Shown here piece after piece: positions 1 to 62,070 of a stretch of 62,070 nt of DNA. This stretch comes from Clostridiales bacterium (GTDB lineage Bacteria > Bacillota > Clostridia > Christensenellales > Pumilibacteraceae), in the NCBI GenBank assembly GCA_029066805.1, contig JAIEFT010000015.1, positions 1-62,070 on the forward strand, in the 5' to 3' direction. The notes under the pieces are model-generated. The model did not search any database and was not told the origin of the DNA. It saw only the letters and a list, made by a program, of their open reading frames with translations. Every line of letters begins with the position of its first letter. The first letter of the stretch is position 1. Both the position numbers and the translations under genes were made by a program.

Positions 1-74
1 GTGAGTAAAGGGATTCGAACCCTTGGCCTCCAGGGCCACAACCTGGCGCTCTAACCAGCTGAGCTATACCCACC
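1..74 (-). tRNA. tRNA-His (GTG)
   Basis: The reverse strand folds as a full cloverleaf with the loop TTGTGGC, which gives anticodon GTG (histidine). The extra G at position -1, typical of tRNA-His, is present at base 74. No CCA can be seen because the 3' end coincides with the window edge. It is the last of three tRNAs read leftwards from one promoter near 322-350. Confidence 0.95.
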
Positions 75-152
75 ATATTGGGAGTTGCTGATTAAGTTTG
101 TACGACAAACCTACTGAAAGTTTTGTTCGCGTAACGTAATCATCATCTCCAA

Positions 153-229
153 TGGCACGCCCGGGGGGATTCGAACCCTCGACAAACGCCTTAGAAGGGC
201 GCTACTCTATCCAGCTGAGCTACGGGCGC
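153..229 (-). tRNA. tRNA-Arg (TCT)
   Basis: This is a cloverleaf with anticodon loop CTTCTAA, so the anticodon is TCT (arginine, AGA/AGG codons). CCA is encoded at the 3' end (bases 153-155 read in reverse) after discriminator G. It is the middle gene of the Gly-Arg-His operon. Confidence 0.95.
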
Positions 230-235
230 ACTTCA

Positions 236-309
236 TGGAGCAGGTGATGGGAATCGAACCCACGTGGTCGGCTTGGAAGGCCGAAACTCTACCATTGAGC
301 TACACCTGC
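236..309 (-). tRNA. tRNA-Gly (TCC)
   Basis: The anticodon loop CTTCCAA gives anticodon TCC (glycine). The acceptor stem GCAGGTG/CACCTGC is perfect, and CCA is encoded after discriminator T. It is the first tRNA of the operon and lies just downstream of its promoter. Confidence 0.95.
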
Positions 310-321
310 GCGTGCTAGTCA

Positions 322-350
322 AGAATACCATATTCGGCGAGATTTGTCAA
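322..350 (-). promoter_or_regulatory. promoter of tRNA-Gly-Arg-His operon
   Basis: Read leftwards this is TTGACA (345-350), a 17-bp spacer, then TATTCT (322-327). It ends about 13 bases before the tRNA-Gly 5' end. The near-consensus -35 box fits a stable-RNA promoter. Confidence 0.75.
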
Positions 351-419
351 CAATTTTAATCGGGTTATTTTAAATCCGATAAATTTATATGCGGAATACA
401 GTAAACTTGTTATTAAGCA

Positions 420-1064
420 TTAATGTAAGACAAACGGTAACTCTAACAGTTCCGTCAGGTTATTTACTTCATAAGTCGGATTGTAAGCTTCGGACGGCGC
501 TACTTGGTCTTTGGCAAAACCTTGTTTTATTCGTACTGTTTGGAAGCCAAGTCTTTTGGCAGGCAGTATATCGTTATCCAGTCTATCGCCGACCATTATG
601 GCGTCACAAGCAGAGCAGCCGCTTTTTTCGAGCGCTATAGTGAACAGCCGTTCGTCAGGCTTGGAAATGCCATAATCTGAAGACGATACTACTGTCTTAA
701 AATATTTATTAATTTTCCAACCGCGCAAACGCTCCGATAAATCTCCGCTTTGGTTTGCAATTATTCCCAAGCTGAATTGTCTGCTAAGTTGTTCCAGAAC
801 AGTACAAGTGTCGTCGTACAGTGTTTCCAGTTCGTTTTTGTACTTGGCGGACCAAGTGAATCCGTATTTGGCGATTACAGACTTCCATTGCGGTTTGAAT
901 TCACAAGATGCGGATTTTATGTCTTGCATAAGGATATCGGCGGTTATTCCCATCGCATGCGCCTGTTCGGTTTCCGCTTGTTCTCTGCAACGTTCGACCC
1001 AAACATCGTCCTCGTTGATTAAAGTGTATCCTATATCGAAAAATATGTATTTTATATGTTTCAT
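420..1064 (-). CDS. HAD family hydrolase with DxGxT motif I
   Basis: A 214-residue HAD-superfamily phosphohydrolase of the YjjG/phosphoglycolate-phosphatase type, probably a cytosolic small-phosphate phosphatase. The nucleophile is Asp10 in FFDIGYTL. Motif II is near NQSG (104-107), the motif III lysine is in SKPDE (Lys135), and motif IV is GDRLDND (159-165). The usual second Asp of DxDxT is glycine here; a Firmicutes subgroup shows the same change, so activity may be altered. The cap is of the small helical type (residues ~20-85). It lies downstream of the nucleoside phosphorylase on the same strand, 36 bases apart, so nucleotide or sugar phosphates are plausible substrates. The substrate is unknown. 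Confidence 0.85.
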   Translation of the reverse strand: MKHIKYIFFDIGYTLINEDDVWVERCREQAETEQAHAMGITADILMQDIKSASCEFKPQWKSVIAKYGFTWSAKYKNELETLYDDTCTVLEQLSRQFSLGIIANQSGDLSERLRGWKINKYFKTVVSSSDYGISKPDERLFTIALEKSGCSACDAIMVGDRLDNDILPAKRLGFQTVRIKQGFAKDQVAPSEAYNPTYEVNNLTELLELPFVLH

Positions 1065-1100
1065 AATAAACCTATTATAATGTTGAAATTACAATTTTAT

Positions 1101-1856
1101 TTAATTTGTGGATGAAATAATTATATTAATAAGCTTGTTTATAGCGGTGTCGAGCATGTTCTCGCCCCAGCCTAAATTCCAATCGTTTTCTCTGTGAACG
1201 TCTGAAATAACATAAATCGCGGACGAGCGGCATTTTCTGTAATTTGCTACCGCAAAAAGCCCTACGCCTTCCATCTCTACACATAGCGCGCCTTTATCTC
1301 GGTGCTCTACTAACTGTCCGTATGTTTCCATATAGCCTGCGTCTGTAGTCCAATGCTTGCCGCGCATAAAGTTGATACCGTTGTGCGTAAGCAAGTTTTG
1401 AAGATCGTCGGTAAGCGATTTTGTTGATTCTATAAAGTCGTAATCAAATCCGTACAAACGCGCAACGGCAGTATCGTTATATGCGCCGTCAGTCAGAACG
1501 ATATCCCCGACACGCATATTCTGCTGCAATCCACCTGCAAAACCTATGTGTATAAGCTCTTTTACTCCGCCCGCAATCAAATCTTCCGCTTGTGTCGCGA
1601 TAGCGGGGGAACACATCATTCCTTTTATAAATCCAACAGAATCGTTGTCATTAAATACAAACAAATCTCCGCCCAATGGATACTTGTACTTTCCGCAGTT
1701 TTTGGAAAGCACAATACCGTAAAGACTGTCGGCTAATAAATAGACGCGAGATGGAATTTTCATTGTGTTTATATCAAACCCTGCATTTTTCAATTCACGC
1801 GCGACTAATTTTTTAGGGTCTGTAAGTACGTCGTTTTTATAAAAGTTTAATGACAT
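1101..1856 (-). CDS. nucleoside phosphorylase (PNP/UDP family)
   Basis: A 251-residue cytosolic enzyme of the purine/uridine phosphorylase family, which splits nucleosides with phosphate for salvage. The family signature is visible as HIGFAGGL (103-110), the ribose-binding VEMEG (193-197) and an SD pair near 218-219 where the base-binding catalytic Asp normally sits. The length matches the uridine phosphorylase branch. The ATG is preceded by a rather distant GGAG and an AT-rich TATAAT. It is probably cotranscribed with the HAD phosphatase downstream. Base specificity cannot be decided by eye; uridine is a guess. Confidence 0.85.
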   Translation of the reverse strand: MSLNFYKNDVLTDPKKLVARELKNAGFDINTMKIPSRVYLLADSLYGIVLSKNCGKYKYPLGGDLFVFNDNDSVGFIKGMMCSPAIATQAEDLIAGGVKELIHIGFAGGLQQNMRVGDIVLTDGAYNDTAVARLYGFDYDFIESTKSLTDDLQNLLTHNGINFMRGKHWTTDAGYMETYGQLVEHRDKGALCVEMEGVGLFAVANYRKCRSSAIYVISDVHRENDWNLGWGENMLDTAINKLINIIISSTN

Positions 1857-2092
1857 AAAAATAAATCTCCGATTAAATTATAATAAATTTCATTATGATT
1901 TTCTCCGAAACACAGCAAAAGAATGGATTGTATTATTAATTTAAATTACTTTTATTATAGCGTCTTTTCAATAAAAATGCAATAAAACCGTGGTTAAAAT
2001 CGTTTAAATAAGTAAAAATCGGCAAGCATGCAAGTACTTTCCGATTTTCGGTGGAGCAGAAATAACCTAAAACAAATAATTTAATACATTTG

Positions 2093-2629
2093 TTAAAGAT
2101 AACGCTTAATTGTTTTATCGCTCCAAATATGCACTTCAATATATCGTTCGGGTCCGAACTCACCGTTCTTATTCCATTCCTGCGGTAGTCCGTATTTTTC
2201 GATAATCTCCAAAATTTCTTCGTATAAGTAAAGTTTTTTTCTATATTCTTTTCCGTCGTTAATTCGCGGACTGAACGTCGGATGCGAATCGCCGTATGTA
2301 AAAGATAATGTAGACAAATCAAATTCTTCAATCGGTATTTTTATAAACGCGCTGTCTTCGTACCAAGACGATAGCCAATTGCATTTTTCCACAACCATAT
2401 AATGCGGTGAATTTCTTTCGACATTTCCGCCTTTTTTCAAGAATTCATTTCTTAAAATATTTTCAAAGTACAGTCTATTTTCCATATAGTCGTCTTGACG
2501 TTTTGCACAAAACGAATTTGGATTGGTTATTTTTCTTTGGGCAATAATAGCTTTGGCTTGTTCGATCGGTATATCGGACAAGCTCATAAACGGTTTATAG
2601 TTTTTATCGAAATAGTGGTATAAATCCAT
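2093..2629 (-). CDS. conserved protein of unknown function
   Basis: A 178-residue soluble protein beginning MDLYHYFDK. I recognise it as a conserved Firmicutes hypothetical with recurrent patches (NSFCAKR, YMENR, HYMVVEKC, YGDSHPTFSP, GPERYIEV), but I know no function for it. The frame is open further upstream, but I start it at 2629 because homologues start there and a promoter lies just in front. A TATAAT box ends 9 bases before the ATG and there is no ribosome-binding site, so the transcript may be nearly leaderless. It is rich in charged and aromatic residues and has no membrane segment. Confidence 0.75.
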   Translation of the reverse strand: MDLYHYFDKNYKPFMSLSDIPIEQAKAIIAQRKITNPNSFCAKRQDDYMENRLYFENILRNEFLKKGGNVERNSPHYMVVEKCNWLSSWYEDSAFIKIPIEEFDLSTLSFTYGDSHPTFSPRINDGKEYRKKLYLYEEILEIIEKYGLPQEWNKNGEFGPERYIEVHIWSDKTIKRYL

Positions 2630-2638
2630 AGCAATGTC

Positions 2639-2667
2639 ATTATAACATGCTTGCGTTAATTTTGCAA
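2639..2667 (-). promoter_or_regulatory. promoter of the unknown gene at 2093-2629
   Basis: Read leftwards this is TTGCAA (2662-2667), a 17-bp spacer, then TATAAT (2639-2644). Transcription would start about 2-3 bases before the ATG, leaving no room for a Shine-Dalgarno site. Confidence 0.6.
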
Positions 2668-2719
2668 GAAAAATGTTTGGCGCTATGGCGTGTGCGCGGG
2701 TATAACAAGTGCGCCGCAC

Positions 2720-2842
2720 AAAAAATGAAGTCGTAAACTAATCAAGCAGGCACTGCGTTCCTAATAAAGAAATGAAGTGAAGCGCTGTTACACATAACAA
2801 TTGGCGTAAGCGACTTAATTAATGATACAGACTTCATTTTTT
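2720..2842. repeat. 13-bp inverted repeat pair, MITE-like
   Basis: AAAAAATGAAGTC at 2720-2732 recurs inverted at 2830-2842, and weaker similarity continues inward for about another dozen bases. The ~97 bases between hold no credible gene. The layout fits a small non-autonomous element or a decayed one. No target-site duplication was established. Confidence 0.35.
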
Positions 2843-2844
2843 CA

Positions 2845-2863
2845 TGGTGGACGGGGGGGATTG
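2845..2863. repeat. copy of the tRNA-Tyr 3' end (att-like)
   Basis: TGGTGGACGGGGG followed by GGATT repeats the 3'-terminal bases of the tRNA-Tyr gene at 3075-3093 in the same orientation, with one base missing. Duplicated tRNA 3' ends are the usual scar of tyrosine-integrase insertion. The ~210 bases between the copies hold no gene that I can support, only a GTGCCGCA/TGCGGCAC hairpin at 2863-2881 and AT-rich sequence. Confidence 0.4.
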
Positions 2864-3039
2864 TGCCGCAAGATGCGGCACGACCTTTGCGCTCGGTATT
2901 ATCTACAATTGAAAAATACTATAAACAAGGTATTATACTATTATGATATTGTTAGGCGCAAGAGGTTAGCGAACCATGCGCCGAAAAGCGCTACTATTCT
3001 GATTAAGTTTTTCACGCGGTGAACCACCTACTGACACTT

Positions 3040-3075
3040 AAAAACGCTCCTACATAAAAGTGTAGGAGCGTTTTT
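3040..3075 (-). terminator. terminator of the tRNA-Lys-Tyr operon
   Basis: AAAAACGCTCCTAC pairs with GTAGGAGCGTTTTT around a short loop, so both strands give a GC stem with a T run. It begins at the CCA end of tRNA-Tyr, so it ends that operon. Confidence 0.85.
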
Positions 3076-3159
3076 GGTGGACGGGGGTGGATTCGAACCA
3101 CCGAAAGCGAAGCTGACAGATTTACAGTCTGTTCCCTTTGGCCACTCGGGAACCCGTCC
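3075..3159 (-). tRNA. tRNA-Tyr (GTA)
   Basis: A class II tRNA with a long variable arm and anticodon GTA in a GACTGTAAATC context. The acceptor stem is GGACGGG/CCCGTCC and CCA is encoded (3075-3077). It is the second gene of the Lys-Tyr operon. Its 3' end is copied at 2845-2863. Confidence 0.95.
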
Positions 3160-3166
3160 ATATTTT

Positions 3167-3242
3167 TGGTGATCCATCCGCGACTCGAACGCGGGACAAC
3201 TTGATTAAAAGTCAAGTGCTCTACCAACTGAGCTAATGGACC
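3167..3242 (-). tRNA. tRNA-Lys (TTT)
   Basis: This is a cloverleaf with anticodon loop CTTTTAA, giving anticodon TTT (lysine). The acceptor stem GGTCCAT/ATGGATC has one G-U pair, and CCA is encoded (3167-3169). It lies 7 bases upstream of tRNA-Tyr and is transcribed with it. Confidence 0.95.
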
Positions 3243-3262
3243 ATGGACCACAGAGCTTTATT

Positions 3263-3292
3263 ATTCTATCACACGCGAATAATTATTGTCAA
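3263..3292 (-). promoter_or_regulatory. promoter of tRNA-Lys-Tyr operon
   Basis: Read leftwards this is TTGACA (3287-3292), an 18-bp spacer, then TAGAAT (3263-3268). It ends about 20 bases before tRNA-Lys. Confidence 0.75.
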
Positions 3293-3416
3293 GCAATTTA
3301 TCGCTCTTTATTTGTTGTGCACGAAAAAAATTAATCGGAAGATATTATAGTCAATTATAGTTGAATTATTATAGTATTTGTTGTAAAATATAAAAAATGT
3401 AATTAGGGGTATATGT

Positions 3417-4007
3417 ATGGAGCAGAAGTATATATGTGTTGATAACGGTGAGCTTATGTTTAACAGCTCGGCGCACGGCACGCTTAACGAACAAAATATT
3501 TCCGAAGCAAACGCTGAGCTTATTGAAAGAGCGGTTGGTTGCCGACGTGAGGCGGAACATTATATCGATAAAGATGTAAAAGTTGATAAAGTTTCAGCGT
3601 GTATTGCAATCGGTATCGGCGGAATTTTTACTATTGTCTCGACTATTTGGACAATAGTTTTGGATTGGGGATTTTTTATGCTGATTGTACTATCCGGAAT
3701 ATTGCTATTATTCGGACTGGCGGTTTTGCTTTTCTGTATTAAAAAACAAAAGCAAAATGCGCATATAAGAGATTGCGGTGATTTATTTTTTGCTCAAATT
3801 GAAAAAGCTCCTTTGCGATTATTCGGAACAAAACTTAAATGCGCATGCATAATTGACGGACAGCCGCGCTTGCTTGTTCGCGGTATCAGCTCGGCGACAT
3901 ACACAGCGTTGCAGAAAAAAATGGACATTATCATAGCTTATGATAAGTCGACCGAAGCATTTTTGCCTATTCGTTTGTTTGTAAATGCTGATAGTAGCGA
4001 ACAATAA
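3417..4007 (+). CDS. two-TM membrane protein of unknown function
   Basis: A 196-residue protein. The N-terminal ~60 residues are soluble. Two hydrophobic helices follow (about residues 62-82 and 88-108: IGIGGIFTIVSTIWTIV and FFMLIVLSGILLLFGLAVLLF), then a basic KKQKQN turn and a soluble C-terminal part of about 80 residues. I do not recognise the family. A second in-frame reading starts one codon earlier in the GGGGTATATG context; I keep the ATG at 3417. It precedes an HTH-SdpI regulator and another small membrane protein on the same strand, so a shared envelope-related role is possible, but this is inference. Confidence 0.65.
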   Translation: MEQKYICVDNGELMFNSSAHGTLNEQNISEANAELIERAVGCRREAEHYIDKDVKVDKVSACIAIGIGGIFTIVSTIWTIVLDWGFFMLIVLSGILLLFGLAVLLFCIKKQKQNAHIRDCGDLFFAQIEKAPLRLFGTKLKCACIIDGQPRLLVRGISSATYTALQKKMDIIIAYDKSTEAFLPIRLFVNADSSEQ

Positions 4008-4074
4008 ATGTAGGCATATATAATAAACTAATAATAATGTTGCCGCATGCGCCAAAACGGTTACAGCATGGCTA

Positions 4075-4103
4075 TTTACTTTTGTGCAGGTATATGTTAC
4101 AAT
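4075..4103 (+). promoter_or_regulatory. promoter giving a probably leaderless HTH-SdpI mRNA
   Basis: TTTACT (4075-4080), a 17-bp spacer and TACAAT (4098-4103) lie exactly 6 bases before the ATG at 4110. No Shine-Dalgarno site is present. Confidence 0.6.
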
Positions 4104-4109
4104 TTAGCC

Positions 4110-4943
4110 ATGTTCGGTGACAATCTTAAAAAATACAGAATACAAAACGGCTATTCGCAGAGCGAGCTTGCAGATCTGCTGTTTGTGTCGCGGCAGTGCA
4201 TTTCCAAATGGGAAAAGGGAATTACGCAGCCAGACCTACAAGCTTTGGCGCAAATAAGCGAACTTTTTAACGTGCCTATCGATATTTTAGTAAAGGAAGG
4301 CTCTGCTCCGACAGTTGCGAAAAAGGCAAGCTTGAATAAATATTTGTTTATAGCAAATATACTCATCTCGCTGTTTTGTGTATTATCGTTTGTCGCACTG
4401 TGGCGGTTTTTGCCAGAAATCATTCCCGCACACTGGACGCGCGGAGTAGTGGATAGATACGGTTCGCACGCCGAAGTGTTTTTGAACATAATTACAGCGG
4501 CAGTGTTTTTAATCGCCGATATCGCAATGGTTTTTGTCATAAGGCGCGTCACCGACAAAAGAGCTGCGGCAATCGTGCATGTGGTTTTGATTGCTGCCCA
4601 ATTTGCAAATCTGATTTTTATATTCGCTATGTACGCAAAGCTTATTACAGCGTTAGCGTCGTTTTGTACGTGCATTGCGGCGATAATAATGCTTTGTATT
4701 TCAATCGCAATGCATCCGAGAATAAGCAAGCAAAATAGCTTGCTCGGCGTAAGGACGTCGGCTACGCTAAGCTCGGAAAAAGTGTGGAACAATACCAACG
4801 CTCTCGCGTGTTATATGTTTGCGGGATTGTCGGTGGCTATACTGATAATCAATATGGTTGTTATCTTCGATATGGCGTATTTATGCATTACTGCGTATAT
4901 TATTCCCGCGATTGCGTGTGTTGTGTATTCCTATAAGATATAA
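4110..4943 (+). CDS. XRE-type HTH regulator fused to an SdpI-like membrane domain
   Basis: A 277-residue protein. Residues ~1-62 are an XRE/Cro helix-turn-helix (NLKKYRIQNGYSQSELADLLFVSRQCISKWEKG). After a linker come about six hydrophobic helices. The segment IPAHWTRGVVDRYGS (~110-125) matches DUF1648, and ISKQNSLLGVRTSATLSSEKVWNNTN (~208-235, broken here for description) matches the SdpI/YhfL immunity family. SdpI acts as membrane receptor and immunity protein against SdpC toxin, so this may sense an envelope signal at the membrane and regulate DNA directly. The start at 4110 is chosen because HTH homology begins there and the -10 box lies 6 bases upstream. Confidence 0.8.
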   Translation: MFGDNLKKYRIQNGYSQSELADLLFVSRQCISKWEKGITQPDLQALAQISELFNVPIDILVKEGSAPTVAKKASLNKYLFIANILISLFCVLSFVALWRFLPEIIPAHWTRGVVDRYGSHAEVFLNIITAAVFLIADIAMVFVIRRVTDKRAAAIVHVVLIAAQFANLIFIFAMYAKLITALASFCTCIAAIIMLCISIAMHPRISKQNSLLGVRTSATLSSEKVWNNTNALACYMFAGLSVAILIINMVVIFDMAYLCITAYIIPAIACVVYSYKI

Positions 4944-5005
4944 TAAATGACTTGTTTTTTGCATTGGCATATGATAGAATATTCAAAACACAGTGGAGAT
5001 AAAAA

Positions 5006-5524
5006 ATGACAGATAACGTTCAGTCTGACACTGCGAATACGATCGATATAACAACGGCAAAGCTCGAGCGCGCTATGGGTGGGCTGAATATTGCGCTCAG
5101 CGTAGTGCTGTTTGTTGACGGAATATTCCTCGCTATTATGGCGTTCTGTTGTTTGTTGATGTCGTTTTCGCTTTTCTTTATGGCGGCTATTCCCGCATTC
5201 CTTGTGATAGGTTTTTTGTGCCTAATGGCGTTCGGCGCGGCAATCGCAAACTTAGTCACGGGTATAGGAACGTTATACGCATCTAAAAAGCGCGGGAAAA
5301 TATTGAGCTTATTTCCGATTATTACAATAGCTGCCGACGTGGCGGTTATACCTGCCAATATAATTGCGTTAATATGCGGAACTTACTTGCTGTATACGGA
5401 AGTTAATTTTCTTTCGATTTTGATTTTTATTGTCGCAACTTGCGCTATATTGCTTGCCGTAGCAAGCCTTGTTCTTAGCGTAGTGCGGCTTATAAAACGC
5501 GAAAAACAGTCGGTCAATCAGTAG
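5006..5524 (+). CDS. four-TM membrane protein of unknown function
   Basis: A 172-residue protein with a short polar N-terminus (~25 residues) and about four strongly hydrophobic helices (roughly residues 28-58, 62-90, 103-125 and 133-160), ending in a basic tail RLIKREKQSVNQ. GTGGAG stands before the ATG at good spacing. I do not recognise the family. It follows the HTH-SdpI gene by about 60 bases and precedes the oxidase-like gene, with no terminator visible between them. Confidence 0.7.
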   Translation: MTDNVQSDTANTIDITTAKLERAMGGLNIALSVVLFVDGIFLAIMAFCCLLMSFSLFFMAAIPAFLVIGFLCLMAFGAAIANLVTGIGTLYASKKRGKILSLFPIITIAADVAVIPANIIALICGTYLLYTEVNFLSILIFIVATCAILLAVASLVLSVVRLIKREKQSVNQ

Positions 5525-5550
5525 ATTATCTATTAATCGCGGAGGAACAT

Positions 5551-5967
5551 ATGACAAAACAAGAAATTCTCGATTTTATTAAAGAACAAAAAACGGCGTT
5601 TATAGGCTCGGTGGACGAAAACGGCTATCCCGTAATTCGCGCCATGCTTTCGCCGCGCTTAATTGACGGCAACGACGTTTATTTTTCCACCAACACGTCG
5701 TCCAAAAAGGTGGCGCAGTATCTTGCCAACAATAAGGCATGCGTGTACTTTTACAAGCGCGGGCGGTTCAAGTACCAAGGCGCGACATTGATAGGTGAAA
5801 TGGCAGTTTGCCAAGACCAACCGACAAAGGATAAGATTTGGCGATTCGGCGATAAACTGTTCTACAAAAAGGGTGTGACCGATCCCGATTACAGTGTGCT
5901 TAAGTTTACGTGTAAGTCAGCGGAATACTATTGCGACTTTAAAATCGAAACGATTTTATTCGACTGA
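5551..5967 (+). CDS. pyridoxamine 5'-phosphate oxidase-family flavoprotein
   Basis: A 138-residue single-domain split beta-barrel protein of the PNPOx-like / general-stress-protein-26 family, which binds FMN or a related cofactor. The typical opening is visible: an N-terminal helix, then TAFIGSVDENGYPVIRAM and FSTNTSSKKVAQYLANNKACVYF. The C-terminus (YYCDFKIETILFD) ends as in short family members. It is cytosolic. A strong GGAGGA site lies before the ATG. It is the last gene before a bidirectional terminator. The substrate is unknown. Confidence 0.85.
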   Translation: MTKQEILDFIKEQKTAFIGSVDENGYPVIRAMLSPRLIDGNDVYFSTNTSSKKVAQYLANNKACVYFYKRGRFKYQGATLIGEMAVCQDQPTKDKIWRFGDKLFYKKGVTDPDYSVLKFTCKSAEYYCDFKIETILFD

Positions 5968-6000
5968 TTGTGTAAAGAAAAAGATTAATACTCGCCAAAG

Positions 6001-6035
6001 AAAAATGCACTTCAAAGCTTTTGGAGTGCATTTTT
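6001..6035. terminator. bidirectional terminator between convergent genes
   Basis: AAAAATGCACTTCAAAAG-type stem: AAAAATGCACTYC pairs with GGAGTGCATTTTT around AAAGCTTTT. It has A/T runs on both sides and serves the oxidase gene and birA. Confidence 0.85.
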
Positions 6036-6081
6036 CTAATTATTGACAAATATAATTACAGTTTGCTGATATTGTATCGGC

Positions 6082-6801
6082 TTATGGTGTCGGAACGTTG
6101 CGCAGAATGGAAACCTCGCCCGCATCGACAGCTATAGTCGCGTTGCCGATTCGGACAATCAGCGAACCGTCTGCGTCGATCCTTTCGGCAAAGCCGCGTA
6201 CAATTACGCCGTTGTGGTTAAACTCAACGATTTTGCCTATGTTTACACACAGCTTGCCGTATTTTATCGGGTCGAACGTAGCGATAGTTGCACGCTTTAT
6301 CATTCGCAAAAGTCCTGTAACAAATGCCGAGGCGCGGGATGGCGGAGCTTCGAGAGAAATTGCAATATCCGATAGCCCCGCATTTTCTAGTTCAACAGGA
6401 TCTGTGGCGTAATTGACGCCTATACCGACAAGATATTCGGCTTTTCTTACGCACTTGCATAGAATCCCGGCGGCCTTTTTGCCTTTGTAAAGTATATCGT
6501 TGACCCATTTGATCCTTGTGGGCAGACCTAAAATAGCCTGAATAGTGTCGTGCATGGCAAGCCCGACAGCAGGGGTGAGCGTGTGCGGATCTATGTAAAC
6601 GCCCTGAACGCGCATAACAATATACAGTCCGCCGTCCGGACAGAAAAACGTATGATTGCCTCTGCCTACGCCGTTTATTTGCCGTCCCGCAATAATCGCG
6701 TCGTACTTTCCGATTTCGTCGAACGTCGACGTGCACGACTCCACGATATTCACATTCAGCCCTGTATGCATGCGGATAAATTTTTCGTTAAGTAGTAGCA
6801 T
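6082..6801 (-). CDS. birA: biotin--[acetyl-CoA-carboxylase] ligase, no DNA-binding domain
   Basis: A 239-residue class I biotin protein ligase. It activates biotin to biotinyl-5'-AMP and attaches it to the lysine of carboxyl-carrier domains. The GRG loop is seen as NGVGRGNHTF (~42-51), the ATP/biotin segment as KWVNDIL (~98-104) and the catalytic-lysine loop as KKAAGILC (~108-115). A small SH3-like C-terminal domain follows (GKIVEFNHNGVIVRGFAERIDADGSLIV). The N-terminal helix-turn-helix of E. coli BirA is absent, so it is not a repressor. The longer frame starting at 6852 is rejected because a TATAAT box sits 6 bases before the ATG at 6801, which also implies a leaderless mRNA. Confidence 0.9.
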   Translation of the reverse strand: MLLLNEKFIRMHTGLNVNIVESCTSTFDEIGKYDAIIAGRQINGVGRGNHTFFCPDGGLYIVMRVQGVYIDPHTLTPAVGLAMHDTIQAILGLPTRIKWVNDILYKGKKAAGILCKCVRKAEYLVGIGVNYATDPVELENAGLSDIAISLEAPPSRASAFVTGLLRMIKRATIATFDPIKYGKLCVNIGKIVEFNHNGVIVRGFAERIDADGSLIVRIGNATIAVDAGEVSILRNVPTP

Positions 6802-6807
6802 GGCAAT

Positions 6808-6836
6808 ATTATAATATATTAACAGTGAAAAATCAA
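6808..6836 (-). promoter_or_regulatory. birA promoter, probably leaderless
   Basis: Read leftwards this is TTGATT (6831-6836), a 17-bp spacer, then TATAAT (6808-6813), 6 bases before the birA ATG. Transcription should begin at or next to the start codon. Confidence 0.65.
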
Positions 6837-6876
6837 GTTTTAAATCATACATTTACAAAAAGTCGCGTTTAAAGGG

Positions 6877-6905
6877 TTGATATTTAAATGAAAATGGTTT
6901 ACAAT
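6877..6905 (+). promoter_or_regulatory. tyrS promoter
   Basis: TTGATA (6877-6882), a 17-bp spacer and TACAAT (6900-6905) leave a short 5' leader of about 25 bases with an AGGAG site. No T-box structure fits in this space. Confidence 0.65.
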
Positions 6906-6936
6906 TAATGATAATATCTACATTAGGAGAGCATGT

Positions 6937-8151
6937 ATGAAACAAAACGTATTCGACACACTTGACGCACGCGGGTTTATCAAACAAACGGTGTACAAGG
7001 ACGAGCTGTATAAACTTTTGGGCTCGCAGTCGGTCACGTTTTATTGTGGGTTCGATCCGACGGCGGACAGCCTTCATATCGGGCACTTCATACCGCTTAT
7101 GGCGGCGTCCATCATGCAAAAGGCGGGGCACAAGCCCATTCTTCTTGTCGGCGGCGGCACCGCTATGGTCGGCGATCCGTCGGGGCGCAACGATATGCGA
7201 CAGATGATGACGCGCGAAACCGTGGAAGGCTACGTCGCAAAAATCAAGCCGCAGCTTGAGCGGTTTGTAAGCTTCGATGGCGAAAACGCGGCGGTCATAG
7301 TCAATAATGCCGATTGGCTGTGCAATCTCAACTATATAGACTTTTTGCGCAAGTACGGCGCGTATCTTTCGGTCAACAAAATGCTCACCGCCGACTGCTT
7401 CAAAACGCGGCTCGAGAAAGGCTTGAGCTTTTTGGAATTCAACTATATGCCCATGCAGGCGTACGACTTTTTGCGCCTGTTTTCGGATTACAATTGCATA
7501 CTGGAAATCGGCGGCAACGATCAGTGGAGCAATATTCTTGCAGGTGCCGACTTTATTCGACGTGTGGAGCGCAAGGACGCCTACGCGCTCACCTGCACGC
7601 TGCTCGAAACCAAAGACGGCAAAAAGATGGGCAAGACCCAAAAGGGCGCGCTGTGGCTTGACGCGAACAAAACCACGCCGTACGAGATGTACCAGTACTT
7701 CCGCAACGTGGACGACGAGGAAGTGGAAAACTGCTTGCGGCTTTTGACGTATATTGATTTGGACGAAATTAAGGAAATTTGCGCGCATCGCGACGAGCGC
7801 ATAAACAACGCCAAAAAGCGCCTTGCGTACGAGGTTGTCAAGATCATCCACGGCGAAGCCGCGGCTGTCGATGCGCAAGCTAAGGCGCAAGCGGCGTTTG
7901 AGGGCGGTGCGTCCGAAATGCCCACCGTCACGATAAACGCAAACGGCGAAAGCGGCTTGTTGGACGTTATGGTGGCGTGCAAGGTGTGTGCGTCCAAGGG
8001 CGAGGCGCGTAGGCTCATAGAGGGCGGCGGCGTTAAGATAGACGATAAAAAGGTGGACAACGTCACGGGCAAGATAGGCGACTACACCGACAAAACCGAG
8101 TTCGTTTTATGCAAGGGCAAAAAGGTTCGCCTAAAAGTAATATTGCAATGA
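6937..8151 (+). CDS. tyrS: tyrosyl-tRNA synthetase
   Basis: A 404-residue class I aminoacyl-tRNA synthetase that charges tRNA-Tyr in the cytosol. The Rossmann fold carries HIGH (47-50, in DSLHIGHFIP) and the KMSKS-equivalent KMGKT (230-234). Tyrosine binding is shown by YDFLRLF and GGNDQWSNI. A C-terminal S4 RNA-binding domain (~340-404) contains the typical ASKGEARRLIEGGGVKI. Full length. AGGAG lies before the ATG at 6937. Its stop overlaps the start of the YigZ gene (ATGA), so the two are translationally coupled. Confidence 0.97.
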   Translation: MKQNVFDTLDARGFIKQTVYKDELYKLLGSQSVTFYCGFDPTADSLHIGHFIPLMAASIMQKAGHKPILLVGGGTAMVGDPSGRNDMRQMMTRETVEGYVAKIKPQLERFVSFDGENAAVIVNNADWLCNLNYIDFLRKYGAYLSVNKMLTADCFKTRLEKGLSFLEFNYMPMQAYDFLRLFSDYNCILEIGGNDQWSNILAGADFIRRVERKDAYALTCTLLETKDGKKMGKTQKGALWLDANKTTPYEMYQYFRNVDDEEVENCLRLLTYIDLDEIKEICAHRDERINNAKKRLAYEVVKIIHGEAAAVDAQAKAQAAFEGGASEMPTVTINANGESGLLDVMVACKVCASKGEARRLIEGGGVKIDDKKVDNVTGKIGDYTDKTEFVLCKGKKVRLKVILQ

Positions 8152-8756
8152 TAGTTTGCGTCAACGAAGGCGAAAGAGAGCTTGTTATTAAGCGTTCGCG
8201 GTTTATAGCAATATCGCGGCACATAGAAGCGCGCGATGACGTTAATGCAATGATAGACGCGCTCAAGTCCGAGCATGTGGGCGCAAGGCATATATGCTAC
8301 GGCTATATCGCCGACGAAAAGGGTGATGATTTCGGTTACGACGACAACGGTGAGCCGACGGGCACGGCGGGAAAGCCGATATATTCGGCGATAGCTGCGG
8401 CGGACGCACGAAAGACTTGTATTGCCGTCGTGCGTTACTTCGGCGGAATCAAGCTTGGTGCGGGCGGGCTGACAAGAGCGTATCGCGAGAGCGCGGCAGA
8501 GCTTATTGCGGAAGTCGGCGTGAGCAAGGCGGAAAAGTACGCCGTAGTCGAAATGTGTTGCGGAAATGAGGCGTACAAGCGCGCAAATGCCGTTCTGCGC
8601 GGTTTAAACTGCACGATCCTACAAATACGTTACGAGAGCAATGTGACGTGCACGGTGCTTGTAATGGCGTCAAAATTATCGGAGCTTACAAAGACGTTGG
8701 ACTTTCTTAAAGCCGAGTACGCGGTTGTAGGCGAGCGGTATGTGGCTGTAGAATGA
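8148..8756 (+). CDS. YigZ/IMPACT family protein
   Basis: A 202-residue cytosolic protein of the UPF0029 (Impact N-terminal) family with a C-terminal DUF1949 domain (~135-200). The signature is seen in KRSRFIAISRHI, HICYGYIADEKGDDFGYDDNGEPTGTAGKPI and VVRYFGGIKLGAGGLTRAY. Bacterial members are nearly universal in Firmicutes, but their function is not settled. The start at 8148 overlaps the tyrS stop as ATGA and matches the usual N-terminus; the longer frame from 8109 lies inside tyrS. Confidence 0.93.
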   Translation: MIVCVNEGERELVIKRSRFIAISRHIEARDDVNAMIDALKSEHVGARHICYGYIADEKGDDFGYDDNGEPTGTAGKPIYSAIAAADARKTCIAVVRYFGGIKLGAGGLTRAYRESAAELIAEVGVSKAEKYAVVEMCCGNEAYKRANAVLRGLNCTILQIRYESNVTCTVLVMASKLSELTKTLDFLKAEYAVVGERYVAVE

Positions 8757-8772
8757 AGAATTGGAAGTGATT

Positions 8773-9726
8773 ATGCAAGCGGAATACATCATCAAACAAA
8801 TAAAAAGCGTGTGCGGACTGGACGTTACCGAAACGGCAACTCCGGATATCGTTCCGGATGGCGGCGTTTTGTGCGATAGGGAAAACGACATCACTGTTTT
8901 TACGGTCGTTTGCGACGGAAAGACGTATTCTTTCAAGCTGCAAGGTTCTACAATTTATCAGGAGATGATGGCTGCGCTTGCTCGCGTATATGTTTTAGCG
9001 GTTATATCCAATTCGCCTAAAAATCCGATTTGTGAATTTTTGCGTGGGACGGGCGGCGTGCCGCATGGCGTACATGTCGGCAAGTCCGATTATTTCGTTT
9101 TCGCCGTATACAGCGCGGCGGGCAACAGCAATGTTACCGATTATTTGATGACAATGGCGGACGAGTGTGATTTTGTAGCCGATATGGCGGACGGAATAAC
9201 CGCGCTGTGCAAGGAGACTGGCAACGACGCCGACTACCGTTCGGCGGGCGAGTTTGCCGCAGTACTTAAAGAGAATTTGTCCGAAGAGATTAAGGAGCAG
9301 GTAAAGATAGGCGTTGGCGGTGTTGCGCACGGCGTATCCGAGCTGCCCAAATATTATGCGTATGCAAAAGCCGCACTGGTCGGCGGTGCGGAGTTCGATC
9401 CTCTGTCCGATATATATTCCTACAAGGAATACGCGCTGATAAAGTCGCTTTCAGCGCTGACTGCTGCGGATAAAGAACGATACGTAAAAACCGTGCTTGA
9501 CAGGTCGTACCGCGAGGTTCTGTCCGACGCAGAGCTCATGACGGCAGCGGACGCATTTATAAAACACTCGCTCAACATTTCCGAAGCGAGCAGGCATATG
9601 TACGTTCACCGCAACACGCTGATATACAGACTTGACAAGATCGAGCGACTCACCGGACTTAACATTCGCAATTTCAACGACGCAATGACCTTCCGTATAG
9701 CATGCTTAGTCTATAAGATGCTATGA
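8773..9726 (+). CDS. PucR/CdaR-type transcriptional regulator
   Basis: A 317-residue protein. The C-terminal ~60 residues are a PucR-type HTH (FIKHSLNISEASRHMYVHRNTLIYRLDKIERLTGLNIRNF, described in pieces: SEASRHMYVHRNTL is the recognition part). The middle resembles the GGDEF-like CdaR domain; the N-terminal 130 residues show no familiar motif. Such regulators often sense purines or sugar acids, but the ligand here is unknown. I choose ATG 8773 over the TTG at 8761 because GGAAG sits 5-6 bases before it. It closes the tyrS-yigZ run and its end overlaps the convergent small gene by 6 bases. Confidence 0.85.
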   Translation: MQAEYIIKQIKSVCGLDVTETATPDIVPDGGVLCDRENDITVFTVVCDGKTYSFKLQGSTIYQEMMAALARVYVLAVISNSPKNPICEFLRGTGGVPHGVHVGKSDYFVFAVYSAAGNSNVTDYLMTMADECDFVADMADGITALCKETGNDADYRSAGEFAAVLKENLSEEIKEQVKIGVGGVAHGVSELPKYYAYAKAALVGGAEFDPLSDIYSYKEYALIKSLSALTAADKERYVKTVLDRSYREVLSDAELMTAADAFIKHSLNISEASRHMYVHRNTLIYRLDKIERLTGLNIRNFNDAMTFRIACLVYKML

Positions 9727-9954
9727 CCGTTTTGTGCTGAAATATTTAATAATCAACCCGAGCGTTTGGGCGGGAATAAGCTTTTTGAGCGTCGCGTACA
9801 GATCGATACGCGGCGTTTTTTTGCTGTCGTACATTTGCGAGATAAGCGTACCTATTGTGGACGGGTCGGGGTTTTCTGTAAGCTTTAAAAGGGCTTGTTC
9901 TTTTTCGCCAAGCCTGCCTTTTAATAACAGCGGAAGCATTTGTTTTAAATCCAT
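9721..9954 (-). CDS. small unknown protein (77 aa)
   Basis: A 77-residue soluble, largely helical protein (MDLKQMLPLLLKGRLGEKEQALLKL). It has a clear AAAGGAG site before its ATG, which argues that it is real. I do not recognise the family. It contains LTENPDPSTIGTLISQMYDSKKTPR and ends KYFSTKRS. The last 6 bases overlap the end of the PucR-type gene. It is divergent from another small unknown gene at 10046, 91 bases away. Confidence 0.65.
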   Translation of the reverse strand: MDLKQMLPLLLKGRLGEKEQALLKLTENPDPSTIGTLISQMYDSKKTPRIDLYATLKKLIPAQTLGLIIKYFSTKRS

Positions 9955-10045
9955 GGTTTACTCCTTTAGCCATAGTGGATTCGGGCGCACTATTGCTCAC
10001 ATTTCACGACTTTCACTCATACAATAATCGCGTGGAGGATATTTT

Positions 10046-10321
10046 ATGCGCAGTATAAAGGATTTCGGTCGCGAGGATAGTAAAAATGAGAACGACAATC
10101 GCACGTTACGGGACGAGGTGCAGGCGGTCGCGAACAAGTATGTCGGAAAAAGCGAGGAGGAACTGCTCCGCGCGCTCCGCCAAAACGTAGCCGAGGCAAA
10201 GCGCAACGGCACGTTCTCCGAAGAACAGCTCGACGGCTTTGTATCGCTTGTATCGTCCGGACTCGACGATATCGCGCGGCAAAGGCTGAACGCGCTTGTC
10301 GAGATGATCAAGGCTGAGTGA
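10046..10321 (+). CDS. small unknown helical protein (91 aa)
   Basis: A 91-residue, highly charged protein predicted to be all helix (KSEEELLRALRQNVAEAKRNG, SEEQLDGFVSLVSSGLDDIARQRLNALVEMI). GGAGG stands before the ATG. There is no membrane segment and I know no family name for it. It is divergent from the 77-residue gene at 9721-9954, and the shared 91-base gap should hold both promoters. The pairing suggests a small functional unit, but the function is unknown. Confidence 0.65.
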   Translation: MRSIKDFGREDSKNENDNRTLRDEVQAVANKYVGKSEEELLRALRQNVAEAKRNGTFSEEQLDGFVSLVSSGLDDIARQRLNALVEMIKAE

Positions 10322-10330
10322 TCGGCGTAA

Positions 10331-11452
10331 TTACCGACAAATTTCGCGTATTGCTTTAACAAAAAACTCCACTTCGTTCATGCTGTTGTGGTAGGAGAGC
10401 GACGCACGCACCGCGCCGCTTTCCAGCGTGCCTAAAAACGAATGGCACAGCGGTGCACAGTGCAGTCCGCACCGCACGGCAATGTCGTATTGCTCATTGA
10501 GGATGTTGCCGACGGCGGCGGCGTTCAGTTTTGCTAGGTTAAAGCACACTATATTCGGCAGCGTACTGTACTTGCCGTAAATCTTGACGCCTGCAATTTT
10601 GCTTAACTCGGTGCGCAAAGTATCGCCGCAAACGGCGAGGTTTCGTTTTGAGTTGAGCGATAGTCTTTGGTAATGCGTTATTGCGGCAATCAACGCAAAT
10701 ATCGAATTTACGGGCAGTGTGCCGCTTTCAAATCCTTCGGGGAAGTCTTTGGGTTGAGATAGCGCTTGCGACGCAGTGCCTGTGCCGCCGAATCTAAACG
10801 GCAAAAGCTGGCTATCGCCGCGCACGCACAGACAGCCCAAGCCCTGCGGTCCGTGCAGTCCCTTGTGCGGGGAAAAGCACAGGTAGTTGCACCCGATTTC
10901 GCGCATGTTAACGTCGAGATATCCGACGGACTGTGCGCCGTCAATAAGGTACGGTATGCCGTGCCGTCGCGCTATACAGCCTATCTGCGTTACCGGTGCG
11001 ACCGTGCCTGTAACGTTTGACGCATGGTTAACTGCAATCAGATATGTATTGGGACGGATAGCGCGCTCTATATCGGCAGGGTCGATCACGCCGTGCGTAT
11101 TAGGACGGACGGCGGTGTACTCAACGTTCATGCGCCTATTCAACTCTGTTATAGGGCGGAGCGTGCTGTTATGCTCGTAAATAGTGGTCACTATATGGCC
11201 GTTAGGCTTAGCTGTGCCGAACAGCACTGTGTTGAGCGCGTCGGTGCAATTGAATGTGAATGCCACATCGTCGCATGCGGTAAGGTTTTTAACGGCTTTT
11301 CGCGCCTCGTAAACGATTTGTGCGGCTTTGATAGCGGCGGAATGACTGCCGCGCCCGGCATTGGCGCACAGGCTTTTCAGTGCGTAAGATTCGGCTTTGA
11401 TTACGCACTCGGGTTTGATAATAGTAGTTGCGGCGTTGTCGAAATAAATCAT
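10331..11452 (-). CDS. cysteine desulfurase family aminotransferase (class V)
   Basis: A 373-residue PLP enzyme of the IscS/SufS/Csd superfamily. It opens with IYFDNAATT, binds PLP through the lysine in SPHKGLHGPQG and has the family's DGAQS segment. A cysteine lies in the C-terminal loop VRCGLHCAPLCH, which fits the Csd-like branch that converts cysteine to alanine plus enzyme-bound sulfur (or acts on selenocysteine). It is cytosolic. GGGAG precedes ATG 11452 at 11 bases; the upstream GTG has its purines too close. It is divergent from a DUF3343 gene, which matches the known pairing in putative sulfur/selenium relay loci. Confidence 0.88.
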   Translation of the reverse strand: MIYFDNAATTIIKPECVIKAESYALKSLCANAGRGSHSAAIKAAQIVYEARKAVKNLTACDDVAFTFNCTDALNTVLFGTAKPNGHIVTTIYEHNSTLRPITELNRRMNVEYTAVRPNTHGVIDPADIERAIRPNTYLIAVNHASNVTGTVAPVTQIGCIARRHGIPYLIDGAQSVGYLDVNMREIGCNYLCFSPHKGLHGPQGLGCLCVRGDSQLLPFRFGGTGTASQALSQPKDFPEGFESGTLPVNSIFALIAAITHYQRLSLNSKRNLAVCGDTLRTELSKIAGVKIYGKYSTLPNIVCFNLAKLNAAAVGNILNEQYDIAVRCGLHCAPLCHSFLGTLESGAVRASLSYHNSMNEVEFFVKAIREICR

Positions 11453-11477
11453 GACAGAAAACACTCCCGATACATAT

Positions 11478-11523
11478 AACGGAATAAGACCGCTTTAATC
11501 AATGCAAAAACGGAATGAGACCG
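11478..11523. repeat. pair of 15-bp direct repeats, candidate operator
   Basis: AACGGAATAAGACCG (11478-11492) and AACGGAATGAGACCG (11509-11523) differ at one base and are 31 bp apart, three helical turns. They lie in the divergent promoter region of the desulfurase and DUF3343 genes, so a regulator could bind both copies on one face of the helix. Confidence 0.5.
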
Positions 11524-11579
11524 TTATTAGTAAATGCGAAATTTGGCGGTTTAGAACTATTAAGAGGAAATTATAGCGT

Positions 11580-11831
11580 ATGAATTACATTTTTTCGTTT
11601 TCTTCCAGAAACAGCGCGCTTAGATTTGCCGACGCAGTGGCGGCGGTCGGCGGAAACGTCAAGCTGATAAATGCGCCTATGAACGGTTCGGGTTGCGGAC
11701 TCGCAGTCCGTTGCTCCGACTACAAGCTATGCCAAAGCGTACTCAATTGCGGACACTATGCGGCATTACGCGAGATTTACGCGTACGACGGTCAAACATA
11801 TAAATCACTTTATAAGCAGGGTAATTATTGA
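11580..11831 (+). CDS. DUF3343 family putative sulfur/selenium carrier protein
   Basis: An 83-residue cytosolic protein of the DUF3343 family. It shows the usual N-terminal strand (NYIFSFSSRNSALRFADAV), the INAPMNGSGCGLAVRC loop whose cysteines could carry persulfide or selenium, and a short C-terminus. AGAGGAA precedes the ATG. Genes of this family commonly lie beside class V aminotransferases and selenium-metabolism genes, as here. No selD or selA is in this window, so the cargo is an inference. Confidence 0.8.
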   Translation: MNYIFSFSSRNSALRFADAVAAVGGNVKLINAPMNGSGCGLAVRCSDYKLCQSVLNCGHYAALREIYAYDGQTYKSLYKQGNY

Positions 11832-11837
11832 AAAACC

Positions 11838-11866
11838 TTTACATTTTACAGATATTGTGGTAGAAT
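11838..11866 (+). promoter_or_regulatory. promoter upstream of nth
   Basis: TTTACA (11838-11843), a 17-bp spacer and TAGAAT (11861-11866) lie about 65 bases before the nth start. It could drive the whole nth-obgE-nadD run. Confidence 0.6.
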
Positions 11867-11932
11867 GTATGTGAGCAAGTTTTGCTTGCTTGCTTTTTTA
11901 GTGCCCAATATGCAGAAACGGTTATATCACAC

Positions 11933-12559
11933 ATGACAGACCAACTACTCGAAAAACTTAAAACCACTTATCCGGACGCGTGCTGCGAACTGGAATACGG
12001 CAATGATTTTGAGCTGCTTATTTCGGTTATACTAAGTGCACAGTGTACGGACAAGCGCGTCAATCAGGTCACGCGCAAATTGTTTGCTGTAGCTAACACG
12101 CCTAAAGCATTTTGCGATATGCCGATAGAAACTCTGGAGGAACATATCAAAAGCTGCGGACTGTACAAGAACAAATCGGCAAACATCAAAAAGTGCTGTC
12201 AGGATATCGTGGAAAAGTACGACGGACAAGTCCCGCGCACTATGGACGGACTGTTATCGCTTGCCGGCGTGGGCAGAAAGACCGCTAACGTTATGCTGAG
12301 TGTGGCGTATGGTCAGCCTGCAATAGCGGTGGATACTCATGTGTTTCGCGTGGCAAACAGGTTAGGGCTTACGCGCGGCAAAACGCCCGACGAGGTAGAG
12401 AAGGATTTATGCGCTGCGTTCAAGCCCGAAGATTACCGCGACGTACACTTCTTGCTCATTCGGCACGGAAGAGATTGCTGCCATGCTCGCACGCCCGACT
12501 GTGAGGGCTGTGTTGTAAAGGAGCATTGTCCGCACGGAATTTCATACGCTAAATTGTAG
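11933..12559 (+). CDS. nth: endonuclease III
   Basis: A 208-residue DNA glycosylase/AP lyase that removes oxidised pyrimidines in base-excision repair. It has the helix-hairpin-helix with catalytic lysine (LAGVGRKTANV), the catalytic aspartate (AVDTHVFRVANRLGL) and a C-terminal [4Fe-4S] cluster with spacing C-x6-C-x2-C-x5-C (CHARTPDCEGCVVKEHC). The upstream frame extends to 11882, but homology begins at MTDQLLEKL, so I start at 11933. It is first in the run leading to obgE. Confidence 0.96.
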   Translation: MTDQLLEKLKTTYPDACCELEYGNDFELLISVILSAQCTDKRVNQVTRKLFAVANTPKAFCDMPIETLEEHIKSCGLYKNKSANIKKCCQDIVEKYDGQVPRTMDGLLSLAGVGRKTANVMLSVAYGQPAIAVDTHVFRVANRLGLTRGKTPDEVEKDLCAAFKPEDYRDVHFLLIRHGRDCCHARTPDCEGCVVKEHCPHGISYAKL

Positions 12560-12577
12560 TAAAATCAGTAGGTTAAT

Positions 12578-13828
12578 ATGTTTATAGACAGAGCAAAAAT
12601 ATATATCAAAGCAGGCGACGGCGGCGACGGCTGTACGTCGTTCTATACGGAAAAGTATGTGCCCAACGGCGGTCCGGACGGCGGCGACGGCGGTGACGGC
12701 GGCAGTGTTATTTTCAAGGTAAATCCCAACGCTGCGTCGCTGTCTGAGTTTCGGTTCGGCAAGCATTACCGCGCGGAAAACGGAAGCAACGGTTCGGGCA
12801 AAAACCGTCATGGCAAAAACGGCGGCGATCTGATTTTGTACGTGCCGCGCGGCACGGTCGTGCGCGACGAGCAGTCCAATTGTATAATCGCGGACATGTT
12901 TTACCCCGACGACAGCGTAGTCGTTCTAAAAGGCGGCATAGGCGGCAAGGGCAACGCGCGGTTCAAATCGTCTAGGAGACAAGCTCCCGGATTCAGTCAA
13001 AAAGGCGAGCCGACAAAGGAACGTTCCATTGTATTGGAGCTAAAAACAATAGCCGACGTGGGGCTTGCGGGACTGCCTAATGCAGGCAAATCGACGCTGC
13101 TATCGGTGTTGACAGGCGCAAATCCCAAAATAGCAAATTATCCGTTCACCACGCTCACGCCCAATCTCGGCGTGTGCTATGTGGACGAGAGTTCATTCAC
13201 CGTCGCGGACATACCGGGACTTATCGAGGGCGCGGCGGACGGCGCGGGACTTGGTCACAGATTTTTGCGGCATATAGACCGCACGCGTATAATCGTGCAT
13301 GTTGTGGATATTTCTACGGACGGCGACGCGGTCAAGGATTACGAAACGGTTAATTCAGAGCTGTTCAAGTACAACGAAGAGCTTATGAACGTGCCGCACA
13401 TAATAGCGCTAAACAAAATCGACTGCGCGGAAAAGGAAAAAATCGCGGACTTCCGCAAACGCGTTAACGGCGAAATTTACGAGATAAGCGGAGTCACCCA
13501 CAGCGGGCTGGAAGCTTTATCTCGCGCTATAGCCAAGCGGCTCTCAACTCTTCCGCCTCCGTCGCCGATAGAGTTTGAGCCGTTTGTTTACGAGGAAGCA
13601 GATCCCAATTCCTACGCAATATCGCGTGCGGACGACGGCGCGTTTGTGTTATCCGGCGCGATGATAGAAAAGCTTGCCCGCACCGTGGTATTGGACGATC
13701 GCGACAGCTTTATGTATTTTCAGCGTCGACTTGACGTCAGCGGCGTAACAAAAGCGCTCAAAAAAGCGGGCATCAAAACGGGCGATTTGGTCAGAATACT
13801 TGATACGGAGTTTACTTATGATGAATAA
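12578..13828 (+). CDS. obgE: GTPase ObgE/CgtA
   Basis: A 416-residue ribosome-associated GTPase for large-subunit assembly and stress signalling. The glycine-rich Obg fold covers residues 1-158 (GDGGDGCTSF, PDGGDGGDGG). The G domain has G1 GLPNAGKST, G3 DIPGLIEGA and G4 NKID. A C-terminal OCT domain (~340-416) is present, so it is full length of the Firmicutes type. AGTAGG lies before the ATG. The last 11 bases overlap the start of the nadD fusion, which is consistent with coupled translation. Confidence 0.97.
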   Translation: MFIDRAKIYIKAGDGGDGCTSFYTEKYVPNGGPDGGDGGDGGSVIFKVNPNAASLSEFRFGKHYRAENGSNGSGKNRHGKNGGDLILYVPRGTVVRDEQSNCIIADMFYPDDSVVVLKGGIGGKGNARFKSSRRQAPGFSQKGEPTKERSIVLELKTIADVGLAGLPNAGKSTLLSVLTGANPKIANYPFTTLTPNLGVCYVDESSFTVADIPGLIEGAADGAGLGHRFLRHIDRTRIIVHVVDISTDGDAVKDYETVNSELFKYNEELMNVPHIIALNKIDCAEKEKIADFRKRVNGEIYEISGVTHSGLEALSRAIAKRLSTLPPPSPIEFEPFVYEEADPNSYAISRADDGAFVLSGAMIEKLARTVVLDDRDSFMYFQRRLDVSGVTKALKKAGIKTGDLVRILDTEFTYDE

Positions 13829-15395
13829 TTCGGCAAAATCAGCAAAGATAGCAATTTTCGGCGGCAGCTTCAATCCGCCGCACTTCGGACATGTGGATAT
13901 TGTAAAAAACCTAGAGCGGTACTTCGACCATGTTATAGTCATGCCGTCGTACATTTCGCCGTTCAAAGCAGAACAGCCCGACAGCTCTGCGCGGTTTACT
14001 TTGTGCAAAAAGGTTTTTGCTTCGGAAAAAACCGAGGTCAGCCGATACGAGATAGCAAAAAAGGGCGTGAGTTACAGCGTTGATACAGCCGCGTACTTAG
14101 CTAAGCGCGTTCAAGGAGAACTGTATTGGGTAATCGGCAGCGAGGAAGTAAAACGCCTTGAGCAGTGGCACGAAATTGATAAGCTCAAAATGCTTGTCAC
14201 GTTTTACGTAGTGCCGCGCCCCGGTTACGTATTGGACGAGGCGGTCGTTAAATCGCTGAAAAAGCGTAAAATTAAGATTAAAATCGCCAAGTTTGCAGGA
14301 CTCGATATTTCTTCGACCGAAGCAAAAATCAATATTGCATTCGGCAAACCCAACAAATATTTGCCTTCGGCTGTTTATGCCGCGGTAGAGAAAAAAGGAC
14401 TGTTCAATCCGTACGGCAATTATGCGCGGGACTTGCACGATTACGGACTTAACTACCGCCGTATAGAACACACTTACCGCACGGCGATTCGTGGCGCAGA
14501 GCTTGCCAAGATTTACGGCGCAAACGTTAACGACGCTGTTATTGCGTGTATTTTGCACGACATAGCCAAATCACAAAATCCTGACGATTATATCGGAAAA
14601 GTCGATATCGACGGTTTTCCTGTACAAACCGTGCACGGACCGATAGGCGCATATATAGCAAAAACACGTTACGGTGTTTCGGATGAAATATCACAAGCAA
14701 TCAAGTATCACTCAACCGCGCGTGCAAATATGACTGTACTTGATGAGATTGTGTATCTTGCGGACAAGACCGAGCATGGGCGCAACTACAATTCGCTTGG
14801 GCGCATGCGCGTTTTAAGCAACGGCAACAAAGACGTTGCCATGCTCGAGGCGTTAAAGGAAATACGCAAATTGCAGGAAATCGAACCGTGCACGCTGTCC
14901 GAACTGGCGATAGCATATTATGAGACGCTTGTCGACGCCGATTCGGTATATATGCCGCAAACGGAAATCGAGCAAGCAGAGCAGACGAGCTCGCCTCAAA
15001 AGATAGAACAATCCAAAGAAAAGCCTGTAAAACAGTTTGTATCGACAGGCGACGAGATTAAGGATATCGCGCTTGTTTCAGCTGGCGAGTTGTCGCTCCA
15101 CAAGGCGCGCAATGTTGATATCGTCAGTCTAAACGGCAAGACGATTGTAGCGGATTACTTTGTAATAGCGTCCGCGTCGTCTACCACGGCGGTCAAGGCG
15201 CTCATGGGTTATGTGGAGGACAAGCTAACCAAGCAGTTCGGCATTAATCCCAACAAGCGCGATATAAACGCCGAATGGATCGCTCTCGACTACGGCGGCG
15301 TTATCATTCATATATTCACAGACAAAACACGCGAGTTTTACAACATCGAGCGGCTTTGGGCGGACGGAAGCAATATCGAGCGGTACGAGGACTAA
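13818..15395 (+). CDS. NadD-YqeK-RsfS triple fusion
   Basis: A 525-residue protein carrying three proteins that are usually separate. Residues ~1-200 are nicotinate-nucleotide adenylyltransferase (FGGSFNPPHFGHV with the nucleotidyl-transfer HxGH, and ISSTEAK), the NAD-biosynthesis step that makes deamido-NAD. Residues ~200-375 are a YqeK-type HD hydrolase (HTYRTAIRGAELA, ILHDIAKS, IVYLADKTEHGRNY), in other bacteria a diadenosine-tetraphosphate hydrolase. A glutamine/lysine-rich linker (~378-405) follows. Residues ~411-525 are the ribosome silencing factor RsfS (IVADYFVIASASS, WIALDYGGVIIHIF). GGAG 7 bases before ATG 13818 sets the start. There is no stop between the domains, so this is a genuine fusion. 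Confidence 0.93.
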   Translation: MMNNSAKSAKIAIFGGSFNPPHFGHVDIVKNLERYFDHVIVMPSYISPFKAEQPDSSARFTLCKKVFASEKTEVSRYEIAKKGVSYSVDTAAYLAKRVQGELYWVIGSEEVKRLEQWHEIDKLKMLVTFYVVPRPGYVLDEAVVKSLKKRKIKIKIAKFAGLDISSTEAKINIAFGKPNKYLPSAVYAAVEKKGLFNPYGNYARDLHDYGLNYRRIEHTYRTAIRGAELAKIYGANVNDAVIACILHDIAKSQNPDDYIGKVDIDGFPVQTVHGPIGAYIAKTRYGVSDEISQAIKYHSTARANMTVLDEIVYLADKTEHGRNYNSLGRMRVLSNGNKDVAMLEALKEIRKLQEIEPCTLSELAIAYYETLVDADSVYMPQTEIEQAEQTSSPQKIEQSKEKPVKQFVSTGDEIKDIALVSAGELSLHKARNVDIVSLNGKTIVADYFVIASASSTTAVKALMGYVEDKLTKQFGINPNKRDINAEWIALDYGGVIIHIFTDKTREFYNIERLWADGSNIERYED

Positions 15396-15397
15396 TT

Positions 15398-16279
15398 GTG
15401 CAGTTTGAAGCCGATTTAATCAAATTATTACAGCGAATGTCAAACGGATTCACCGATGCGGTGTTTCTCGGCATTTCGCAGCTTGGCACGGAGCTCGCGT
15501 TTTTGGCGATAGCCGTAGTGCTGTATTGGTGCTTGGACAAGAAGTACGCTTACAGGTTTTTCAATGTATATATTCTGGGCGTTGCAATAACCAACTTTTT
15601 AAAGCTCGGGTTCAAGCGCACGCGCCCGTTCAACGCATACAAGGTGCGCAGCATAGGCAATCCTGAAAGTACATATTCGTTCCCGTCGGGGCATACCGAG
15701 AGCATATCGTCCATATCGACGTTACTTACTGTCAAGTACGGAAAAAAATATCGAATAGTGCCGTATATTTGTATAGCAGCAACACTGCTTGTTATGATTT
15801 CGCGCATGTATTTGGGACAGCACTATCTGTCAGACGTGTTTTGCGGGCTTACGGTCGGTGTGTTCTGTGCAATAGCGTTTAACGCTTTGCTGTCGCTGTT
15901 CGGGGACAGGGAAGAACTGTTTTTAATACCCAATATAATAGTATCAATAATAATCATTTCCGTTCTTGCAGGTCTTGGCATGCTGAATAGTCCGAGCGGC
16001 GCGGATATACTAAAAGGTTTGGGCGCGTTTGTTGCATTTGACGTGGGGTATTTTGTGGAAAAGCGGTATGTCAAGTACGACGTAAAAAGCAACCGCATTT
16101 GGTGGAAGATTGCGCTTCGGCTTGTTGTAGGTTTGGGCGTGGCTGTAGGAATACAGCAAGGCTTCAAGCTGTTTTTGCCCGAAAGCATTCCTATGCTGTA
16201 TTGCTTTTTGCGGTACTTTATTATGGCGGCTTGGGCGGCGCTTGCTGCTCCCGCACTGTTCAAAAAGCTAAAGATATAG
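15398..16279 (+). CDS. PAP2-family membrane phosphatase
   Basis: A 293-residue integral membrane phosphatase with about seven helices. The three PAP2 motifs are present: KLGFKRTRP, SFPSGH and SRMYLGQHYLSD. Such enzymes dephosphorylate lipid phosphates; undecaprenyl diphosphate recycling for the cell wall is plausible but not proven. The frame is open from 15275 inside the upstream fusion gene; I start at GTG 15398, 3 bases after the rsfS stop, with GAGG before it. It is cotranscribed with tsaE downstream. Confidence 0.88.
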   Translation: MQFEADLIKLLQRMSNGFTDAVFLGISQLGTELAFLAIAVVLYWCLDKKYAYRFFNVYILGVAITNFLKLGFKRTRPFNAYKVRSIGNPESTYSFPSGHTESISSISTLLTVKYGKKYRIVPYICIAATLLVMISRMYLGQHYLSDVFCGLTVGVFCAIAFNALLSLFGDREELFLIPNIIVSIIIISVLAGLGMLNSPSGADILKGLGAFVAFDVGYFVEKRYVKYDVKSNRIWWKIALRLVVGLGVAVGIQQGFKLFLPESIPMLYCFLRYFIMAAWAALAAPALFKKLKI

Positions 16280-16280
16280 G

Positions 16281-16724
16281 ATGGCAAACGTGGAAGATAA
16301 AACGTACATAATCAAATCGCCAAAAAAGATGGAAACACTTGGCAAAAGAATCGCTAAAACCGTGGCGGGAGGCGACGTAATACTGCTGACGGGCGAGCTG
16401 GGCGCGGGCAAGACCGTGCTTTGCAAGGGCATTGCCAAGGGCTTAAACGTAAAATCACAGGTCGTGTCGCCGACGTTTACCATAATGAACGAATACTTCG
16501 GCGACTGCAAATTTTGCCACTTTGACGCGTACAGACTGGAAAACGAGGACGAGGCGGCGGAAGCGGGGCTTACAGACTTTATAGGCGATAGCGACACCGT
16601 TTGCGCTGTGGAGTGGTGGCAAAATATAAAAGGACTGTTCGACGGTTGTCGTACAATAGAGATTTCCATAAACAAAATTGACGCCAATATAAGAGAGGTT
16701 GCGGTCACATGCAAAACTATTTGA
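16281..16724 (+). CDS. tsaE: tRNA threonylcarbamoyladenosine synthesis ATPase TsaE
   Basis: A 147-residue P-loop protein. Walker A is GELGAGKTVL (~36-45), followed by VSPTFTIMNEY, HFDAYRLE and a CAVEWW motif typical of the family. It works with TsaB and TsaD to make t6A at position 37 of ANN-decoding tRNAs. It overlaps tsaB by 16 bases and begins one base after the PAP2 stop, so translation is probably coupled. Confidence 0.95.
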   Translation: MANVEDKTYIIKSPKKMETLGKRIAKTVAGGDVILLTGELGAGKTVLCKGIAKGLNVKSQVVSPTFTIMNEYFGDCKFCHFDAYRLENEDEAAEAGLTDFIGDSDTVCAVEWWQNIKGLFDGCRTIEISINKIDANIREVAVTCKTI

Positions 16725-17329
16725 TGATAGATACGGCGTCGGGTACGCGTGCACTGTTGCACATCGACGGCGAATACTACTACGACGAGAATTTGAAAAA
16801 CGCGGGTTCTGAAACGCTTATGCCCATGATTGACGGATTGCTCAAAAAGGCCGGTGCAAAATTACACGACATCGATATATTCGGTGCGTGCGTCGGTCCG
16901 GGTTCGTTCACGGGACTGCGCATAGGTCTGACAACAATAAAAACGTTTTGTTATGCGCTGGGCAAACCGTGCTTTGGCGTAAACAATTTGCGGCTCAATT
17001 CATATAACAATAACAGCGGCAAGGTTATATCGGTATCCGACGCCGGGAACTCGGTGTGCTATGTCGCGCGGTTCGACGGCGAAACGACCGTTGACCCCGC
17101 CGTTTGCATGACTATAGAGAGCGCAAAGGAATATATCGCCGCGCACAAGGATTTTTCCGTGTCGACCGATAATAAGCTCTCGGGAATTTTCGGCGGGACG
17201 GTCGGCATAACGTCGCGCGAGATGCGGTTAGCCGCCGAAAAGCATATGGGGAACGCTATACAGCAAAAGGAATTGTTGCCGCTGTACATACGCAAGGCAC
17301 AACCCGAACGCGGCGAGGGCGATTTGTGA
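16709..17329 (+). CDS. tsaB: tRNA threonylcarbamoyladenosine synthesis protein TsaB
   Basis: A 206-residue ASKHA-fold protein (YeaZ), the scaffold partner of TsaD and TsaE. It shows the first strand MQNYLMIDTASG and the signature GVCVGPGSFTGLRIGLTTIKTF (read here as ACVGPGSFTGLRIG). AGAGAGG stands before the ATG inside tsaE. It overlaps rimI as GTGA. tsaD is not in this window. Confidence 0.95.
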   Translation: MQNYLMIDTASGTRALLHIDGEYYYDENLKNAGSETLMPMIDGLLKKAGAKLHDIDIFGACVGPGSFTGLRIGLTTIKTFCYALGKPCFGVNNLRLNSYNNNSGKVISVSDAGNSVCYVARFDGETTVDPAVCMTIESAKEYIAAHKDFSVSTDNKLSGIFGGTVGITSREMRLAAEKHMGNAIQQKELLPLYIRKAQPERGEGDL

Positions 17330-17754
17330 TTGCGGTGCGCAAGGCAAAAAACACCGACGCGCACAGCATTGCGGCATTGGAGCGATCGTGTATAGACTGT
17401 CCGTGGACGGAAAGCCAAATTGCACAAGAAATCAATAGCGACGCTGTGTTTTTGGTAGCGGAAGAAGACGGCGAGTTTTGCGGGTATGTGTCGGGCGAAG
17501 TAACGTGCGACGAGTGCGAAATATCCAATATCGCAGTTGTAAATTCACATAGACGACGTGGCGCGGGAAAGGCTCTGCTTACAGCGTTGCTTGGCGAGCT
17601 AAGAGCCGAAGAAGTAAAAAGCGTGTTCTTACTTGTTCGCGACGGGAATATTCCCGCTATATCACTGTATACAAGCCTTGGATTTAAAAAAGTCGGGCAG
17701 AGAAAAAACTACTACAAAGGAAAAGACGCGCTGATAATGCGACTTAATTTGTAG
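17326..17754 (+). CDS. rimI: ribosomal-protein S18 alanine N-acetyltransferase
   Basis: A 142-residue GNAT acetyltransferase. The acetyl-CoA loop is SHRRRGAGKALL, and the C-terminus NIPAISLYTSLGFKKVGQRKNYY matches RimI. Its position immediately after tsaB supports the assignment, as tsaB-rimI is a common order. It starts at GTG 17326, overlapping the tsaB stop. Confidence 0.92.
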   Translation: MIAVRKAKNTDAHSIAALERSCIDCPWTESQIAQEINSDAVFLVAEEDGEFCGYVSGEVTCDECEISNIAVVNSHRRRGAGKALLTALLGELRAEEVKSVFLLVRDGNIPAISLYTSLGFKKVGQRKNYYKGKDALIMRLNL

Positions 17755-17763
17755 TGAGGTAAT

Positions 17764-18474
17764 ATGGTAACGACTGTGGACGGAGTGCAGTGCGAGTACG
17801 AGATGTACCGCGCACAAGGCGAGACTGACGCAGTCGTTTTGTTTTTGCACGGCTGGGGCGGAGACTTAAGCTCGTTTAATGGGGCGTACAAAAGCGTCGC
17901 GGACTTAGGTATATCCTGCGTTAACTTCGCGTTCTCCAAAAAAGTTCCGAGCGGTTGGGGCGTGTACGAATACGCCGCGTGCGTGCGCGACTTTATGATA
18001 GAACAGGGAATCGACCAACCTATAATAGTCGGGCACAGCTTTGGCGGGCGTGTTGCTATTATCCTTGCCGCACAGGGCTTGGCTAAAAAAATCGTGCTTG
18101 TCGACAGTGCGGGACTCAAGCCCAAGTTCAGTTTAAAAAAGAAAATACGTATTGCACGCTATCATCACAGGGTTAAATGCGGCAAATCCCTTGACGGATT
18201 CGGTTCTTCGGATTATAATAATGTAGAGTCGGATATGCGTAAAGTGTTTGTGCGCATAGTTAATACTCATTTGGATAGACTGTTGCCGTACATCAAGTGC
18301 GCAACGCTCATATTTTGGGGCAAGCGCGACCGTGATACTCCGCCGTACATGGCAAAGCGTTTGCATCGCGGTATAGAAAACAGCACGCTCGTTTGGGCGG
18401 ACGGCGGACACTATTCATACATAGATTCGCAGTACAAGTTTATCGCACTTCTAAAAAATTTCATTACGGAATAA
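17764..18474 (+). CDS. alpha/beta hydrolase
   Basis: A 236-residue cytosolic alpha/beta-fold hydrolase. The nucleophile elbow is GHSFGG (Ser about 92), the oxyanion segment is LHGWGGD, the acid lies in WGKRDRDTP and the histidine in GGHYSYI. GAGG precedes the ATG. It stands directly before the membrane Mur ligase with a 4-base gap, so a cell-envelope substrate is possible, but the substrate is unknown. Confidence 0.85.
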   Translation: MVTTVDGVQCEYEMYRAQGETDAVVLFLHGWGGDLSSFNGAYKSVADLGISCVNFAFSKKVPSGWGVYEYAACVRDFMIEQGIDQPIIVGHSFGGRVAIILAAQGLAKKIVLVDSAGLKPKFSLKKKIRIARYHHRVKCGKSLDGFGSSDYNNVESDMRKVFVRIVNTHLDRLLPYIKCATLIFWGKRDRDTPPYMAKRLHRGIENSTLVWADGGHYSYIDSQYKFIALLKNFITE

Positions 18475-18478
18475 AAAC

Positions 18479-20050
18479 ATGGAATATTACATTTCTGTCG
18501 CACTAATCGCGCTTGCGGCAATACAAACAGCAATAATAAGCATGCCGATGCTGAAGATAATACAGTTATCCGGTTACAAGAGTCGCGGAGTGTTCGCTTG
18601 GTGGAAAAGCACCAACTATGACGTACTGATAAGATACAGCGCGCTTATGCTTTTCGGGTTTATTACCGAGATATGCTTCATCACGTGTTTTAACGCGTTT
18701 GAGTGGGTCAGATACTGCGCCGTAGCGTTCTATTGTATATTCGCAATTGTGTTCTTTGTATCCATAAAGAACGGCGCGAACAGAATAAAGTTCACAGGGC
18801 GCATGATACGACTGTTTATTGTCAATCTTATTATACAGCTTGTATTAGGCGGCGGGATAGCTGTCGCTACGTATTACTCAATGTACTGCCAAACTTTGAC
18901 TGCGGCGCTTGGAATTTTTACTCCGTTTGTTGCGCTGCTGGCAAACATAATTACTTGTCCGCTGGAAAAGCTGAATAACTTAAGATACGTCAAGCGTGCC
19001 AAGAATAAACTTAAAGAAAAATCGCCCATAGTAATAGGCATAACGGGCAGTTACGGCAAGACTACGGCTAAGAATTTGCTAAAGAGCATGCTTGAAAGTA
19101 AGTATTCGGTTCTTGCCACGCCGGGCAGCTTCAATACTCCGATGGGAGTGTGCAAAACGATAAACAACAGCCTAAACTCCGAGCAAATATTCATAGCGGA
19201 AATGGGCGCACGGTATAAGGGCGATATTAAGGAGCTGTGCGACATAGTTTGTCCCATGTACGGCATTATAACCGCGGTGGGCGACATGCATTCCGAAACC
19301 ATGGGCACGCGCGCCGATATAGCGGACGTCAAGTATGAATTGGCTTTAGCTATTCCTAATAGCGGATTGCTTGCGCTCAACGGTTACAATGCCGACTGTA
19401 AGGCTCTGGCGGAAAGAAATCCGGCATGCAAGGTGAAAGTCGCGGGCGAAGGTGAAAGCGTAAAGTACGAAAATCTTGTAATCGACGCGCGCGGCACGAG
19501 CTTTGAGCTTGTCGCGGGCGATAAAAAACAGCACGTCACAACCAAACTGCTCGGGGCGCACATAGCCGAAACTGTGTGCGTATGCGCTGCTGTTGCGTTG
19601 TCGCTCGGCGTTGAATTGGAGACAATAGCAAGCGCTGTGAGCGCGGCGCAGCCCGTGGAGCACCGACTTCAGTTGCTCGATAGCGGCACTGCCGTAACGG
19701 TAATAGACGACGCGTTCAACGCCAATCCGATAGGCGCAAAAAACGCGCTTGACGTGTTAAAGCGCTTTGAGGGGACTAAGATTATTATCACACCGGGCTT
19801 TGTTGAGCTCGGCGCATTGGAAAAGCCGAGCAACGTCGAGCTTGGTCGGCAAATATCCGAGGTGTGCGACTATGCGTTGCTTGTAGGATCTCGTGCCACC
19901 GATATAAAGAGCGGTGCGGTCAAAAATGGCATGGAAGAAAGCAAAATAATGACATTTGCATCGCGCGATCTTGCAGTCGAGGCGCTAAAAAATATTGATG
20001 GGAACAAAACTGTGTTGTTTGAAAACGACCTTCCCGATAATATAGTATAA
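18479..20050 (+). CDS. membrane-anchored Mur ligase (MurF-like)
   Basis: A 523-residue protein. Residues ~1-170 form about five membrane helices (for example ALIALAAIQTAIISMPML and LFIVNLIIQLVLGGGIAVATYY). The rest is a Mur ligase: P-loop GITGSYGKTTAKN (~186-198), the ATPase segment IFIAEMGARYKGDI, and a C-terminal domain with HRLQLLD and DDAFNANP, as in MurF. The normal MurF N-terminal substrate domain is replaced by the membrane part. It probably ligates an amino acid or dipeptide to a lipid-linked or membrane-near precursor; whether it is the cell's only MurF is unknown. Confidence 0.85.
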   Translation: MEYYISVALIALAAIQTAIISMPMLKIIQLSGYKSRGVFAWWKSTNYDVLIRYSALMLFGFITEICFITCFNAFEWVRYCAVAFYCIFAIVFFVSIKNGANRIKFTGRMIRLFIVNLIIQLVLGGGIAVATYYSMYCQTLTAALGIFTPFVALLANIITCPLEKLNNLRYVKRAKNKLKEKSPIVIGITGSYGKTTAKNLLKSMLESKYSVLATPGSFNTPMGVCKTINNSLNSEQIFIAEMGARYKGDIKELCDIVCPMYGIITAVGDMHSETMGTRADIADVKYELALAIPNSGLLALNGYNADCKALAERNPACKVKVAGEGESVKYENLVIDARGTSFELVAGDKKQHVTTKLLGAHIAETVCVCAAVALSLGVELETIASAVSAAQPVEHRLQLLDSGTAVTVIDDAFNANPIGAKNALDVLKRFEGTKIIITPGFVELGALEKPSNVELGRQISEVCDYALLVGSRATDIKSGAVKNGMEESKIMTFASRDLAVEALKNIDGNKTVLFENDLPDNIV

Positions 20051-20073
20051 AGAAAAGGTGTACGGGTAAAAAG

Positions 20074-20796
20074 ATGAAAAGAACGGTGCTTATAACAGGT
20101 GGGGCGCGCGGAATAGGCAGGCAGATGGCTATTGACTTCGGCAATGCGGGCTACAATGTTATAATCAATTATAACAAATCGGAAAAGCAAGCCATGGAGC
20201 TTGTTAACGAACTCAGCGCAAAAGAGATTGCATGTCAAGCTATACAAGCCGACGTGTCGGACGCCGCACAGGTAAAGGCTATGCACGACAAGATAGCGTT
20301 CGGACATGTGGATACGCTCATCAACAATGCCGGCATAGCGCATATAGGCTTAATGCAGGCGGACAGCGAGGCGGACTTTGACAGAGTGATCGGCGTAGAC
20401 CTAAAGGGCGTATGGCTTGTCACACGCGCGTTTTTGCCCGATATGGTGCAAGGCGGATTTGGTAGGATCATCAATATCAGTTCGTTCTGGTCGGAGCGCG
20501 GGTCTAGCACGGAAACGGCATACTCTGCGGCAAAAGCGGGCGTGAACGGGCTTACCAGGGCGCTCTCGCGCGAGGTAGGGCTTGCAAACATCACGGTCAA
20601 CGCGATAATCGCGGGATTGATTGCAACCGAAATGAACGACCCTGTGCCGCCTGAAGCATTAATTAAAATCGTTGATAACACGCCCGTACAGCGCATAGGC
20701 AGACCGGAAGACATAAGCCACGCCGCGCTGTTCATCGCCGAAGAAAAATCTTCGTTTATTAACGGCGCACTCTTGCATGTCGACGGGGGATATTAG
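20074..20796 (+). CDS. SDR-family reductase (FabG/YmfI type)
   Basis: A 240-residue short-chain dehydrogenase. The cofactor loop is TGGARGIG, NNAG is present, and the catalytic Ser-Tyr-Lys are in NISSFW and AYSAAKAG. It ends GGY. The SSFW...E...YSAAK spacing resembles elongation-factor-P 5-aminopentanone reductase (YmfI) as well as FabG (3-oxoacyl-ACP reductase). No fatty-acid genes are nearby, so YmfI or a stand-alone reductase is at least as likely. A hairpin terminator follows. Confidence 0.85.
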   Translation: MKRTVLITGGARGIGRQMAIDFGNAGYNVIINYNKSEKQAMELVNELSAKEIACQAIQADVSDAAQVKAMHDKIAFGHVDTLINNAGIAHIGLMQADSEADFDRVIGVDLKGVWLVTRAFLPDMVQGGFGRIINISSFWSERGSSTETAYSAAKAGVNGLTRALSREVGLANITVNAIIAGLIATEMNDPVPPEALIKIVDNTPVQRIGRPEDISHAALFIAEEKSSFINGALLHVDGGY

Positions 20797-20828
20797 TTAA
20801 GAAGAATTAAGAATTATTAGGTTGCAAT

Positions 20829-20862
20829 AAAAATCCCTTAAACGTTCTGTTTAAGGGATTTT
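20829..20862. terminator. bidirectional terminator
   Basis: AAAATCCCTTAAAC pairs with GTTTAAGGGATTTT around a short loop. It separates the SDR gene from the convergent large surface-protein gene. Confidence 0.9.
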
Positions 20863-20883
20863 GTCATTGTTGGATTAAAGATT

Positions 20884-23800
20884 TTAGTCATCCAAATCGT
20901 CGTCGGAGTTTTTGGTTTCCGCAGGTTTTTGCTCGGTAGGCTCTTCAGCCTTAGCATCCGCTGCCTCTTCTGCAAGCGTTTCCGCTTCTGTTTCAGACTC
21001 TTCAGTATTGCTTGCTACAGGCGTTTCCTCGTAGCTCGGCTCGGCATTTTCGTTATTGACGGCGGCGTCCTTTTCGGCGTTTTCCTTTTGTGCTCTGAGT
21101 CGTTCTATTTCGTCATAAACGTCGCTGCGGTCATACTCGGTGGAGTAGGTGACCTTTCTCTTGCTCTTTACGTGGTCGACTATACGAACAATCGCTATAA
21201 CAAGTATTGCGGCAACCATGGCTACGCTGACTACAACCGTCGGGATAATCCACCACTGTATATCGGACGAAGCTGCCTCGGTATTGGTGTTGTCACTGTC
21301 TGTATTGGTTTCGGAAAGCTCTACTGCAATGACTTTTTTGTCGGTGGATTTTTGTGCGGCTTCGTAGTCGAGGTTGTCTATCTCGGTCATTTCGATTCCG
21401 CCGATCACAAGCCGACCTTGGATATAGCTCTCTTTGGTGTCGCCGCCGAAAGTGATATCCAAGCCGATATTGCCGCCGTTATCACCTGTGGATATATAGA
21501 AGGAGTAGGTCTGGAACGTTTCGTAATCGCGGCTATCCTCGTTGGTGACGTCGGCGATAGTGGTGGTATCTTTGATGTTTGTAAACGCCGCTGTCGAGCC
21601 GGTGAGCGCGAGTCCCGCACCGACAGAAGTTTTGTCTTTGCGAATCTCGTCGGTAACACGCACCTTTACCTGAATGTCTATGCGGTAGTACTTATTGGCT
21701 ACAAGCGCAATGGAATTGTCGTAGGTGTATTTGGTGGAGTTCTTTTCCGTATTAAAGATGTACAGCATGCTTCCGGTCAAATCCTTGCTGCTGAACCCGG
21801 GATAAATCTCCACGCCATTTTTGTAATCGGCATTGAACACGCCGCTTTTTACGTTTTGGTTGGCAGAGGTTACGTTCCACTGATAGGGGACGCCGTAGCC
21901 GTCGCCGCTTGCGTATGAATACACGTCGTAGTAGTCGAGCGTGGGGGCGGCAAACGAATATACGCCGTAGTCAAGGCTTTTCAGCGTGGATTCGTGAGCG
22001 ATATCGTATTTGTACTGTTCGAGCATAGCTTTGAACTCTGCGTCGACCGTGCTGCCTTCGGCCGCCGTCCACGAGTTGAGCGAAACCTGCTTGACATAAA
22101 CATTGCCGGAAGCGAGCTTGGACTTGTTGTTTGTCCTGTCGTTCATGCCAAGCCAGACTTCCACGTAAACCGTTTGCTCGGATAGCGGCGCGGCAAGGTA
22201 GAAAGTGAATGCTCTGAACTTGTTATTGGTGTTTGTGATGTTTTCTATAGTGGAAAGCACAACGCCGTCTGTGGTCTTGAGAACTAACGAGGCGCCGTAT
22301 CCGTCTATGCGTCCCACCCTCATGTCAACGGTGATTTTGTTGGCTTGGTCGGTCGCGAGCGTTATCGACGGCGACTGATAGCAGAACGCTGTTTTAGTGG
22401 TAGAAGACAAAAGCAATACGTTGTTAAGGTCGTTATCTGTCGGTCTGTCTACGTTAGGTATAGCGCCGCTTGACAAAATCTTGTTGAATGTTTCCGCGTC
22501 GGTGGGGATTATGCCGTGTATTGCGGTTTCCGTGTCAACCTCGTCTTTGGCAAACCCGCGCGTATTTACGTTGTCGGGGGTGAGGTAACTCCATTCGGCG
22601 ACAGGCATGGGGAACTTGATTTCGTCCATATCGCCTACATTGAGGAATGTGCCGTTGGTTATATTGGATGTGTCGTCCAAGTCGTCTATGGCGAATATGT
22701 TTCCGCCGTCCGCTTCGGACATGGCGGTGTAGTCGGAGTACTTAAGTTCGGTAAAGGTCACGTTGTCGAACATGGCAATGCCGGACGATTGAGAATCGGG
22801 CGAGCCGAGCCACAGTTCGAAGCTTATGTCGTAGTCATGAAGCATAGAGCCGTGGATGTAAACAACCTGCTCTTTCCAGCCGTAATGCGCGTTGTCCTCG
22901 CTATCGCCCTCAAGGTTGGTGTAAGAGGTGAGAAGCTTTGCGTACTCGGCGGGCTTGCCGTTAACTATTTGCTTGCCTTTTAACAGTACGGAAATTCCGT
23001 TTCCGCCATTAACGTTATCGCCCTTGACCCAAACGGAGAAACGATAGTACTTGAATCGTTCTATTGTGACGAACGGGGAAGCGATGCCGCTTGCCGTTTC
23101 GGTGAACTCACTGCCGTCGTACGTGTTGATAAGCCAGATGTTTGCAAGGCGATCGCCCGCAAAAAACGGTGATTGTTTATTCAGAATATCGTATTCCGCT
23201 CTGCCGTACGGCGACCAAGGGTTTTTGGAAAAACCGTAGGTATTGGATTCTGTGTCTACTCTGCCTTGTGAGTTGTAAACGCCGCTGTGCGCAGAGCTGA
23301 CGTGGGAAAGGTTTTCGTCGGGTACGTCGTAGTAGATGTGGGTATTCCACTCATCGACGTTTTGCGAGAACGTACCGATCTCTTTGCCGTTCTTGGTGGT
23401 GAACGACTTGGTCTCGTTAAGGTCGATAGCAAGCGCGTTGCCGCGGCCGTAAATGTTTTCCTTGCCCTCTAATTTTTCGAATTGCAATGTTTCCGATGCA
23501 AAGTCGTATGCCGAAATGCGTTCGGCCTGAACGTTATCGAAAAAGACATAACCGGACGCAGGACGGACGGTCACGTCGGGATCTTCGTCGTCGCCTTTGA
23601 CTGCGTCGCCCAATCCGAGGTTGATCTGAACGGTTTTGGATAGGGAAGCGGAAGTGCGAACGTACAGAGAGTACTTGACCCAGCCGTAATTGTTGGATGC
23701 GTCAAGAACCGGCTCGCCTTTGTCGTTGTAGTTGTTACGAACGGTGTTTATGTTGTTGAACGCAAAGTTCTGTCCAAGCCCCGAAAGTTTGATCGTAGCA

Positions 23801-24342
23801 CCGGACTGACCCGCAAAATCGCCGGTCTTTGCCCATACCGAAAAGCGGTAAAATGAATTGGCGGCAAGAGTCATGTCGCCGGATTTGTAGGCATAAGCGG
23901 TGCTCACGCTCTTAGAAGCGGTATTAATGAGCAGAGCCTTTTTGTCGCCGCCGAATTCGGTATCCTCGCCGAAAATGGTTTTGGGGATATCTGTCTCGCT
24001 TTTGTACTCGTCGTACTGGTCGAGCTTGTACTTTTTGTTGCCGTTTGTCGAGTATACGGACGGGGTAAGATCCACAACGCCCTTTACAAGCTCGCCTTTG
24101 CCGCCGTCTACGTATTCGCCCGTCCAGGATGTGGGGGTAGCGGGGTAGTTGCCCGACGATTCGCCGAACTGCGTGTTGTTAAGCCCGAGCGAGGCTGTGA
24201 CAAATTCTTTTGTGTCGTCAACCTCGTCGGCACGCGCGGGAGCGATTACGGCAACGACCGCACCGAACAAAAGCGATGCTGCAATCAGCACGGAAAGCAG
24301 TATTGTTATCGATTTGTTTTTCAGACTTTTGATAATGTGCAT
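20884..24342 (-). CDS. large membrane-anchored surface protein with beta-sandwich repeats
   Basis: A 1152-residue exported protein. It has a signal peptide (basic MHIIKSLKNK, then a long hydrophobic core ending APARA|DE) and one membrane helix near the C-terminus (WWIIPTVVVSVAMVAAILVIAIV). An acidic cytoplasmic tail rich in Glu/Ala/Asp follows, with no LPxTG. The ectodomain holds about four CBM-like beta-sandwich units, marked by FYRFSVWAK...FFDNV, YYRFSVWVK...MFDNV, KITVDMRVG...YVKQVSL and YYRIDIQVK...LVIGGIEM; these resemble carbohydrate-binding modules. It likely binds glycans at the cell surface. AAGGTG before ATG 24342 sets the start. No enzyme domain is seen. Confidence 0.85.
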   Translation of the reverse strand: MHIIKSLKNKSITILLSVLIAASLLFGAVVAVIAPARADEVDDTKEFVTASLGLNNTQFGESSGNYPATPTSWTGEYVDGGKGELVKGVVDLTPSVYSTNGNKKYKLDQYDEYKSETDIPKTIFGEDTEFGGDKKALLINTASKSVSTAYAYKSGDMTLAANSFYRFSVWAKTGDFAGQSGATIKLSGLGQNFAFNNINTVRNNYNDKGEPVLDASNNYGWVKYSLYVRTSASLSKTVQINLGLGDAVKGDDEDPDVTVRPASGYVFFDNVQAERISAYDFASETLQFEKLEGKENIYGRGNALAIDLNETKSFTTKNGKEIGTFSQNVDEWNTHIYYDVPDENLSHVSSAHSGVYNSQGRVDTESNTYGFSKNPWSPYGRAEYDILNKQSPFFAGDRLANIWLINTYDGSEFTETASGIASPFVTIERFKYYRFSVWVKGDNVNGGNGISVLLKGKQIVNGKPAEYAKLLTSYTNLEGDSEDNAHYGWKEQVVYIHGSMLHDYDISFELWLGSPDSQSSGIAMFDNVTFTELKYSDYTAMSEADGGNIFAIDDLDDTSNITNGTFLNVGDMDEIKFPMPVAEWSYLTPDNVNTRGFAKDEVDTETAIHGIIPTDAETFNKILSSGAIPNVDRPTDNDLNNVLLLSSTTKTAFCYQSPSITLATDQANKITVDMRVGRIDGYGASLVLKTTDGVVLSTIENITNTNNKFRAFTFYLAAPLSEQTVYVEVWLGMNDRTNNKSKLASGNVYVKQVSLNSWTAAEGSTVDAEFKAMLEQYKYDIAHESTLKSLDYGVYSFAAPTLDYYDVYSYASGDGYGVPYQWNVTSANQNVKSGVFNADYKNGVEIYPGFSSKDLTGSMLYIFNTEKNSTKYTYDNSIALVANKYYRIDIQVKVRVTDEIRKDKTSVGAGLALTGSTAAFTNIKDTTTIADVTNEDSRDYETFQTYSFYISTGDNGGNIGLDITFGGDTKESYIQGRLVIGGIEMTEIDNLDYEAAQKSTDKKVIAVELSETNTDSDNTNTEAASSDIQWWIIPTVVVSVAMVAAILVIAIVRIVDHVKSKRKVTYSTEYDRSDVYDEIERLRAQKENAEKDAAVNNENAEPSYEETPVASNTEESETEAETLAEEAADAKAEEPTEQKPAETKNSDDDLDD

Positions 24343-24387
24343 GTAAACACCTTTATAAAAATATGGAATTTTTCTTATACAATGTAT

Positions 24388-24416
24388 ATTATATAATATG
24401 TTAGAGCAAATTGCAA
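24388..24416 (-). promoter_or_regulatory. promoter of the large surface protein
   Basis: Read leftwards this is TTGCAA (24411-24416), a 17-bp spacer, then TATAAT (24388-24393). It gives a leader of about 40 bases. Confidence 0.6.
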
Positions 24417-24521
24417 ATGATTTTGGGCACAAATCGCCACTAACGCAAAATATTTTGCGGTGGTACGGTTTGCGGTCGTGATATGCGATTATTTTTTGCA
24501 AAGTTTAGCAAAACTATTTAC

Positions 24522-24884
24522 ATGAACTCAAAGGCAAAATCGACGCTTATTTTAGGCGGAAGCGTGGCTGTTGGATTTGTATCCGGATTTTTCGGCGGCG
24601 GGGGCGGAATGCTCGCCGTGCCGTTGCTTCAACTTAGCGGACTGGACGCCAAACGCGCCCACGCCACCGCGCTGTTTGTAATCCTGCCAATATGCGTAAT
24701 CAGCGCTGCTATCTATATAAGCAACGGCTACTTCGACGCCCAAGCCGTATTGTGCGCGTGCATAGGCGTAGTACTCGGCGGTATAGTGGGCGCGGCGTTG
24801 CTTAATAAGCTTAATCCTACCGCAATCAGTCTTATATTCGCATTGCTTATGATAGCGATAGGCATAAAATTGGTGATAGTATGA
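24522..24884 (+). CDS. TauE/SafE (TSUP) family permease, N-terminal half protein
   Basis: A 120-residue protein with about four membrane helices and the glycine signature VSGFFGGGGGMLAVPLL of TauE/SafE anion exporters. Family members are usually ~250 residues with two such halves; this one carries the first half only. The second half is the next gene, overlapping by ATGA, so the pair probably forms one transporter for sulfite, sulfonates or related anions. The start at 24522 is uncertain because no clear ribosome-binding site stands before either candidate ATG. Confidence 0.8.
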   Translation: MNSKAKSTLILGGSVAVGFVSGFFGGGGGMLAVPLLQLSGLDAKRAHATALFVILPICVISAAIYISNGYFDAQAVLCACIGVVLGGIVGAALLNKLNPTAISLIFALLMIAIGIKLVIV

Positions 24885-25303
24885 CGGCGCAACAAGTAAT
24901 TATTATCGTGTCCGCGCTGGGCGGAATAATAGGCGGTATGGGCATGGGCGGCGGTACGCTGCTTATACCATTGCTGACTTTGGCGGCGGGAATAGATCAG
25001 CATCTCGCACAATCAATCAATTTGATAGCGTTTATTCCCATGTCGGTCGTGGCTATTTGCATTCACAAAAAGAACGGATATGTCACGTTCGGTAAGAGCG
25101 TGCATATAGTTGCGCTGGCGGTTATCGGTGCAGTGGGCGGAAGCTTTTTGGCAAAGTATTCGGGCGGATATGTACTAAGAGCATGCTACGGCGCATTCCT
25201 GATCGCGCTCGGCGTATATCAAATGGTAAAGGCAATTATTACGGCAGTAAAAAATAAAAAAGCAAAAAACGCCGTGATCCTAAATAAAAAAAGGACGGTG
25301 TAA
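24881..25303 (+). CDS. TauE/SafE (TSUP) family permease, C-terminal half protein
   Basis: A 140-residue protein with about four membrane helices and its own signature IIGGMGMGGGTLLIPLL, the second half of the TauE/SafE fold. It ends in a lysine-rich tail (KNKKAKNAVILNKKRTV). It overlaps the first half by 4 bases (ATGA), so equal translation of the two halves is likely. The C-terminal codons lie in the gdhA terminator stem. Confidence 0.8.
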   Translation: MTAQQVIIIVSALGGIIGGMGMGGGTLLIPLLTLAAGIDQHLAQSINLIAFIPMSVVAICIHKKNGYVTFGKSVHIVALAVIGAVGGSFLAKYSGGYVLRACYGAFLIALGVYQMVKAIITAVKNKKAKNAVILNKKRTV

Positions 25304-25313
25304 AACACCGCCC
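25285..25313 (-). terminator. gdhA terminator
   Basis: Read leftwards: GGGCGGTGT, loop TTT, ACACCGTCC, then seven T. It lies 30 bases after the gdhA stop and overlaps the end of the convergent TauE half. Confidence 0.85.
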
Positions 25314-25343
25314 ATAATTCTGTATTCTTTGTTCTGAATGATT

Positions 25344-26888
<1,545 letters not shown>

Positions 26889-26915
26889 TTACGACTATAA
26901 AAGCGCGAATAAGGA

Positions 26916-26944
26916 TTGACCAAAGGGCAAAAATATGTTAAACT
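26916..26944 (+). promoter_or_regulatory. degV promoter
   Basis: TTGACC (26916-26921), a 17-bp spacer and TAAACT (26939-26944) lie about 87 bases before the degV ATG. Confidence 0.55.
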
Positions 26945-27030
26945 ATATGTGGCGTTAAAAAGGGAACGGGCGTTGGCGCATCAATGCGGGAACGAGCTTG
27001 ACGTCGCAAATATACCACGGCGGTGAGATA

Positions 27031-27867
27031 ATGGTAAAGTTTATAGTGGATTCCACTTTCGGCTTGACGCGCGAGTATGTCGAACAGTATGACATCAAGG
27101 TTGTCAGCCTTACGCTTACGCTTGGCAACAAGGAGTACGAAGAGGGCTTCCGCGAGATGTGGCCCGATTTTTACAAAAAGCTTGCCAAGAGCAAGAACGG
27201 TGGAAAAACATCCCAACCGTCGCCCGAAAAATTCGTAAAGGCGATAGAGGAGATTTACGCGCAAGACCCCGACAGCGAGATTTTGATTTTTACTATTGCG
27301 GATAGATTGAGCGGAACTATCGGCTCGGCAAACATTGCTGTGCAGCAGTTTGATGGCAAAAAGATAGCCGCGGTAAATTCGGGCGAGGCCGGGCCTTCGG
27401 CGCTTATGTTTATGCGCGAGATAGTCAAGGCGCAGCAGGCCGGTGCGACGTTTGAGCAGCTTTTGGAGCTTACCGCCGATTTGCAGCAGCGCATAGCAAT
27501 GCAGTTTATTCCCGCGTCGCTTACCGAGCTTGCGCGTGGAGGCAGGGTAAACAAGCTGCTTTCCAGGGTGGGCAATATTCTCAAGCTCAAGCCGGTGTTT
27601 GAGTTTGCAAAAAACGACTTGACTATTTATGCCAAATCGATAGGCTTTAACCGCGCGGCGGAAGCGGCAATATCGCACTTGCCCGAAAAGATAGACAGTA
27701 TACTTTTGTATTATATCGGCGACGATAAATATATAGAGCCGTTAAAAGAGCGACTGAACCGTCGTTTGGGCATTACCGATGTAGAGGTAGAGCCCATGTG
27801 CCTTGTGGGCGGCGTGCATATCGGTATCGGTACTGTCGGAATAGTGACGCTTGCGAGCAAGGAATAA
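27031..27867 (+). CDS. DegV family fatty-acid-binding protein
   Basis: A 278-residue cytosolic DegV protein; family members bind a fatty acid between two domains, and FakB proteins hand it to FakA kinase. The motifs are FIVDSTFGL at the N-terminus, TSQPSPEKF, and LARGGRVNKL in the middle. GGTGAG precedes ATG 27031. No fakA-like gene is in the window. A 17-bp hairpin follows at 27940-27979 and could end transcription. Confidence 0.9.
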   Translation: MVKFIVDSTFGLTREYVEQYDIKVVSLTLTLGNKEYEEGFREMWPDFYKKLAKSKNGGKTSQPSPEKFVKAIEEIYAQDPDSEILIFTIADRLSGTIGSANIAVQQFDGKKIAAVNSGEAGPSALMFMREIVKAQQAGATFEQLLELTADLQQRIAMQFIPASLTELARGGRVNKLLSRVGNILKLKPVFEFAKNDLTIYAKSIGFNRAAEAAISHLPEKIDSILLYYIGDDKYIEPLKERLNRRLGITDVEVEPMCLVGGVHIGIGTVGIVTLASKE

Positions 27868-27939
27868 CAGAACTTCAATTCAATACAAAATTAAAACTTA
27901 CGATAGGGTGCATTTAATAGGGATAATCTTGTGACAAAA

Positions 27940-27979
27940 ATAGCCCACTATACTTCACAAGCGAAGTATAGTGGGCTAT
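27940..27979. repeat. long perfect inverted repeat (hairpin)
   Basis: ATAGCCCACTATACTTC pairs perfectly with GAAGTATAGTGGGCTAT around the loop ACAAGC, giving a 17-bp stem. A preceding A run and a following AT-rich tract make a weak terminator of degV possible. Confidence 0.75.
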
Positions 27980-28002
27980 ACTTTATATAATCAACTTCTA
28001 TC

Positions 28003-28188
28003 ATCGATATTGTTTGCAAGCAAACATCGATATTTTTAGCCTGCGGCTAAAGTGATATTATATCTGCCTATAACTTCGCGTAGCGAAATTTCACTTCGCT
28101 ATGCGATGCATCGTTCTGCGATAGCAGAATATCACTTGCAGTAAGGCAAATATAACTGTGGGACTTGCGATTTCCTATCGCAAGTCTC
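28003..28188. repeat. array of consecutive small palindromes
   Basis: Seven short hairpins follow one another. They are TGTTTGC/GCAAACA (28011-28026), TTAGCC/GGCTAA (28036-28050), TTCGC/GCGAA (28075-28087), TCGC/GCGA (28096-28106), TTCTGC/GCAGAA (28114-28129), TTGC/GCAA (28136-28149) and GACTTGCGAT/ATCGCAAGTC (28162-28186). Their linkers share GATAT, ATTTCAC or ATATCAC. Together with the hairpin before it, the array fills the 27868-28350 gap; no gene is seen there. The last stem followed by GGAGTTTTTTT could terminate transcription. Confidence 0.65.
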
Positions 28189-28350
28189 ACTATGTCGGGA
28201 GTTTTTTTGTCGCGTCGGCATATCGGGCTACGGACATGCATACAAATGTGTTATGCGAATAATCGGGACTGCCACAATGCAAAATTCGCGGTTATATGAC
28301 AAATGTTCCCATATTTTTCGCGAAATATCATGTTATATTGGAGATGTCCG

Positions 28351-29118
28351 ATGAGGTTTTTGGTTGTCAAACGACGGGCGATAGTTTTGGCCGTTATTAC
28401 GGCGGTTGTTCTGGCTCTTGCCGTTACGGGCGTGTACTATACGGGCGCTGCGGCAATATACAGCAACGTCAGTCCCAAAAAAGTGCCGATCTACTCGGTG
28501 GAAACCGACGAAAAGGCTGTTGCGCTCACATTTGACGCGGCATGGGGTGCAGACAAAACGCTGGGCATTCTTGAGACGTTGGAGCAAAAGGACGCGTGCG
28601 CTACATTCTTTCTTGTAAGCTTTTGGGCAGAAAAGTACGAGAGCGAGCTGAAAACGCTCGCCGCGTCGGACAGAATAGAAATAGGCACACATTCCGCAAC
28701 GCACCCGTACATGTCCAAGCTGTCCAAAAGTCAGATTGAGCTTGAACTGTCCACATCGAAGTCGTTGATAGAGAGCATATCGGGGCGCAAGCTTGAATTG
28801 TTCAGGCCGCCGTACGGCGATTACTCGGACACGTTGCTCAACACTGCAAAGGAGCAGGGGCTGTACACTATACAGTGGGACGTGGACTCGCTCGACTGGA
28901 AGGGGATTTCCAAAGAGCAAATCACGTCGCGCATAGTCAGCAAGTGCCGCAACGGCAGTATCGTACTCATGCACAACGACGGCAAGCATACGCTTGAGGC
29001 GCTTCCGGCAATAATTGACGGATTGCGCGCAAAAGGCTTTACGTTCAAAACGGTAGGCGAGCTCATATACAAAGACAACTATACTATCGATCATACGGGT
29101 AGACAAACAAGGAGCTAA
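28351..29118 (+). CDS. PdaB-like polysaccharide deacetylase
   Basis: A 255-residue protein with an N-terminal signal anchor (AIVLAVITAVVLALAVTGVYY) and a NodB homology domain. Motif 1 is ALTFDAAWGAD; the second Asp of the usual TFDDG is Ala, as in PdaB where TFDISWG occurs. Motif 2 is HSATHP, and RPPYGD and the LMHND region follow. The protein is membrane-tethered and outward-facing, and it probably acts on peptidoglycan during sporulation. GGAGATG before ATG 28351 sets the start; the longer frame is ignored. An OB-fold gene follows 7 bases later. Confidence 0.88.
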   Translation: MRFLVVKRRAIVLAVITAVVLALAVTGVYYTGAAAIYSNVSPKKVPIYSVETDEKAVALTFDAAWGADKTLGILETLEQKDACATFFLVSFWAEKYESELKTLAASDRIEIGTHSATHPYMSKLSKSQIELELSTSKSLIESISGRKLELFRPPYGDYSDTLLNTAKEQGLYTIQWDVDSLDWKGISKEQITSRIVSKCRNGSIVLMHNDGKHTLEALPAIIDGLRAKGFTFKTVGELIYKDNYTIDHTGRQTRS

Positions 29119-29125
29119 ACTTTTA

Positions 29126-29767
29126 ATGAAAAACGACAAATCAACCAATTCCGTGTTTTTGCAGGGGCGAATAGGCTCCGACATAGAATACTCGCACGAC
29201 CTGTACGGTGAGCGCTTTTACGAATTCAAGCTTAACGTGCCGCGATTGTCCGAGCACTTGGACGTGATACCGATAACTGCGGCGGAAGGGTTGATAGCAA
29301 ACCTCAAAGAGGACGATTACATATCGGTTGCGGGGCAGTTCCGTAGCTTTAACCGTCCGGAGGGCGAGCGCTCGCGACTGATTTTAAGCGTATTTGCGCG
29401 CGAAATAAAAGAGCCTGTGCTCGACGTAAATCCAAATACGGCAGAACTTATAGGCTATATTTGTAAGCCGCCCATATACCGTACAACGCCGTTCAATCGT
29501 GAAATCTGCGACGTATTGCTTGCCGTCAACCGTGCATACGCCAAGTCTGATTATATCCCTTGCATAGCTTGGGGCAAGAATGCGCGGCTTATAAAGAATG
29601 CGCCCGTAGGACAAAAACTCGACGTGTCCGGACGTATTCAGTCCAGGCAGTATACAAAACGATTAGACGACGGAACTACTCAAATCCGTACCGCATACGA
29701 ATTTTCTATCGGAGCGGTGGAGTTTATGCAAAAGGAGAGCGAGGTCGCCTCGACTTCGGACGAATAA
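29126..29767 (+). CDS. protein with two SSB-like OB folds
   Basis: A 213-residue cytosolic protein. Residues ~8-95 (SVFLQGRIGSDIEYSH...DDYISVAGQFRSF) and ~103-200 (NTAELIGYICKPPIYRTTPFNREICDVLLAV...AWGKNARLIKNAPVGQKLDVSGRIQSRQY) each read as a single-strand DNA-binding-type OB fold. The second matches SSB best. Typical SSB has one OB fold and an acidic C-terminal tip; here the tip is short (STSDE). It is a known clostridial SSB-like type, not the main SSB as far as I can tell. AAGGAG precedes the ATG. Confidence 0.75.
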   Translation: MKNDKSTNSVFLQGRIGSDIEYSHDLYGERFYEFKLNVPRLSEHLDVIPITAAEGLIANLKEDDYISVAGQFRSFNRPEGERSRLILSVFAREIKEPVLDVNPNTAELIGYICKPPIYRTTPFNREICDVLLAVNRAYAKSDYIPCIAWGKNARLIKNAPVGQKLDVSGRIQSRQYTKRLDDGTTQIRTAYEFSIGAVEFMQKESEVASTSDE

Positions 29768-29791
29768 AACGCTGATATAAAATACCACAAA

Positions 29792-29815
29792 AAAAGAGCG
29801 GTATCCCGCTCTTTT
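29792..29815. terminator. bidirectional terminator
   Basis: AAAAGAGCGG pairs with CCGCTCTTTT around TATC. It lies between the OB-fold gene and the convergent beta-propeller gene. Confidence 0.9.
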
Positions 29816-29826
29816 GTCATTTACTG

Positions 29827-32508
29827 TCAATCGGTTTCTTTTACGTCGTCTGCGTCGTTATCTTTTCCTTTATTATCGCCGTCATTGTCGAGTCGCTTCT
29901 TTTTGGCATAATATACTCTTGCTATAATGATTATAGCGAGTATTAACGTTATTGCAATAACGACTATTGCGACGAGAAGAACAATATTTACGCCGGTAAA
30001 TTTAACGTGCACGGTTTCCACGTAGCATGTGACTGTTTTGTGCGTTTTTTCGTCAAGATACTTAATTTTAGTATAGCGTTCGGACGAATCGAATGAGCCG
30101 ACAACTTCCACTTGCGTGCCCGCGCGCAGCGTTACGTCGCGCACTTCTATGTACTTGCCGTTGTTGTCAAGCGTGTACGTTTTGGCGTAGTTGTTGCCGT
30201 CGTAAGCTATTATTTCGGCGTTGTAGTCTGGCAGAATGTTTGCTTGATGATAGTCGATAGTGCTCACGTTAACCGCGGGAACATAGCATTCCGTACCGTT
30301 ATCGAGCGCTAGTCTGTACCAATAATATCCGTAGCCGTCTTGGAACGCGTCCACAAAGTCGAGCATGTCGAACTTGGTGTTCTTTGACGTTTCAAAATCG
30401 CCGTCCACCGCTTTTGCGTTGCGGCTGGGCCACTTGTAAAGTATTGTCCCAAGCTCGCCCGTGACCGTGCAAACATTTGACGGCGGCGGGGAGTACTTTA
30501 GCGGTTCGGTGAGCGCATCTTTGTATACATAGCCTTGAATCAGCCTATTGTTTTGCACATCGTCAATCAGCACCAAAGCAAATTCAGGCGTTTCGTCGGG
30601 GTTATAGCCGGGCGCGACAGCATTATAATCGGGCATAATTACGTAGCTTCCGCTTAAAACGGTGTAGTTCGACTTTGTTTCGATAGGGTAATCAAACAGC
30701 GGCGTATCGAATCGAGCTTTGCGAATAATGCCGTTCTGAGCCGTCACCGGAGCGGTGCTTTCCACTATGTCCGGCGACACGTAGGAATAGTCTACAAACC
30801 TCGCGCCTAGCGTCGTGCCGTTTGCTTTTAGCACGCGGTGGCGGTACGTGTCAAGCACTATTACATAGTTATGTTCGTCGTTGTCTGCGTCAAGTCCGTC
30901 CTCCATAAAGCACAGCATGATTTGCCCGAACTTTTCGCCGAGCGTGTACGTCTTATCGTCCAAGCTGAGCGTGTATGCCGTAGACGCGTCGCTCGCCGTT
31001 ACGCTCTCTATTCTGTCGTTGTACAGAACAAAAACCGTGTCGTTCAGGTCTGCGGCAATCGATATAGCGCCGGGCTTAGCGGGGCGAGAGCCTTTAATTT
31101 CACCCGACGATTTGTCTAGCCAAACGATTTTGTCCGAGTTTAGTGCGTAAAGATTGCTCTTGCCGATGCTAAGCGCAATCGCCTTGTACGTTGTGTTGCC
31201 GATGCGGCGGGGGATATAGTCGCGTCCGACTCTCCACAGCCCGCTGTCCGAAAGTATGAACAGCGTTTTTTCTATGTCTACCGCGATTTGGCGGATTTTG
31301 CCGAACTCGGTTGTAGCCACCTTGATCTCGTCGCTGTCGCCGTAGCTGTTACCGATAAAAACACCGACCTTATTGTCGTCGTAGGCAACGTACAGCGTGC
31401 CTGCGTTGTCCGCCGCTACCGACACCGGCGAGCGGAACTCTCTGGCGATATAACGAATGCCGCCGTTTTCGTATACGGCTATTCGGTTATTGCCTGTGTC
31501 AGCCATGTACAGCGTGGATTTTTTAGCTGTCATGCCGAACGGAATATTGAAGAATCCCTCGGCGGCGCTCGCGGATGCCGCGATTACGGTATCGGAGGTT
31601 AGCTTGTCGCTCATTATGTGCAAAGCGTTAAGCGTGTCTAACGCGTACAAGCTTTCGCCGAACGCGTAAATATCTGTAAAGTCGCTTCCGTCCGCCGAAT
31701 ACGTTCTGATAAGTCCGCCGCCGACCGACGCGGTGTATCCGACAACTTCGCTGCGGGTGAGCGTGTAAATTACTCCGTTTTGGTTCGACGTGAGCGACAA
31801 AACGTCGTTTGATTGATTAAGCACGGTGTCAAGCGTGCATACTGTGTCCGAAACAGCGGCGGAGCACACGTCCCACTTATTGCCGAACACCGCTTTGATC
31901 GATACGTACAGCTTGCCGACGGCTGCGGTTATGCGCTTAGCGGTAACAACGGAGTGCCTGTCCGACACAAGCGGTACGAGCTTGGCGTTTTGTCCGTCAA
32001 TGCCGTCGACCAGTAGGGGAACGGATACCAGATTGGTTGTCGTAATCGCGTACAGCGTTTCGCCCGACACGCAAAAATCCACGACTTCGTCGGTAGTGTT
32101 CAATGCGTTTTGATCGTCGTCGCTGCCGACGGAATAAATCTGTCCGTCTATCAGCACAATCAAATACTCTGTGGTGCTTTCGTGATCTACATGGCGGTAC
32201 ACTTTGTCTGCGGGAATATTTTTCAGTAAGATTTCTTTTTCGCCGTTCTCGGCGTTGTCGTAAACGGAATATATGCCGTTTTGTCCCGCAACGAGCTTGA
32301 CTTCGCCGTCGGCAAATACCGACGCGGGATTGTCAAAGCAGTAGTACGTCACGTCGTCGCCCTCGGTTTTTACAGGGGACAGAGCGATTGTGTTGGCTTC
32401 TTCCGCTGTCGTCGCACGCGGAACGCCGATAAAAGCCGCAAATAATGCCGTTGCAGCTAGCAATAAAATTGTTATTATTGTGTATAAAAATCTCTTACTA
32501 ATCGCCAT
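29827..32508 (-). CDS. large membrane-anchored beta-propeller protein
   Basis: An 893-residue exported protein. It has an N-terminal signal/anchor (FLYTIITILLLAATALFAAFIG), a long ectodomain and a C-terminal membrane helix (VNIVLLVAIVVIAITLILAIIIIARVYY) followed by a KKKR stop-transfer and an Asp/Lys-rich tail. The central region has recurrent NHL/propeller blades such as LYMADTGNNRIAVYENG, LYVAYDDNKVGVF, LFILSDSGLWRVG and YVIVLDTYRHRVLKANG. Two SH3-like segments follow (ILYKWPSRNAKAV, VTLRAGTQVEVVGSFD). The function is unknown; surface binding is likely. The -10 box stands 7 bases before the ATG, so the mRNA may be leaderless. Confidence 0.82.
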   Translation of the reverse strand: MAISKRFLYTIITILLLAATALFAAFIGVPRATTAEEANTIALSPVKTEGDDVTYYCFDNPASVFADGEVKLVAGQNGIYSVYDNAENGEKEILLKNIPADKVYRHVDHESTTEYLIVLIDGQIYSVGSDDDQNALNTTDEVVDFCVSGETLYAITTTNLVSVPLLVDGIDGQNAKLVPLVSDRHSVVTAKRITAAVGKLYVSIKAVFGNKWDVCSAAVSDTVCTLDTVLNQSNDVLSLTSNQNGVIYTLTRSEVVGYTASVGGGLIRTYSADGSDFTDIYAFGESLYALDTLNALHIMSDKLTSDTVIAASASAAEGFFNIPFGMTAKKSTLYMADTGNNRIAVYENGGIRYIAREFRSPVSVAADNAGTLYVAYDDNKVGVFIGNSYGDSDEIKVATTEFGKIRQIAVDIEKTLFILSDSGLWRVGRDYIPRRIGNTTYKAIALSIGKSNLYALNSDKIVWLDKSSGEIKGSRPAKPGAISIAADLNDTVFVLYNDRIESVTASDASTAYTLSLDDKTYTLGEKFGQIMLCFMEDGLDADNDEHNYVIVLDTYRHRVLKANGTTLGARFVDYSYVSPDIVESTAPVTAQNGIIRKARFDTPLFDYPIETKSNYTVLSGSYVIMPDYNAVAPGYNPDETPEFALVLIDDVQNNRLIQGYVYKDALTEPLKYSPPPSNVCTVTGELGTILYKWPSRNAKAVDGDFETSKNTKFDMLDFVDAFQDGYGYYWYRLALDNGTECYVPAVNVSTIDYHQANILPDYNAEIIAYDGNNYAKTYTLDNNGKYIEVRDVTLRAGTQVEVVGSFDSSERYTKIKYLDEKTHKTVTCYVETVHVKFTGVNIVLLVAIVVIAITLILAIIIIARVYYAKKKRLDNDGDNKGKDNDADDVKETD

Positions 32509-32515
32509 ACCTTAT

Positions 32516-32544
32516 ATTTTATCACGTGCGCGAAAAAAAGTAAA
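32516..32544 (-). promoter_or_regulatory. promoter of the beta-propeller gene, probably leaderless
   Basis: Read leftwards this is TTTACT (32539-32544), a 17-bp spacer and TAAAAT (32516-32521), 7 bases before the ATG. The -35 box is identical to that of the HTH-SdpI gene. An AAGG lies directly against the ATG, too close for a normal ribosome-binding site. Confidence 0.55.
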
Positions 32545-32649
32545 GGGTTTTGTCGAATTTTGTATAATTCCGCATTCCGAATACCGCATTCCCGATTGAT
32601 TTGGCTAAATGTGATAAAAAAGTTTTAAAAATTTATTTAAAATACCCCC

Positions 32650-32678
32650 TTTACAAGCTTTGAAAAGTGTGGTATAAT
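32650..32678 (+). promoter_or_regulatory. promoter of ppx-maf-mreB
   Basis: TTTACA (32650-32655), a 17-bp spacer and TATAAT (32673-32678) lie about 46 bases before the chosen start. Confidence 0.7.
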
Positions 32679-32723
32679 CCGTGTATATATCAAAATGGGC
32701 ATATTATGCTTGAGGGAACTGCT

Positions 32724-34235
32724 TTGAATAACATTGCGATAATTGATTTAGGATCTAATTCGGCGAGATTGGTGTTGGCACACGTCATAGACGACGGGTA
32801 TTTTGTCGTGTACGACGAGCTTAAGGAAACCGTTAGGCTTGCGCAAGATATGGAGCGCGACGGATATTTAAAACAAGCGCGTATCGCTCAGGCGGTCAAG
32901 ACGCTTAAGATGTTCCGCAAGCTGTGCGACGCCAACAACGTGGAAAAGATTTATGCGTTTGCAACAAACGCCGTGCGTAAAGCCAAAAACCAGCGCAGCT
33001 TTTTGGAAGAGGTAAACACTGTTTGCGGGTTCAAAATGGACGTGCTGGGCGAAGAACAGGAAGCTACTCAAATATATTACGGCGTGATCAACTCGCTCGA
33101 GATACCCAAGGGCGTGATCATGGATATTTCAGGCTCGTCCTTGCAGCTTATACAGTATAATAGGCGAATGATAGTCAACCGCGTTAACCTCCCTATAGGA
33201 ACAATGACGCTGTCTTCGCTGTTTAACGAGAACACGACGCCGCTGCAACAATCGCAAATGATAGAGACGTACATGCGCGACCAGTTTGCCGGCATAGAAT
33301 GGCTAAAGACGCTCGATCCGGAATATCGGCTTGTAGGAGTCGGCGGTTCGTTCCGCAACCTAGCCAATATAGTGCAGAGAATAGAAAAGTACCCGCTCGC
33401 CATGGTTCACAACTACCATATCGGCGTGGAAACGTTCAACAAGGTTTACGACATGATAAAGATTTTGGATGTGGAAAAGCGCTCCAAAATCAAAGGACTG
33501 TCCGCACAGCGCGCCGATATATTCTGCGCGGCGCTTTCTTGCATAAAGAGCTTGCTTGACAGCACCGAGTTTGACGATATTGTAGTGTCGGGTTCGGGCA
33601 TACGCGAAGGATTTATGTTCAACCACACCGTACCGACCACGGTAGAAAAGCCGATAAGCGATATATTAGGCTATTCTGTGTATACGCGGCTTCACTACTA
33701 CAACCTTAACATAGTGCATGCGGAGCATGTTTGCAATCTTGCAATCCAGCTTTACAAACAGCTTAGGGTTTTGCACAAGCTTCCGCGCCAGTATGTGCGT
33801 GTATTGCGCATAGCGGCGCTTATGCACGAAACAGGCGGGCGCATCAGCTTTTACAACAACTACAAGCATTCCAACTACTACATCATGAATTCCAATATGT
33901 ACGGAGTGTCGCACCGCGATTTGGTGCTTGCGGCGTTTGTCGTGCTCGCGCACGATTTGGATGACTTATCCTACGCCGAGTGGAAAAAATATTCGGGCAT
34001 AGTGCAGGAGGAAGATCTTATCGCCGTCATGCGGCTTGCGGTGATACTGCGCATTGCCGACTCGCTCGACCGTTCTATGTCGGGCTCTGTCAAGGCGATC
34101 ACATGCGACGTGCTCGGCGACTCCGTAATAATGAAGACCGAGGTAGAGGGCGATTGCTCGCTGGAAATCAAGGACGCTCTTTCCGCGGGCGCAGACTTTG
34201 CCAAGGCGTACAAAAAGAATCTTGAGATTCTTTGA
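32724..34235 (+). CDS. Ppx/GppA phosphatase with C-terminal HD domain
   Basis: A 503-residue cytosolic exopolyphosphatase / pppGpp phosphatase-family protein. The ASKHA phosphate loops are IAIIDLGSNSARLV and VIMDISGSSLQLI, plus VGVGGSFRNLA. The second half (~310-500) is an HD-type domain (ALMHETGGRISFYNNYKHSNYYI, with AHDLDDL), as in long Ppx. GAGGG 7 bases before TTG 32724 favours this start; ATG 32706 in frame lacks a site. It overlaps maf. The substrate may be polyphosphate or (p)ppGpp. Confidence 0.88.
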   Translation: MNNIAIIDLGSNSARLVLAHVIDDGYFVVYDELKETVRLAQDMERDGYLKQARIAQAVKTLKMFRKLCDANNVEKIYAFATNAVRKAKNQRSFLEEVNTVCGFKMDVLGEEQEATQIYYGVINSLEIPKGVIMDISGSSLQLIQYNRRMIVNRVNLPIGTMTLSSLFNENTTPLQQSQMIETYMRDQFAGIEWLKTLDPEYRLVGVGGSFRNLANIVQRIEKYPLAMVHNYHIGVETFNKVYDMIKILDVEKRSKIKGLSAQRADIFCAALSCIKSLLDSTEFDDIVVSGSGIREGFMFNHTVPTTVEKPISDILGYSVYTRLHYYNLNIVHAEHVCNLAIQLYKQLRVLHKLPRQYVRVLRIAALMHETGGRISFYNNYKHSNYYIMNSNMYGVSHRDLVLAAFVVLAHDLDDLSYAEWKKYSGIVQEEDLIAVMRLAVILRIADSLDRSMSGSVKAITCDVLGDSVIMKTEVEGDCSLEIKDALSAGADFAKAYKKNLEIL

Positions 34236-34809
34236 TGTTGTGCTTGCGACGGCTTCACCTCGCCGTCGCATTCTTATACAAAAGATAAGCTGCATAAATC
34301 CGATATTCATGCCCGTAAACGTGGACGAAGTTACGCTTGGCGGCGCTACGGAAACCGCTGTTGCCAACGCCCGAAAGAAAGGCGAACGAGCTATGTCGTG
34401 CACGCATTTGCCTGTGCTCGCGTTTGATACGGTAGTGGGGCTAGGCGATATCGTGTTCGGCAAGCCCACAACTGCCGAGCAAGCTATTGGTATGTTTAAG
34501 ACGCTTTGCGGCAAAACTCATGAGGTGGTAACTGCCGTTTTTCTTGGCTACAACGGTAAAATTATAGAAAAAACTCAAAAAACACACGTCACTTTTGGTG
34601 CATTTAACAAAGATATAGTGTATAATTATGTCGAGAGCGGCGCGCCGTTCGACAAGGCGGGCGGGTACAATATAGACGACCCGCAGATAAAACCGCTTAT
34701 AACAATGGTGGACGGCGACTACGACAACGTAGTCGGACTGCCTGTAGAGCTTACGGAAAAACTTATCGAGGAGAATTTGGTTTATGGCGAAAATGGATAT
34801 CGCGCTTGA
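34222..34809 (+). CDS. maf: Maf family nucleoside-triphosphate pyrophosphatase
   Basis: A 195-residue Maf/YhdE-like house-cleaning pyrophosphatase that hydrolyses non-canonical nucleotides (dTTP/UTP and modified forms). It shows VLATASPRRRIL (usually LASASPRR), AFDTVVGLGDIVFGKP (the catalytic D before TVV) and SGAPFDKAGGYNIDDP. It overlaps the end of ppx; the most natural start is TTG 34222, since the frame begins with MRFFDVVLATAS there, but this is uncertain. It overlaps mreB by 26 bases. The maf-mreB order is that of Bacillus. Confidence 0.9.
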   Translation: MRFFDVVLATASPRRRILIQKISCINPIFMPVNVDEVTLGGATETAVANARKKGERAMSCTHLPVLAFDTVVGLGDIVFGKPTTAEQAIGMFKTLCGKTHEVVTAVFLGYNGKIIEKTQKTHVTFGAFNKDIVYNYVESGAPFDKAGGYNIDDPQIKPLITMVDGDYDNVVGLPVELTEKLIEENLVYGENGYRA

Positions 34810-35797
34810 TTTGGGAACGTCGTTTACGTCGATTTTTGTATCGGGCAACGGCATAGTTTTGCATGAGCCGTCCGTTATCGCTTACTTCGACGACGGCGGA
34901 AAAAAACGTATGCGCGCCGTTGGCAGCGAGGCGTATTACATGATGGGCAGAGCACCCGAAAAAACCAAAATCGTATGCCCGATTATAGACGGAACTATCA
35001 AGGATTCCGATGCATGCGCGGATATGCTGACCGAGTTTATAGGCAAAATTCTGCCAGAGTCGTATGTGTTCAAACCCAAAATTCGCTGTATCGTCGGCGT
35101 GCCCATGGGCGTGACCGTTGCGGATAGGGAGATGTACGAGGGCGTGCTCATGCGCGCGGGTATTGACGAAATAACAATGGTAAGCTCTGTCATGCTAGCC
35201 GCAATCGGTACGGACATGCCCGTATCGTCCAACTTCGGCGGGATAATAACTACTATCGGCGGCGGCGCGACGGAAATAGCAATACTCAGCCTTTGCGGCA
35301 TTGTCACGGGTTACGCCATAAACATAGGCGGAGATATGATAGACCGCGCGCTCATGGACTGCGTAAGCGGAAAGTACAAGATAAACATAGGCAGAACGGT
35401 TGTAAGGTCTGTCAAGGAAAAGGTGTGCAGTCTTATTCGCAACGATTGCGCAACCACCACCGTAAGCGGAATCGACGTGGAAACAAAAAATATTCGCTCG
35501 CAATCGGTGTCCGCGGACGAGCTGTACACCGTAGTGTACGACTATTACAAGAACATCTCGGACGCGATAGAAAGCGTGATCAATGCGGGAACTCCGACGG
35601 TGGCGGCGGAAATTCAGCGCACGGGAATATCCGTCGTTGGCGGCGGCGCAAAAATCCCGGGGCTTGCGCCAATGCTCAGCAAGCTTTTAAGGCTCAAGGT
35701 CTATATTCCGGGCGACGCGGAATACGCCACGGTGCTTGGCGGCGGCAAGCTGCTCTCCGATGACGAGCTGCTGTACGACATAATTTCTCACCAATAA
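34784..35797 (+). CDS. mreB: MreB-like actin
   Basis: A 337-residue bacterial actin-fold protein that directs lateral wall synthesis at the membrane. It shows phosphate-1 IALDLGTSFTSIF, the phosphate-2 segment GGIITTIGGGATEIAI and the adenosine motif ISVVGGGAKIPGLAPML. GAGGAG stands before the ATG inside maf. mreC and mreD, which usually follow, are absent; minD comes next. The length matches MreB/Mbl. Which paralogue it is cannot be decided by eye. Confidence 0.9.
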   Translation: MAKMDIALDLGTSFTSIFVSGNGIVLHEPSVIAYFDDGGKKRMRAVGSEAYYMMGRAPEKTKIVCPIIDGTIKDSDACADMLTEFIGKILPESYVFKPKIRCIVGVPMGVTVADREMYEGVLMRAGIDEITMVSSVMLAAIGTDMPVSSNFGGIITTIGGGATEIAILSLCGIVTGYAINIGGDMIDRALMDCVSGKYKINIGRTVVRSVKEKVCSLIRNDCATTTVSGIDVETKNIRSQSVSADELYTVVYDYYKNISDAIESVINAGTPTVAAEIQRTGISVVGGGAKIPGLAPMLSKLLRLKVYIPGDAEYATVLGGGKLLSDDELLYDIISHQ

Positions 35798-35908
35798 AGA
35801 GATTAATTCAATAATGGCGCGTTAGTGCAGTCAATAATTCTGCATTCTTAATTCTTAATTCTGAATTATAAAAAATTTTGTTTGCGACAAAAGCGAACAA
35901 ATTTCCGC

Positions 35909-35937
35909 TTGCGCTTTATTCGCGGCGGTACTATACT
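35909..35937 (+). promoter_or_regulatory. minD promoter, probably leaderless
   Basis: TTGCGC (35909-35914), a 17-bp spacer and TATACT (35932-35937) lie 4 and 7 bases before two adjacent ATG codons. A start of transcription at the second ATG is expected. No Shine-Dalgarno site is seen. Confidence 0.55.
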
Positions 35938-35944
35938 TTTTATG

Positions 35945-36700
35945 ATGAAAAGCATAGTCATTACTTCGGGCAAGGGCGGCGTAGGCAAGACGACCGTTAC
36001 GGCGTGTTTGGGCAAAGCTCTTGCGTGTTTAGGCAAGCGCGTCGCGCTGATCGACGCAGATTTCGGGCTGAACAATCTCGACGTGGTTTTGGAAAAGGAA
36101 AACCGCGTTGTTTATGATATTGCCGACGTTATAGAAAATAAATGTCGTGTGCGGCAGGCGCTTATCGAATGTGAGCGCAATCTGTTTTTGTTGCCGTCGG
36201 CGCACGGTTATTTGGGCGAGCGGGTAACTGCGCAGAACATCAAGCTGATACTTAACAGTCTTGCCGTCACGTTTGACTATGCGATTGTCGATTGCCCCGC
36301 CGGGATAGAAGCGGGGTTCAGCCGCGCGGTAGGCGCGTGCGAGAGCGCGCTGGTCGTAACCACTCCGCACATAAGCGCAATACGCGACGCAAACAAGGTG
36401 ATAGCGTTGCTGTCGTCGTATAGGATCACGCCCACAATTGTTGTAAACCGTGTGCGCGGCGATTTGCTTGCAGAGGGAAAAATTCCGAGCAAGGACGAAA
36501 TAGAGAACATTCTTAAGGCGCGCGTAGACGGCATGATACCGGAAACAGACGGCGTGTACAGCTTTGCCGAAGTCCCCAAAAAACCGTTTGAGCTTTTGGC
36601 AAAACGCATAGCGTTCGGCACGGGCGAGCCGCTCGATCCGGCGGCGAGCTACCGCGGTTTTTTCGGTAGCATACGCCGCAAATTGGGAAGGAGAATTTAA
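35945..36700 (+). CDS. minD: septum site-determining ATPase MinD
   Basis: A 251-residue deviant-Walker ATPase that positions the division septum. The P-loop is SGKGGVGKTTV, followed by ALIDADFGLNNLD and IVDCPAGIEAGF. The C-terminus RGFFGSIRRKLGRR is the amphipathic membrane-targeting helix. ATG 35942 and 35945 are adjacent; I use 35945 because of the promoter spacing. No minC is present; a MinE-like gene follows 4 bases later. Confidence 0.93.
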   Translation: MKSIVITSGKGGVGKTTVTACLGKALACLGKRVALIDADFGLNNLDVVLEKENRVVYDIADVIENKCRVRQALIECERNLFLLPSAHGYLGERVTAQNIKLILNSLAVTFDYAIVDCPAGIEAGFSRAVGACESALVVTTPHISAIRDANKVIALLSSYRITPTIVVNRVRGDLLAEGKIPSKDEIENILKARVDGMIPETDGVYSFAEVPKKPFELLAKRIAFGTGEPLDPAASYRGFFGSIRRKLGRRI

Positions 36701-36704
36701 AAGC

Positions 36705-36935
36705 ATGACAGATATATCCAATCGCTTGGCGCGAATGATAGAAAACGACTTTAGCGGCGAGATCAAGCGCACAATGCGCGTGGCTCAAAGCGACGTTATG
36801 GCGTTATTATCCGAATATATGGACGTAACCAAGCTTGATATGTCGGTCGAAAAGGCGACGGACGGCTTTGCCGTTACGATAACCGCCGCCGCATCGCGCA
36901 TATACAACGTAGGTAAAACTTCGGAAAGCGATTAA
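36705..36935 (+). CDS. MinE-like protein (divergent)
   Basis: A 76-residue protein just after minD, with GGAGA before the ATG. The first half is helical with RLARMIENDF near the start, where MinE carries its MinD-binding helix. The second half, DVMALLSEYMDVTKLDMSVEKATDGFAVTITAA, has the length and pattern of the MinE beta-strand dimer domain (helix, then EVISKY-like turn, then two strands). Sequence identity is low, so the call rests on position, size and this pattern. If correct, the Min system is of the oscillating MinDE type rather than the MinJ/DivIVA type of Bacillus. Confidence 0.6.
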   Translation: MTDISNRLARMIENDFSGEIKRTMRVAQSDVMALLSEYMDVTKLDMSVEKATDGFAVTITAAASRIYNVGKTSESD

Positions 36936-37003
36936 GATTGTGCGATTTATCACGGTTATTGTCCGCAAATAATATTGACATGCCGTAAGTCATATATTAT
37001 GGC

Positions 37004-37282
37004 ATGGACGAAAAGTATACCGGTTGCAATATTGTAGAGAGCGTGGTATCATCAGCGCCGTCTTCGCACACGACAAGCGAGGGAGCTGCGCGAGGACGGA
37101 AAGGTAGAGGCACATACTTTTTTGTGCGGCTAATTATTTCCGCGCTTATAATAGGAGTGATTTTGGTTTTGCACTATTATCCGTCATTGCCGTTTGCAAG
37201 CGGAGTGACAGATGTTTTGCGTAATGTGTTCTGTTATGACGTGTTCGGTCGCGGAACTTTCGGGACGGTGCTGTTCGGCTGA
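37004..37282 (+). CDS. small single-TM protein in the spoIVFA position
   Basis: A 92-residue protein: a polar Ser/Gly/Arg-rich N-terminus of ~37 residues, one membrane helix (FFVRLIISALIIGVILVLHYY) and a short outside tail. It lies between minE and the SpoIVFB-like protease, where Bacillus has spoIVFA, the membrane inhibitor/anchor of SpoIVFB. SpoIVFA normally also has a C-terminal LytM-like domain, which is missing. It may be a minimal partner of the protease; this is inferred from position and topology only. No clear Shine-Dalgarno site is visible. Confidence 0.55.
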   Translation: MDEKYTGCNIVESVVSSAPSSHTTSEGAARGRKGRGTYFFVRLIISALIIGVILVLHYYPSLPFASGVTDVLRNVFCYDVFGRGTFGTVLFG

Positions 37283-37288
37283 TAAAAC

Positions 37289-38197
37289 ATGTTTGGAAAG
37301 AGCTCGAGTAAACTAAAGCCGAGCGGCGACGAAATGCGCATATACATATCGCCGATAATGTTTGTAATGGCGCTGTACTTTGTTGCGATGGGCATGGCAT
37401 ACGAGTTTTGCTGCTCGCTTGCGGCGGTGCTATTGCACGAGTGCGCACACGCGCGCGTCGCCAAAAAACTCGGCTACGAACTTAACGTGATCAAACTAAT
37501 GCCGTACGGCGCTGCGCTGTGCGGCAACGTTCAGCTAAAGCCCAAGCACGAAGTGTTTATAGCCGTTGCCGGACCTGTTTTTAACATTTTTGTCGCTGTG
37601 GTGATAGCGGCGGTGTGGTGGGTGCTGCCGTCGTCATACATGTTTACGCAAGCCTTTTGCTACGGCAATATTTATATAGGGCTGTTCAACCTTTTGCCGG
37701 TATATCCGCTGGATGGCGGCAGGGTAATGCTTGCGTTGCTCTCCGGAAAAATCAAGCGCGGCAAAGCGTATACGATCATGCGCATAGTGTCGGCGGTTTG
37801 CGGAACAGTTGCTATCGCACTGTTCGTGCTGTTTTCTGTGCACGCGCTAAACCTGTGTCTGCTTAGCGTCGGGCTGTTCATGATAGTATCGGCGTTCATT
37901 CCGGACGGCAGAGCAAAATATCGCGCGCTTTTTGCTGTGGGCAACCGCATGGAAATGCTCAAAAGTCCGCTTGAGGTAAAGCTGTATGCAGTGTCGCGTC
38001 ATGCCGTAATTGCCGATGTGTGCGCAATGCTCGACCCCGACCGTTACAGCGAGTTTACCGTAATAGACGACAACATGAACGAGTGCGGGCGTTTTACGGA
38101 AACTCAACTTATAGCCGCGGTCAAGCAACACGGCTACGGAAAAAACGTCGGAAATGTTTTTGAGCTTGGGATCAAGACTAATTTGAAAAAGGAATAA
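37289..38197 (+). CDS. site-2 protease, SpoIVFB-like (M50)
   Basis: A 302-residue integral membrane metalloprotease. The zinc motif is HECAH and the second metal-ligand motif is NLLPVYPLDGGR. There are about six helices, and a C-terminal ~75-residue soluble part is reminiscent of a CBS-like domain. SpoIVFB cleaves pro-sigma-K in the mother cell during sporulation, and the neighbourhood (mreB, minD) is that of Bacillus spoIVFAB, so this is the likely role. It starts 6 bases after the small TM gene. Confidence 0.87.
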   Translation: MFGKSSSKLKPSGDEMRIYISPIMFVMALYFVAMGMAYEFCCSLAAVLLHECAHARVAKKLGYELNVIKLMPYGAALCGNVQLKPKHEVFIAVAGPVFNIFVAVVIAAVWWVLPSSYMFTQAFCYGNIYIGLFNLLPVYPLDGGRVMLALLSGKIKRGKAYTIMRIVSAVCGTVAIALFVLFSVHALNLCLLSVGLFMIVSAFIPDGRAKYRALFAVGNRMEMLKSPLEVKLYAVSRHAVIADVCAMLDPDRYSEFTVIDDNMNECGRFTETQLIAAVKQHGYGKNVGNVFELGIKTNLKKE

Positions 38198-38215
38198 AAA
38201 ACTTGATCAAAATTA

Positions 38216-38244
38216 TTGACAAAACGGCAGATTTTTTTTATAAT
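38216..38244 (+). promoter_or_regulatory. promoter of the aro operon
   Basis: TTGACA (38216-38221), a 17-bp spacer and TATAAT (38239-38244) form a perfect consensus promoter. Transcription should start near 38251, about 20 bases before the leader peptide. Confidence 0.85.
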
Positions 38245-38271
38245 CTATTTATCTGGCTACGGAGAAGAAAT

Positions 38272-38355
38272 ATGAACCGTTTGAATGTTTACAGCGCATA
38301 TTTTTACTTTAGCAAGGGCTATTACTTTAGTAGCCCCAATTTGTGTGTGCGGTAA
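38272..38355 (+). CDS. Tyr/Phe-rich leader peptide of the aro operon
   Basis: A 27-codon open reading frame with GGAG at 38261-38264. It encodes MNRLNV-YSAYFYF-SKGYYF-SSPNLCVR. Five tyrosines and three phenylalanines sit within residues 7-19. It lies between a consensus promoter and a terminator, directly before a shikimate operon that makes Tyr/Phe precursors. This is the classic layout of ribosome-mediated attenuation (as for pheA and trp leaders). If Tyr- or Phe-tRNA is scarce the ribosome stalls before 38331, and the downstream antiterminator can form. Normal translation reaches the stop at 38353 and covers its 5' arm. The peptide itself probably has no other role. Confidence 0.85.
   Translation: MNRLNVYSAYFYFSKGYYFSSPNLCVR
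38316..38336 (+). promoter_or_regulatory. hairpin inside the leader coding region
   Basis: GGGCTA (38316-38321) pairs with TAGCCC (38331-38336) across the Tyr-Tyr-Phe codons. It can serve as the pause hairpin that synchronises polymerase with the leading ribosome. Confidence 0.5.
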
Positions 38356-38399
38356 AATTTTTCTTTGATTGGAAAGTCAAAATTAAAAACCAAAACCGC
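38349..38399 (+). promoter_or_regulatory. candidate antiterminator hairpin
   Basis: GCGGT (38349-38353), TTTTT (38358-38362) and TTTGA (38364-38368) can pair in order with ACCGC (38395-38399), AAAAA (38385-38389) and TCAAA (38377-38381). This fold uses part of the terminator's 5' arm. Its 5' side overlaps the leader stop codon, so a ribosome at the stop would block it. Confidence 0.5.
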
Positions 38400-38417
38400 C
38401 GCAGTGGCGGTTTTTTT
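38392..38417 (+). terminator. attenuator terminator of the aro operon
   Basis: AAAACCGCC (38392-38400), loop GCAGT, GGCGGTTTT and a run of seven T end three bases before the aroF ribosome-binding site (AGGAGG). It is a strong intrinsic terminator in a place where it would stop all operon transcription unless suppressed. Confidence 0.85.
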
Positions 38418-38429
38418 GTAGGAGGCAAC

Positions 38430-39446
38430 ATGATTATCACTCTGAAAAACGATTCGGATGAAAAGCAGCTGAAAAACCTGATGGGCTGGATCAATAATTT
38501 AGGTCTCGAAACTCATCTCGTCCGAGGAGAGAACTCTACGGTTTTGGGGTTGGTGGGTGACACTTCCCGCGTGGATATGGATTTGTTGAATTCTTTGGAC
38601 ATAGTGGATAAGGTCACAAGAATTCAAGAACCGTATAAGAACGCAAACAGGAAGCTCCACCCCGAAGATACCATAGTAGACGTTGCGGGACACCGTTTCG
38701 GCGGAATAAATTTTCAACTGATTGCCGGCCCGTGTTCGGTGGAAAGTGAAGAACAAGTCCTTACAATCGCACGCGCCGTCAAAAAATCGGGCGCTACGCT
38801 GCTTCGCGGCGGTGCGTTCAAACCGCGTACATCGCCCTACGCCTTTCAAGGATTAAAAGCGCAGGGCTTGGAGATTTTACTCCGCGCAAAAGAGGAAACC
38901 GGAATGCCGATTGTGACGGAAATCATGAACATCAATCATCTTCCTCTTTTTGAAAACGTGGACGTCATTCAAGTGGGCGCGAGAAACATGCAAAACTTCG
39001 AACTATTGAAAGAGCTCGGCAAAATTCGCAAACCGATCCTTTTGAAAAGAGGACTTGCCAATACTATCGAAGAATGGTTGATGAGCGCGGAGTATATCAT
39101 GGCGGGAGGAAATACGGAGGTCATTCTTTGTGAACGCGGAATTCGCACTTTCGAGCCGTACACCCGCAACACATTGGACTTGTCCGCCATTCCGATTTTG
39201 AAAGAAAAGACGCATCTGCCCGTCATAGTAGATCCGTCTCATGCGTCGGGACTGTCGAGACTTGTTGCACCCATGTCCTTGGCGGCAGTGGGCGCAGGTG
39301 CGGACGGACTTATCATAGAAGTCCACAACGATCCGCCGCACGCGCTTTGCGACGGCGCGCAAAGCCTACGCCCCGAACAGTTTGACGAGCTTGTCAAGCG
39401 GCTGGACGTGATGTTGCCTGTAGTATCCAAGGTGCGCGAAAAATAG
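38430..39446 (+). CDS. aroF: 3-deoxy-7-phosphoheptulonate synthase (DAHP synthase)
   Basis: A 338-residue class I-beta DAHP synthase, the first committed step of aromatic synthesis (PEP + erythrose-4-P). The N-terminal ~70 residues form the ferredoxin-like regulatory domain known from Thermotoga, often the site of Tyr/Phe inhibition. The barrel shows IAGPCSVES, GGAFKPRTSPYAFQG, ILLKRGLANTIEEW and VDPSHASG. AGGAGG directly before ATG 38430 sets the start. It is the first gene after the attenuator. Confidence 0.95.
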   Translation: MIITLKNDSDEKQLKNLMGWINNLGLETHLVRGENSTVLGLVGDTSRVDMDLLNSLDIVDKVTRIQEPYKNANRKLHPEDTIVDVAGHRFGGINFQLIAGPCSVESEEQVLTIARAVKKSGATLLRGGAFKPRTSPYAFQGLKAQGLEILLRAKEETGMPIVTEIMNINHLPLFENVDVIQVGARNMQNFELLKELGKIRKPILLKRGLANTIEEWLMSAEYIMAGGNTEVILCERGIRTFEPYTRNTLDLSAIPILKEKTHLPVIVDPSHASGLSRLVAPMSLAAVGAGADGLIIEVHNDPPHALCDGAQSLRPEQFDELVKRLDVMLPVVSKVREK

Positions 39447-39470
39447 GACGGAAACGGAGAGACCGAAGAC

Positions 39471-40661
39471 ATGGAAATAAACGAAAATGCGTACATGCTT
39501 GGCAGCAAGCGTTCGGTTATAAGAGAAATATTCGAGTACGGCAAAAAAAGGTCGGCGGAAATAGGTGCGGAAAACGTATTCGATTTTTCTATCGGCAATC
39601 CCAGCGTGCAGCCGCCGAAAGAGGTTTCAGAGGCTATAAAAGAGCTGCTAAAAACCGAGGATTCTGTGCTTTTGCACGGCTACACGTCGGCGCAGGGCGA
39701 CTTTGGCACGAGAAAGGCGGTTTCCGACTCTGTAAATAAACGGTTCGGCTTAACGCTCACGCCCGATAATATCTATATGACGTGCGGCGCGGCGGCGTCG
39801 CTTGCGATATCGTTGAAAGCGCTGTTAAACCCCGGCGAAGAGTGCGTGGTTTTTGCGCCGTTCTTTACCGAATACCGCGTGTTTATAGAAAACGCGGGCG
39901 GAAAGGTGGTCGTATCTAAACCGAACGAAAGGGATTTCCAGATAGATCTAAACGATTTTAAAGCAAAGATAAACGAGAATACGCGCGTAGTTATTATAAA
40001 CTCGCCGAACAATCCGAGCGGAGTCGTATACACCTCCAATACCGTAGAGCGCGTGTGCAAAATATTAAAGGAAAAGGAAAAAGAGTACGGAAAAACGATA
40101 TACCTAATTTCCGACGAGCCGTACCGCGAGCTTGTGTATGACGGAGTAAAAGTACCGTATTTAATGAATTACTATGACGATACTTTGGTATGTTACTCAT
40201 ATTCAAAATCATTGTCTCTGCCGGGCGAGAGAATAGGCTATATCGCAGTTAATCCGGCAATGAAAGACGCGCAAAAAGTCTATCTTGCGATTTGCGGTGC
40301 GGGAAGGATGTTGGGTTACATCTGTGCGCCCAGTCTTTTTCAGCAGGTTATCAAGCGCTGTGTGGATACAAAAGTGAATGTTACGGCGTATAAAAAGAAC
40401 CGTGATATTTTGTACAATGCGCTTACCGAACACGGTTACGAATGCGTTAAGCCCGACGGCGCGTTCTATCTTTTTGTCAAGGCTTTGGAAGATGATGCCG
40501 TAAAATTCTGCGAAAAGGCGCGAGGGAAGGATATTTTAGTAGTCCCTTGCGACGATTTCGGCGTACAAGGCTACGTTCGTATCGCTTACTGTGTTCCTAC
40601 CGAAAAAATCGAGCGTTCACTCCCTAAGTTCAAAGAACTTTGGCAGCAGTACAGCTTGTAA
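39471..40661 (+). CDS. class I aminotransferase (aspartate/aromatic type)
   Basis: A 396-residue PLP enzyme. It has NSPNNPSGVVY (PLP and substrate binding), SDEPYRELVYDG and the PLP lysine in YSYSKSLSLPGERIG. Inside the aro operon its likely job is the final transamination of phenylpyruvate or 4-hydroxyphenylpyruvate, or of prephenate, with glutamate or aspartate. Sequence alone does not separate these. It is of normal length. Confidence 0.9.
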   Translation: MEINENAYMLGSKRSVIREIFEYGKKRSAEIGAENVFDFSIGNPSVQPPKEVSEAIKELLKTEDSVLLHGYTSAQGDFGTRKAVSDSVNKRFGLTLTPDNIYMTCGAAASLAISLKALLNPGEECVVFAPFFTEYRVFIENAGGKVVVSKPNERDFQIDLNDFKAKINENTRVVIINSPNNPSGVVYTSNTVERVCKILKEKEKEYGKTIYLISDEPYRELVYDGVKVPYLMNYYDDTLVCYSYSKSLSLPGERIGYIAVNPAMKDAQKVYLAICGAGRMLGYICAPSLFQQVIKRCVDTKVNVTAYKKNRDILYNALTEHGYECVKPDGAFYLFVKALEDDAVKFCEKARGKDILVVPCDDFGVQGYVRIAYCVPTEKIERSLPKFKELWQQYSL

Positions 40662-40682
40662 AGGCTATATAAGGTGATTAAG

Positions 40683-41732
40683 ATGAAATCGGTTCGCGTT
40701 AACGCTTCTCGAAAGTACGATGTGTCTATCGGGGCGGGGCTTCTAAATGAGATTCCGTCTGTTTTGGCATCTCTTTGCAAAAAAGGGAAGCTCCTTGTTG
40801 TTACCGACGATACCGTGGATCGACTGTACGCAGATCGCGTTTTAGCCGCGCTGAACGAGCGTGGATTCGAGGCAAATAAATTTGTCTTTCCGCACGGGGA
40901 GCAGAATAAAACCTTAGCTACGTTTTCAAATATCTTGGATACGCTTGCCGACTGCGGATTTACACGTACTGACGGCATTGTTGCGCTTGGCGGCGGGGTT
41001 ACGGGGGACGTCGCCGGATTCGCGGCGGCAACCTATATGCGCGGAATATACTACGCGCAAGTCCCCACTACGCTACTTGCCGGCATTGATTCTTCGGTAG
41101 GCGGAAAAACTGCGGTGGATTTGGCGGGAGGAAAAAATCTCATGGGCGCATTCCACCAACCCGTTGCCGTCATCTTCGACACAGACACGTTGAAAACCCT
41201 TCCTAAAGAATATATACAGGACGGGCTTGGCGAAGGCTTGAAGTACGCGGCGCTTTGCGGCGGAGAGCTGATGGAAATTATGGAAAGCGGACTGAATGAA
41301 AAAAACTTCGAACGCTTTTTGGAGTTATGCGTAAGCTGCAAACGTGACATCGTGGAAGCAGACGAACGGGAAAGCGGAGTGCGGAGGCTTTTAAACCTCG
41401 GTCACACGCTCGGACATGCGCTCGAAAAGGTAAGTGACTTTTCAATCTCTCACGGCAAGGCGGTTGCCGACGGTATGATGCGAATAACTGAAATCGCCGT
41501 TAAGAATAAGCTTTTATCCGCTGATGATGGGGAAAGAATGCTCTCGCTATGTAAAAAATACGGAATGAAAATACATGCCGAATATCCGACGGAGGCTTTG
41601 TTAGAGCCGATAAAATCAGATAAAAAGAGAGCGGGCGACAAGCTGCATTTGGTTATACCCCGCGGAATAGGAAAGTGCGAAACTCTAACGGTAGCGCAAC
41701 AGGATTGGAGGACGTTTTTCTGTGGAGATTAA
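40683..41732 (+). CDS. aroB: 3-dehydroquinate synthase
   Basis: A 349-residue NAD-dependent, metal-dependent cyclase converting DAHP to 3-dehydroquinate. It shows VALGGGVTGDVAGFAAATYMRG in pieces (GGGVTGD, AATYMRG), QVPTTLLAGIDSSVGGKTAVD and the zinc-ligand region NLGHTLGHALE. AAGGTG 6 bases before ATG 40683 sets the start. The end overlaps aroA by 11 bases. Confidence 0.96.
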   Translation: MKSVRVNASRKYDVSIGAGLLNEIPSVLASLCKKGKLLVVTDDTVDRLYADRVLAALNERGFEANKFVFPHGEQNKTLATFSNILDTLADCGFTRTDGIVALGGGVTGDVAGFAAATYMRGIYYAQVPTTLLAGIDSSVGGKTAVDLAGGKNLMGAFHQPVAVIFDTDTLKTLPKEYIQDGLGEGLKYAALCGGELMEIMESGLNEKNFERFLELCVSCKRDIVEADERESGVRRLLNLGHTLGHALEKVSDFSISHGKAVADGMMRITEIAVKNKLLSADDGERMLSLCKKYGMKIHAEYPTEALLEPIKSDKKRAGDKLHLVIPRGIGKCETLTVAQQDWRTFFCGD

Positions 41733-42981
41733 ATTGATCCCTAAAAGCCTAAAAGGACGGGTGGATTTACCTTCCTCTAAATCCTACGCGCACCGTATGT
41801 TGATTACGGCGGCGTTTTCCCGTACCGAAAGCGTGTTAACGGGTGATTTTTCCTCGCAAGATATGTTAGCCACTTTGCGCGTACTGACCGCGTTGGGTGC
41901 AAGGTTTGAATCCGTCGACGGCGGCGTCAAAATCATGCCCGCCGTAAAGGCGGAGCGTGCGGTAGCGGATTGCGGTGAAAGCGGTTCTACTTTGCGGTTT
42001 TCTGTTCCGATCAGCGCCGCTTTGGGGATTGAAACAACGTTTATCGGCGCAAAGCGGTTGAGCGAACGTCCGATGGAAGAGCTTTTAAACTGCTTAAAGG
42101 AACACGGGATTCAAGTTACGGGAGATGGATTTCCTTTAAAAATCTCCGGTAAGTTATCGGCGGGGGATTATCAAATCGACGCCGGTCGTTCTTCCCAATA
42201 CGTGACCGGACTATTGCTTGCTTTGCCGTTATTGGATGGGGATAGCACACTTACGGTGCACGGCGAAGCCTCCAAGACTTATATCGATATCACTTTGGAC
42301 GTACTAAGCGGCAGCTGTGCCGAAATCACGCAAAAAGGAAATACTTTTTTTGTCCGAGGCGTGGGATATTCCGTTTCGGGCGAGAAAAAAGTAGAGGGCG
42401 ACTGGTCCAATGCGGCGTTTTGGATGGTCGCGGGGCTACTCGGGGAGGAAATTTCCATCGGGAATTTGAATCCCTCGTCCCGTCAAGGCGATCGGCGCGT
42501 GGAAAAATTATTAAAGGAAGCGGGCGGGAATTTAAGTTGGAATAACGGTAGACTGTCGGCAAGACCGTCCGCGCTTCACGGCATCACCTTTGACGCAGAC
42601 GACATCCCCGACGCCGTGCCTGCCATGTCCGTTGCCTTAGCTTCGGCGAATGGGACTTCGGTCATCACCGGTGTAAAACGTTTGAGACTCAAGGAAAGCG
42701 ACCGCTTGACTGCCGTCATGGATATGTTGACGCGTTTGGGAGTACCCGTCGCTTATATTGCAGAGCAAGATGCGTTAAAAATTAATGGCGTTCCATACTT
42801 TACCGGAGCAACGCTCAGCTCCTACAACGATCATCGTTTGGCAATGGCGGGCGCGGTTGCAGCCATTCGTGCCAGATCGCCTGTTGCTTTAACGGGCGCG
42901 GAAGCTGTAAAAAAATCCTATCCCGCATTCTTTGCGGATTACGAAAGCTTGGGAGGTAACATATGTCGTTTGCCACTTTAA
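41722..42981 (+). CDS. aroA: 3-phosphoshikimate 1-carboxyvinyltransferase (EPSP synthase)
   Basis: A 419-residue two-domain enzyme adding PEP to shikimate-3-phosphate. It has LPSSKSYAHRMLI, ADCGESGSTLRF (in place of the common DAGTAGTAxR), the substrate segment GRSSQYVTGLLLALPL, and RLRLKESDRLTA and YNDHRLAMA. CGESGST marks a class II type, reported as less glyphosate-sensitive. It starts at GTG 41722 with GGAGG about 10 bases before, inside aroB. It overlaps aroC. Confidence 0.96.
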   Translation: MEIKLIPKSLKGRVDLPSSKSYAHRMLITAAFSRTESVLTGDFSSQDMLATLRVLTALGARFESVDGGVKIMPAVKAERAVADCGESGSTLRFSVPISAALGIETTFIGAKRLSERPMEELLNCLKEHGIQVTGDGFPLKISGKLSAGDYQIDAGRSSQYVTGLLLALPLLDGDSTLTVHGEASKTYIDITLDVLSGSCAEITQKGNTFFVRGVGYSVSGEKKVEGDWSNAAFWMVAGLLGEEISIGNLNPSSRQGDRRVEKLLKEAGGNLSWNNGRLSARPSALHGITFDADDIPDAVPAMSVALASANGTSVITGVKRLRLKESDRLTAVMDMLTRLGVPVAYIAEQDALKINGVPYFTGATLSSYNDHRLAMAGAVAAIRARSPVALTGAEAVKKSYPAFFADYESLGGNICRLPL

Positions 42982-44045
42982 AGATTACTGTGTTCGGTGA
43001 ATCGCACGGACCTGCCGTAGGCGTCACGGTGGAAGGGTTTCCTGCGGGTATTCCCGTGGACGAGAAAGGTTTACAGGCGTTTATGTCACGCCGAAAGACT
43101 CAGTCCGCTTTTTCCACTCCGCGTGTCGAGGGTGATCGGCCTGTCTTTTTGTCGGGTGTCAAGAACGGATTTACCACCGGCGCGCCGTTGAATGCCACAA
43201 TTTATAACACAAATCAGAAAAGTAGCGACTACGAACCCTTTAGGGACGTTCCCCGTCCCGCCCATGCCGACTACGTTGCTGGGGTAAAATATAAAGGATT
43301 CGCCGATTTGGCAGGCGGAGGGCATTTTTCGGGAAGGCTTACCGCGCCGTTATGCGTTGTCGGATATCTCGCTGAGACTTATCTGGAAAAGAAAGGAATT
43401 TTTGTGGGCGCGTACTTAAGCGAAGTCGGCGGAATCCACGCTTCCTCCTATCTTGACGGCATTCCTACCAAAGAGGAAATGGAAACCACACAGGGAAAAG
43501 CCGTTCCCGTGCTGCGCGGCATAAAAAATAAGGAAATCGAGGAAATGCTGCGATCTGTCAAGGCGGAAGGAGACTCCGTCGGTGGCATAATCGAGTGCGT
43601 CGCCTTGGGACTGCCCGTGGGCTTGGGCGAATGCGGCTTTCGAAGCATGGAAGGACGGATCGCGTCCGCAATCTTTGCCATGCCGGCAACTAAAGGACTG
43701 GAGTTCGGTTCGGGCTTTTTGCTGCCTCGAATGAAAGGTAGCGAAGGGAATGATCCGTGGACGTTGAATGGCGGCGCTATAGTCCCTAAAACCAACCACA
43801 ACGGCGGAATCAACGGCGGAATCACCAACGGTGCGCCCGTTTTGGTGCGCGTTGCGATAAAACCTACGCCGTCCATTGCAAAAGAACAGGATAGCGTGAA
43901 CATAAAAGATATGACTCCTACAAAGCTGACCGTGGGCGGACGGCACGATACATGTATTGCACTCCGCGCCGTACCCGTAGTGGAGTCCTGCGTAGCAATC
44001 GCAATTTCCGATGCGTTATTGGAAATGCAAGGGCAAAATTACTAA
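42963..44045 (+). CDS. aroC: chorismate synthase
   Basis: A 360-residue FMN-dependent lyase giving chorismate from EPSP. It shows FGESHGPAVGVTVEG, FMSRRKTQS, the GGGHFSGR signature and GGRHDTCIALRAVPV. GGGAGG lies before the ATG, inside aroA. Chorismate made here feeds the next gene, pheA. Confidence 0.97.
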   Translation: MSFATLKITVFGESHGPAVGVTVEGFPAGIPVDEKGLQAFMSRRKTQSAFSTPRVEGDRPVFLSGVKNGFTTGAPLNATIYNTNQKSSDYEPFRDVPRPAHADYVAGVKYKGFADLAGGGHFSGRLTAPLCVVGYLAETYLEKKGIFVGAYLSEVGGIHASSYLDGIPTKEEMETTQGKAVPVLRGIKNKEIEEMLRSVKAEGDSVGGIIECVALGLPVGLGECGFRSMEGRIASAIFAMPATKGLEFGSGFLLPRMKGSEGNDPWTLNGGAIVPKTNHNGGINGGITNGAPVLVRVAIKPTPSIAKEQDSVNIKDMTPTKLTVGGRHDTCIALRAVPVVESCVAIAISDALLEMQGQNY

Positions 44046-44085
44046 AGCAAAAAAGTAATAACACGCCTTCGGGCGGGAGGTAACT

Positions 44086-45225
44086 ATGGAATTAAATGAA
44101 CTTAGAACCCAAATAGATGCTATAGACGACCAACTGGCGTCGCTTTACGATAGGCGCATGAAACTGATTAAGCAAGTAGGCGAGGAAAAAGCACGAACAG
44201 ATAGCTACGTACAGGATTTGACCAGAGAGAACGCCGTTATTCGCCGTGTGACCAAGGCGGTGGATGATAGCGTGCGCGTCTACTGCAAACAAGTGTTTGA
44301 AACGCTGTTTGAAACCAGCCGTGCTTATCAAGCGCGGTTTGTTCGCATCCATTCCGGCGTGGCCGAAGAGATCCGTTCTAATCTGGAAAGCGGATTAAAA
44401 ACATTCCCCGACTACGCGACAGTCGCTTGTCAAGGCGTTGAAGGTGCGTACAGCATGATTGCAACTACAAGGCTGTTTCCGCTAAGCGACATTACCTACT
44501 TCAAAAACTTCGAGGGCGTTTTTAACGCGGTGGAAAAGGGCTTGTGTAGGTACGGCATGCTGCCGATCGAAAACAGCTCTGTGGGTTCTGTCAACGCCGT
44601 GTACGACCTCATGAAAGAACACAAATTCTACATTGTACGCAGTATTAAACTTCACGTTCAACATCACTTGCTTGCTAAAAAGGGCGTGGAGCTAAGTGAA
44701 ATTAAAGAGGTATTCTCGCACGAGCAAGCCATCAACCAGTGTAAAAAGTGGCTGGAAAAAACGGACGTAAAAGTTACAATTGTTCCCAACACGGCGGTTG
44801 CCGCAAAGATGGTGGCGGAGTCGGAGCGGACAGACGTCGCATGCATCAGCAGTCGGGAATGCGCCTCTTTGTACGGACTGAACGTTCTTGCCGCGAATAT
44901 GCAGGATAACGACAGCAACTATACTCGATTCATATTGATTTCAAAAAAAATGGAAATTTTCAAAAAGTCGAACCGCGTGTCTATAATGGTTAATTTACCA
45001 CATACGTCGGGAAGTCTCAACCGTATGTTGAACAAATTTTCCACCTTAGGATTCAACCTGACGAAATTGGAGTCCCGCCCACTTCCGAATTCGACGTTTG
45101 AGTTTATGTTCTACTTCGATTTCGAGGCGGATATCGAAAATCCCGAAGTGGCGAACCTCTTTGCGGAATTGGAGAACGGGGAAGGACAGTTAGTATTTTT
45201 AGGCAGCTATTACGAGGTGGCGTAA
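44086..45225 (+). CDS. pheA: chorismate mutase / prephenate dehydratase (P-protein)
   Basis: A 379-residue bifunctional enzyme. Residues ~1-88 are an AroQ-type chorismate mutase (LRTQIDAIDDQLASLYDRRMKL). Residues ~105-280 are prephenate dehydratase (VACQGVEGAYS, LPIENSSVGSV, NYTRFI). A C-terminal ACT domain has LESRP, the phenylalanine-binding signature. It converts chorismate to phenylpyruvate and should be inhibited by Phe. GGAGG precedes the ATG. Downstream aroE follows directly, with no gap. Confidence 0.95.
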   Translation: MELNELRTQIDAIDDQLASLYDRRMKLIKQVGEEKARTDSYVQDLTRENAVIRRVTKAVDDSVRVYCKQVFETLFETSRAYQARFVRIHSGVAEEIRSNLESGLKTFPDYATVACQGVEGAYSMIATTRLFPLSDITYFKNFEGVFNAVEKGLCRYGMLPIENSSVGSVNAVYDLMKEHKFYIVRSIKLHVQHHLLAKKGVELSEIKEVFSHEQAINQCKKWLEKTDVKVTIVPNTAVAAKMVAESERTDVACISSRECASLYGLNVLAANMQDNDSNYTRFILISKKMEIFKKSNRVSIMVNLPHTSGSLNRMLNKFSTLGFNLTKLESRPLPNSTFEFMFYFDFEADIENPEVANLFAELENGEGQLVFLGSYYEVA

Positions 45226-46452
45226 GTGGCTGACTACGGTTTGATCGGGGAAAAGCTGGGACACAGTTTTTCCGCCGTAATCCACAAAGAATTCGGCTAC
45301 GACTACGAGCTGAAAGAATTGTCTCCGTCAGAATTGGCGAGCTTCATGTCGAACCCACCGTACGTGGGGTTTAACGTAACTATTCCGTATAAGCAAACGG
45401 TCATGCCATACCTTGATGAAATTCATCCCGATGCGTCAGAGATAGGAGCGGTCAACACCGTTGTTGTCAAAAACGGGAAGCGTTTCGGGTACAATACCGA
45501 TTTTGCTGGCATGAAATTCGCGCTTTACGCGTACGGGATTCGTCCCGAAGGGAAGGACGTCTTGATTTTGGGTTCGGGCGGAACGGCGCGTACGGCGCGG
45601 GCGCTATTGAAGTCGCTTAACGCAAAGCGCATTCGCACTGTCAGCCGAACGGGGGAACTTAATTACGAAAATTTGCGGCTCGAAGGGAAGGATGCCGAAA
45701 TTATCGTCAACACCACTCCCGTGGGAATGTATCCCAATAACGACGGGTGTCCCGTGGACTTAGCGTGGTTTCCGCGTTTGCAAGGAGTATTCGACGCGGT
45801 CTATAATCCATTGACTACCCGTTTGGTGGCTACGGCAAAGGAACGGAAAATTGCTGCCGGTAACGGACTGATCATGTTGGTTGCGCAAGCAAAATTTGCC
45901 CGTGATTTGTTTTTTGAAACACCCTGCGACGACGCAGTTATACATGACGTTTTGAGAAAAATAGAGCGTGTAAAGCAAAATATCGTCCTTGTGGGAATGT
46001 CCGGTTGCGGTAAAACGACGATAGGCAAGTTGCTTGCCGACCGCTTGGATAAAACTTTTGTCGATACCGATGAAGAATTAATAAAAATATTCAGCAAATC
46101 CATTCCCGAAGTGTTCCGCGAGGACGGCGAGGAAAAGTTCCGCGCGGCGGAGCGGGAAGTTGTGGAAGCTTTATCCAAACAAAACGCGCTCGTAATCGCC
46201 ACGGGCGGCGGCGCGCCCTTATCGGATGTCAGTCGGGAACGCCTACGGCAAAACGCCGTGACGGTGTATCTCACCCGCAACATAAAATCTTTGGATAGAA
46301 CGGGCAGACCTCTTGCTATCAGCGAGCAGCGCGTCAGAGAGATGCTTGAGATACGCGATCCCATTTACCGCAAGACGTCGGATTTTGTCGTAAGCAACGA
46401 CGCCACGCCGCAGGAAACTGTTGATAAAATATTACGGGAGTTGAAAATATGA
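45226..46452 (+). CDS. shikimate dehydrogenase-shikimate kinase fusion (AroE-AroK)
   Basis: A 408-residue bifunctional enzyme. Residues 1-~247 are shikimate dehydrogenase (YGLIGEKLGHSFSAVIH, NVTIPYK, NTDFAGMKFAL, NADP loop GSGGTARTARA). Residues ~251-408 are shikimate kinase with Walker A GMSGCGKTT (~257-265), DTDEELI, a GGGAPL loop and the lid region LDRTGRPL. The linker is only a few residues. It carries two consecutive steps, 3-dehydroshikimate to shikimate to shikimate-3-phosphate. The start GTG 45226 directly abuts the pheA stop. Confidence 0.95.
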   Translation: MADYGLIGEKLGHSFSAVIHKEFGYDYELKELSPSELASFMSNPPYVGFNVTIPYKQTVMPYLDEIHPDASEIGAVNTVVVKNGKRFGYNTDFAGMKFALYAYGIRPEGKDVLILGSGGTARTARALLKSLNAKRIRTVSRTGELNYENLRLEGKDAEIIVNTTPVGMYPNNDGCPVDLAWFPRLQGVFDAVYNPLTTRLVATAKERKIAAGNGLIMLVAQAKFARDLFFETPCDDAVIHDVLRKIERVKQNIVLVGMSGCGKTTIGKLLADRLDKTFVDTDEELIKIFSKSIPEVFREDGEEKFRAAEREVVEALSKQNALVIATGGGAPLSDVSRERLRQNAVTVYLTRNIKSLDRTGRPLAISEQRVREMLEIRDPIYRKTSDFVVSNDATPQETVDKILRELKI

Positions 46453-46880
46453 AAGTATTGGTTTTGAACGGTCCGAATCTTAATATGCTCGGCATTCGTG
46501 AGCCCGCACTCTACGGAAACGGAACATATAATGACTTAGTGGACTTTATCCGAGACGCGGCAAAAGAATTGTATTTGGACGTGGAAATATTTCAATCCAA
46601 TTCGGAAGGAGAATTGGTGACTGCCATTCAAAATGCACTCGGCAAGTTTGACGGTATCGTTATCAACGCCGCCGCGTACACGCACACTTCGGTGGCGATT
46701 TTAGACGCATTAAAGGCGGTAGGATTACCGACGGCGGAAGTCCATTTGACCGACATTCATAATCGCGAACCGTTCCGCAGGCTTTCCTACGTCGGAATGT
46801 ATGCCCACAAAACGGTGTGCGGAAAGGGCTTTGAAGGCTACCGTGAGTGTTTAAAATGGATAGTCACGTCCGCAAGCTAA
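46449..46880 (+). CDS. aroQ: type II 3-dehydroquinate dehydratase
   Basis: A 143-residue dodecameric dehydratase. It shows VLNGPNLNMLGIREPALYG (catalytic Tyr), QSNSEGELV, INAAAYTHTSVAI and VHLTDIHNREPFR. It overlaps the fusion gene as ATGA. With it the operon holds all seven steps from DAHP formation to chorismate. No clear terminator with a T run follows. Confidence 0.96.
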   Translation: MKVLVLNGPNLNMLGIREPALYGNGTYNDLVDFIRDAAKELYLDVEIFQSNSEGELVTAIQNALGKFDGIVINAAAYTHTSVAILDALKAVGLPTAEVHLTDIHNREPFRRLSYVGMYAHKTVCGKGFEGYRECLKWIVTSAS

Positions 46881-46948
46881 ACAACGCTACGGTGCTCCGT
46901 ATGACCAAAAAAGATAGGCATAATTTACATAAAAAGCAATCGAATGAG

Positions 46949-46998
46949 CTACTTCTCTTTTAAAAGAAGTAGACAAATAAAAAACTTTGTAGTACAAT
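46949..46998 (+). promoter_or_regulatory. RNase G promoter with overlapping palindrome
   Basis: TAGACA (46970-46975), a 17-bp spacer and TACAAT (46993-46998). An 8-bp palindrome CTACTTCT/AGAAGTAG (46949-46972) overlaps the -35 box; it could be an operator or a weak end signal of the aro operon. Confidence 0.5.
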
Positions 46999-47054
46999 AG
47001 TATTCGGTAAAAAGCAGATTGCGTTAACCGACTCATCGTACGCAAGGGGCAGTT

Positions 47055-48542
47055 TTGAAAAGTAAAATTCTTGTCGACTATGAACCATATATGTGCAGCG
47101 TCGCTCTTTTGGAGGACGGGGTACTGGAAGAGTTTTACGTAGAGGACCGAAACATAGAACTCGTTACAGGCAATATTTACAAAGGCAGAGTTGTAAACGT
47201 ATTGCCCGGGCTTTCTTCTGCGTTTGTGGATATAGGCAAGCGCAAAAACGGTTTTTTGGCGGCGTCTGACATGTTGGAAAAGCGTACCGCGCTGTACCGT
47301 TCGGGTCAGCTCCCCACACGGCTTGACGTCAGCGAGGGAGATTATGTGCTTGTTCAGGCGATAAAAGAGCCGACTGAAACCAAAGGCGCGCGGCTTTCCG
47401 CCAACCTTTCCATTCCCGGAAGATATATTGTGTTTATGCCGACGGTAGACTTTATCGGCGTGTCCAACAAAATATCGGACGACGAATCTCGCGACAGGCT
47501 GATTGAACTCCTTACAAAAAACCGCCCGACGCCGGGCTGCGGACTGATTGCGCGTACCGCCGCAAAGGACGCGCCCAAATCGGACATAATAGACGAAATT
47601 AAGTATTTTAACGGACTATACGAGAGCATTTTGGACAAGTTCAATGCCGCCGAAGGCGTAGACAAGCTGTACAGCGACGGCGACCTTATTTTCCGTTCGG
47701 TCAGGGACTTGCTCAACTCAGCTGTTGACGAGGTAGTCTGCAACAACAACGATATAGCTACGCGGCTCAAAAAGGATTTGTCGGAAAACCTTGCGAGCTC
47801 AGTCAAGGTCACGCTTGTAGAGGGCGAGGACGTGCTCAAAAGGTACGGCGTTCTCGACGAGGTGGAAAAGCTGCTACAGCCCAAGATCGAGCTCAAAAAC
47901 GGCGGGAATATAGTAATAGACTACACAGAGGCGCTTACGGTAATAGACGTTAACTCCGCCAAGCACATAGGCGACGTGGATAGAGAGCGTACTGTGTTCG
48001 AAACCAATTGCGAGGCGGCTAAAGAGATAGCTCGCCAGCTCAGACTTCGCAACGTCGGCGGCATGATAGTAATAGACTTTATCGACATGCAAGACCCGTT
48101 GCACAACGAGGAAGTTGTGGACGTTTTGCGCAAGGAGACGGCGGTAGACCGTATACGCACGCGCGTATTGCCCATGACCGAGCTGGGGTTAGTGCAAATG
48201 ACGCGCAAAAAGACGGGCAGGGAAATTCAATCATTACTGCTTCGTCGGTGTTCGGAATGTCATGGCGCGGCGTACGTGCAAGCGCCCAACTTTTTGTTGC
48301 GCAAGATAAAAGCGCGACTTATTGATATTTTTGCAGATACGGCATGTACCGCGGCGGTCGTGTCGGTTAACAGTGAGATGTTTGATTGCATGTGCGGCGG
48401 AGACTGGCAAATGGCTGTCGGAAAATACCGCGCGCGTGTGTATTTAGTGCCCGATCAGACAATCGGGAAGAATTCGTTCAAGATAAGCGCAAGGACGGAG
48501 CAGGTAATATCTTTGCCGTCCAACGCGTACTTACTGGCATGA
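47055..48542 (+). CDS. rng: ribonuclease G/E family
   Basis: A 495-residue endoribonuclease. The S1 RNA-binding part is visible as LVTGNIYKGRVVNVLPGLSSAFVDIGKRKNGFL. The catalytic part holds the metal site VIDVNSAKH and MIVIDFIDMQ. The length is that of RNase G rather than full RNase E, without the long C-terminal scaffold. AGGGG stands before TTG 47055. It processes rRNA and mRNA 5' ends and is often membrane-linked. The glycoside hydrolase follows after 15 bases. Confidence 0.92.
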   Translation: MKSKILVDYEPYMCSVALLEDGVLEEFYVEDRNIELVTGNIYKGRVVNVLPGLSSAFVDIGKRKNGFLAASDMLEKRTALYRSGQLPTRLDVSEGDYVLVQAIKEPTETKGARLSANLSIPGRYIVFMPTVDFIGVSNKISDDESRDRLIELLTKNRPTPGCGLIARTAAKDAPKSDIIDEIKYFNGLYESILDKFNAAEGVDKLYSDGDLIFRSVRDLLNSAVDEVVCNNNDIATRLKKDLSENLASSVKVTLVEGEDVLKRYGVLDEVEKLLQPKIELKNGGNIVIDYTEALTVIDVNSAKHIGDVDRERTVFETNCEAAKEIARQLRLRNVGGMIVIDFIDMQDPLHNEEVVDVLRKETAVDRIRTRVLPMTELGLVQMTRKKTGREIQSLLLRRCSECHGAAYVQAPNFLLRKIKARLIDIFADTACTAAVVSVNSEMFDCMCGGDWQMAVGKYRARVYLVPDQTIGKNSFKISARTEQVISLPSNAYLLA

Positions 48543-48557
48543 TGCGGAGGCAGAATA

Positions 48558-50768
48558 ATGAAGTATATAAATAAAGAATACGGATTTGCTTTCCGCCCGC
48601 CGTTTTTCGATAAGTTTTACGAAAGAAGCGACGACGGTCCGCCGATAGGCAAGGATAACTACCCGGGCAAATGCATAATGGGCGTGGGGTACGACTATCG
48701 CGCAATTAACGGCGCAATGCTTGTCGGCAAAAACGGATCTATGTGGGGCGTGCGCGTGTTGTACTATGCCGGCAAAAAATGGTTGGACAACGACGATTTT
48801 GTTCGTAACATGGGCAGTTCATGCGCAAACACCGCAGACGGCAGCTTTGCGCATTTCACCTCCGGACCGCTAAGCATAAAGTGGGTGCGGCAGAACGACC
48901 GATCGCTTATACTTCAGGTCAGTTCGCGGCGCAAGCTTAGGGTGCGAATAATTTTCTATCCGTGCTATGACTGCCCGGGCGAGCTTTCAATCGAGGGGGC
49001 TGTTGTGCGCGGGCGCAGTCCGTACATGGCTGTTATACCAGGCACGGTCGAGCTTACGGATAACAATGCCGTGTATCGCGGCAGGTACTTGGTTGAAGAT
49101 GACAGCGCAAAGGAGTTTTTCTATGCCGTGTCGTATATGCCGCCGTCCGATTCGGCTAACGGCGCGTTTAACGAAGCGATAATGGAGTTTGTAATCAACC
49201 GCCATCAGCCAAACGTGTGCGTGTATGCAAGCGTCGGCGATCAGGATATTTTTGACGTCGAACTGCCGCGGTTGGATAGAATACAGAGCTTGATCGAAAC
49301 GAGCGAGCTTCGCTACGGCGTCAATAAAACGATGGGTTCGGGCGATTTGGGCGCGCCCGTAGAGCGTATGCTAAACGCCGTACTGTGGTCGCGCGTATAT
49401 TATCCGTACTTGCTCACCGAGATATTTACGCCCAAGCGCACAATGTTAGATAACCACTTCGACATGGACGGCACGGACGAAAACTGTTCGGCTATACTCG
49501 GTTGTTATACCGGCACGAGTCATGCGGTAGGTCAACTAAGCTACACGCTGGAAGACAAGATCATGGCGGTGTTTGCGGTATGGCACAACTACATGCACAT
49601 TACTGATAGAAACCGATTGTATAACGAATATCTCAAGCTTGCCAAGCTGTATCCGCCGGTGGCAACGCCGGTCGTTGCCGAAAAGAGCAAAAACGACGTG
49701 GCGTTTAAGTGGACGGACTCGCCGCTAAAGGAAAAGTTTAATCCTACGGCTATGTTCAGTCTGGACTTGTCGTCGCTTAAATTGTTGGCGTTTGACGTTT
49801 TGGAACGCATCGCCGCCATGTTCGACTTGTCGGAAGACAGGATCAAGTATGCCAAAGCCAAAGCCGACATGAGAAAAATCATAAACGATACGTTTTGGTG
49901 CGAAGGCGAGGGCTTGTATATTAACAGATACACTACGGGTCAATGGGCGGCGGCTGTAGGCGCGACGTCGTTCTATCCGTTACTTGCCGGCGCGGTAGAT
50001 ACGCAAGAGAAGCTTTCGCTTATCGTAAACAATCTTACGGACACCAATCGGTTCTGGGGCGATTACGTAATACCGACGCTGTCTATAGACAACCGTGAGT
50101 TTGGCAAGCGCAGCAAGCCGGACAACAACGGAAAGCGTACACCGCCGTATCTTGAGTATCGCGGCAGCATAGTGCCGTATGTCAACTTTATAGTATACCA
50201 CGGACTCAAGCGGTACGGGCTGGACGAGCTTGCGGCGCAGATCGCGCAAAAGAGCGCGGCGCTGTGGTCGGCAAACGAAACCGACAATGTGGAAAACTAC
50301 TCGGTGTATCTGCCCAAGGGTAAGCGTGTGCAAAAAGGCGAGTATCTGTCTGCTAACGGAAATATGCTCGCGCTTATCGGTATGCAGGAACTGATCGACG
50401 TTGAGTATTTTAGACCCGACCTGAAGGACGCTATAGCGTTCGGTACATTCTTGCCCGGGTTCAATTCGGTTACCAACCTTAAGCTGCTCGACCATTTATA
50501 CAGCATAGAAGTCACCGACGAGAGCACTGCGCTTATAATGGACGAGCTGAACATGTTCAAGGGCGACGGCGGAAAGTTCATTGTGCGCAACTTCGTCATA
50601 GACGGCGACGGCGGCGGCGAGTTCATGATAGACGCCAAACAGAATATAACAGTCAACCTAAATCTGCCGTCCGACAAAAAGACAGTCAAGTACTTCTTTA
50701 TCGTGCCGATTGGCAAATCAGCGGTAAAGGCTGCGGGCGGCATGGTCAATATCACAAAAATCGAATAA
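48558..50768 (+). CDS. large glycoside hydrolase, (alpha/alpha)6 type
   Basis: A 736-residue cytosolic protein with no signal peptide. The C-terminal two thirds look like the MGH1/GH63-like trehalase fold: DNHFDMDGTDENCSAILGC, FWCEGEGLYINRY, FYPLLAGAV, DNNGKRTPPYLEYRGSIVPYVNF. The N-terminal third is a beta-sandwich. It probably hydrolyses an alpha-linked glycan or glycoside; the substrate is unknown. GGAGG lies before the ATG. It is cotranscribed with rng, an odd partner. An alternative reading is a carbohydrate lyase or phosphorylase of the same fold. Confidence 0.7.
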   Translation: MKYINKEYGFAFRPPFFDKFYERSDDGPPIGKDNYPGKCIMGVGYDYRAINGAMLVGKNGSMWGVRVLYYAGKKWLDNDDFVRNMGSSCANTADGSFAHFTSGPLSIKWVRQNDRSLILQVSSRRKLRVRIIFYPCYDCPGELSIEGAVVRGRSPYMAVIPGTVELTDNNAVYRGRYLVEDDSAKEFFYAVSYMPPSDSANGAFNEAIMEFVINRHQPNVCVYASVGDQDIFDVELPRLDRIQSLIETSELRYGVNKTMGSGDLGAPVERMLNAVLWSRVYYPYLLTEIFTPKRTMLDNHFDMDGTDENCSAILGCYTGTSHAVGQLSYTLEDKIMAVFAVWHNYMHITDRNRLYNEYLKLAKLYPPVATPVVAEKSKNDVAFKWTDSPLKEKFNPTAMFSLDLSSLKLLAFDVLERIAAMFDLSEDRIKYAKAKADMRKIINDTFWCEGEGLYINRYTTGQWAAAVGATSFYPLLAGAVDTQEKLSLIVNNLTDTNRFWGDYVIPTLSIDNREFGKRSKPDNNGKRTPPYLEYRGSIVPYVNFIVYHGLKRYGLDELAAQIAQKSAALWSANETDNVENYSVYLPKGKRVQKGEYLSANGNMLALIGMQELIDVEYFRPDLKDAIAFGTFLPGFNSVTNLKLLDHLYSIEVTDESTALIMDELNMFKGDGGKFIVRNFVIDGDGGGEFMIDAKQNITVNLNLPSDKKTVKYFFIVPIGKSAVKAAGGMVNITKIE

Positions 50769-50773
50769 AAAAA

Positions 50774-50799
50774 GCTCACTGTGGAAAACCATAGTGAGC
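50774..50799. terminator. hairpin after the glycoside hydrolase gene
   Basis: GCTCACTGTGG pairs with CCATAGTGAGC around AAAA, with one G-U pair. A T run is lacking on the plus strand (an A run precedes it), so it is a weak or reverse-direction terminator. Confidence 0.45.
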
Positions 50800-50901
50800 A
50801 TATATGATAACAAAGCGTAAAAAATATTGCTTTGTACCGATAGTATGTGCCGCACACGGCGTATTATTCACAAAATAATAAATAGGAAAAATAAGGGATT
50901 T

Positions 50902-51699
50902 ATGCTAAAAGACTTTTCTATCCCCGAGGATTGGGAAAATATACAGCTGATCGGCAATTATCACGCACACAATTATTTGTGCGGACATGCTGGCGGAACA
51001 GTATCCGACTATGCGGAGGAAGCCGTGGCTCACGGTATGCGCATTATGGGCATATCCGATCACTGCGCGTCGCCGGCTGAAGCTTACGACCCCAATTTTT
51101 TTTCGGCATACAATATCGGCGACGAGTATTTACCTCAGTTCGACGCGGCGGAACGGCTGTACGGCGACAAAGTGCGCATACTTCGCGGCGTGGAAATAGA
51201 ATACTTCGAGGGTCATGACGACTATTATAAACTGCTCGCAGAAAAGCTCGATTATATGGTACTCGGTCAGCATATGTTCTTGCGCAAAGGCGTTTTGTAC
51301 AATTCGTTTGTGGACGGCACAGACGATAAATCTGTGTCGGCGTACTTCGACAACGTTTGCACGGCGATAGAGAGCGGGTATTTTGCAATGATAGCGCACC
51401 CCGATTTGATATTTTACAGGCGTCCCAAAATAACGCACGTAATGGTGGAGGCTATGGAAAGAACGGTCAAGCTTGCCGCAGATAAAAAAATTCCGCTTGA
51501 GCTTAACGCCAACGGCATAAGATATCATGGCTTCAGATATCCGACCGAGGAGCTTATTTCCCTGTGCAAAAAGTACGACGCAAGGGTAGTTGTTTCGTCC
51601 GACGCGCACAGTCCCGATTCGCTTTGCGATAAGTATATATGCGCGCTGTACGCCTACGCAAAAAACAATGGACTTAATGTTGTAGATGAGATAGTTTAG
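50902..51699 (+). CDS. PHP-domain phosphatase (histidinol-phosphatase-like)
   Basis: A 265-residue metal-dependent PHP hydrolase. Metal ligands are seen in NYHAHNYLCGHAGGT, GISDHCA, GVEIEYFEGHDD, GQHMF, AHPDL and SSDAHSPDSL. This is the HisK/HisJ-like set. Without his genes nearby, the substrate could be histidinol phosphate or another small phosphate. AAGGGA stands before ATG 50902; the earlier frame is not needed. It marks the left boundary of the AT-rich island. Confidence 0.88.
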   Translation: MLKDFSIPEDWENIQLIGNYHAHNYLCGHAGGTVSDYAEEAVAHGMRIMGISDHCASPAEAYDPNFFSAYNIGDEYLPQFDAAERLYGDKVRILRGVEIEYFEGHDDYYKLLAEKLDYMVLGQHMFLRKGVLYNSFVDGTDDKSVSAYFDNVCTAIESGYFAMIAHPDLIFYRRPKITHVMVEAMERTVKLAADKKIPLELNANGIRYHGFRYPTEELISLCKKYDARVVVSSDAHSPDSLCDKYICALYAYAKNNGLNVVDEIV

Positions 51700-51776
51700 A
51701 TTTATAATGAATTGCTCATGAACGACCTATCACTTCTTTGCCGCAAACTTTCTGTGGGTGTTACTATATAAAGGAG

Positions 51777-51920
51777 TTGTGTATCTATAATGGTAAAAAA
51801 TTTGAAGCAAAATGACAGGCATTATATGCACATGAAGATGAGATACTTGCGAAGATGCAAGACTTTCTCAAGCCTTATAACGAATAATTAAATAAACAAG
51901 GATGTGAGATTGTTTGCAGT
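51777..51920 (+). pseudogene. decayed reading frame with two in-frame stops
   Basis: In the frame of the next gene the sequence reads CIYNGKKFEAK, a TGA (51813), then QALYAHEDEILAKMQDFLKPYNE, a TAA (51885), then LNKQGCEIVCS into the gene at 51921. AAAGGAG lies just before 51777. The protein-like composition across both stops suggests a broken gene. The rest of 51700-51776 holds nothing that I recognise. Confidence 0.4.
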
Positions 51921-52232
51921 TTGTTATGGTTGATCAAATTATCGGAAGATAATTATGATATAAGCAAGGAACGACAAGCTTTAAAAAGATGGCATCCTTA
52001 CAAGTGTGTAATGAGATTAATGTTCCAATACATAGGGGCAGACTCAGATGATGAGCCCGGTTTTGAAATTAGTGATGATGTCACATCTTATTACGCAACA
52101 TGGATATGCTGGACGTATCGTAAAAATACGATGGAATGGATTGAGGAAAATGTAGAAAAAGTTTTTCAGTTAATAAAGACAAAGGGTTTAGAAGAGACTC
52201 AAGAATATTTACGTTTAAATCCTATAAGTTAA
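51921..52232 (+). CDS. unknown protein, possibly the 3' part of a broken gene
   Basis: A 103-residue frame (LKRWHPYKCVMRLMFQYIGADSDDEPGFEISDDVTSYYATW, given in pieces), rich in Trp, Tyr and acidic residues and ending EYLRLNPIS. I know no family. It starts at TTG 51921 without a good ribosome-binding site, and the same frame continues upstream through two stop codons, so it may be the remainder of a longer gene. It has higher AT content than the genes to its left, as for the whole island. Confidence 0.45.
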   Translation: MLWLIKLSEDNYDISKERQALKRWHPYKCVMRLMFQYIGADSDDEPGFEISDDVTSYYATWICWTYRKNTMEWIEENVEKVFQLIKTKGLEETQEYLRLNPIS

Positions 52233-52249
52233 ACATTTATTTTCGTCTT

Positions 52250-52282
52250 TATCCGCACAGTTATAAACTGTGCAGCTACACT
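52250..52282 (+). promoter_or_regulatory. palindromic operator and promoter of the small HTH gene
   Basis: GCACAGTT-ATA-AACTGTGC (52255-52273) is a perfect palindrome. It lies directly before TACACT (52277-52282), with CGCACA as a poor -35 box 17 bp away, so the palindrome fills the spacer. Its core ACAGTT-ATA-AACTGT recurs at 52563-52583 (inverted) and 54994-55008. Confidence 0.55.
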
Positions 52283-52297
52283 AAAAGGTGAAATTCC

Positions 52298-52522
52298 ATG
52301 CAAAAATCACAAGATTTACAAGAATTACATAATTTGGCTAAAAACTTAATCGAGCTCCGCAAGCAGCAGGGGATGACTCAGCAGGAAGTGTCGGCGGCGC
52401 TCAACATAACTTATCAGTCATATCAGGCTTATGAGCTTGGCAAAGCCGTGCCGTCGTTGATAAACTTTATTAAACTTGCCAAATTTTATAATGTGTCATG
52501 CGATAAGCTTTTGGAGCGGTAG
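52298..52522 (+). CDS. small XRE-type HTH regulator
   Basis: A 74-residue Cro/C1-type repressor-like protein, one helix-turn-helix domain only (LRKQQGMTQQEVSAALNITYQSYQAYELGKAVPS). AAGGTG precedes the ATG. It is flanked by two inverted copies of a palindrome: one in its own promoter, the other in the promoter facing the RHS fragment. It is therefore a good candidate for the protein that binds them and for autoregulation. The binding itself is inference. Confidence 0.85.
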   Translation: MQKSQDLQELHNLAKNLIELRKQQGMTQQEVSAALNITYQSYQAYELGKAVPSLINFIKLAKFYNVSCDKLLER

Positions 52523-52557
52523 AATATATTTTGCTTAGTTGTCATTTTTAAGTAGTT

Positions 52558-52587
52558 TTGCGCAGTTTATAACTGTGCGGATATAAT
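52558..52587 (+). promoter_or_regulatory. second palindromic operator within a promoter, facing the RHS tip
   Basis: TTGCGC (52558-52563), an 18-bp spacer and TATAAT (52582-52587). The palindrome CAGTTTATAACTG fills the spacer. 21 bases (52563-52583) are the exact reverse complement of 52250-52270. It points into the RHS fragment. Confidence 0.6.
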
Positions 52588-52598
52588 ACGGTGTGTAA

Positions 52599-53522
52599 GG
52601 AAATATTATTGCTATACTTGACAGCACTGGTAACGTTGTGGTAGAATATGTATACTCAGCGTGGGGCAACCATAAGGCTTTGGTTCTTAATAATAAAGGG
52701 CAAATGGTCGAATATGATTCGCCTGACAACGAAGGCGAGAATAAGAGCCCCTATAGCGAACTTTCTCAACTTAATCCTTTCCGCTACCGTGGGTACTACT
52801 ATGATACAGAAACGGGCTTGTACTTCCTTAAAACGCGGTACTACGACCCTGAAGTCGGTCGGTTTATCACGATAGACGATCTTTCGTATCTTGACCCCGA
52901 ATCCATAAACGGACTTAACCTTTACGCTTATTGCGGGAATAATCCCGTGATGAATGTAGATCCGAGTGGTAGGTTCTTATTTACGCTTTTCAGTATCATA
53001 GGTACTATCTGCTCTATAGTGTGTGCTACTGCTGTTAGTGCAGCGGTAGCTGGCGTTGTCGGAGGAATTACTGAGGTTGTTAATGGCGGGAATTTTTGGA
53101 ACGGATTTGTCGGCGGAGCAATTTCAGGTGCGATTTCTGCTATAGGCATGGCATTAGGATTAGCTTCCGGAGGCTTGCTTGGAGTTGTTTTTGCTGCTGC
53201 TTTTGGCTTTGCCGGTGGAGTGCTCGGGAGCTATGTCCAACAGGGTATGTCAAAAGGATGGGACAATATTAATAAAGATGAAATGTTTTTTTCTGGTGCT
53301 ATTTCCGGTTTCTTAAATGTCATATCGTTCGGAATAACAAATTGCATTGCAAAAGGCGTTGACGCCGTAATAGGAAAAAATTTCTTTGAAAAAGTTGTAT
53401 CTGCGGCATCATTTAACGGATACCTAAATATAATAGGTGGAATAGTAATAGGCTTTCCATTTGCTTTGTTGGGCGTTGTTGCTTCAACTATTTGGAATAT
53501 ATTTAAAGGAGGTAATTCTTGA
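52599..53522 (+). CDS. orphan RHS C-terminal tip with glycine-rich membrane domain
   Basis: The frame opens at a TAA (52596-52598) and reads GNIIAILDSTGNVVVEYVYSAWGN, the last repeat of an RHS protein. The conserved RHS core end follows (FRYRGYYYDTETGLYFLKTRYYDPEVGRFITIDD, NLYAYCGNNPVMNVDPSGR, in pieces). After DPSG comes a ~185-residue variable C-terminus of hydrophobic, glycine-zipper-like helices (AAVAGVVGGITEVV, GFVGGAISGAISAIGMALGLA, YLNIIGGIVIGFPFALLGVVAS). The thousands of bases of RHS repeats normally upstream are gone. No standard start is in frame before GTG 52638, so it is a 5'-truncated orphan tip, known to arise in rhs loci. It overlaps its probable immunity gene as TTGA. Confidence 0.75.
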   Translation, partial: GNIIAILDSTGNVVVEYVYSAWGNHKALVLNNKGQMVEYDSPDNEGENKSPYSELSQLNPFRYRGYYYDTETGLYFLKTRYYDPEVGRFITIDDLSYLDPESINGLNLYAYCGNNPVMNVDPSGRFLFTLFSIIGTICSIVCATAVSAAVAGVVGGITEVVNGGNFWNGFVGGAISGAISAIGMALGLASGGLLGVVFAAAFGFAGGVLGSYVQQGMSKGWDNINKDEMFFSGAISGFLNVISFGITNCIAKGVDAVIGKNFFEKVVSAASFNGYLNIIGGIVIGFPFALLGVVASTIWNIFKGGNS

Positions 53523-54031
53523 AAAAAACAGATAATAAGAATAAAGTAATTCCTTCTCCATTGATTTTAGGGGGTATGATTTTTTCTGCAATTTTTTTAA
53601 TAGGTGTTTTCGTGTTCTTCATATGTGTTCCTAGTGACATTGAGACGGATTTGTGGATATATATTGTAGCGGGAGTGATATTGTTAGGTGGGTCTTTATT
53701 AATCTTTTTTTTGGGTGCTCGTAGATTTTTGTCCATTGTCGTTATTGATGAAAATGGTATATCGCGTGCATTTTTAGATAGGTTCTTTAAACTTTCTATG
53801 AAATGGGATGAAATATATGAATTCAGCTACTTCGAAAGTGGTTTACCATTCTTGATAATTTCAAAGACCAAATCGATACAGGGGATGTCATATTGGAAAA
53901 TAACTAAAATTAAAGACTTAATACAAATACAGCTTTCGCAAAAGAACTACGATAAAATAAAACAGTATATAAAACAACCGATAGTGGGTTTAACGGAAGC
54001 AAAAATGGCACAGCTCAAGTTAAAAAAATAA
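53519..54031 (+). CDS. candidate immunity protein, two TM helices plus PH-like domain
   Basis: A 170-residue protein with two membrane helices (~17-38 GMIFSAIFLIGVFVFFICV and ~45-65 IYIVAGVILLGGSLLIFFLGA). A soluble C-terminal domain (LSIVVIDENGISRAFLDRFFKLSMKWDEIYEFSYFE) resembles bacterial PH domains. It starts at TTG 53519, overlapping the RHS stop by TTGA, with AGGAGG inside the RHS tail. Tight coupling to an RHS tip is the hallmark of toxin-immunity pairs. A membrane immunity protein would fit a membrane-acting toxin. Function is inferred from position. Confidence 0.6.
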   Translation: MKKTDNKNKVIPSPLILGGMIFSAIFLIGVFVFFICVPSDIETDLWIYIVAGVILLGGSLLIFFLGARRFLSIVVIDENGISRAFLDRFFKLSMKWDEIYEFSYFESGLPFLIISKTKSIQGMSYWKITKIKDLIQIQLSQKNYDKIKQYIKQPIVGLTEAKMAQLKLKK

Positions 54032-54040
54032 TGAAAAATG

Positions 54041-54074
54041 GAGTGGGTTTAATAAACAAATCCACTCTGTTTTT
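54041..54074 (+). terminator. terminator after the immunity gene
   Basis: GAGTGGGTTT (54041-54050) pairs with AAATCCACTC (54058-54067) with one G-U pair, followed by TGTTTTT. It closes the RHS-immunity unit. Confidence 0.8.
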
Positions 54075-54092
54075 ATCAATATAGAGATAGAA

Positions 54093-54608
54093 ATGGAAAC
54101 AACAGATAAATTAATTCGTGAAAGAGCATCGGTTCGCATATATAAACAGCAACAAATCGAGCAAGAAAAACTTGATTGCATACTACAATCAGCTTTACTT
54201 GCGCCAAGTGCAAAGAACTGTCAGCCGTGGCGGTTTGTCGTAGCGCAAAAAGACAAAGTGTTAATTAAAAGCATAGCCGACTTAATGCAGCACAGCAAGT
54301 TTGTGCGTAATGCCGACTGTCTTGTATGCGTATTCTTGGATAAAGATAAAGGCTTCGATTACGTAAAAGACTGTCAATCAATCGGCGCATGTATTGAGAA
54401 TATGTTGCTTACCGCGACGTCGCTTGGAATCGGCTCGTGCTGGATAGGCGAGATACTCAACAGACAAACCGAAGTAAAAGAATTGTTGCAAGTGGATAAA
54501 GATCGTTACGAACTAATGGCAATAATTTCGCTTGGCTATCCGTTGCGTAACAGCAAAACAAAAACACCGCGCAAGCTGTTGTCTGAATGCGTAATCTCAT
54601 ATAAATAG
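54093..54608 (+). CDS. nitroreductase family protein
   Basis: A 171-residue FMN flavoprotein of the nitroreductase superfamily. It begins with RERASVRIYKQQQIEQEKL, then has LLAPSAKNCQPWRFVV (FMN binding) and TATSLGIGSCWIGE. The length and the C-terminal LGYPLR match small members. It is cytosolic and dimeric. The substrate is unknown (quinones, nitro compounds or flavin reduction). It has its own leader after the immunity terminator and is close in style to the housekeeping genes. Confidence 0.88.
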   Translation: METTDKLIRERASVRIYKQQQIEQEKLDCILQSALLAPSAKNCQPWRFVVAQKDKVLIKSIADLMQHSKFVRNADCLVCVFLDKDKGFDYVKDCQSIGACIENMLLTATSLGIGSCWIGEILNRQTEVKELLQVDKDRYELMAIISLGYPLRNSKTKTPRKLLSECVISYK

Positions 54609-54627
54609 TCTGCTTGTATTACAGTAG

Positions 54628-54654
54628 AGAGCTACCGTATAATGCGGTGGCTCT
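54628..54654. terminator. hairpin after the nitroreductase gene
   Basis: AGAGCTACCG pairs with CGGTGGCTCT around TATAATG, with one G-U pair. The following T tract is short, so it is a moderate terminator. Confidence 0.55.
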
Positions 54655-54738
54655 TACTGTTATGCAGTTTGTATATACTCATAGTAAGGCAATATCCAAC
54701 AAAAGAGCATTTTATTTCTATATACTATTTGTAGGTAT

Positions 54739-55044
54739 ATGGAACATGATGTAGTAAACGGATTTAAAACGACACTAAAGGAGCTGTTGTCGGACAACGG
54801 ATTAAGCGCAACTAGTTTGGGGAGGGCTATAGGCGTTAATATGTTTGTCGTGCGTAAATGGCTGAACGGAGTCAAAGACGTCAAGCTAAAATCGCTCATA
54901 AAAATCGCAGACTTCTTTGGATGCTCATTGGAATACCTGTGCGGAAAATCAGACGTATTACTTACATATAAGCCGCAAAAGTATATAACCCACACAGTTA
55001 TAAACTGTATGGGTTATTATCGCATTCATCAATTTTGTGAATAA
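54739..55044 (+). CDS. XRE-type HTH regulator
   Basis: A 101-residue protein. Residues ~10-65 form an HTH domain (LKELLSDNGLSATSLGRAIGVNMFVVRKWLNGVKDVKLKSLIKIADFFG, in pieces), ending in the usual CSLEYLCGKSD. The C-terminal 30 residues extend through the third copy of the palindrome (encoding HTVINC), so the natural stop may have been different and the end added by rearrangement. It is a second regulator beside the RHS island. Its target is unknown. Confidence 0.75.
   Translation: MEHDVVNGFKTTLKELLSDNGLSATSLGRAIGVNMFVVRKWLNGVKDVKLKSLIKIADFFGCSLEYLCGKSDVLLTYKPQKYITHTVINCMGYYRIHQFCE
54987..55015. repeat. third copy of the palindrome, extended hairpin
   Basis: ACAGTT-ATA-AACTGT (54994-55008) shares the core with the copies at 52250 and 52563. 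Outer arms AACCCA and TGGGTT extend the pairing, with one mismatch. It lies inside the 3' end of the HTH gene. Confidence 0.6.
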
Positions 55045-55120
55045 GCATTTACAAGAAGTACGCAATGAACATGACGAACACTATTAATAAGTAAATACAC
55101 AATGGGTAAATATATGAAAC

Positions 55121-55160
55121 AAAAAAGAAGCGCTTGAATATGCTCAAATGCTTCTTTTTT
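55121..55160. terminator. groEL terminator
   Basis: Read leftwards: AAAAAAGAAGCATTTGA, loop, TCAAGCGCTTCTTTTTT. The stem has one mismatch and one wobble. It ends the groES-groEL operon and also works on the plus strand. The 55045-55120 stretch before it holds no gene. Confidence 0.8.
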
Positions 55161-55179
55161 ATTTGTTATTTGCTTTCTA

Positions 55180-56811
<1,632 letters not shown>

Positions 56812-56847
56812 TTATCTCCTTTTCAAATAAATAAATTAGTTAATAGA

Positions 56848-57135
56848 CTAGTCTTCCACCACGGCGAGCACGTCGCTTTGGCGCATAACGGTAAACGTCT
56901 TGTCGTCAACTTTGAACTCACTGCCGGCATACTTGGAATAAATAACCTTGTCGCCGACCTTAACAACCATCTTAACGTCCTTACCGTCCACAAGTCCGCC
57001 CGGACCGACTGCCGTCACGCGCGCGATTTGCGGTTTCTCTTGATCCTTAGCGAGCAGTACAATGCCGCTTTTTGTTTTTTCCTCCGTCTCCAACGGTTCT
57101 ATTACGATACGGTCAAACAATGGTTTTATATTCAT
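56848..57135 (-). CDS. groES: co-chaperonin GroES
   Basis: A 95-residue lid of the chaperonin. It shows IKPLFDRIVIEPLETEEKTKSGIVLL, the mobile-loop region and DKVIYSKYAGSEFKVDDKTF (in pieces). GGAGG precedes the ATG. It is the first gene of the groESL operon. No CIRCE element is found in its upstream region. Confidence 0.98.
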   Translation of the reverse strand: MNIKPLFDRIVIEPLETEEKTKSGIVLLAKDQEKPQIARVTAVGPGGLVDGKDVKMVVKVGDKVIYSKYAGSEFKVDDKTFTVMRQSDVLAVVED

Positions 57136-57166
57136 AATTCACCTCCGAAAATTTATGACCGTGCTT

Positions 57167-57195
57167 ATAGTATCGTATCTACATTTAAAAGTCAA
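57167..57195 (-). promoter_or_regulatory. groESL promoter
   Basis: Read leftwards this is TTGACT (57190-57195), a 17-bp spacer, then TACTAT (57167-57172). No CIRCE inverted repeat (TTAGCACTC-N9-GAGTGCTAA) is visible around it. Confidence 0.7.
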
Positions 57196-57271
57196 GTAAA
57201 TATCAAGATAATTTAAAAAGGTCGTTCATAAATTTTGTCGATATAAATTGACGATATATGTAAAAAAAGTA

Positions 57272-57340
57272 TTGACAAATTATGAACAATGTGTTAACAT
57301 TTAGCTGTATATGCATACAATTGTGAACAAATTGTTAACA
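57272..57340 (+). promoter_or_regulatory. promoter with two 16-bp repeats before the giant surface gene
   Basis: TTGACA (57272-57277), a 17-bp spacer and TAACAT (57295-57300). GAACAATGTGTTAACA (57284-57299) overlaps the -10 box, and GAACAAATTGTTAACA (57325-57340) lies 41 bp downstream. The copies agree at 14 of 16 positions, so they are a likely repressor operator pair. Confidence 0.6.
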
Positions 57341-57365
57341 ACAGACATCACGGAGAGGTAAGCTT

Positions 57366-60300
57366 ATGAAGCGAACAAACAGCCCCGATAAGAACATTAG
57401 TTTAATTAAGCGCACAGCGATAGCGATCGGTGCAATCATAACCGCGCTTGCGCTTTCGCTTGCGGTTGCATTCGGGTTTGATTCTGTAAAACGGGTGAGT
57501 GTAGATAATGCGGATCAGAGCGAGGCTGTAACGTCTCAAGCCTACTCTAACCTGGCATCAGGTTCGGATTATTCCGCGCCGGGCAAGCTCGTTCAGGGCG
57601 ATACTATAACGTATACGACCAATACCATATTTTCGCTTAGGCTTCCTGCTGGAACGTTTACGCTTGAGGCGTGGGGCGCGCAGGGCGGCAACTACGGCAA
57701 CCCCAAGGGCGGTGCGGGCGGCTTAGGCGGCTATACCAAGGCTACATACAAAATCACCGCGTCTACTACTATATATATAGTTGTAGGCGGACAGGGCGCA
57801 GCTAAGACCGGCGGCGCTGTTACTATAAACGGCGGATATAACGGCGGCGGCGCATCACCCGGTCAGCGTACATGCGGTCACGGCGGCTGCGGCGGTGGCG
57901 GTGCAACGCACTTTGCAACGGCTACTGGTCAATTGCGCGCGCTGTCGGGCACCCAAGCCGCAATTCTGCTTGTAGCCGGCGGCGGCGGCGGCGCGGGCAC
58001 TATATCGACGGCAGGCGGCATGGGCGGCGGTACGTCCACAACCGCTGTTACGACCGGAACATCTACCACTTATGGTATTGTTTCTACAGGCGGTACGGCG
58101 TCCAACGCCAAGGGCGGCTCTACATCGGGCGGCACGGGCGGCGGCACTAATGCAGGCGCGACGGGAACGTTCGGTACAGGCGGTAAGGGCGGGGCAAAAT
58201 CCAACTATGTCGGCGGCGCAGGCGGCGGCGCAGGCTTTTACGGCGGCGCGGGCGGCAACACTCCCACCTCGTGCGCCAGCTATCCCGGCGGCGGCGGCAG
58301 CAGCTTTGTTAAATCTACGCTTACAAGCCCCACATTTCAGGGCGGGCAAAGGTCGGGCGGCGGTCAGGCAAAAATAACCGTTGTATCGGTCAACCAAAAT
58401 CCTACGACCAAAAACGCCAATGTCACCATTCAGGCACGCGGCGGCGCTACCACGGCAATCGCAGCCTCCACAATCGCTACCGATCCCGAGGGCACTGCGC
58501 TCGGCTTTACGACAAATAGTTCATCCGCTGCGTCCGGCTTTGACACCCTGCCTGCGGCAAACGCCGGTTTGTGGCTTAGCAACGGCACGCTCGCTACCAA
58601 GTATTTCGATTGGAACTGGAACAACGGTCAGCTCAATATAACCAATGTTAAATATTATCCGCGCAACGGCATTGACGGCAGTACGCTCGATGGGCGAATC
58701 CCGTTGTATACCTATGTGCGCGACACGTTTGGCACAAACACAACGCGCGGCACGGCGTATATATCATTTAACGTAACGGTAAGAACCAACGCAATATCTC
58801 AGCGTGCGGCGGGAAGTACCGTTAATACCGCTTCGGACAGCAAGAGTACAAACAAGCTGTATTTCGGTTTGTCCAAAACTGCGACTGCGCCTTCCGGCAG
58901 CGCTATCGACACGAATAATATTTACAACCCGCTCGGCACAAATAGATATACGGCGGTATTCGAGCAGCCTATTAGGTATAACGAAGAAGCCAAAATCAAT
59001 GTCGCTGACTTGGTTGTAGGCGATGCAAGCGGCGGAAAGGCAATAACGTTAGACAAGATTGTTGCGTCTATTAACAGCGTTGCTGCCATAACCGGCACTA
59101 ACAAAAAGTTCAGTATCACAGAATACGACGCCAGTTCTGCCGGGATTTCCGCGTACAATTCGGGTCGTGTCAAGCTGTCTTATGTGTACGACACTCTTAC
59201 GTTCAAGTGCGTAACGCCCGATCCCGCGTATCAGGTATTGTCGCTCACGATTTATCAGGTAGAAAAGAATACGGTACTCGGTAGTCCGCTCAACCAAAAT
59301 GTTGTTGCAGGCGTGAATGCTATCAGCTTGGATATTGTGTTCAAGATGGATAACACCCGTCCCGTACTTCGCAACGACAAAAAGGTAGGTTCGGGTGTAG
59401 GCGAGGTAATAGGACCTGTAGTCAAGGTACAAACTCTTTCTCGTCTTGATGTTAATCTCAACGATTACTTTATGGACGTTGATGGCGTTAACAATGCAAT
59501 CACTTCCACGTCGCACCAAATCCGCGAGGTAGTTGTTCCGTCGTTCGAGTATGTCCAGACAAACAAGTACGGCGAGTTTGTATCGACTAAAAATACCAAT
59601 AACAATAAATCGTATTTTAACATACTTGCTAACGCTACGCCCGCCGACAAGTTTGACAATTTGATTGCAACAGGGCAACTAAAAGGCGACGCGTACAGAA
59701 CAGGTTTTGAAAACTGGTATATAAGCAACGGCTCGGCTAATACCGATATTGCGTTTGTTCAGTATTCGTTCAACAACGCTACGCTCACGCTTACCGGTCT
59801 TCGTGCCACGCACTCCATGTACAAAGCGGAACGCACAAGCTATCCTGCGATTACGGACGGCGATTTCGGTAGTCCCAAAACGGAAGCCGGCACTGCTACG
59901 GCAAGCGCTGTAGAGAACCCCGGACATTTTTATATACTTATACGCGTACAGGATAGGAACGACGCTTCGGACGAGGGTATTTGGCTTCCGCTCGGCATTG
60001 AGGTCACCAACAAAGCGCCCACCACTATGCAAACCGAGCGTAACGGCGCGGGCGCGGGCGAAATGCCCACGGCAAGCGGCAAAAAAGGCGACGTGTTCTA
60101 TTTCACGCCCATGGGCATAACGATAAACCAGAATGTCAACCCCATAGGCTTATACAAGGATAAGAACAACGCATATACCTCTAAAGATTTGAAGCCGCTT
60201 GCGTCCGACGCTGATAACTATTTCAGAGCAAACATGCTCAACGGACTATCTTTGAGCGAAACTCAGCAGACCGAAATAGGCACGTTGAACGAGCTTGTTA

Positions 60301-62070
60301 CCATTTCTTCCGATATCGGAAGGCTTGGCGGAACGATAGACGGCAACGGCAACGGTCACTATTTTACGGTAGAGTCAATCAACATATATATTCCCACCAA
60401 GTACTTTGGCGGGCGTGTAAACATGCCTGCAAATACTCCTAAGGAAACTATCGGATATTACGGAGAATGCTACATTATTCAGGGCCTTAAAATCACGCTG
60501 AATAACTGGACGCACAACAGATATATAAACCTTGATGTAGACATGGTTGACAGCGCCGGCGGAACGTGCACTACGCAGATTGCCGTCAACGTCAACAACC
60601 AAGCTCCGGAGTACTTGGAAAGCAAAAACATTGCTCAGCTTAACTACACAACGGACGGCGTAACCGTCAAGTCCGTATTCGGCGGTATCAACGATAGCGG
60701 TGTGGCGGTAATCACGTACAACGTGCCCGCGCACTATAAATTTATAGTGTCGCCTTACGATATCCTTACCGACGCGGACATGATTCCCGAATATCTGGAC
60801 GGTGGTTTTACTCTTAACGGCTTATCGGGTAGATTCAACAGCCAAAATGGCGTGTTCACTGTAAACAGCGGCAGCAGTGACGACCAAGACTATATTGAGG
60901 GAATTGCAACGTCTGCAAACGCAGTAGATTATTCGGACAGCAATTACATCAAAAATGTGTTCGATATGCTTACACAGTACAAGGACACGCGTACATTCAA
61001 AAAGGTGACGGCGGACAACAGATTCAGTGCGCCGACGGCCGGCACGACAACTGTGGACCAGCTGTACTTTGCGCGTACAAACGACGATAAGAGTCTTGAC
61101 GGATTTACATACGACCCGTACGCGAGTACAAATAGGAACATGTTTGTAATGCCCGAAATTGTAGGTAAAAGCTTTGTATCCTATACTTTCGGCAACCAAA
61201 TTATAGATAGATCCGGCACTTACAATATCGACTATGTTGTTATAGAAACCAATCAGCGTACTGCGAGCGGTTCGCCTGCGGTAATCGAGTTCAGCGTTCG
61301 CGACCGCACAGGCGCGGGCGGCTTGGGCGCTGCTTACGGCGTAAAGAAGATTCGTGTTGAAATCAACGTTATAAACAGCTCGCCCAGTATTAAAAAGACG
61401 GTAACGCCCTTTACGCTTTCGACCAAACCCGTAACCAGGGATGGCGTAACTATTCGCTCAACATTAGTCATCAGCGCCGAGAGCATATTGGAAGACAAAG
61501 AAGACAGCGAAGTCAGAATTGACACCGGCGGTCAGTATCAAGTATTTGACGCGCGCTCAAAAAGCGGTAGCGAGGTAGATAGTGAGGGCAGAACGTATGT
61601 TAACAATTACGTTAGCGTGTCCATAACTCAAAGCGATATTACAGTTACCGCGCTGAATTCTACACAAGCGATACCGACGCTTTACATAATGTTCTATGCA
61701 ACCGACGGTAGATACGACGATCAAGGCCGGCTGGAAAGATCCGAGTGTTATATTCGCATTGAGGTTGTCAATGCCATATTGGATTACAATACAAGCGACG
61801 ACGGGTTTGCCGAAGTTAAGCATGACGCAAATAACAGCCAATATTTGTGGAATGTCGAAAGTATAACAGCTCAGGATAAAACGCGCGCACGCTACTTTGT
61901 TTCGGGCAGCGCCGCCGCTGCCGCAGTTCGCGGTTACGACGCGAACGTGTCGTCCGGTCAAATCAAATATTTGGTCAGCGATACCGACGCATTGCAAGGC
62001 GCTGTTTTGTCGCCTGCAACCACGCCGCTCACAACTGCCGATCCCAAATACGTTAACGCTAAAGTCGCAA
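57366..62070 (+). CDS. giant secreted protein with ALK/LTK-like glycine-rich domain (3' end outside window)
   Basis: The frame is open from ATG 57366 to the window edge (1568 codons); spot checks along its length kept the frame. GGAGAGG lies 7 bases before the ATG. A signal-type anchor (IAIGAIITALALSLAVAFGF, residues ~19-38) is followed at ~95-340 by the glycine-rich domain known as Gly_rich / ALK-LTK ligand-binding. Its marks are FTLEAWGAQGGNYG, YIVVGGQGA, GGYNGGGAS, GGGGATHF and ILLVAGGGGGAG. The rest (~345 on) is beta-rich with cadherin- or Ig-like patterns such as NVTIQARG, YISFNVTVR, ITVTALNST. It is probably a large cell-surface adhesin; the anchor at its C-terminus is not seen. Confidence 0.8.
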   Translation, partial: MKRTNSPDKNISLIKRTAIAIGAIITALALSLAVAFGFDSVKRVSVDNADQSEAVTSQAYSNLASGSDYSAPGKLVQGDTITYTTNTIFSLRLPAGTFTLEAWGAQGGNYGNPKGGAGGLGGYTKATYKITASTTIYIVVGGQGAAKTGGAVTINGGYNGGGASPGQRTCGHGGCGGGGATHFATATGQLRALSGTQAAILLVAGGGGGAGTISTAGGMGGGTSTTAVTTGTSTTYGIVSTGGTASNAKGGSTSGGTGGGTNAGATGTFGTGGKGGAKSNYVGGAGGGAGFYGGAGGNTPTSCASYPGGGGSSFVKSTLTSPTFQGGQRSGGGQAKITVVSVNQNPTTKNANVTIQARGGATTAIAASTIATDPEGTALGFTTNSSSAASGFDTLPAANAGLWLSNGTLATKYFDWNWNNGQLNITNVKYYPRNGIDGSTLDGRIPLYTYVRDTFGTNTTRGTAYISFNVTVRTNAISQRAAGSTVNTASDSKSTNKLYFGLSKTATAPSGSAIDTNNIYNPLGTNRYTAVFEQPIRYNEEAKINVADLVVGDASGGKAITLDKIVASINSVAAITGTNKKFSITEYDASSAGISAYNSGRVKLSYVYDTLTFKCVTPDPAYQVLSLTIYQVEKNTVLGSPLNQNVVAGVNAISLDIVFKMDNTRPVLRNDKKVGSGVGEVIGPVVKVQTLSRLDVNLNDYFMDVDGVNNAITSTSHQIREVVVPSFEYVQTNKYGEFVSTKNTNNNKSYFNILANATPADKFDNLIATGQLKGDAYRTGFENWYISNGSANTDIAFVQYSFNNATLTLTGLRATHSMYKAERTSYPAITDGDFGSPKTEAGTATASAVENPGHFYILIRVQDRNDASDEGIWLPLGIEVTNKAPTTMQTERNGAGAGEMPTASGKKGDVFYFTPMGITINQNVNPIGLYKDKNNAYTSKDLKPLASDADNYFRANMLNGLSLSETQQTEIGTLNELVTISSDIGRLGGTIDGNGNGHYFTVESINIYIPTKYFGGRVNMPANTPKETIGYYGECYIIQGLKITLNNWTHNRYINLDVDMVDSAGGTCTTQIAVNVNNQAPEYLESKNIAQLNYTTDGVTVKSVFGGINDSGVAVITYNVPAHYKFIVSPYDILTDADMIPEYLDGGFTLNGLSGRFNSQNGVFTVNSGSSDDQDYIEGIATSANAVDYSDSNYIKNVFDMLTQYKDTRTFKKVTADNRFSAPTAGTTTVDQLYFARTNDDKSLDGFTYDPYASTNRNMFVMPEIVGKSFVSYTFGNQIIDRSGTYNIDYVVIETNQRTASGSPAVIEFSVRDRTGAGGLGAAYGVKKIRVEINVINSSPSIKKTVTPFTLSTKPVTRDGVTIRSTLVISAESILEDKEDSEVRIDTGGQYQVFDARSKSGSEVDSEGRTYVNNYVSVSITQSDITVTALNSTQAIPTLYIMFYATDGRYDDQGRLERSECYIRIEVVNAILDYNTSDDGFAEVKHDANNSQYLWNVESITAQDKTRARYFVSGSAAAAAVRGYDANVSSGQIKYLVSDTDALQGAVLSPATTPLTTADPKYVNAKVA

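Follow-up and report, generated by a model that had tools for sequence, protein, structure and literature searches.

The window, the whole 62,070-nucleotide stretch of contig JAIEFT010000015.1 that was analysed, comes from a Clostridiales bacterium of the Pumilibacteraceae and carries an operon of aromatic amino acid biosynthesis genes headed by aroF, with a short leader region in front. The features of the leader region and the operon are as follows.

38216..38244, plus strand: promoter TTGACA-N17-TATAAT (TTGACA 38216-38221, TATAAT 38239-38244)
38261..38264, plus strand: leader Shine-Dalgarno sequence GGAG, with the ATG 7 nt further on
38272..38355, plus strand: leader peptide frame, 27 codons with 5 Tyr and 3 Phe (translation, chance controls)
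38290..38328, plus strand: control-codon block, residues 7-19 (codon list; stalls here leave the antiterminator free in folding)
38316..38336, plus strand: predicted hairpin within the leader frame, around Tyr17-Tyr18-Phe19 (9 pairs in the scan)
38344..38353, plus strand: predicted antiterminator 5' arm, spanning the last leader codons and the first base of the stop codon (folding, positional scan, shuffles)
38358..38389, plus strand: predicted inner stems of the antiterminator (folding)
38393..38417, plus strand: predicted intrinsic terminator, stem 38393-38400/38406-38413, T-run 38411-38417 (folding and terminator scan)
38420..38425, plus strand: aroF Shine-Dalgarno sequence AGGAGG (read from the sequence)
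38430..39446, plus strand: aroF, DAHP synthase (NCBIfam PRK08673, 493 bits; TIGR01361, 394 bits)
39471..40661, plus strand: PLP-dependent aminotransferase (NCBIfam PRK06836, 575 bits), in the slot of tyrA in the gene orders of relatives
40674..41732, plus strand: aroB (NCBIfam TIGR01357)
41722..42981, plus strand: aroA (NCBIfam TIGR01356)
42963..44045, plus strand: aroC (NCBIfam TIGR00033)
44086..45225, plus strand: pheA, chorismate mutase-prephenate dehydratase (NCBIfam PRK11898, 221 bits against a cut-off of 219)
45226..46452, plus strand: aroE-aroK fusion (NCBIfam aroE and shikimate kinase models, both under cut-off)
46449..46880, plus strand: aroQ, type II dehydroquinase (NCBIfam TIGR01088)

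The operon had been described in the initial annotation as a complete shikimate operon, and all seven of the seven steps are indeed represented, but the matches for aroE, the kinase and the chorismate mutase lie under the curated cut-offs. Specifically, the aroE half of the fusion scored 157 of 200 bits and the kinase half 126 of 186 bits, and the chorismate mutase domain of pheA scored 53 of 71 bits (all NCBIfam). Shikimate dehydrogenase and shikimate kinase are encoded in one fused frame (45226-46452). In addition, a tRNA-Tyr gene with anticodon GTA lies on the minus strand of the window at 3075-3159.

The promoter, earlier called perfect, matches the consensus at 12 of 12 positions with a spacer of 17 nt. 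The leader frame runs from the ATG at 38272 to the TAA at 38353-38355 and encodes the peptide MNRLNVYSAYFYFSKGYYFSSPNLCVR, in which Tyr occupies residues 7, 10, 12, 17 and 18 and Phe residues 11, 13 and 19; translation and the codon list thus bear out the 27-codon frame with its GGAG and eight Tyr/Phe codons within residues 7-19. The terminator, with a folding energy of -11.7 kcal/mol, had been proposed to be strong; its T-run ends two bases, not three, ahead of the aroF AGGAGG. For the hairpin predicted around Tyr17-Tyr18-Phe19, covariation speaks weakly, with both-side changes in 2 of 7 pairs (three genomes), a count equalled by 110 of 500 shuffles.

The pairing of GCGGT (38349-53) with ACCGC (38395-99) put forward in the initial annotation was recovered as part of a longer structure. 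In the best antiterminator found, 38344-38347 and 38349-38353 pair with 38395-38403, and two inner stems form (38358-38362/38385-38389 and 38364-38370/38375-38381), giving -16.8 kcal/mol in a fold of the RNA left free by a stalled ribosome. With the ribosome on the stop codon, the terminator alone forms, at -13.1 kcal/mol for the stretch. Folding with a ribosome mask, which had been suggested as a check, thus predicts that a stall frees the antiterminator and that a ribosome on the stop codon abolishes it. In a positional scan the ribosome was shifted codon by codon, the free RNA being taken to begin 11, 14 or 17 nt downstream of the codon in the A site. With each of these three footprints, the terminator 5' arm was sequestered at 0.98-0.99 wherever in codons 7-19 the A site was placed, and at no more than 0.07 once the ribosome had reached the stop codon; this drop falls within a few codons past the last aromatic codon. 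In line with the earlier proposal that the last aromatic codon lies far enough upstream, a stall at any control codon is predicted to leave the 5' arm of the antiterminator free. Compared with shuffled spacers, the antiterminator of this locus came out better in 39 of 40 cases. When the whole RNA was taken to equilibrium (footprint 14), the terminator was at least 0.93 formed with the ribosome stalled at codons 7-11 or 18-19. The ribosome-free RNA gave an ambiguous prediction, folding into the terminator in one run and into the antiterminator in another, the RNA ends differing slightly, and so gave no consistent picture of a pause or 1:2 hairpin that would free the terminator in the absence of translation. 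Because equilibrium often favours the terminator, the switch has to be kinetic; for antitermination, the antiterminator must already have folded when the terminator 3' arm is transcribed.

The locus contains the elements of an attenuator, namely a short frame that has a start codon and a Shine-Dalgarno sequence and in which codons for the amino acids under control are clustered, an intrinsic terminator between this leader and the first gene and, by folding and with the kinetic order assumed, an exclusive antiterminator that is free on a stall and covered at the stop. Very probably, the leader region acts as a ribosome-mediated transcription attenuator of the aro-pheA operon that responds to charged tRNA-Tyr and tRNA-Phe. 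From the frame, codons, signals, mutually exclusive folds, geometry and recurrence in relatives, which are computational observations, we infer translation of the leader, stalling, read-through and the amino acids sensed. Transcription would begin at the promoter (38216-38244), and the 27-codon leader would be translated behind the polymerase. When both Tyr and Phe are plentiful, the ribosome would reach the stop codon at 38353 and cover 38344-38366, and the terminator (38393-38417) would form. When charged tRNA for Tyr or Phe is short, the ribosome would pause within residues 7-19, at one of the eight aromatic codons, leaving the arm (38344-38353) free to pair with 38395-38403 before the terminator 3' arm exists, so that transcription would enter aroF. 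Most likely, such a switch would limit expression of the aromatic amino acid genes to times of Tyr or Phe shortage. Anatomy, ribosome-mask folding and comparative evidence are all consistent with the Tyr/Phe leader-peptide attenuation that had been proposed for this operon.

We found the same arrangement in front of aroF well beyond this locus. Two sets of loci were searched for a Shine-Dalgarno sequence followed by an ATG frame in which 6 or more of 13 codons are aromatic. The first comprised the upstream regions of 94 aroF genes close in sequence (80 loci plus family matches), with L092 and L104 (too little upstream sequence) and the partial aroF matches L045-L049 left out. The second, a wider draw of 87 aroF loci that is not a random sample, was made up from 29 loci from a search and 60 picked by hand among the matches listed of 210 genomes, leaving out L174 and L181 (not placed) and L142 and L173 (too short). 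An SD-preceded aromatic leader was found in 50 of the 94 close homologues and in 55 of the 87 loci of the wider draw; when the Shine-Dalgarno sequence was not required, the counts rose to 74 of 94 and 61 of 87. Hosts include Angelakisella massiliensis (L129) and Anaerovorax odorimutans (L102). The automatic choice of leader missed at least one true leader, that of L038 (MLHTYFYFYILVKEK). A Tyr/Phe leader before an aro operon of a clostridium had been regarded as non-standard; most of the loci examined have it. Two aroF copies stand head to head, with separate upstream regions, in L087 and in L167 and L168 (G145, G221); in L087 each copy has an aromatic leader of its own, whereas in G145 and G221 a frame bearing Phe and Trp codons precedes the copy that belongs to the pheA operon.

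Since the region is AT-rich and the upstream gene ends at 38197, just ahead of the promoter, TTT and TAT runs might arise by chance, and the terminator might simply be where transcription of the upstream gene stops. The controls leave this explanation a negligible probability: aromatic frames with a Shine-Dalgarno sequence and ATG appeared in 6 of 1880 shuffles of the 94 aroF upstream regions and in 0 of 800 control segments from the same 80 loci (19 of 800 without the Shine-Dalgarno requirement), against the 50 of 94 found in the native aroF upstream regions. Moreover, the 12/12 promoter sits between the upstream gene and the terminator, and leader and terminator recur together before aroF despite unrelated upstream sequence.

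The predicted switching geometry recurs as well. By equilibrium folding alone, 27 of 71 loci flipped below 0.5 on stalling; this test was judged too strict and was replaced by one of arm sequestration before the terminator 3' arm is made. For this test, 181 loci were reduced to 124 by dropping 40 with no leader of 6 aromatic codons, 12 with no terminator, 1 with a far terminator and 4 duplicates. Mean sequestration of the terminator 5' arm was 0.74 when the ribosome was stalled at the last aromatic codons and 0.37 when it was at the stop, compared with 0.53 for shuffled spacers; the corresponding values for the window locus were 0.85, 0.01 and 0.49. The loci, which are not independent of one another, lay above their own shuffle mean in 118 of 124 cases and within the best 5% in 57; in 13 of the 124, the stop state sequestered the arm more than the stall state. 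Native arm duplexes averaged -7.89 kcal/mol, compared with -6.15 kcal/mol for swapped partners, and 0 of 2000 permutations reached the native mean (n=123; L136, with a spurious frame, was left out by hand from this and the codon-operon comparison).

The position of the terminator also bears on whether the leader acts on aroF translation or mRNA decay, not on termination, a translation-coupling or mRNA-stability effect to which the two-base distance between the T-run and the aroF Shine-Dalgarno sequence might point. We consider this highly improbable, as that Shine-Dalgarno sequence lies outside the terminator stem, a stem and T-run stand between leader and gene in most loci, and in some of them (for example, L061, L079 and L106) over 100 nt separate the terminator from aroF. 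In TnaC-type leaders, the nascent peptide itself arrests the ribosome, and a nascent aromatic peptide might likewise do so here, sensing free Phe or Tyr, not charged tRNA. Downstream of their aromatic runs, leaders of several families have short motifs in common, GYFCCxK or CCK for example, which would fit such arrest; arrest is nevertheless very unlikely given that the peptides differ greatly among loci and Tyr and Phe exchange places. In addition, the antiterminator arm coincides in part with the common tail in many loci (the arm centre lies 4-17 nt before the stop in several), and so RNA pairing can explain this tail. Tails of this kind (CCK, AAK, VAD, TAK) were observed after the aromatic run in L147, L158, L161, L149, L150, L133, L145, L114 and others, their codons overlapping the predicted arm.

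Control of aroF by a T-box or another ligand-binding RNA, with the frame incidental, would be in line with the T-boxes that lie directly upstream of aroF in 3 of 20 scanned loci lacking a leader or terminator call (L199, L203 and L215), and with the matches before pheST and thrS in the genome of the window itself. For the window locus, we regard it as extremely improbable. No T-box (Rfam RF00230) was found in the window at the gathering score, and none in the leader even when E values as high as 10 were allowed; the aromatic frame recurs, and the roughly 100 nt from the frame start to the terminator leave no room for a T-box. No other Rfam family matched the leader at its gathering score either; membership of Phe_leader (RF01859) was rejected at 27.3 of 55 bits (E 0.0095), as was that of Leu_leader, which gave a weak match below the gathering score in a relaxed search. 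The T-box matches of the same genome (L221:794-988 and L220, on contigs C21 and C26) are under the gathering score, with 74.8 of 93 bits before pheST. Judged from these matches, the organism seems to read tRNA in two ways, by T-boxes at pheST and thrS and by a leader peptide for the Phe pathway.

Within the genus, aroF is present in 6 of 20 genomes, the window's own included. Leader and terminator are both kept in 4 of these 6 and both lost in 2, and the pattern that was named as evidence against attenuation, a terminator kept with the aromatic codons lost, was found in none of the six. In G014 and G015, promoter, Shine-Dalgarno sequence, leader, antiterminator and terminator are kept at 77% identity. 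Their leaders, MNVNRDNAFFYFNNGFYFNSHNLCAR and MNGNRGNAFFTFGSGYYFGSHNLCAR, respectively, have Tyr and Phe exchanged in places relative to that of the window; an in-frame 3-base gap removes one codon, and a lost T is compensated nearby, so that the one-base shift is repaired and the frame kept. Alignment of the leader, suggested earlier as a check, showed Tyr/Phe exchange in a kept frame, but not the compensatory pairs: no covariation of the antiterminator arms was seen within the genus, where they are invariant (three genomes). G002 has a distinct Phe-rich leader, MKKVFDFFFFRYFFPTDID, and a terminator of its own. In G010 and G011, leader and terminator are gone and another gene precedes aroF, in G011 one that we take to encode HPr kinase. 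The leaderless aroF genes of G011 (L032) and G010 (L034) are 92-95% identical to that of the window, and a CGG and T-run ahead of the Shine-Dalgarno sequence in G011 resembles a remnant of the terminator 3' arm. A DNA search of the family with the whole leader gave full-length matches in G014 and G015 only (77%), the others being short chance matches; as this search was uninformative beyond these two genomes, homology was traced through aroF and synteny.

The five Tyr codons of the window leader are at odds with what the genome seems able to make. TyrA (PF02153), TrpA (PF00290) and a chorismate-binding enzyme (PF00425) were not found in this genome (94% complete), whereas each was present in 14 of 14 control genomes, so chorismate seems to serve Phe alone. 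TyrA was not found in any of the 6 aroF-bearing genomes of the genus, and a gap in one assembly is therefore not the reason. In other genera of the family (G031, G037, G055, G056, G058 and G059), a TyrA match lies at most 100 bases downstream of aroF, and it is this slot that the aminotransferase occupies in the window operon. As the genome shows no TyrA, the operon product does not account for this number of Tyr codons. It is likely that tyrA was lost and that the leader, with mostly Tyr codons (5 of 8), lags behind. If so, shortage of Tyr would still switch on the Phe pathway in a cell that cannot produce Tyr.

Among the 983 aromatic codons in the densest windows of the leaders, TTT (430), TAT (243) and TAC (232) prevail over TTC (59) and TGG (19). 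Phe and Tyr codons occur together in 119 of 123 leaders and Trp codons in 18. We compared codon and operon content in 118 loci, with 0.9 to 8 kb of downstream sequence in view. The mean Tyr/(Tyr+Phe) was 0.74 in 13 operons with tyrA and none of aroB, aroA and aroC seen, 0.49 in 79 operons with tyrA and aroB/aroA/aroC genes, 0.38 in 15 operons with aroB/aroA/aroC genes and tyrA not seen, and 0.25 and 0.32 in 4 and 6 operons with pheA and without tyrA. Leader Tyr content was higher with tyrA in the operon (p 0.0003; 93 tyrA versus 17 non-tyrA operons), and the trend gave p 0.002-0.012 on clustered rows. The independent-pairs test, which is underpowered, gave a median p of 0.375 for the trend (10 pairs, 3.3 for and 0.6 against) and p 0.125 for tyrA-only operons (6 pairs, 4.3 for and 0.2 against). 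L057 was scored as lacking tyrA although tyrA was seen there; since its leader is Tyr-rich, this mis-scoring works against the trend, and the window locus itself runs against it. With a probability that we place a little short of even, these data may reflect a prevailing and probably old use of aromatic leader-peptide attenuation in DAHP synthase operons across the class Clostridia, in which one and the same gene changes between this device and a T-box, the window represents a lag, and the codon mix is retuned to the branch served. This retuning, held as tentatively as the reading of which it is part, would make leaders Tyr-rich in aroF-tyrA operons, balanced where tyrA accompanies the whole pathway, and Phe-rich with pheA.

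Leader-peptide attenuation of aromatic genes is, in the textbook view, proteobacterial, with T-boxes or TRAP serving in Gram-positives; the proteobacterial pheA, pheST, trp and his operons have ribosome-mediated attenuators. Like these, the window locus combines a leader peptide bearing control codons with a mutually exclusive antiterminator and terminator; unlike them, it is clostridial, mixes Tyr and Phe codons in its leader and stands ahead of DAHP synthase and an entire pathway. T-boxes also sense uncharged tRNA through a choice of terminator or antiterminator, but they read the tRNA directly and have no leader peptide. Among Firmicutes his genes, clostridial ones included, classic leader peptides are described in place of T-boxes in the accessible parts of PMC2965389 and PMC9413887; those leaders sense histidine, whereas the window leader carries aromatic codons. 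A precedent at aroF is the uORFC-13-1 motif of Acholeplasma and unknown environmental organisms (24 sequences; PMC8632094), in which a U run codes for at least one Phe and which likewise places a Phe-bearing uORF, promoter, ribosome-binding site and adjacent terminator upstream of aroF, while no Tyr mix is described in the accessible text. In a study of five genomes, Clostridium novyi among them (PMC6429828), the legend to Fig. 6b gives two candidate uORFs that bear F and Y and are associated with genes of shikimate metabolism; these share Phe and Tyr with the window leader and may be of the same kind, although the text covered names neither the genome nor the gene and describes neither antiterminator nor distribution. 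Candidate Phe/Tyr uORFs at shikimate genes are already in print (PMC6429828, PMC8632094). Putative terminator-based attenuators before operons of DAHP synthase and tyrA, for example in Thermoanaerobacter tengcongensis, appear in Table 7 of PMC1173090; they come from a database of predicted terminators, and the word 'leader' is absent from that paper. Tyr/Phe leaders before aroF across clostridia are not described in the accessible text of PMC8632094, PMC6429828, PMC2965389, PMC9413887, PMC1262725, PMC1173090, PMC2494555, PMC11109978, PMC2700814 and PMC7438776, and in the literature covered, with subscription journals mostly outside its scope, no report of such breadth or of a match between codons and operon was found.

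Ribosome-mediated attenuation is a known kind of control; what merits attention here is how widely it occurs and how leader codons match operon content. If the interpretation is correct, widespread gut and anaerobic clostridia would control entry into the shikimate pathway by counting codons, and the codon content of the leader would be a cheap predictor of the end product of uncharacterised aro operons. About a hundred parallel natural cases would then be at hand in which attenuators have been retuned, lost or replaced by a T-box at one gene.
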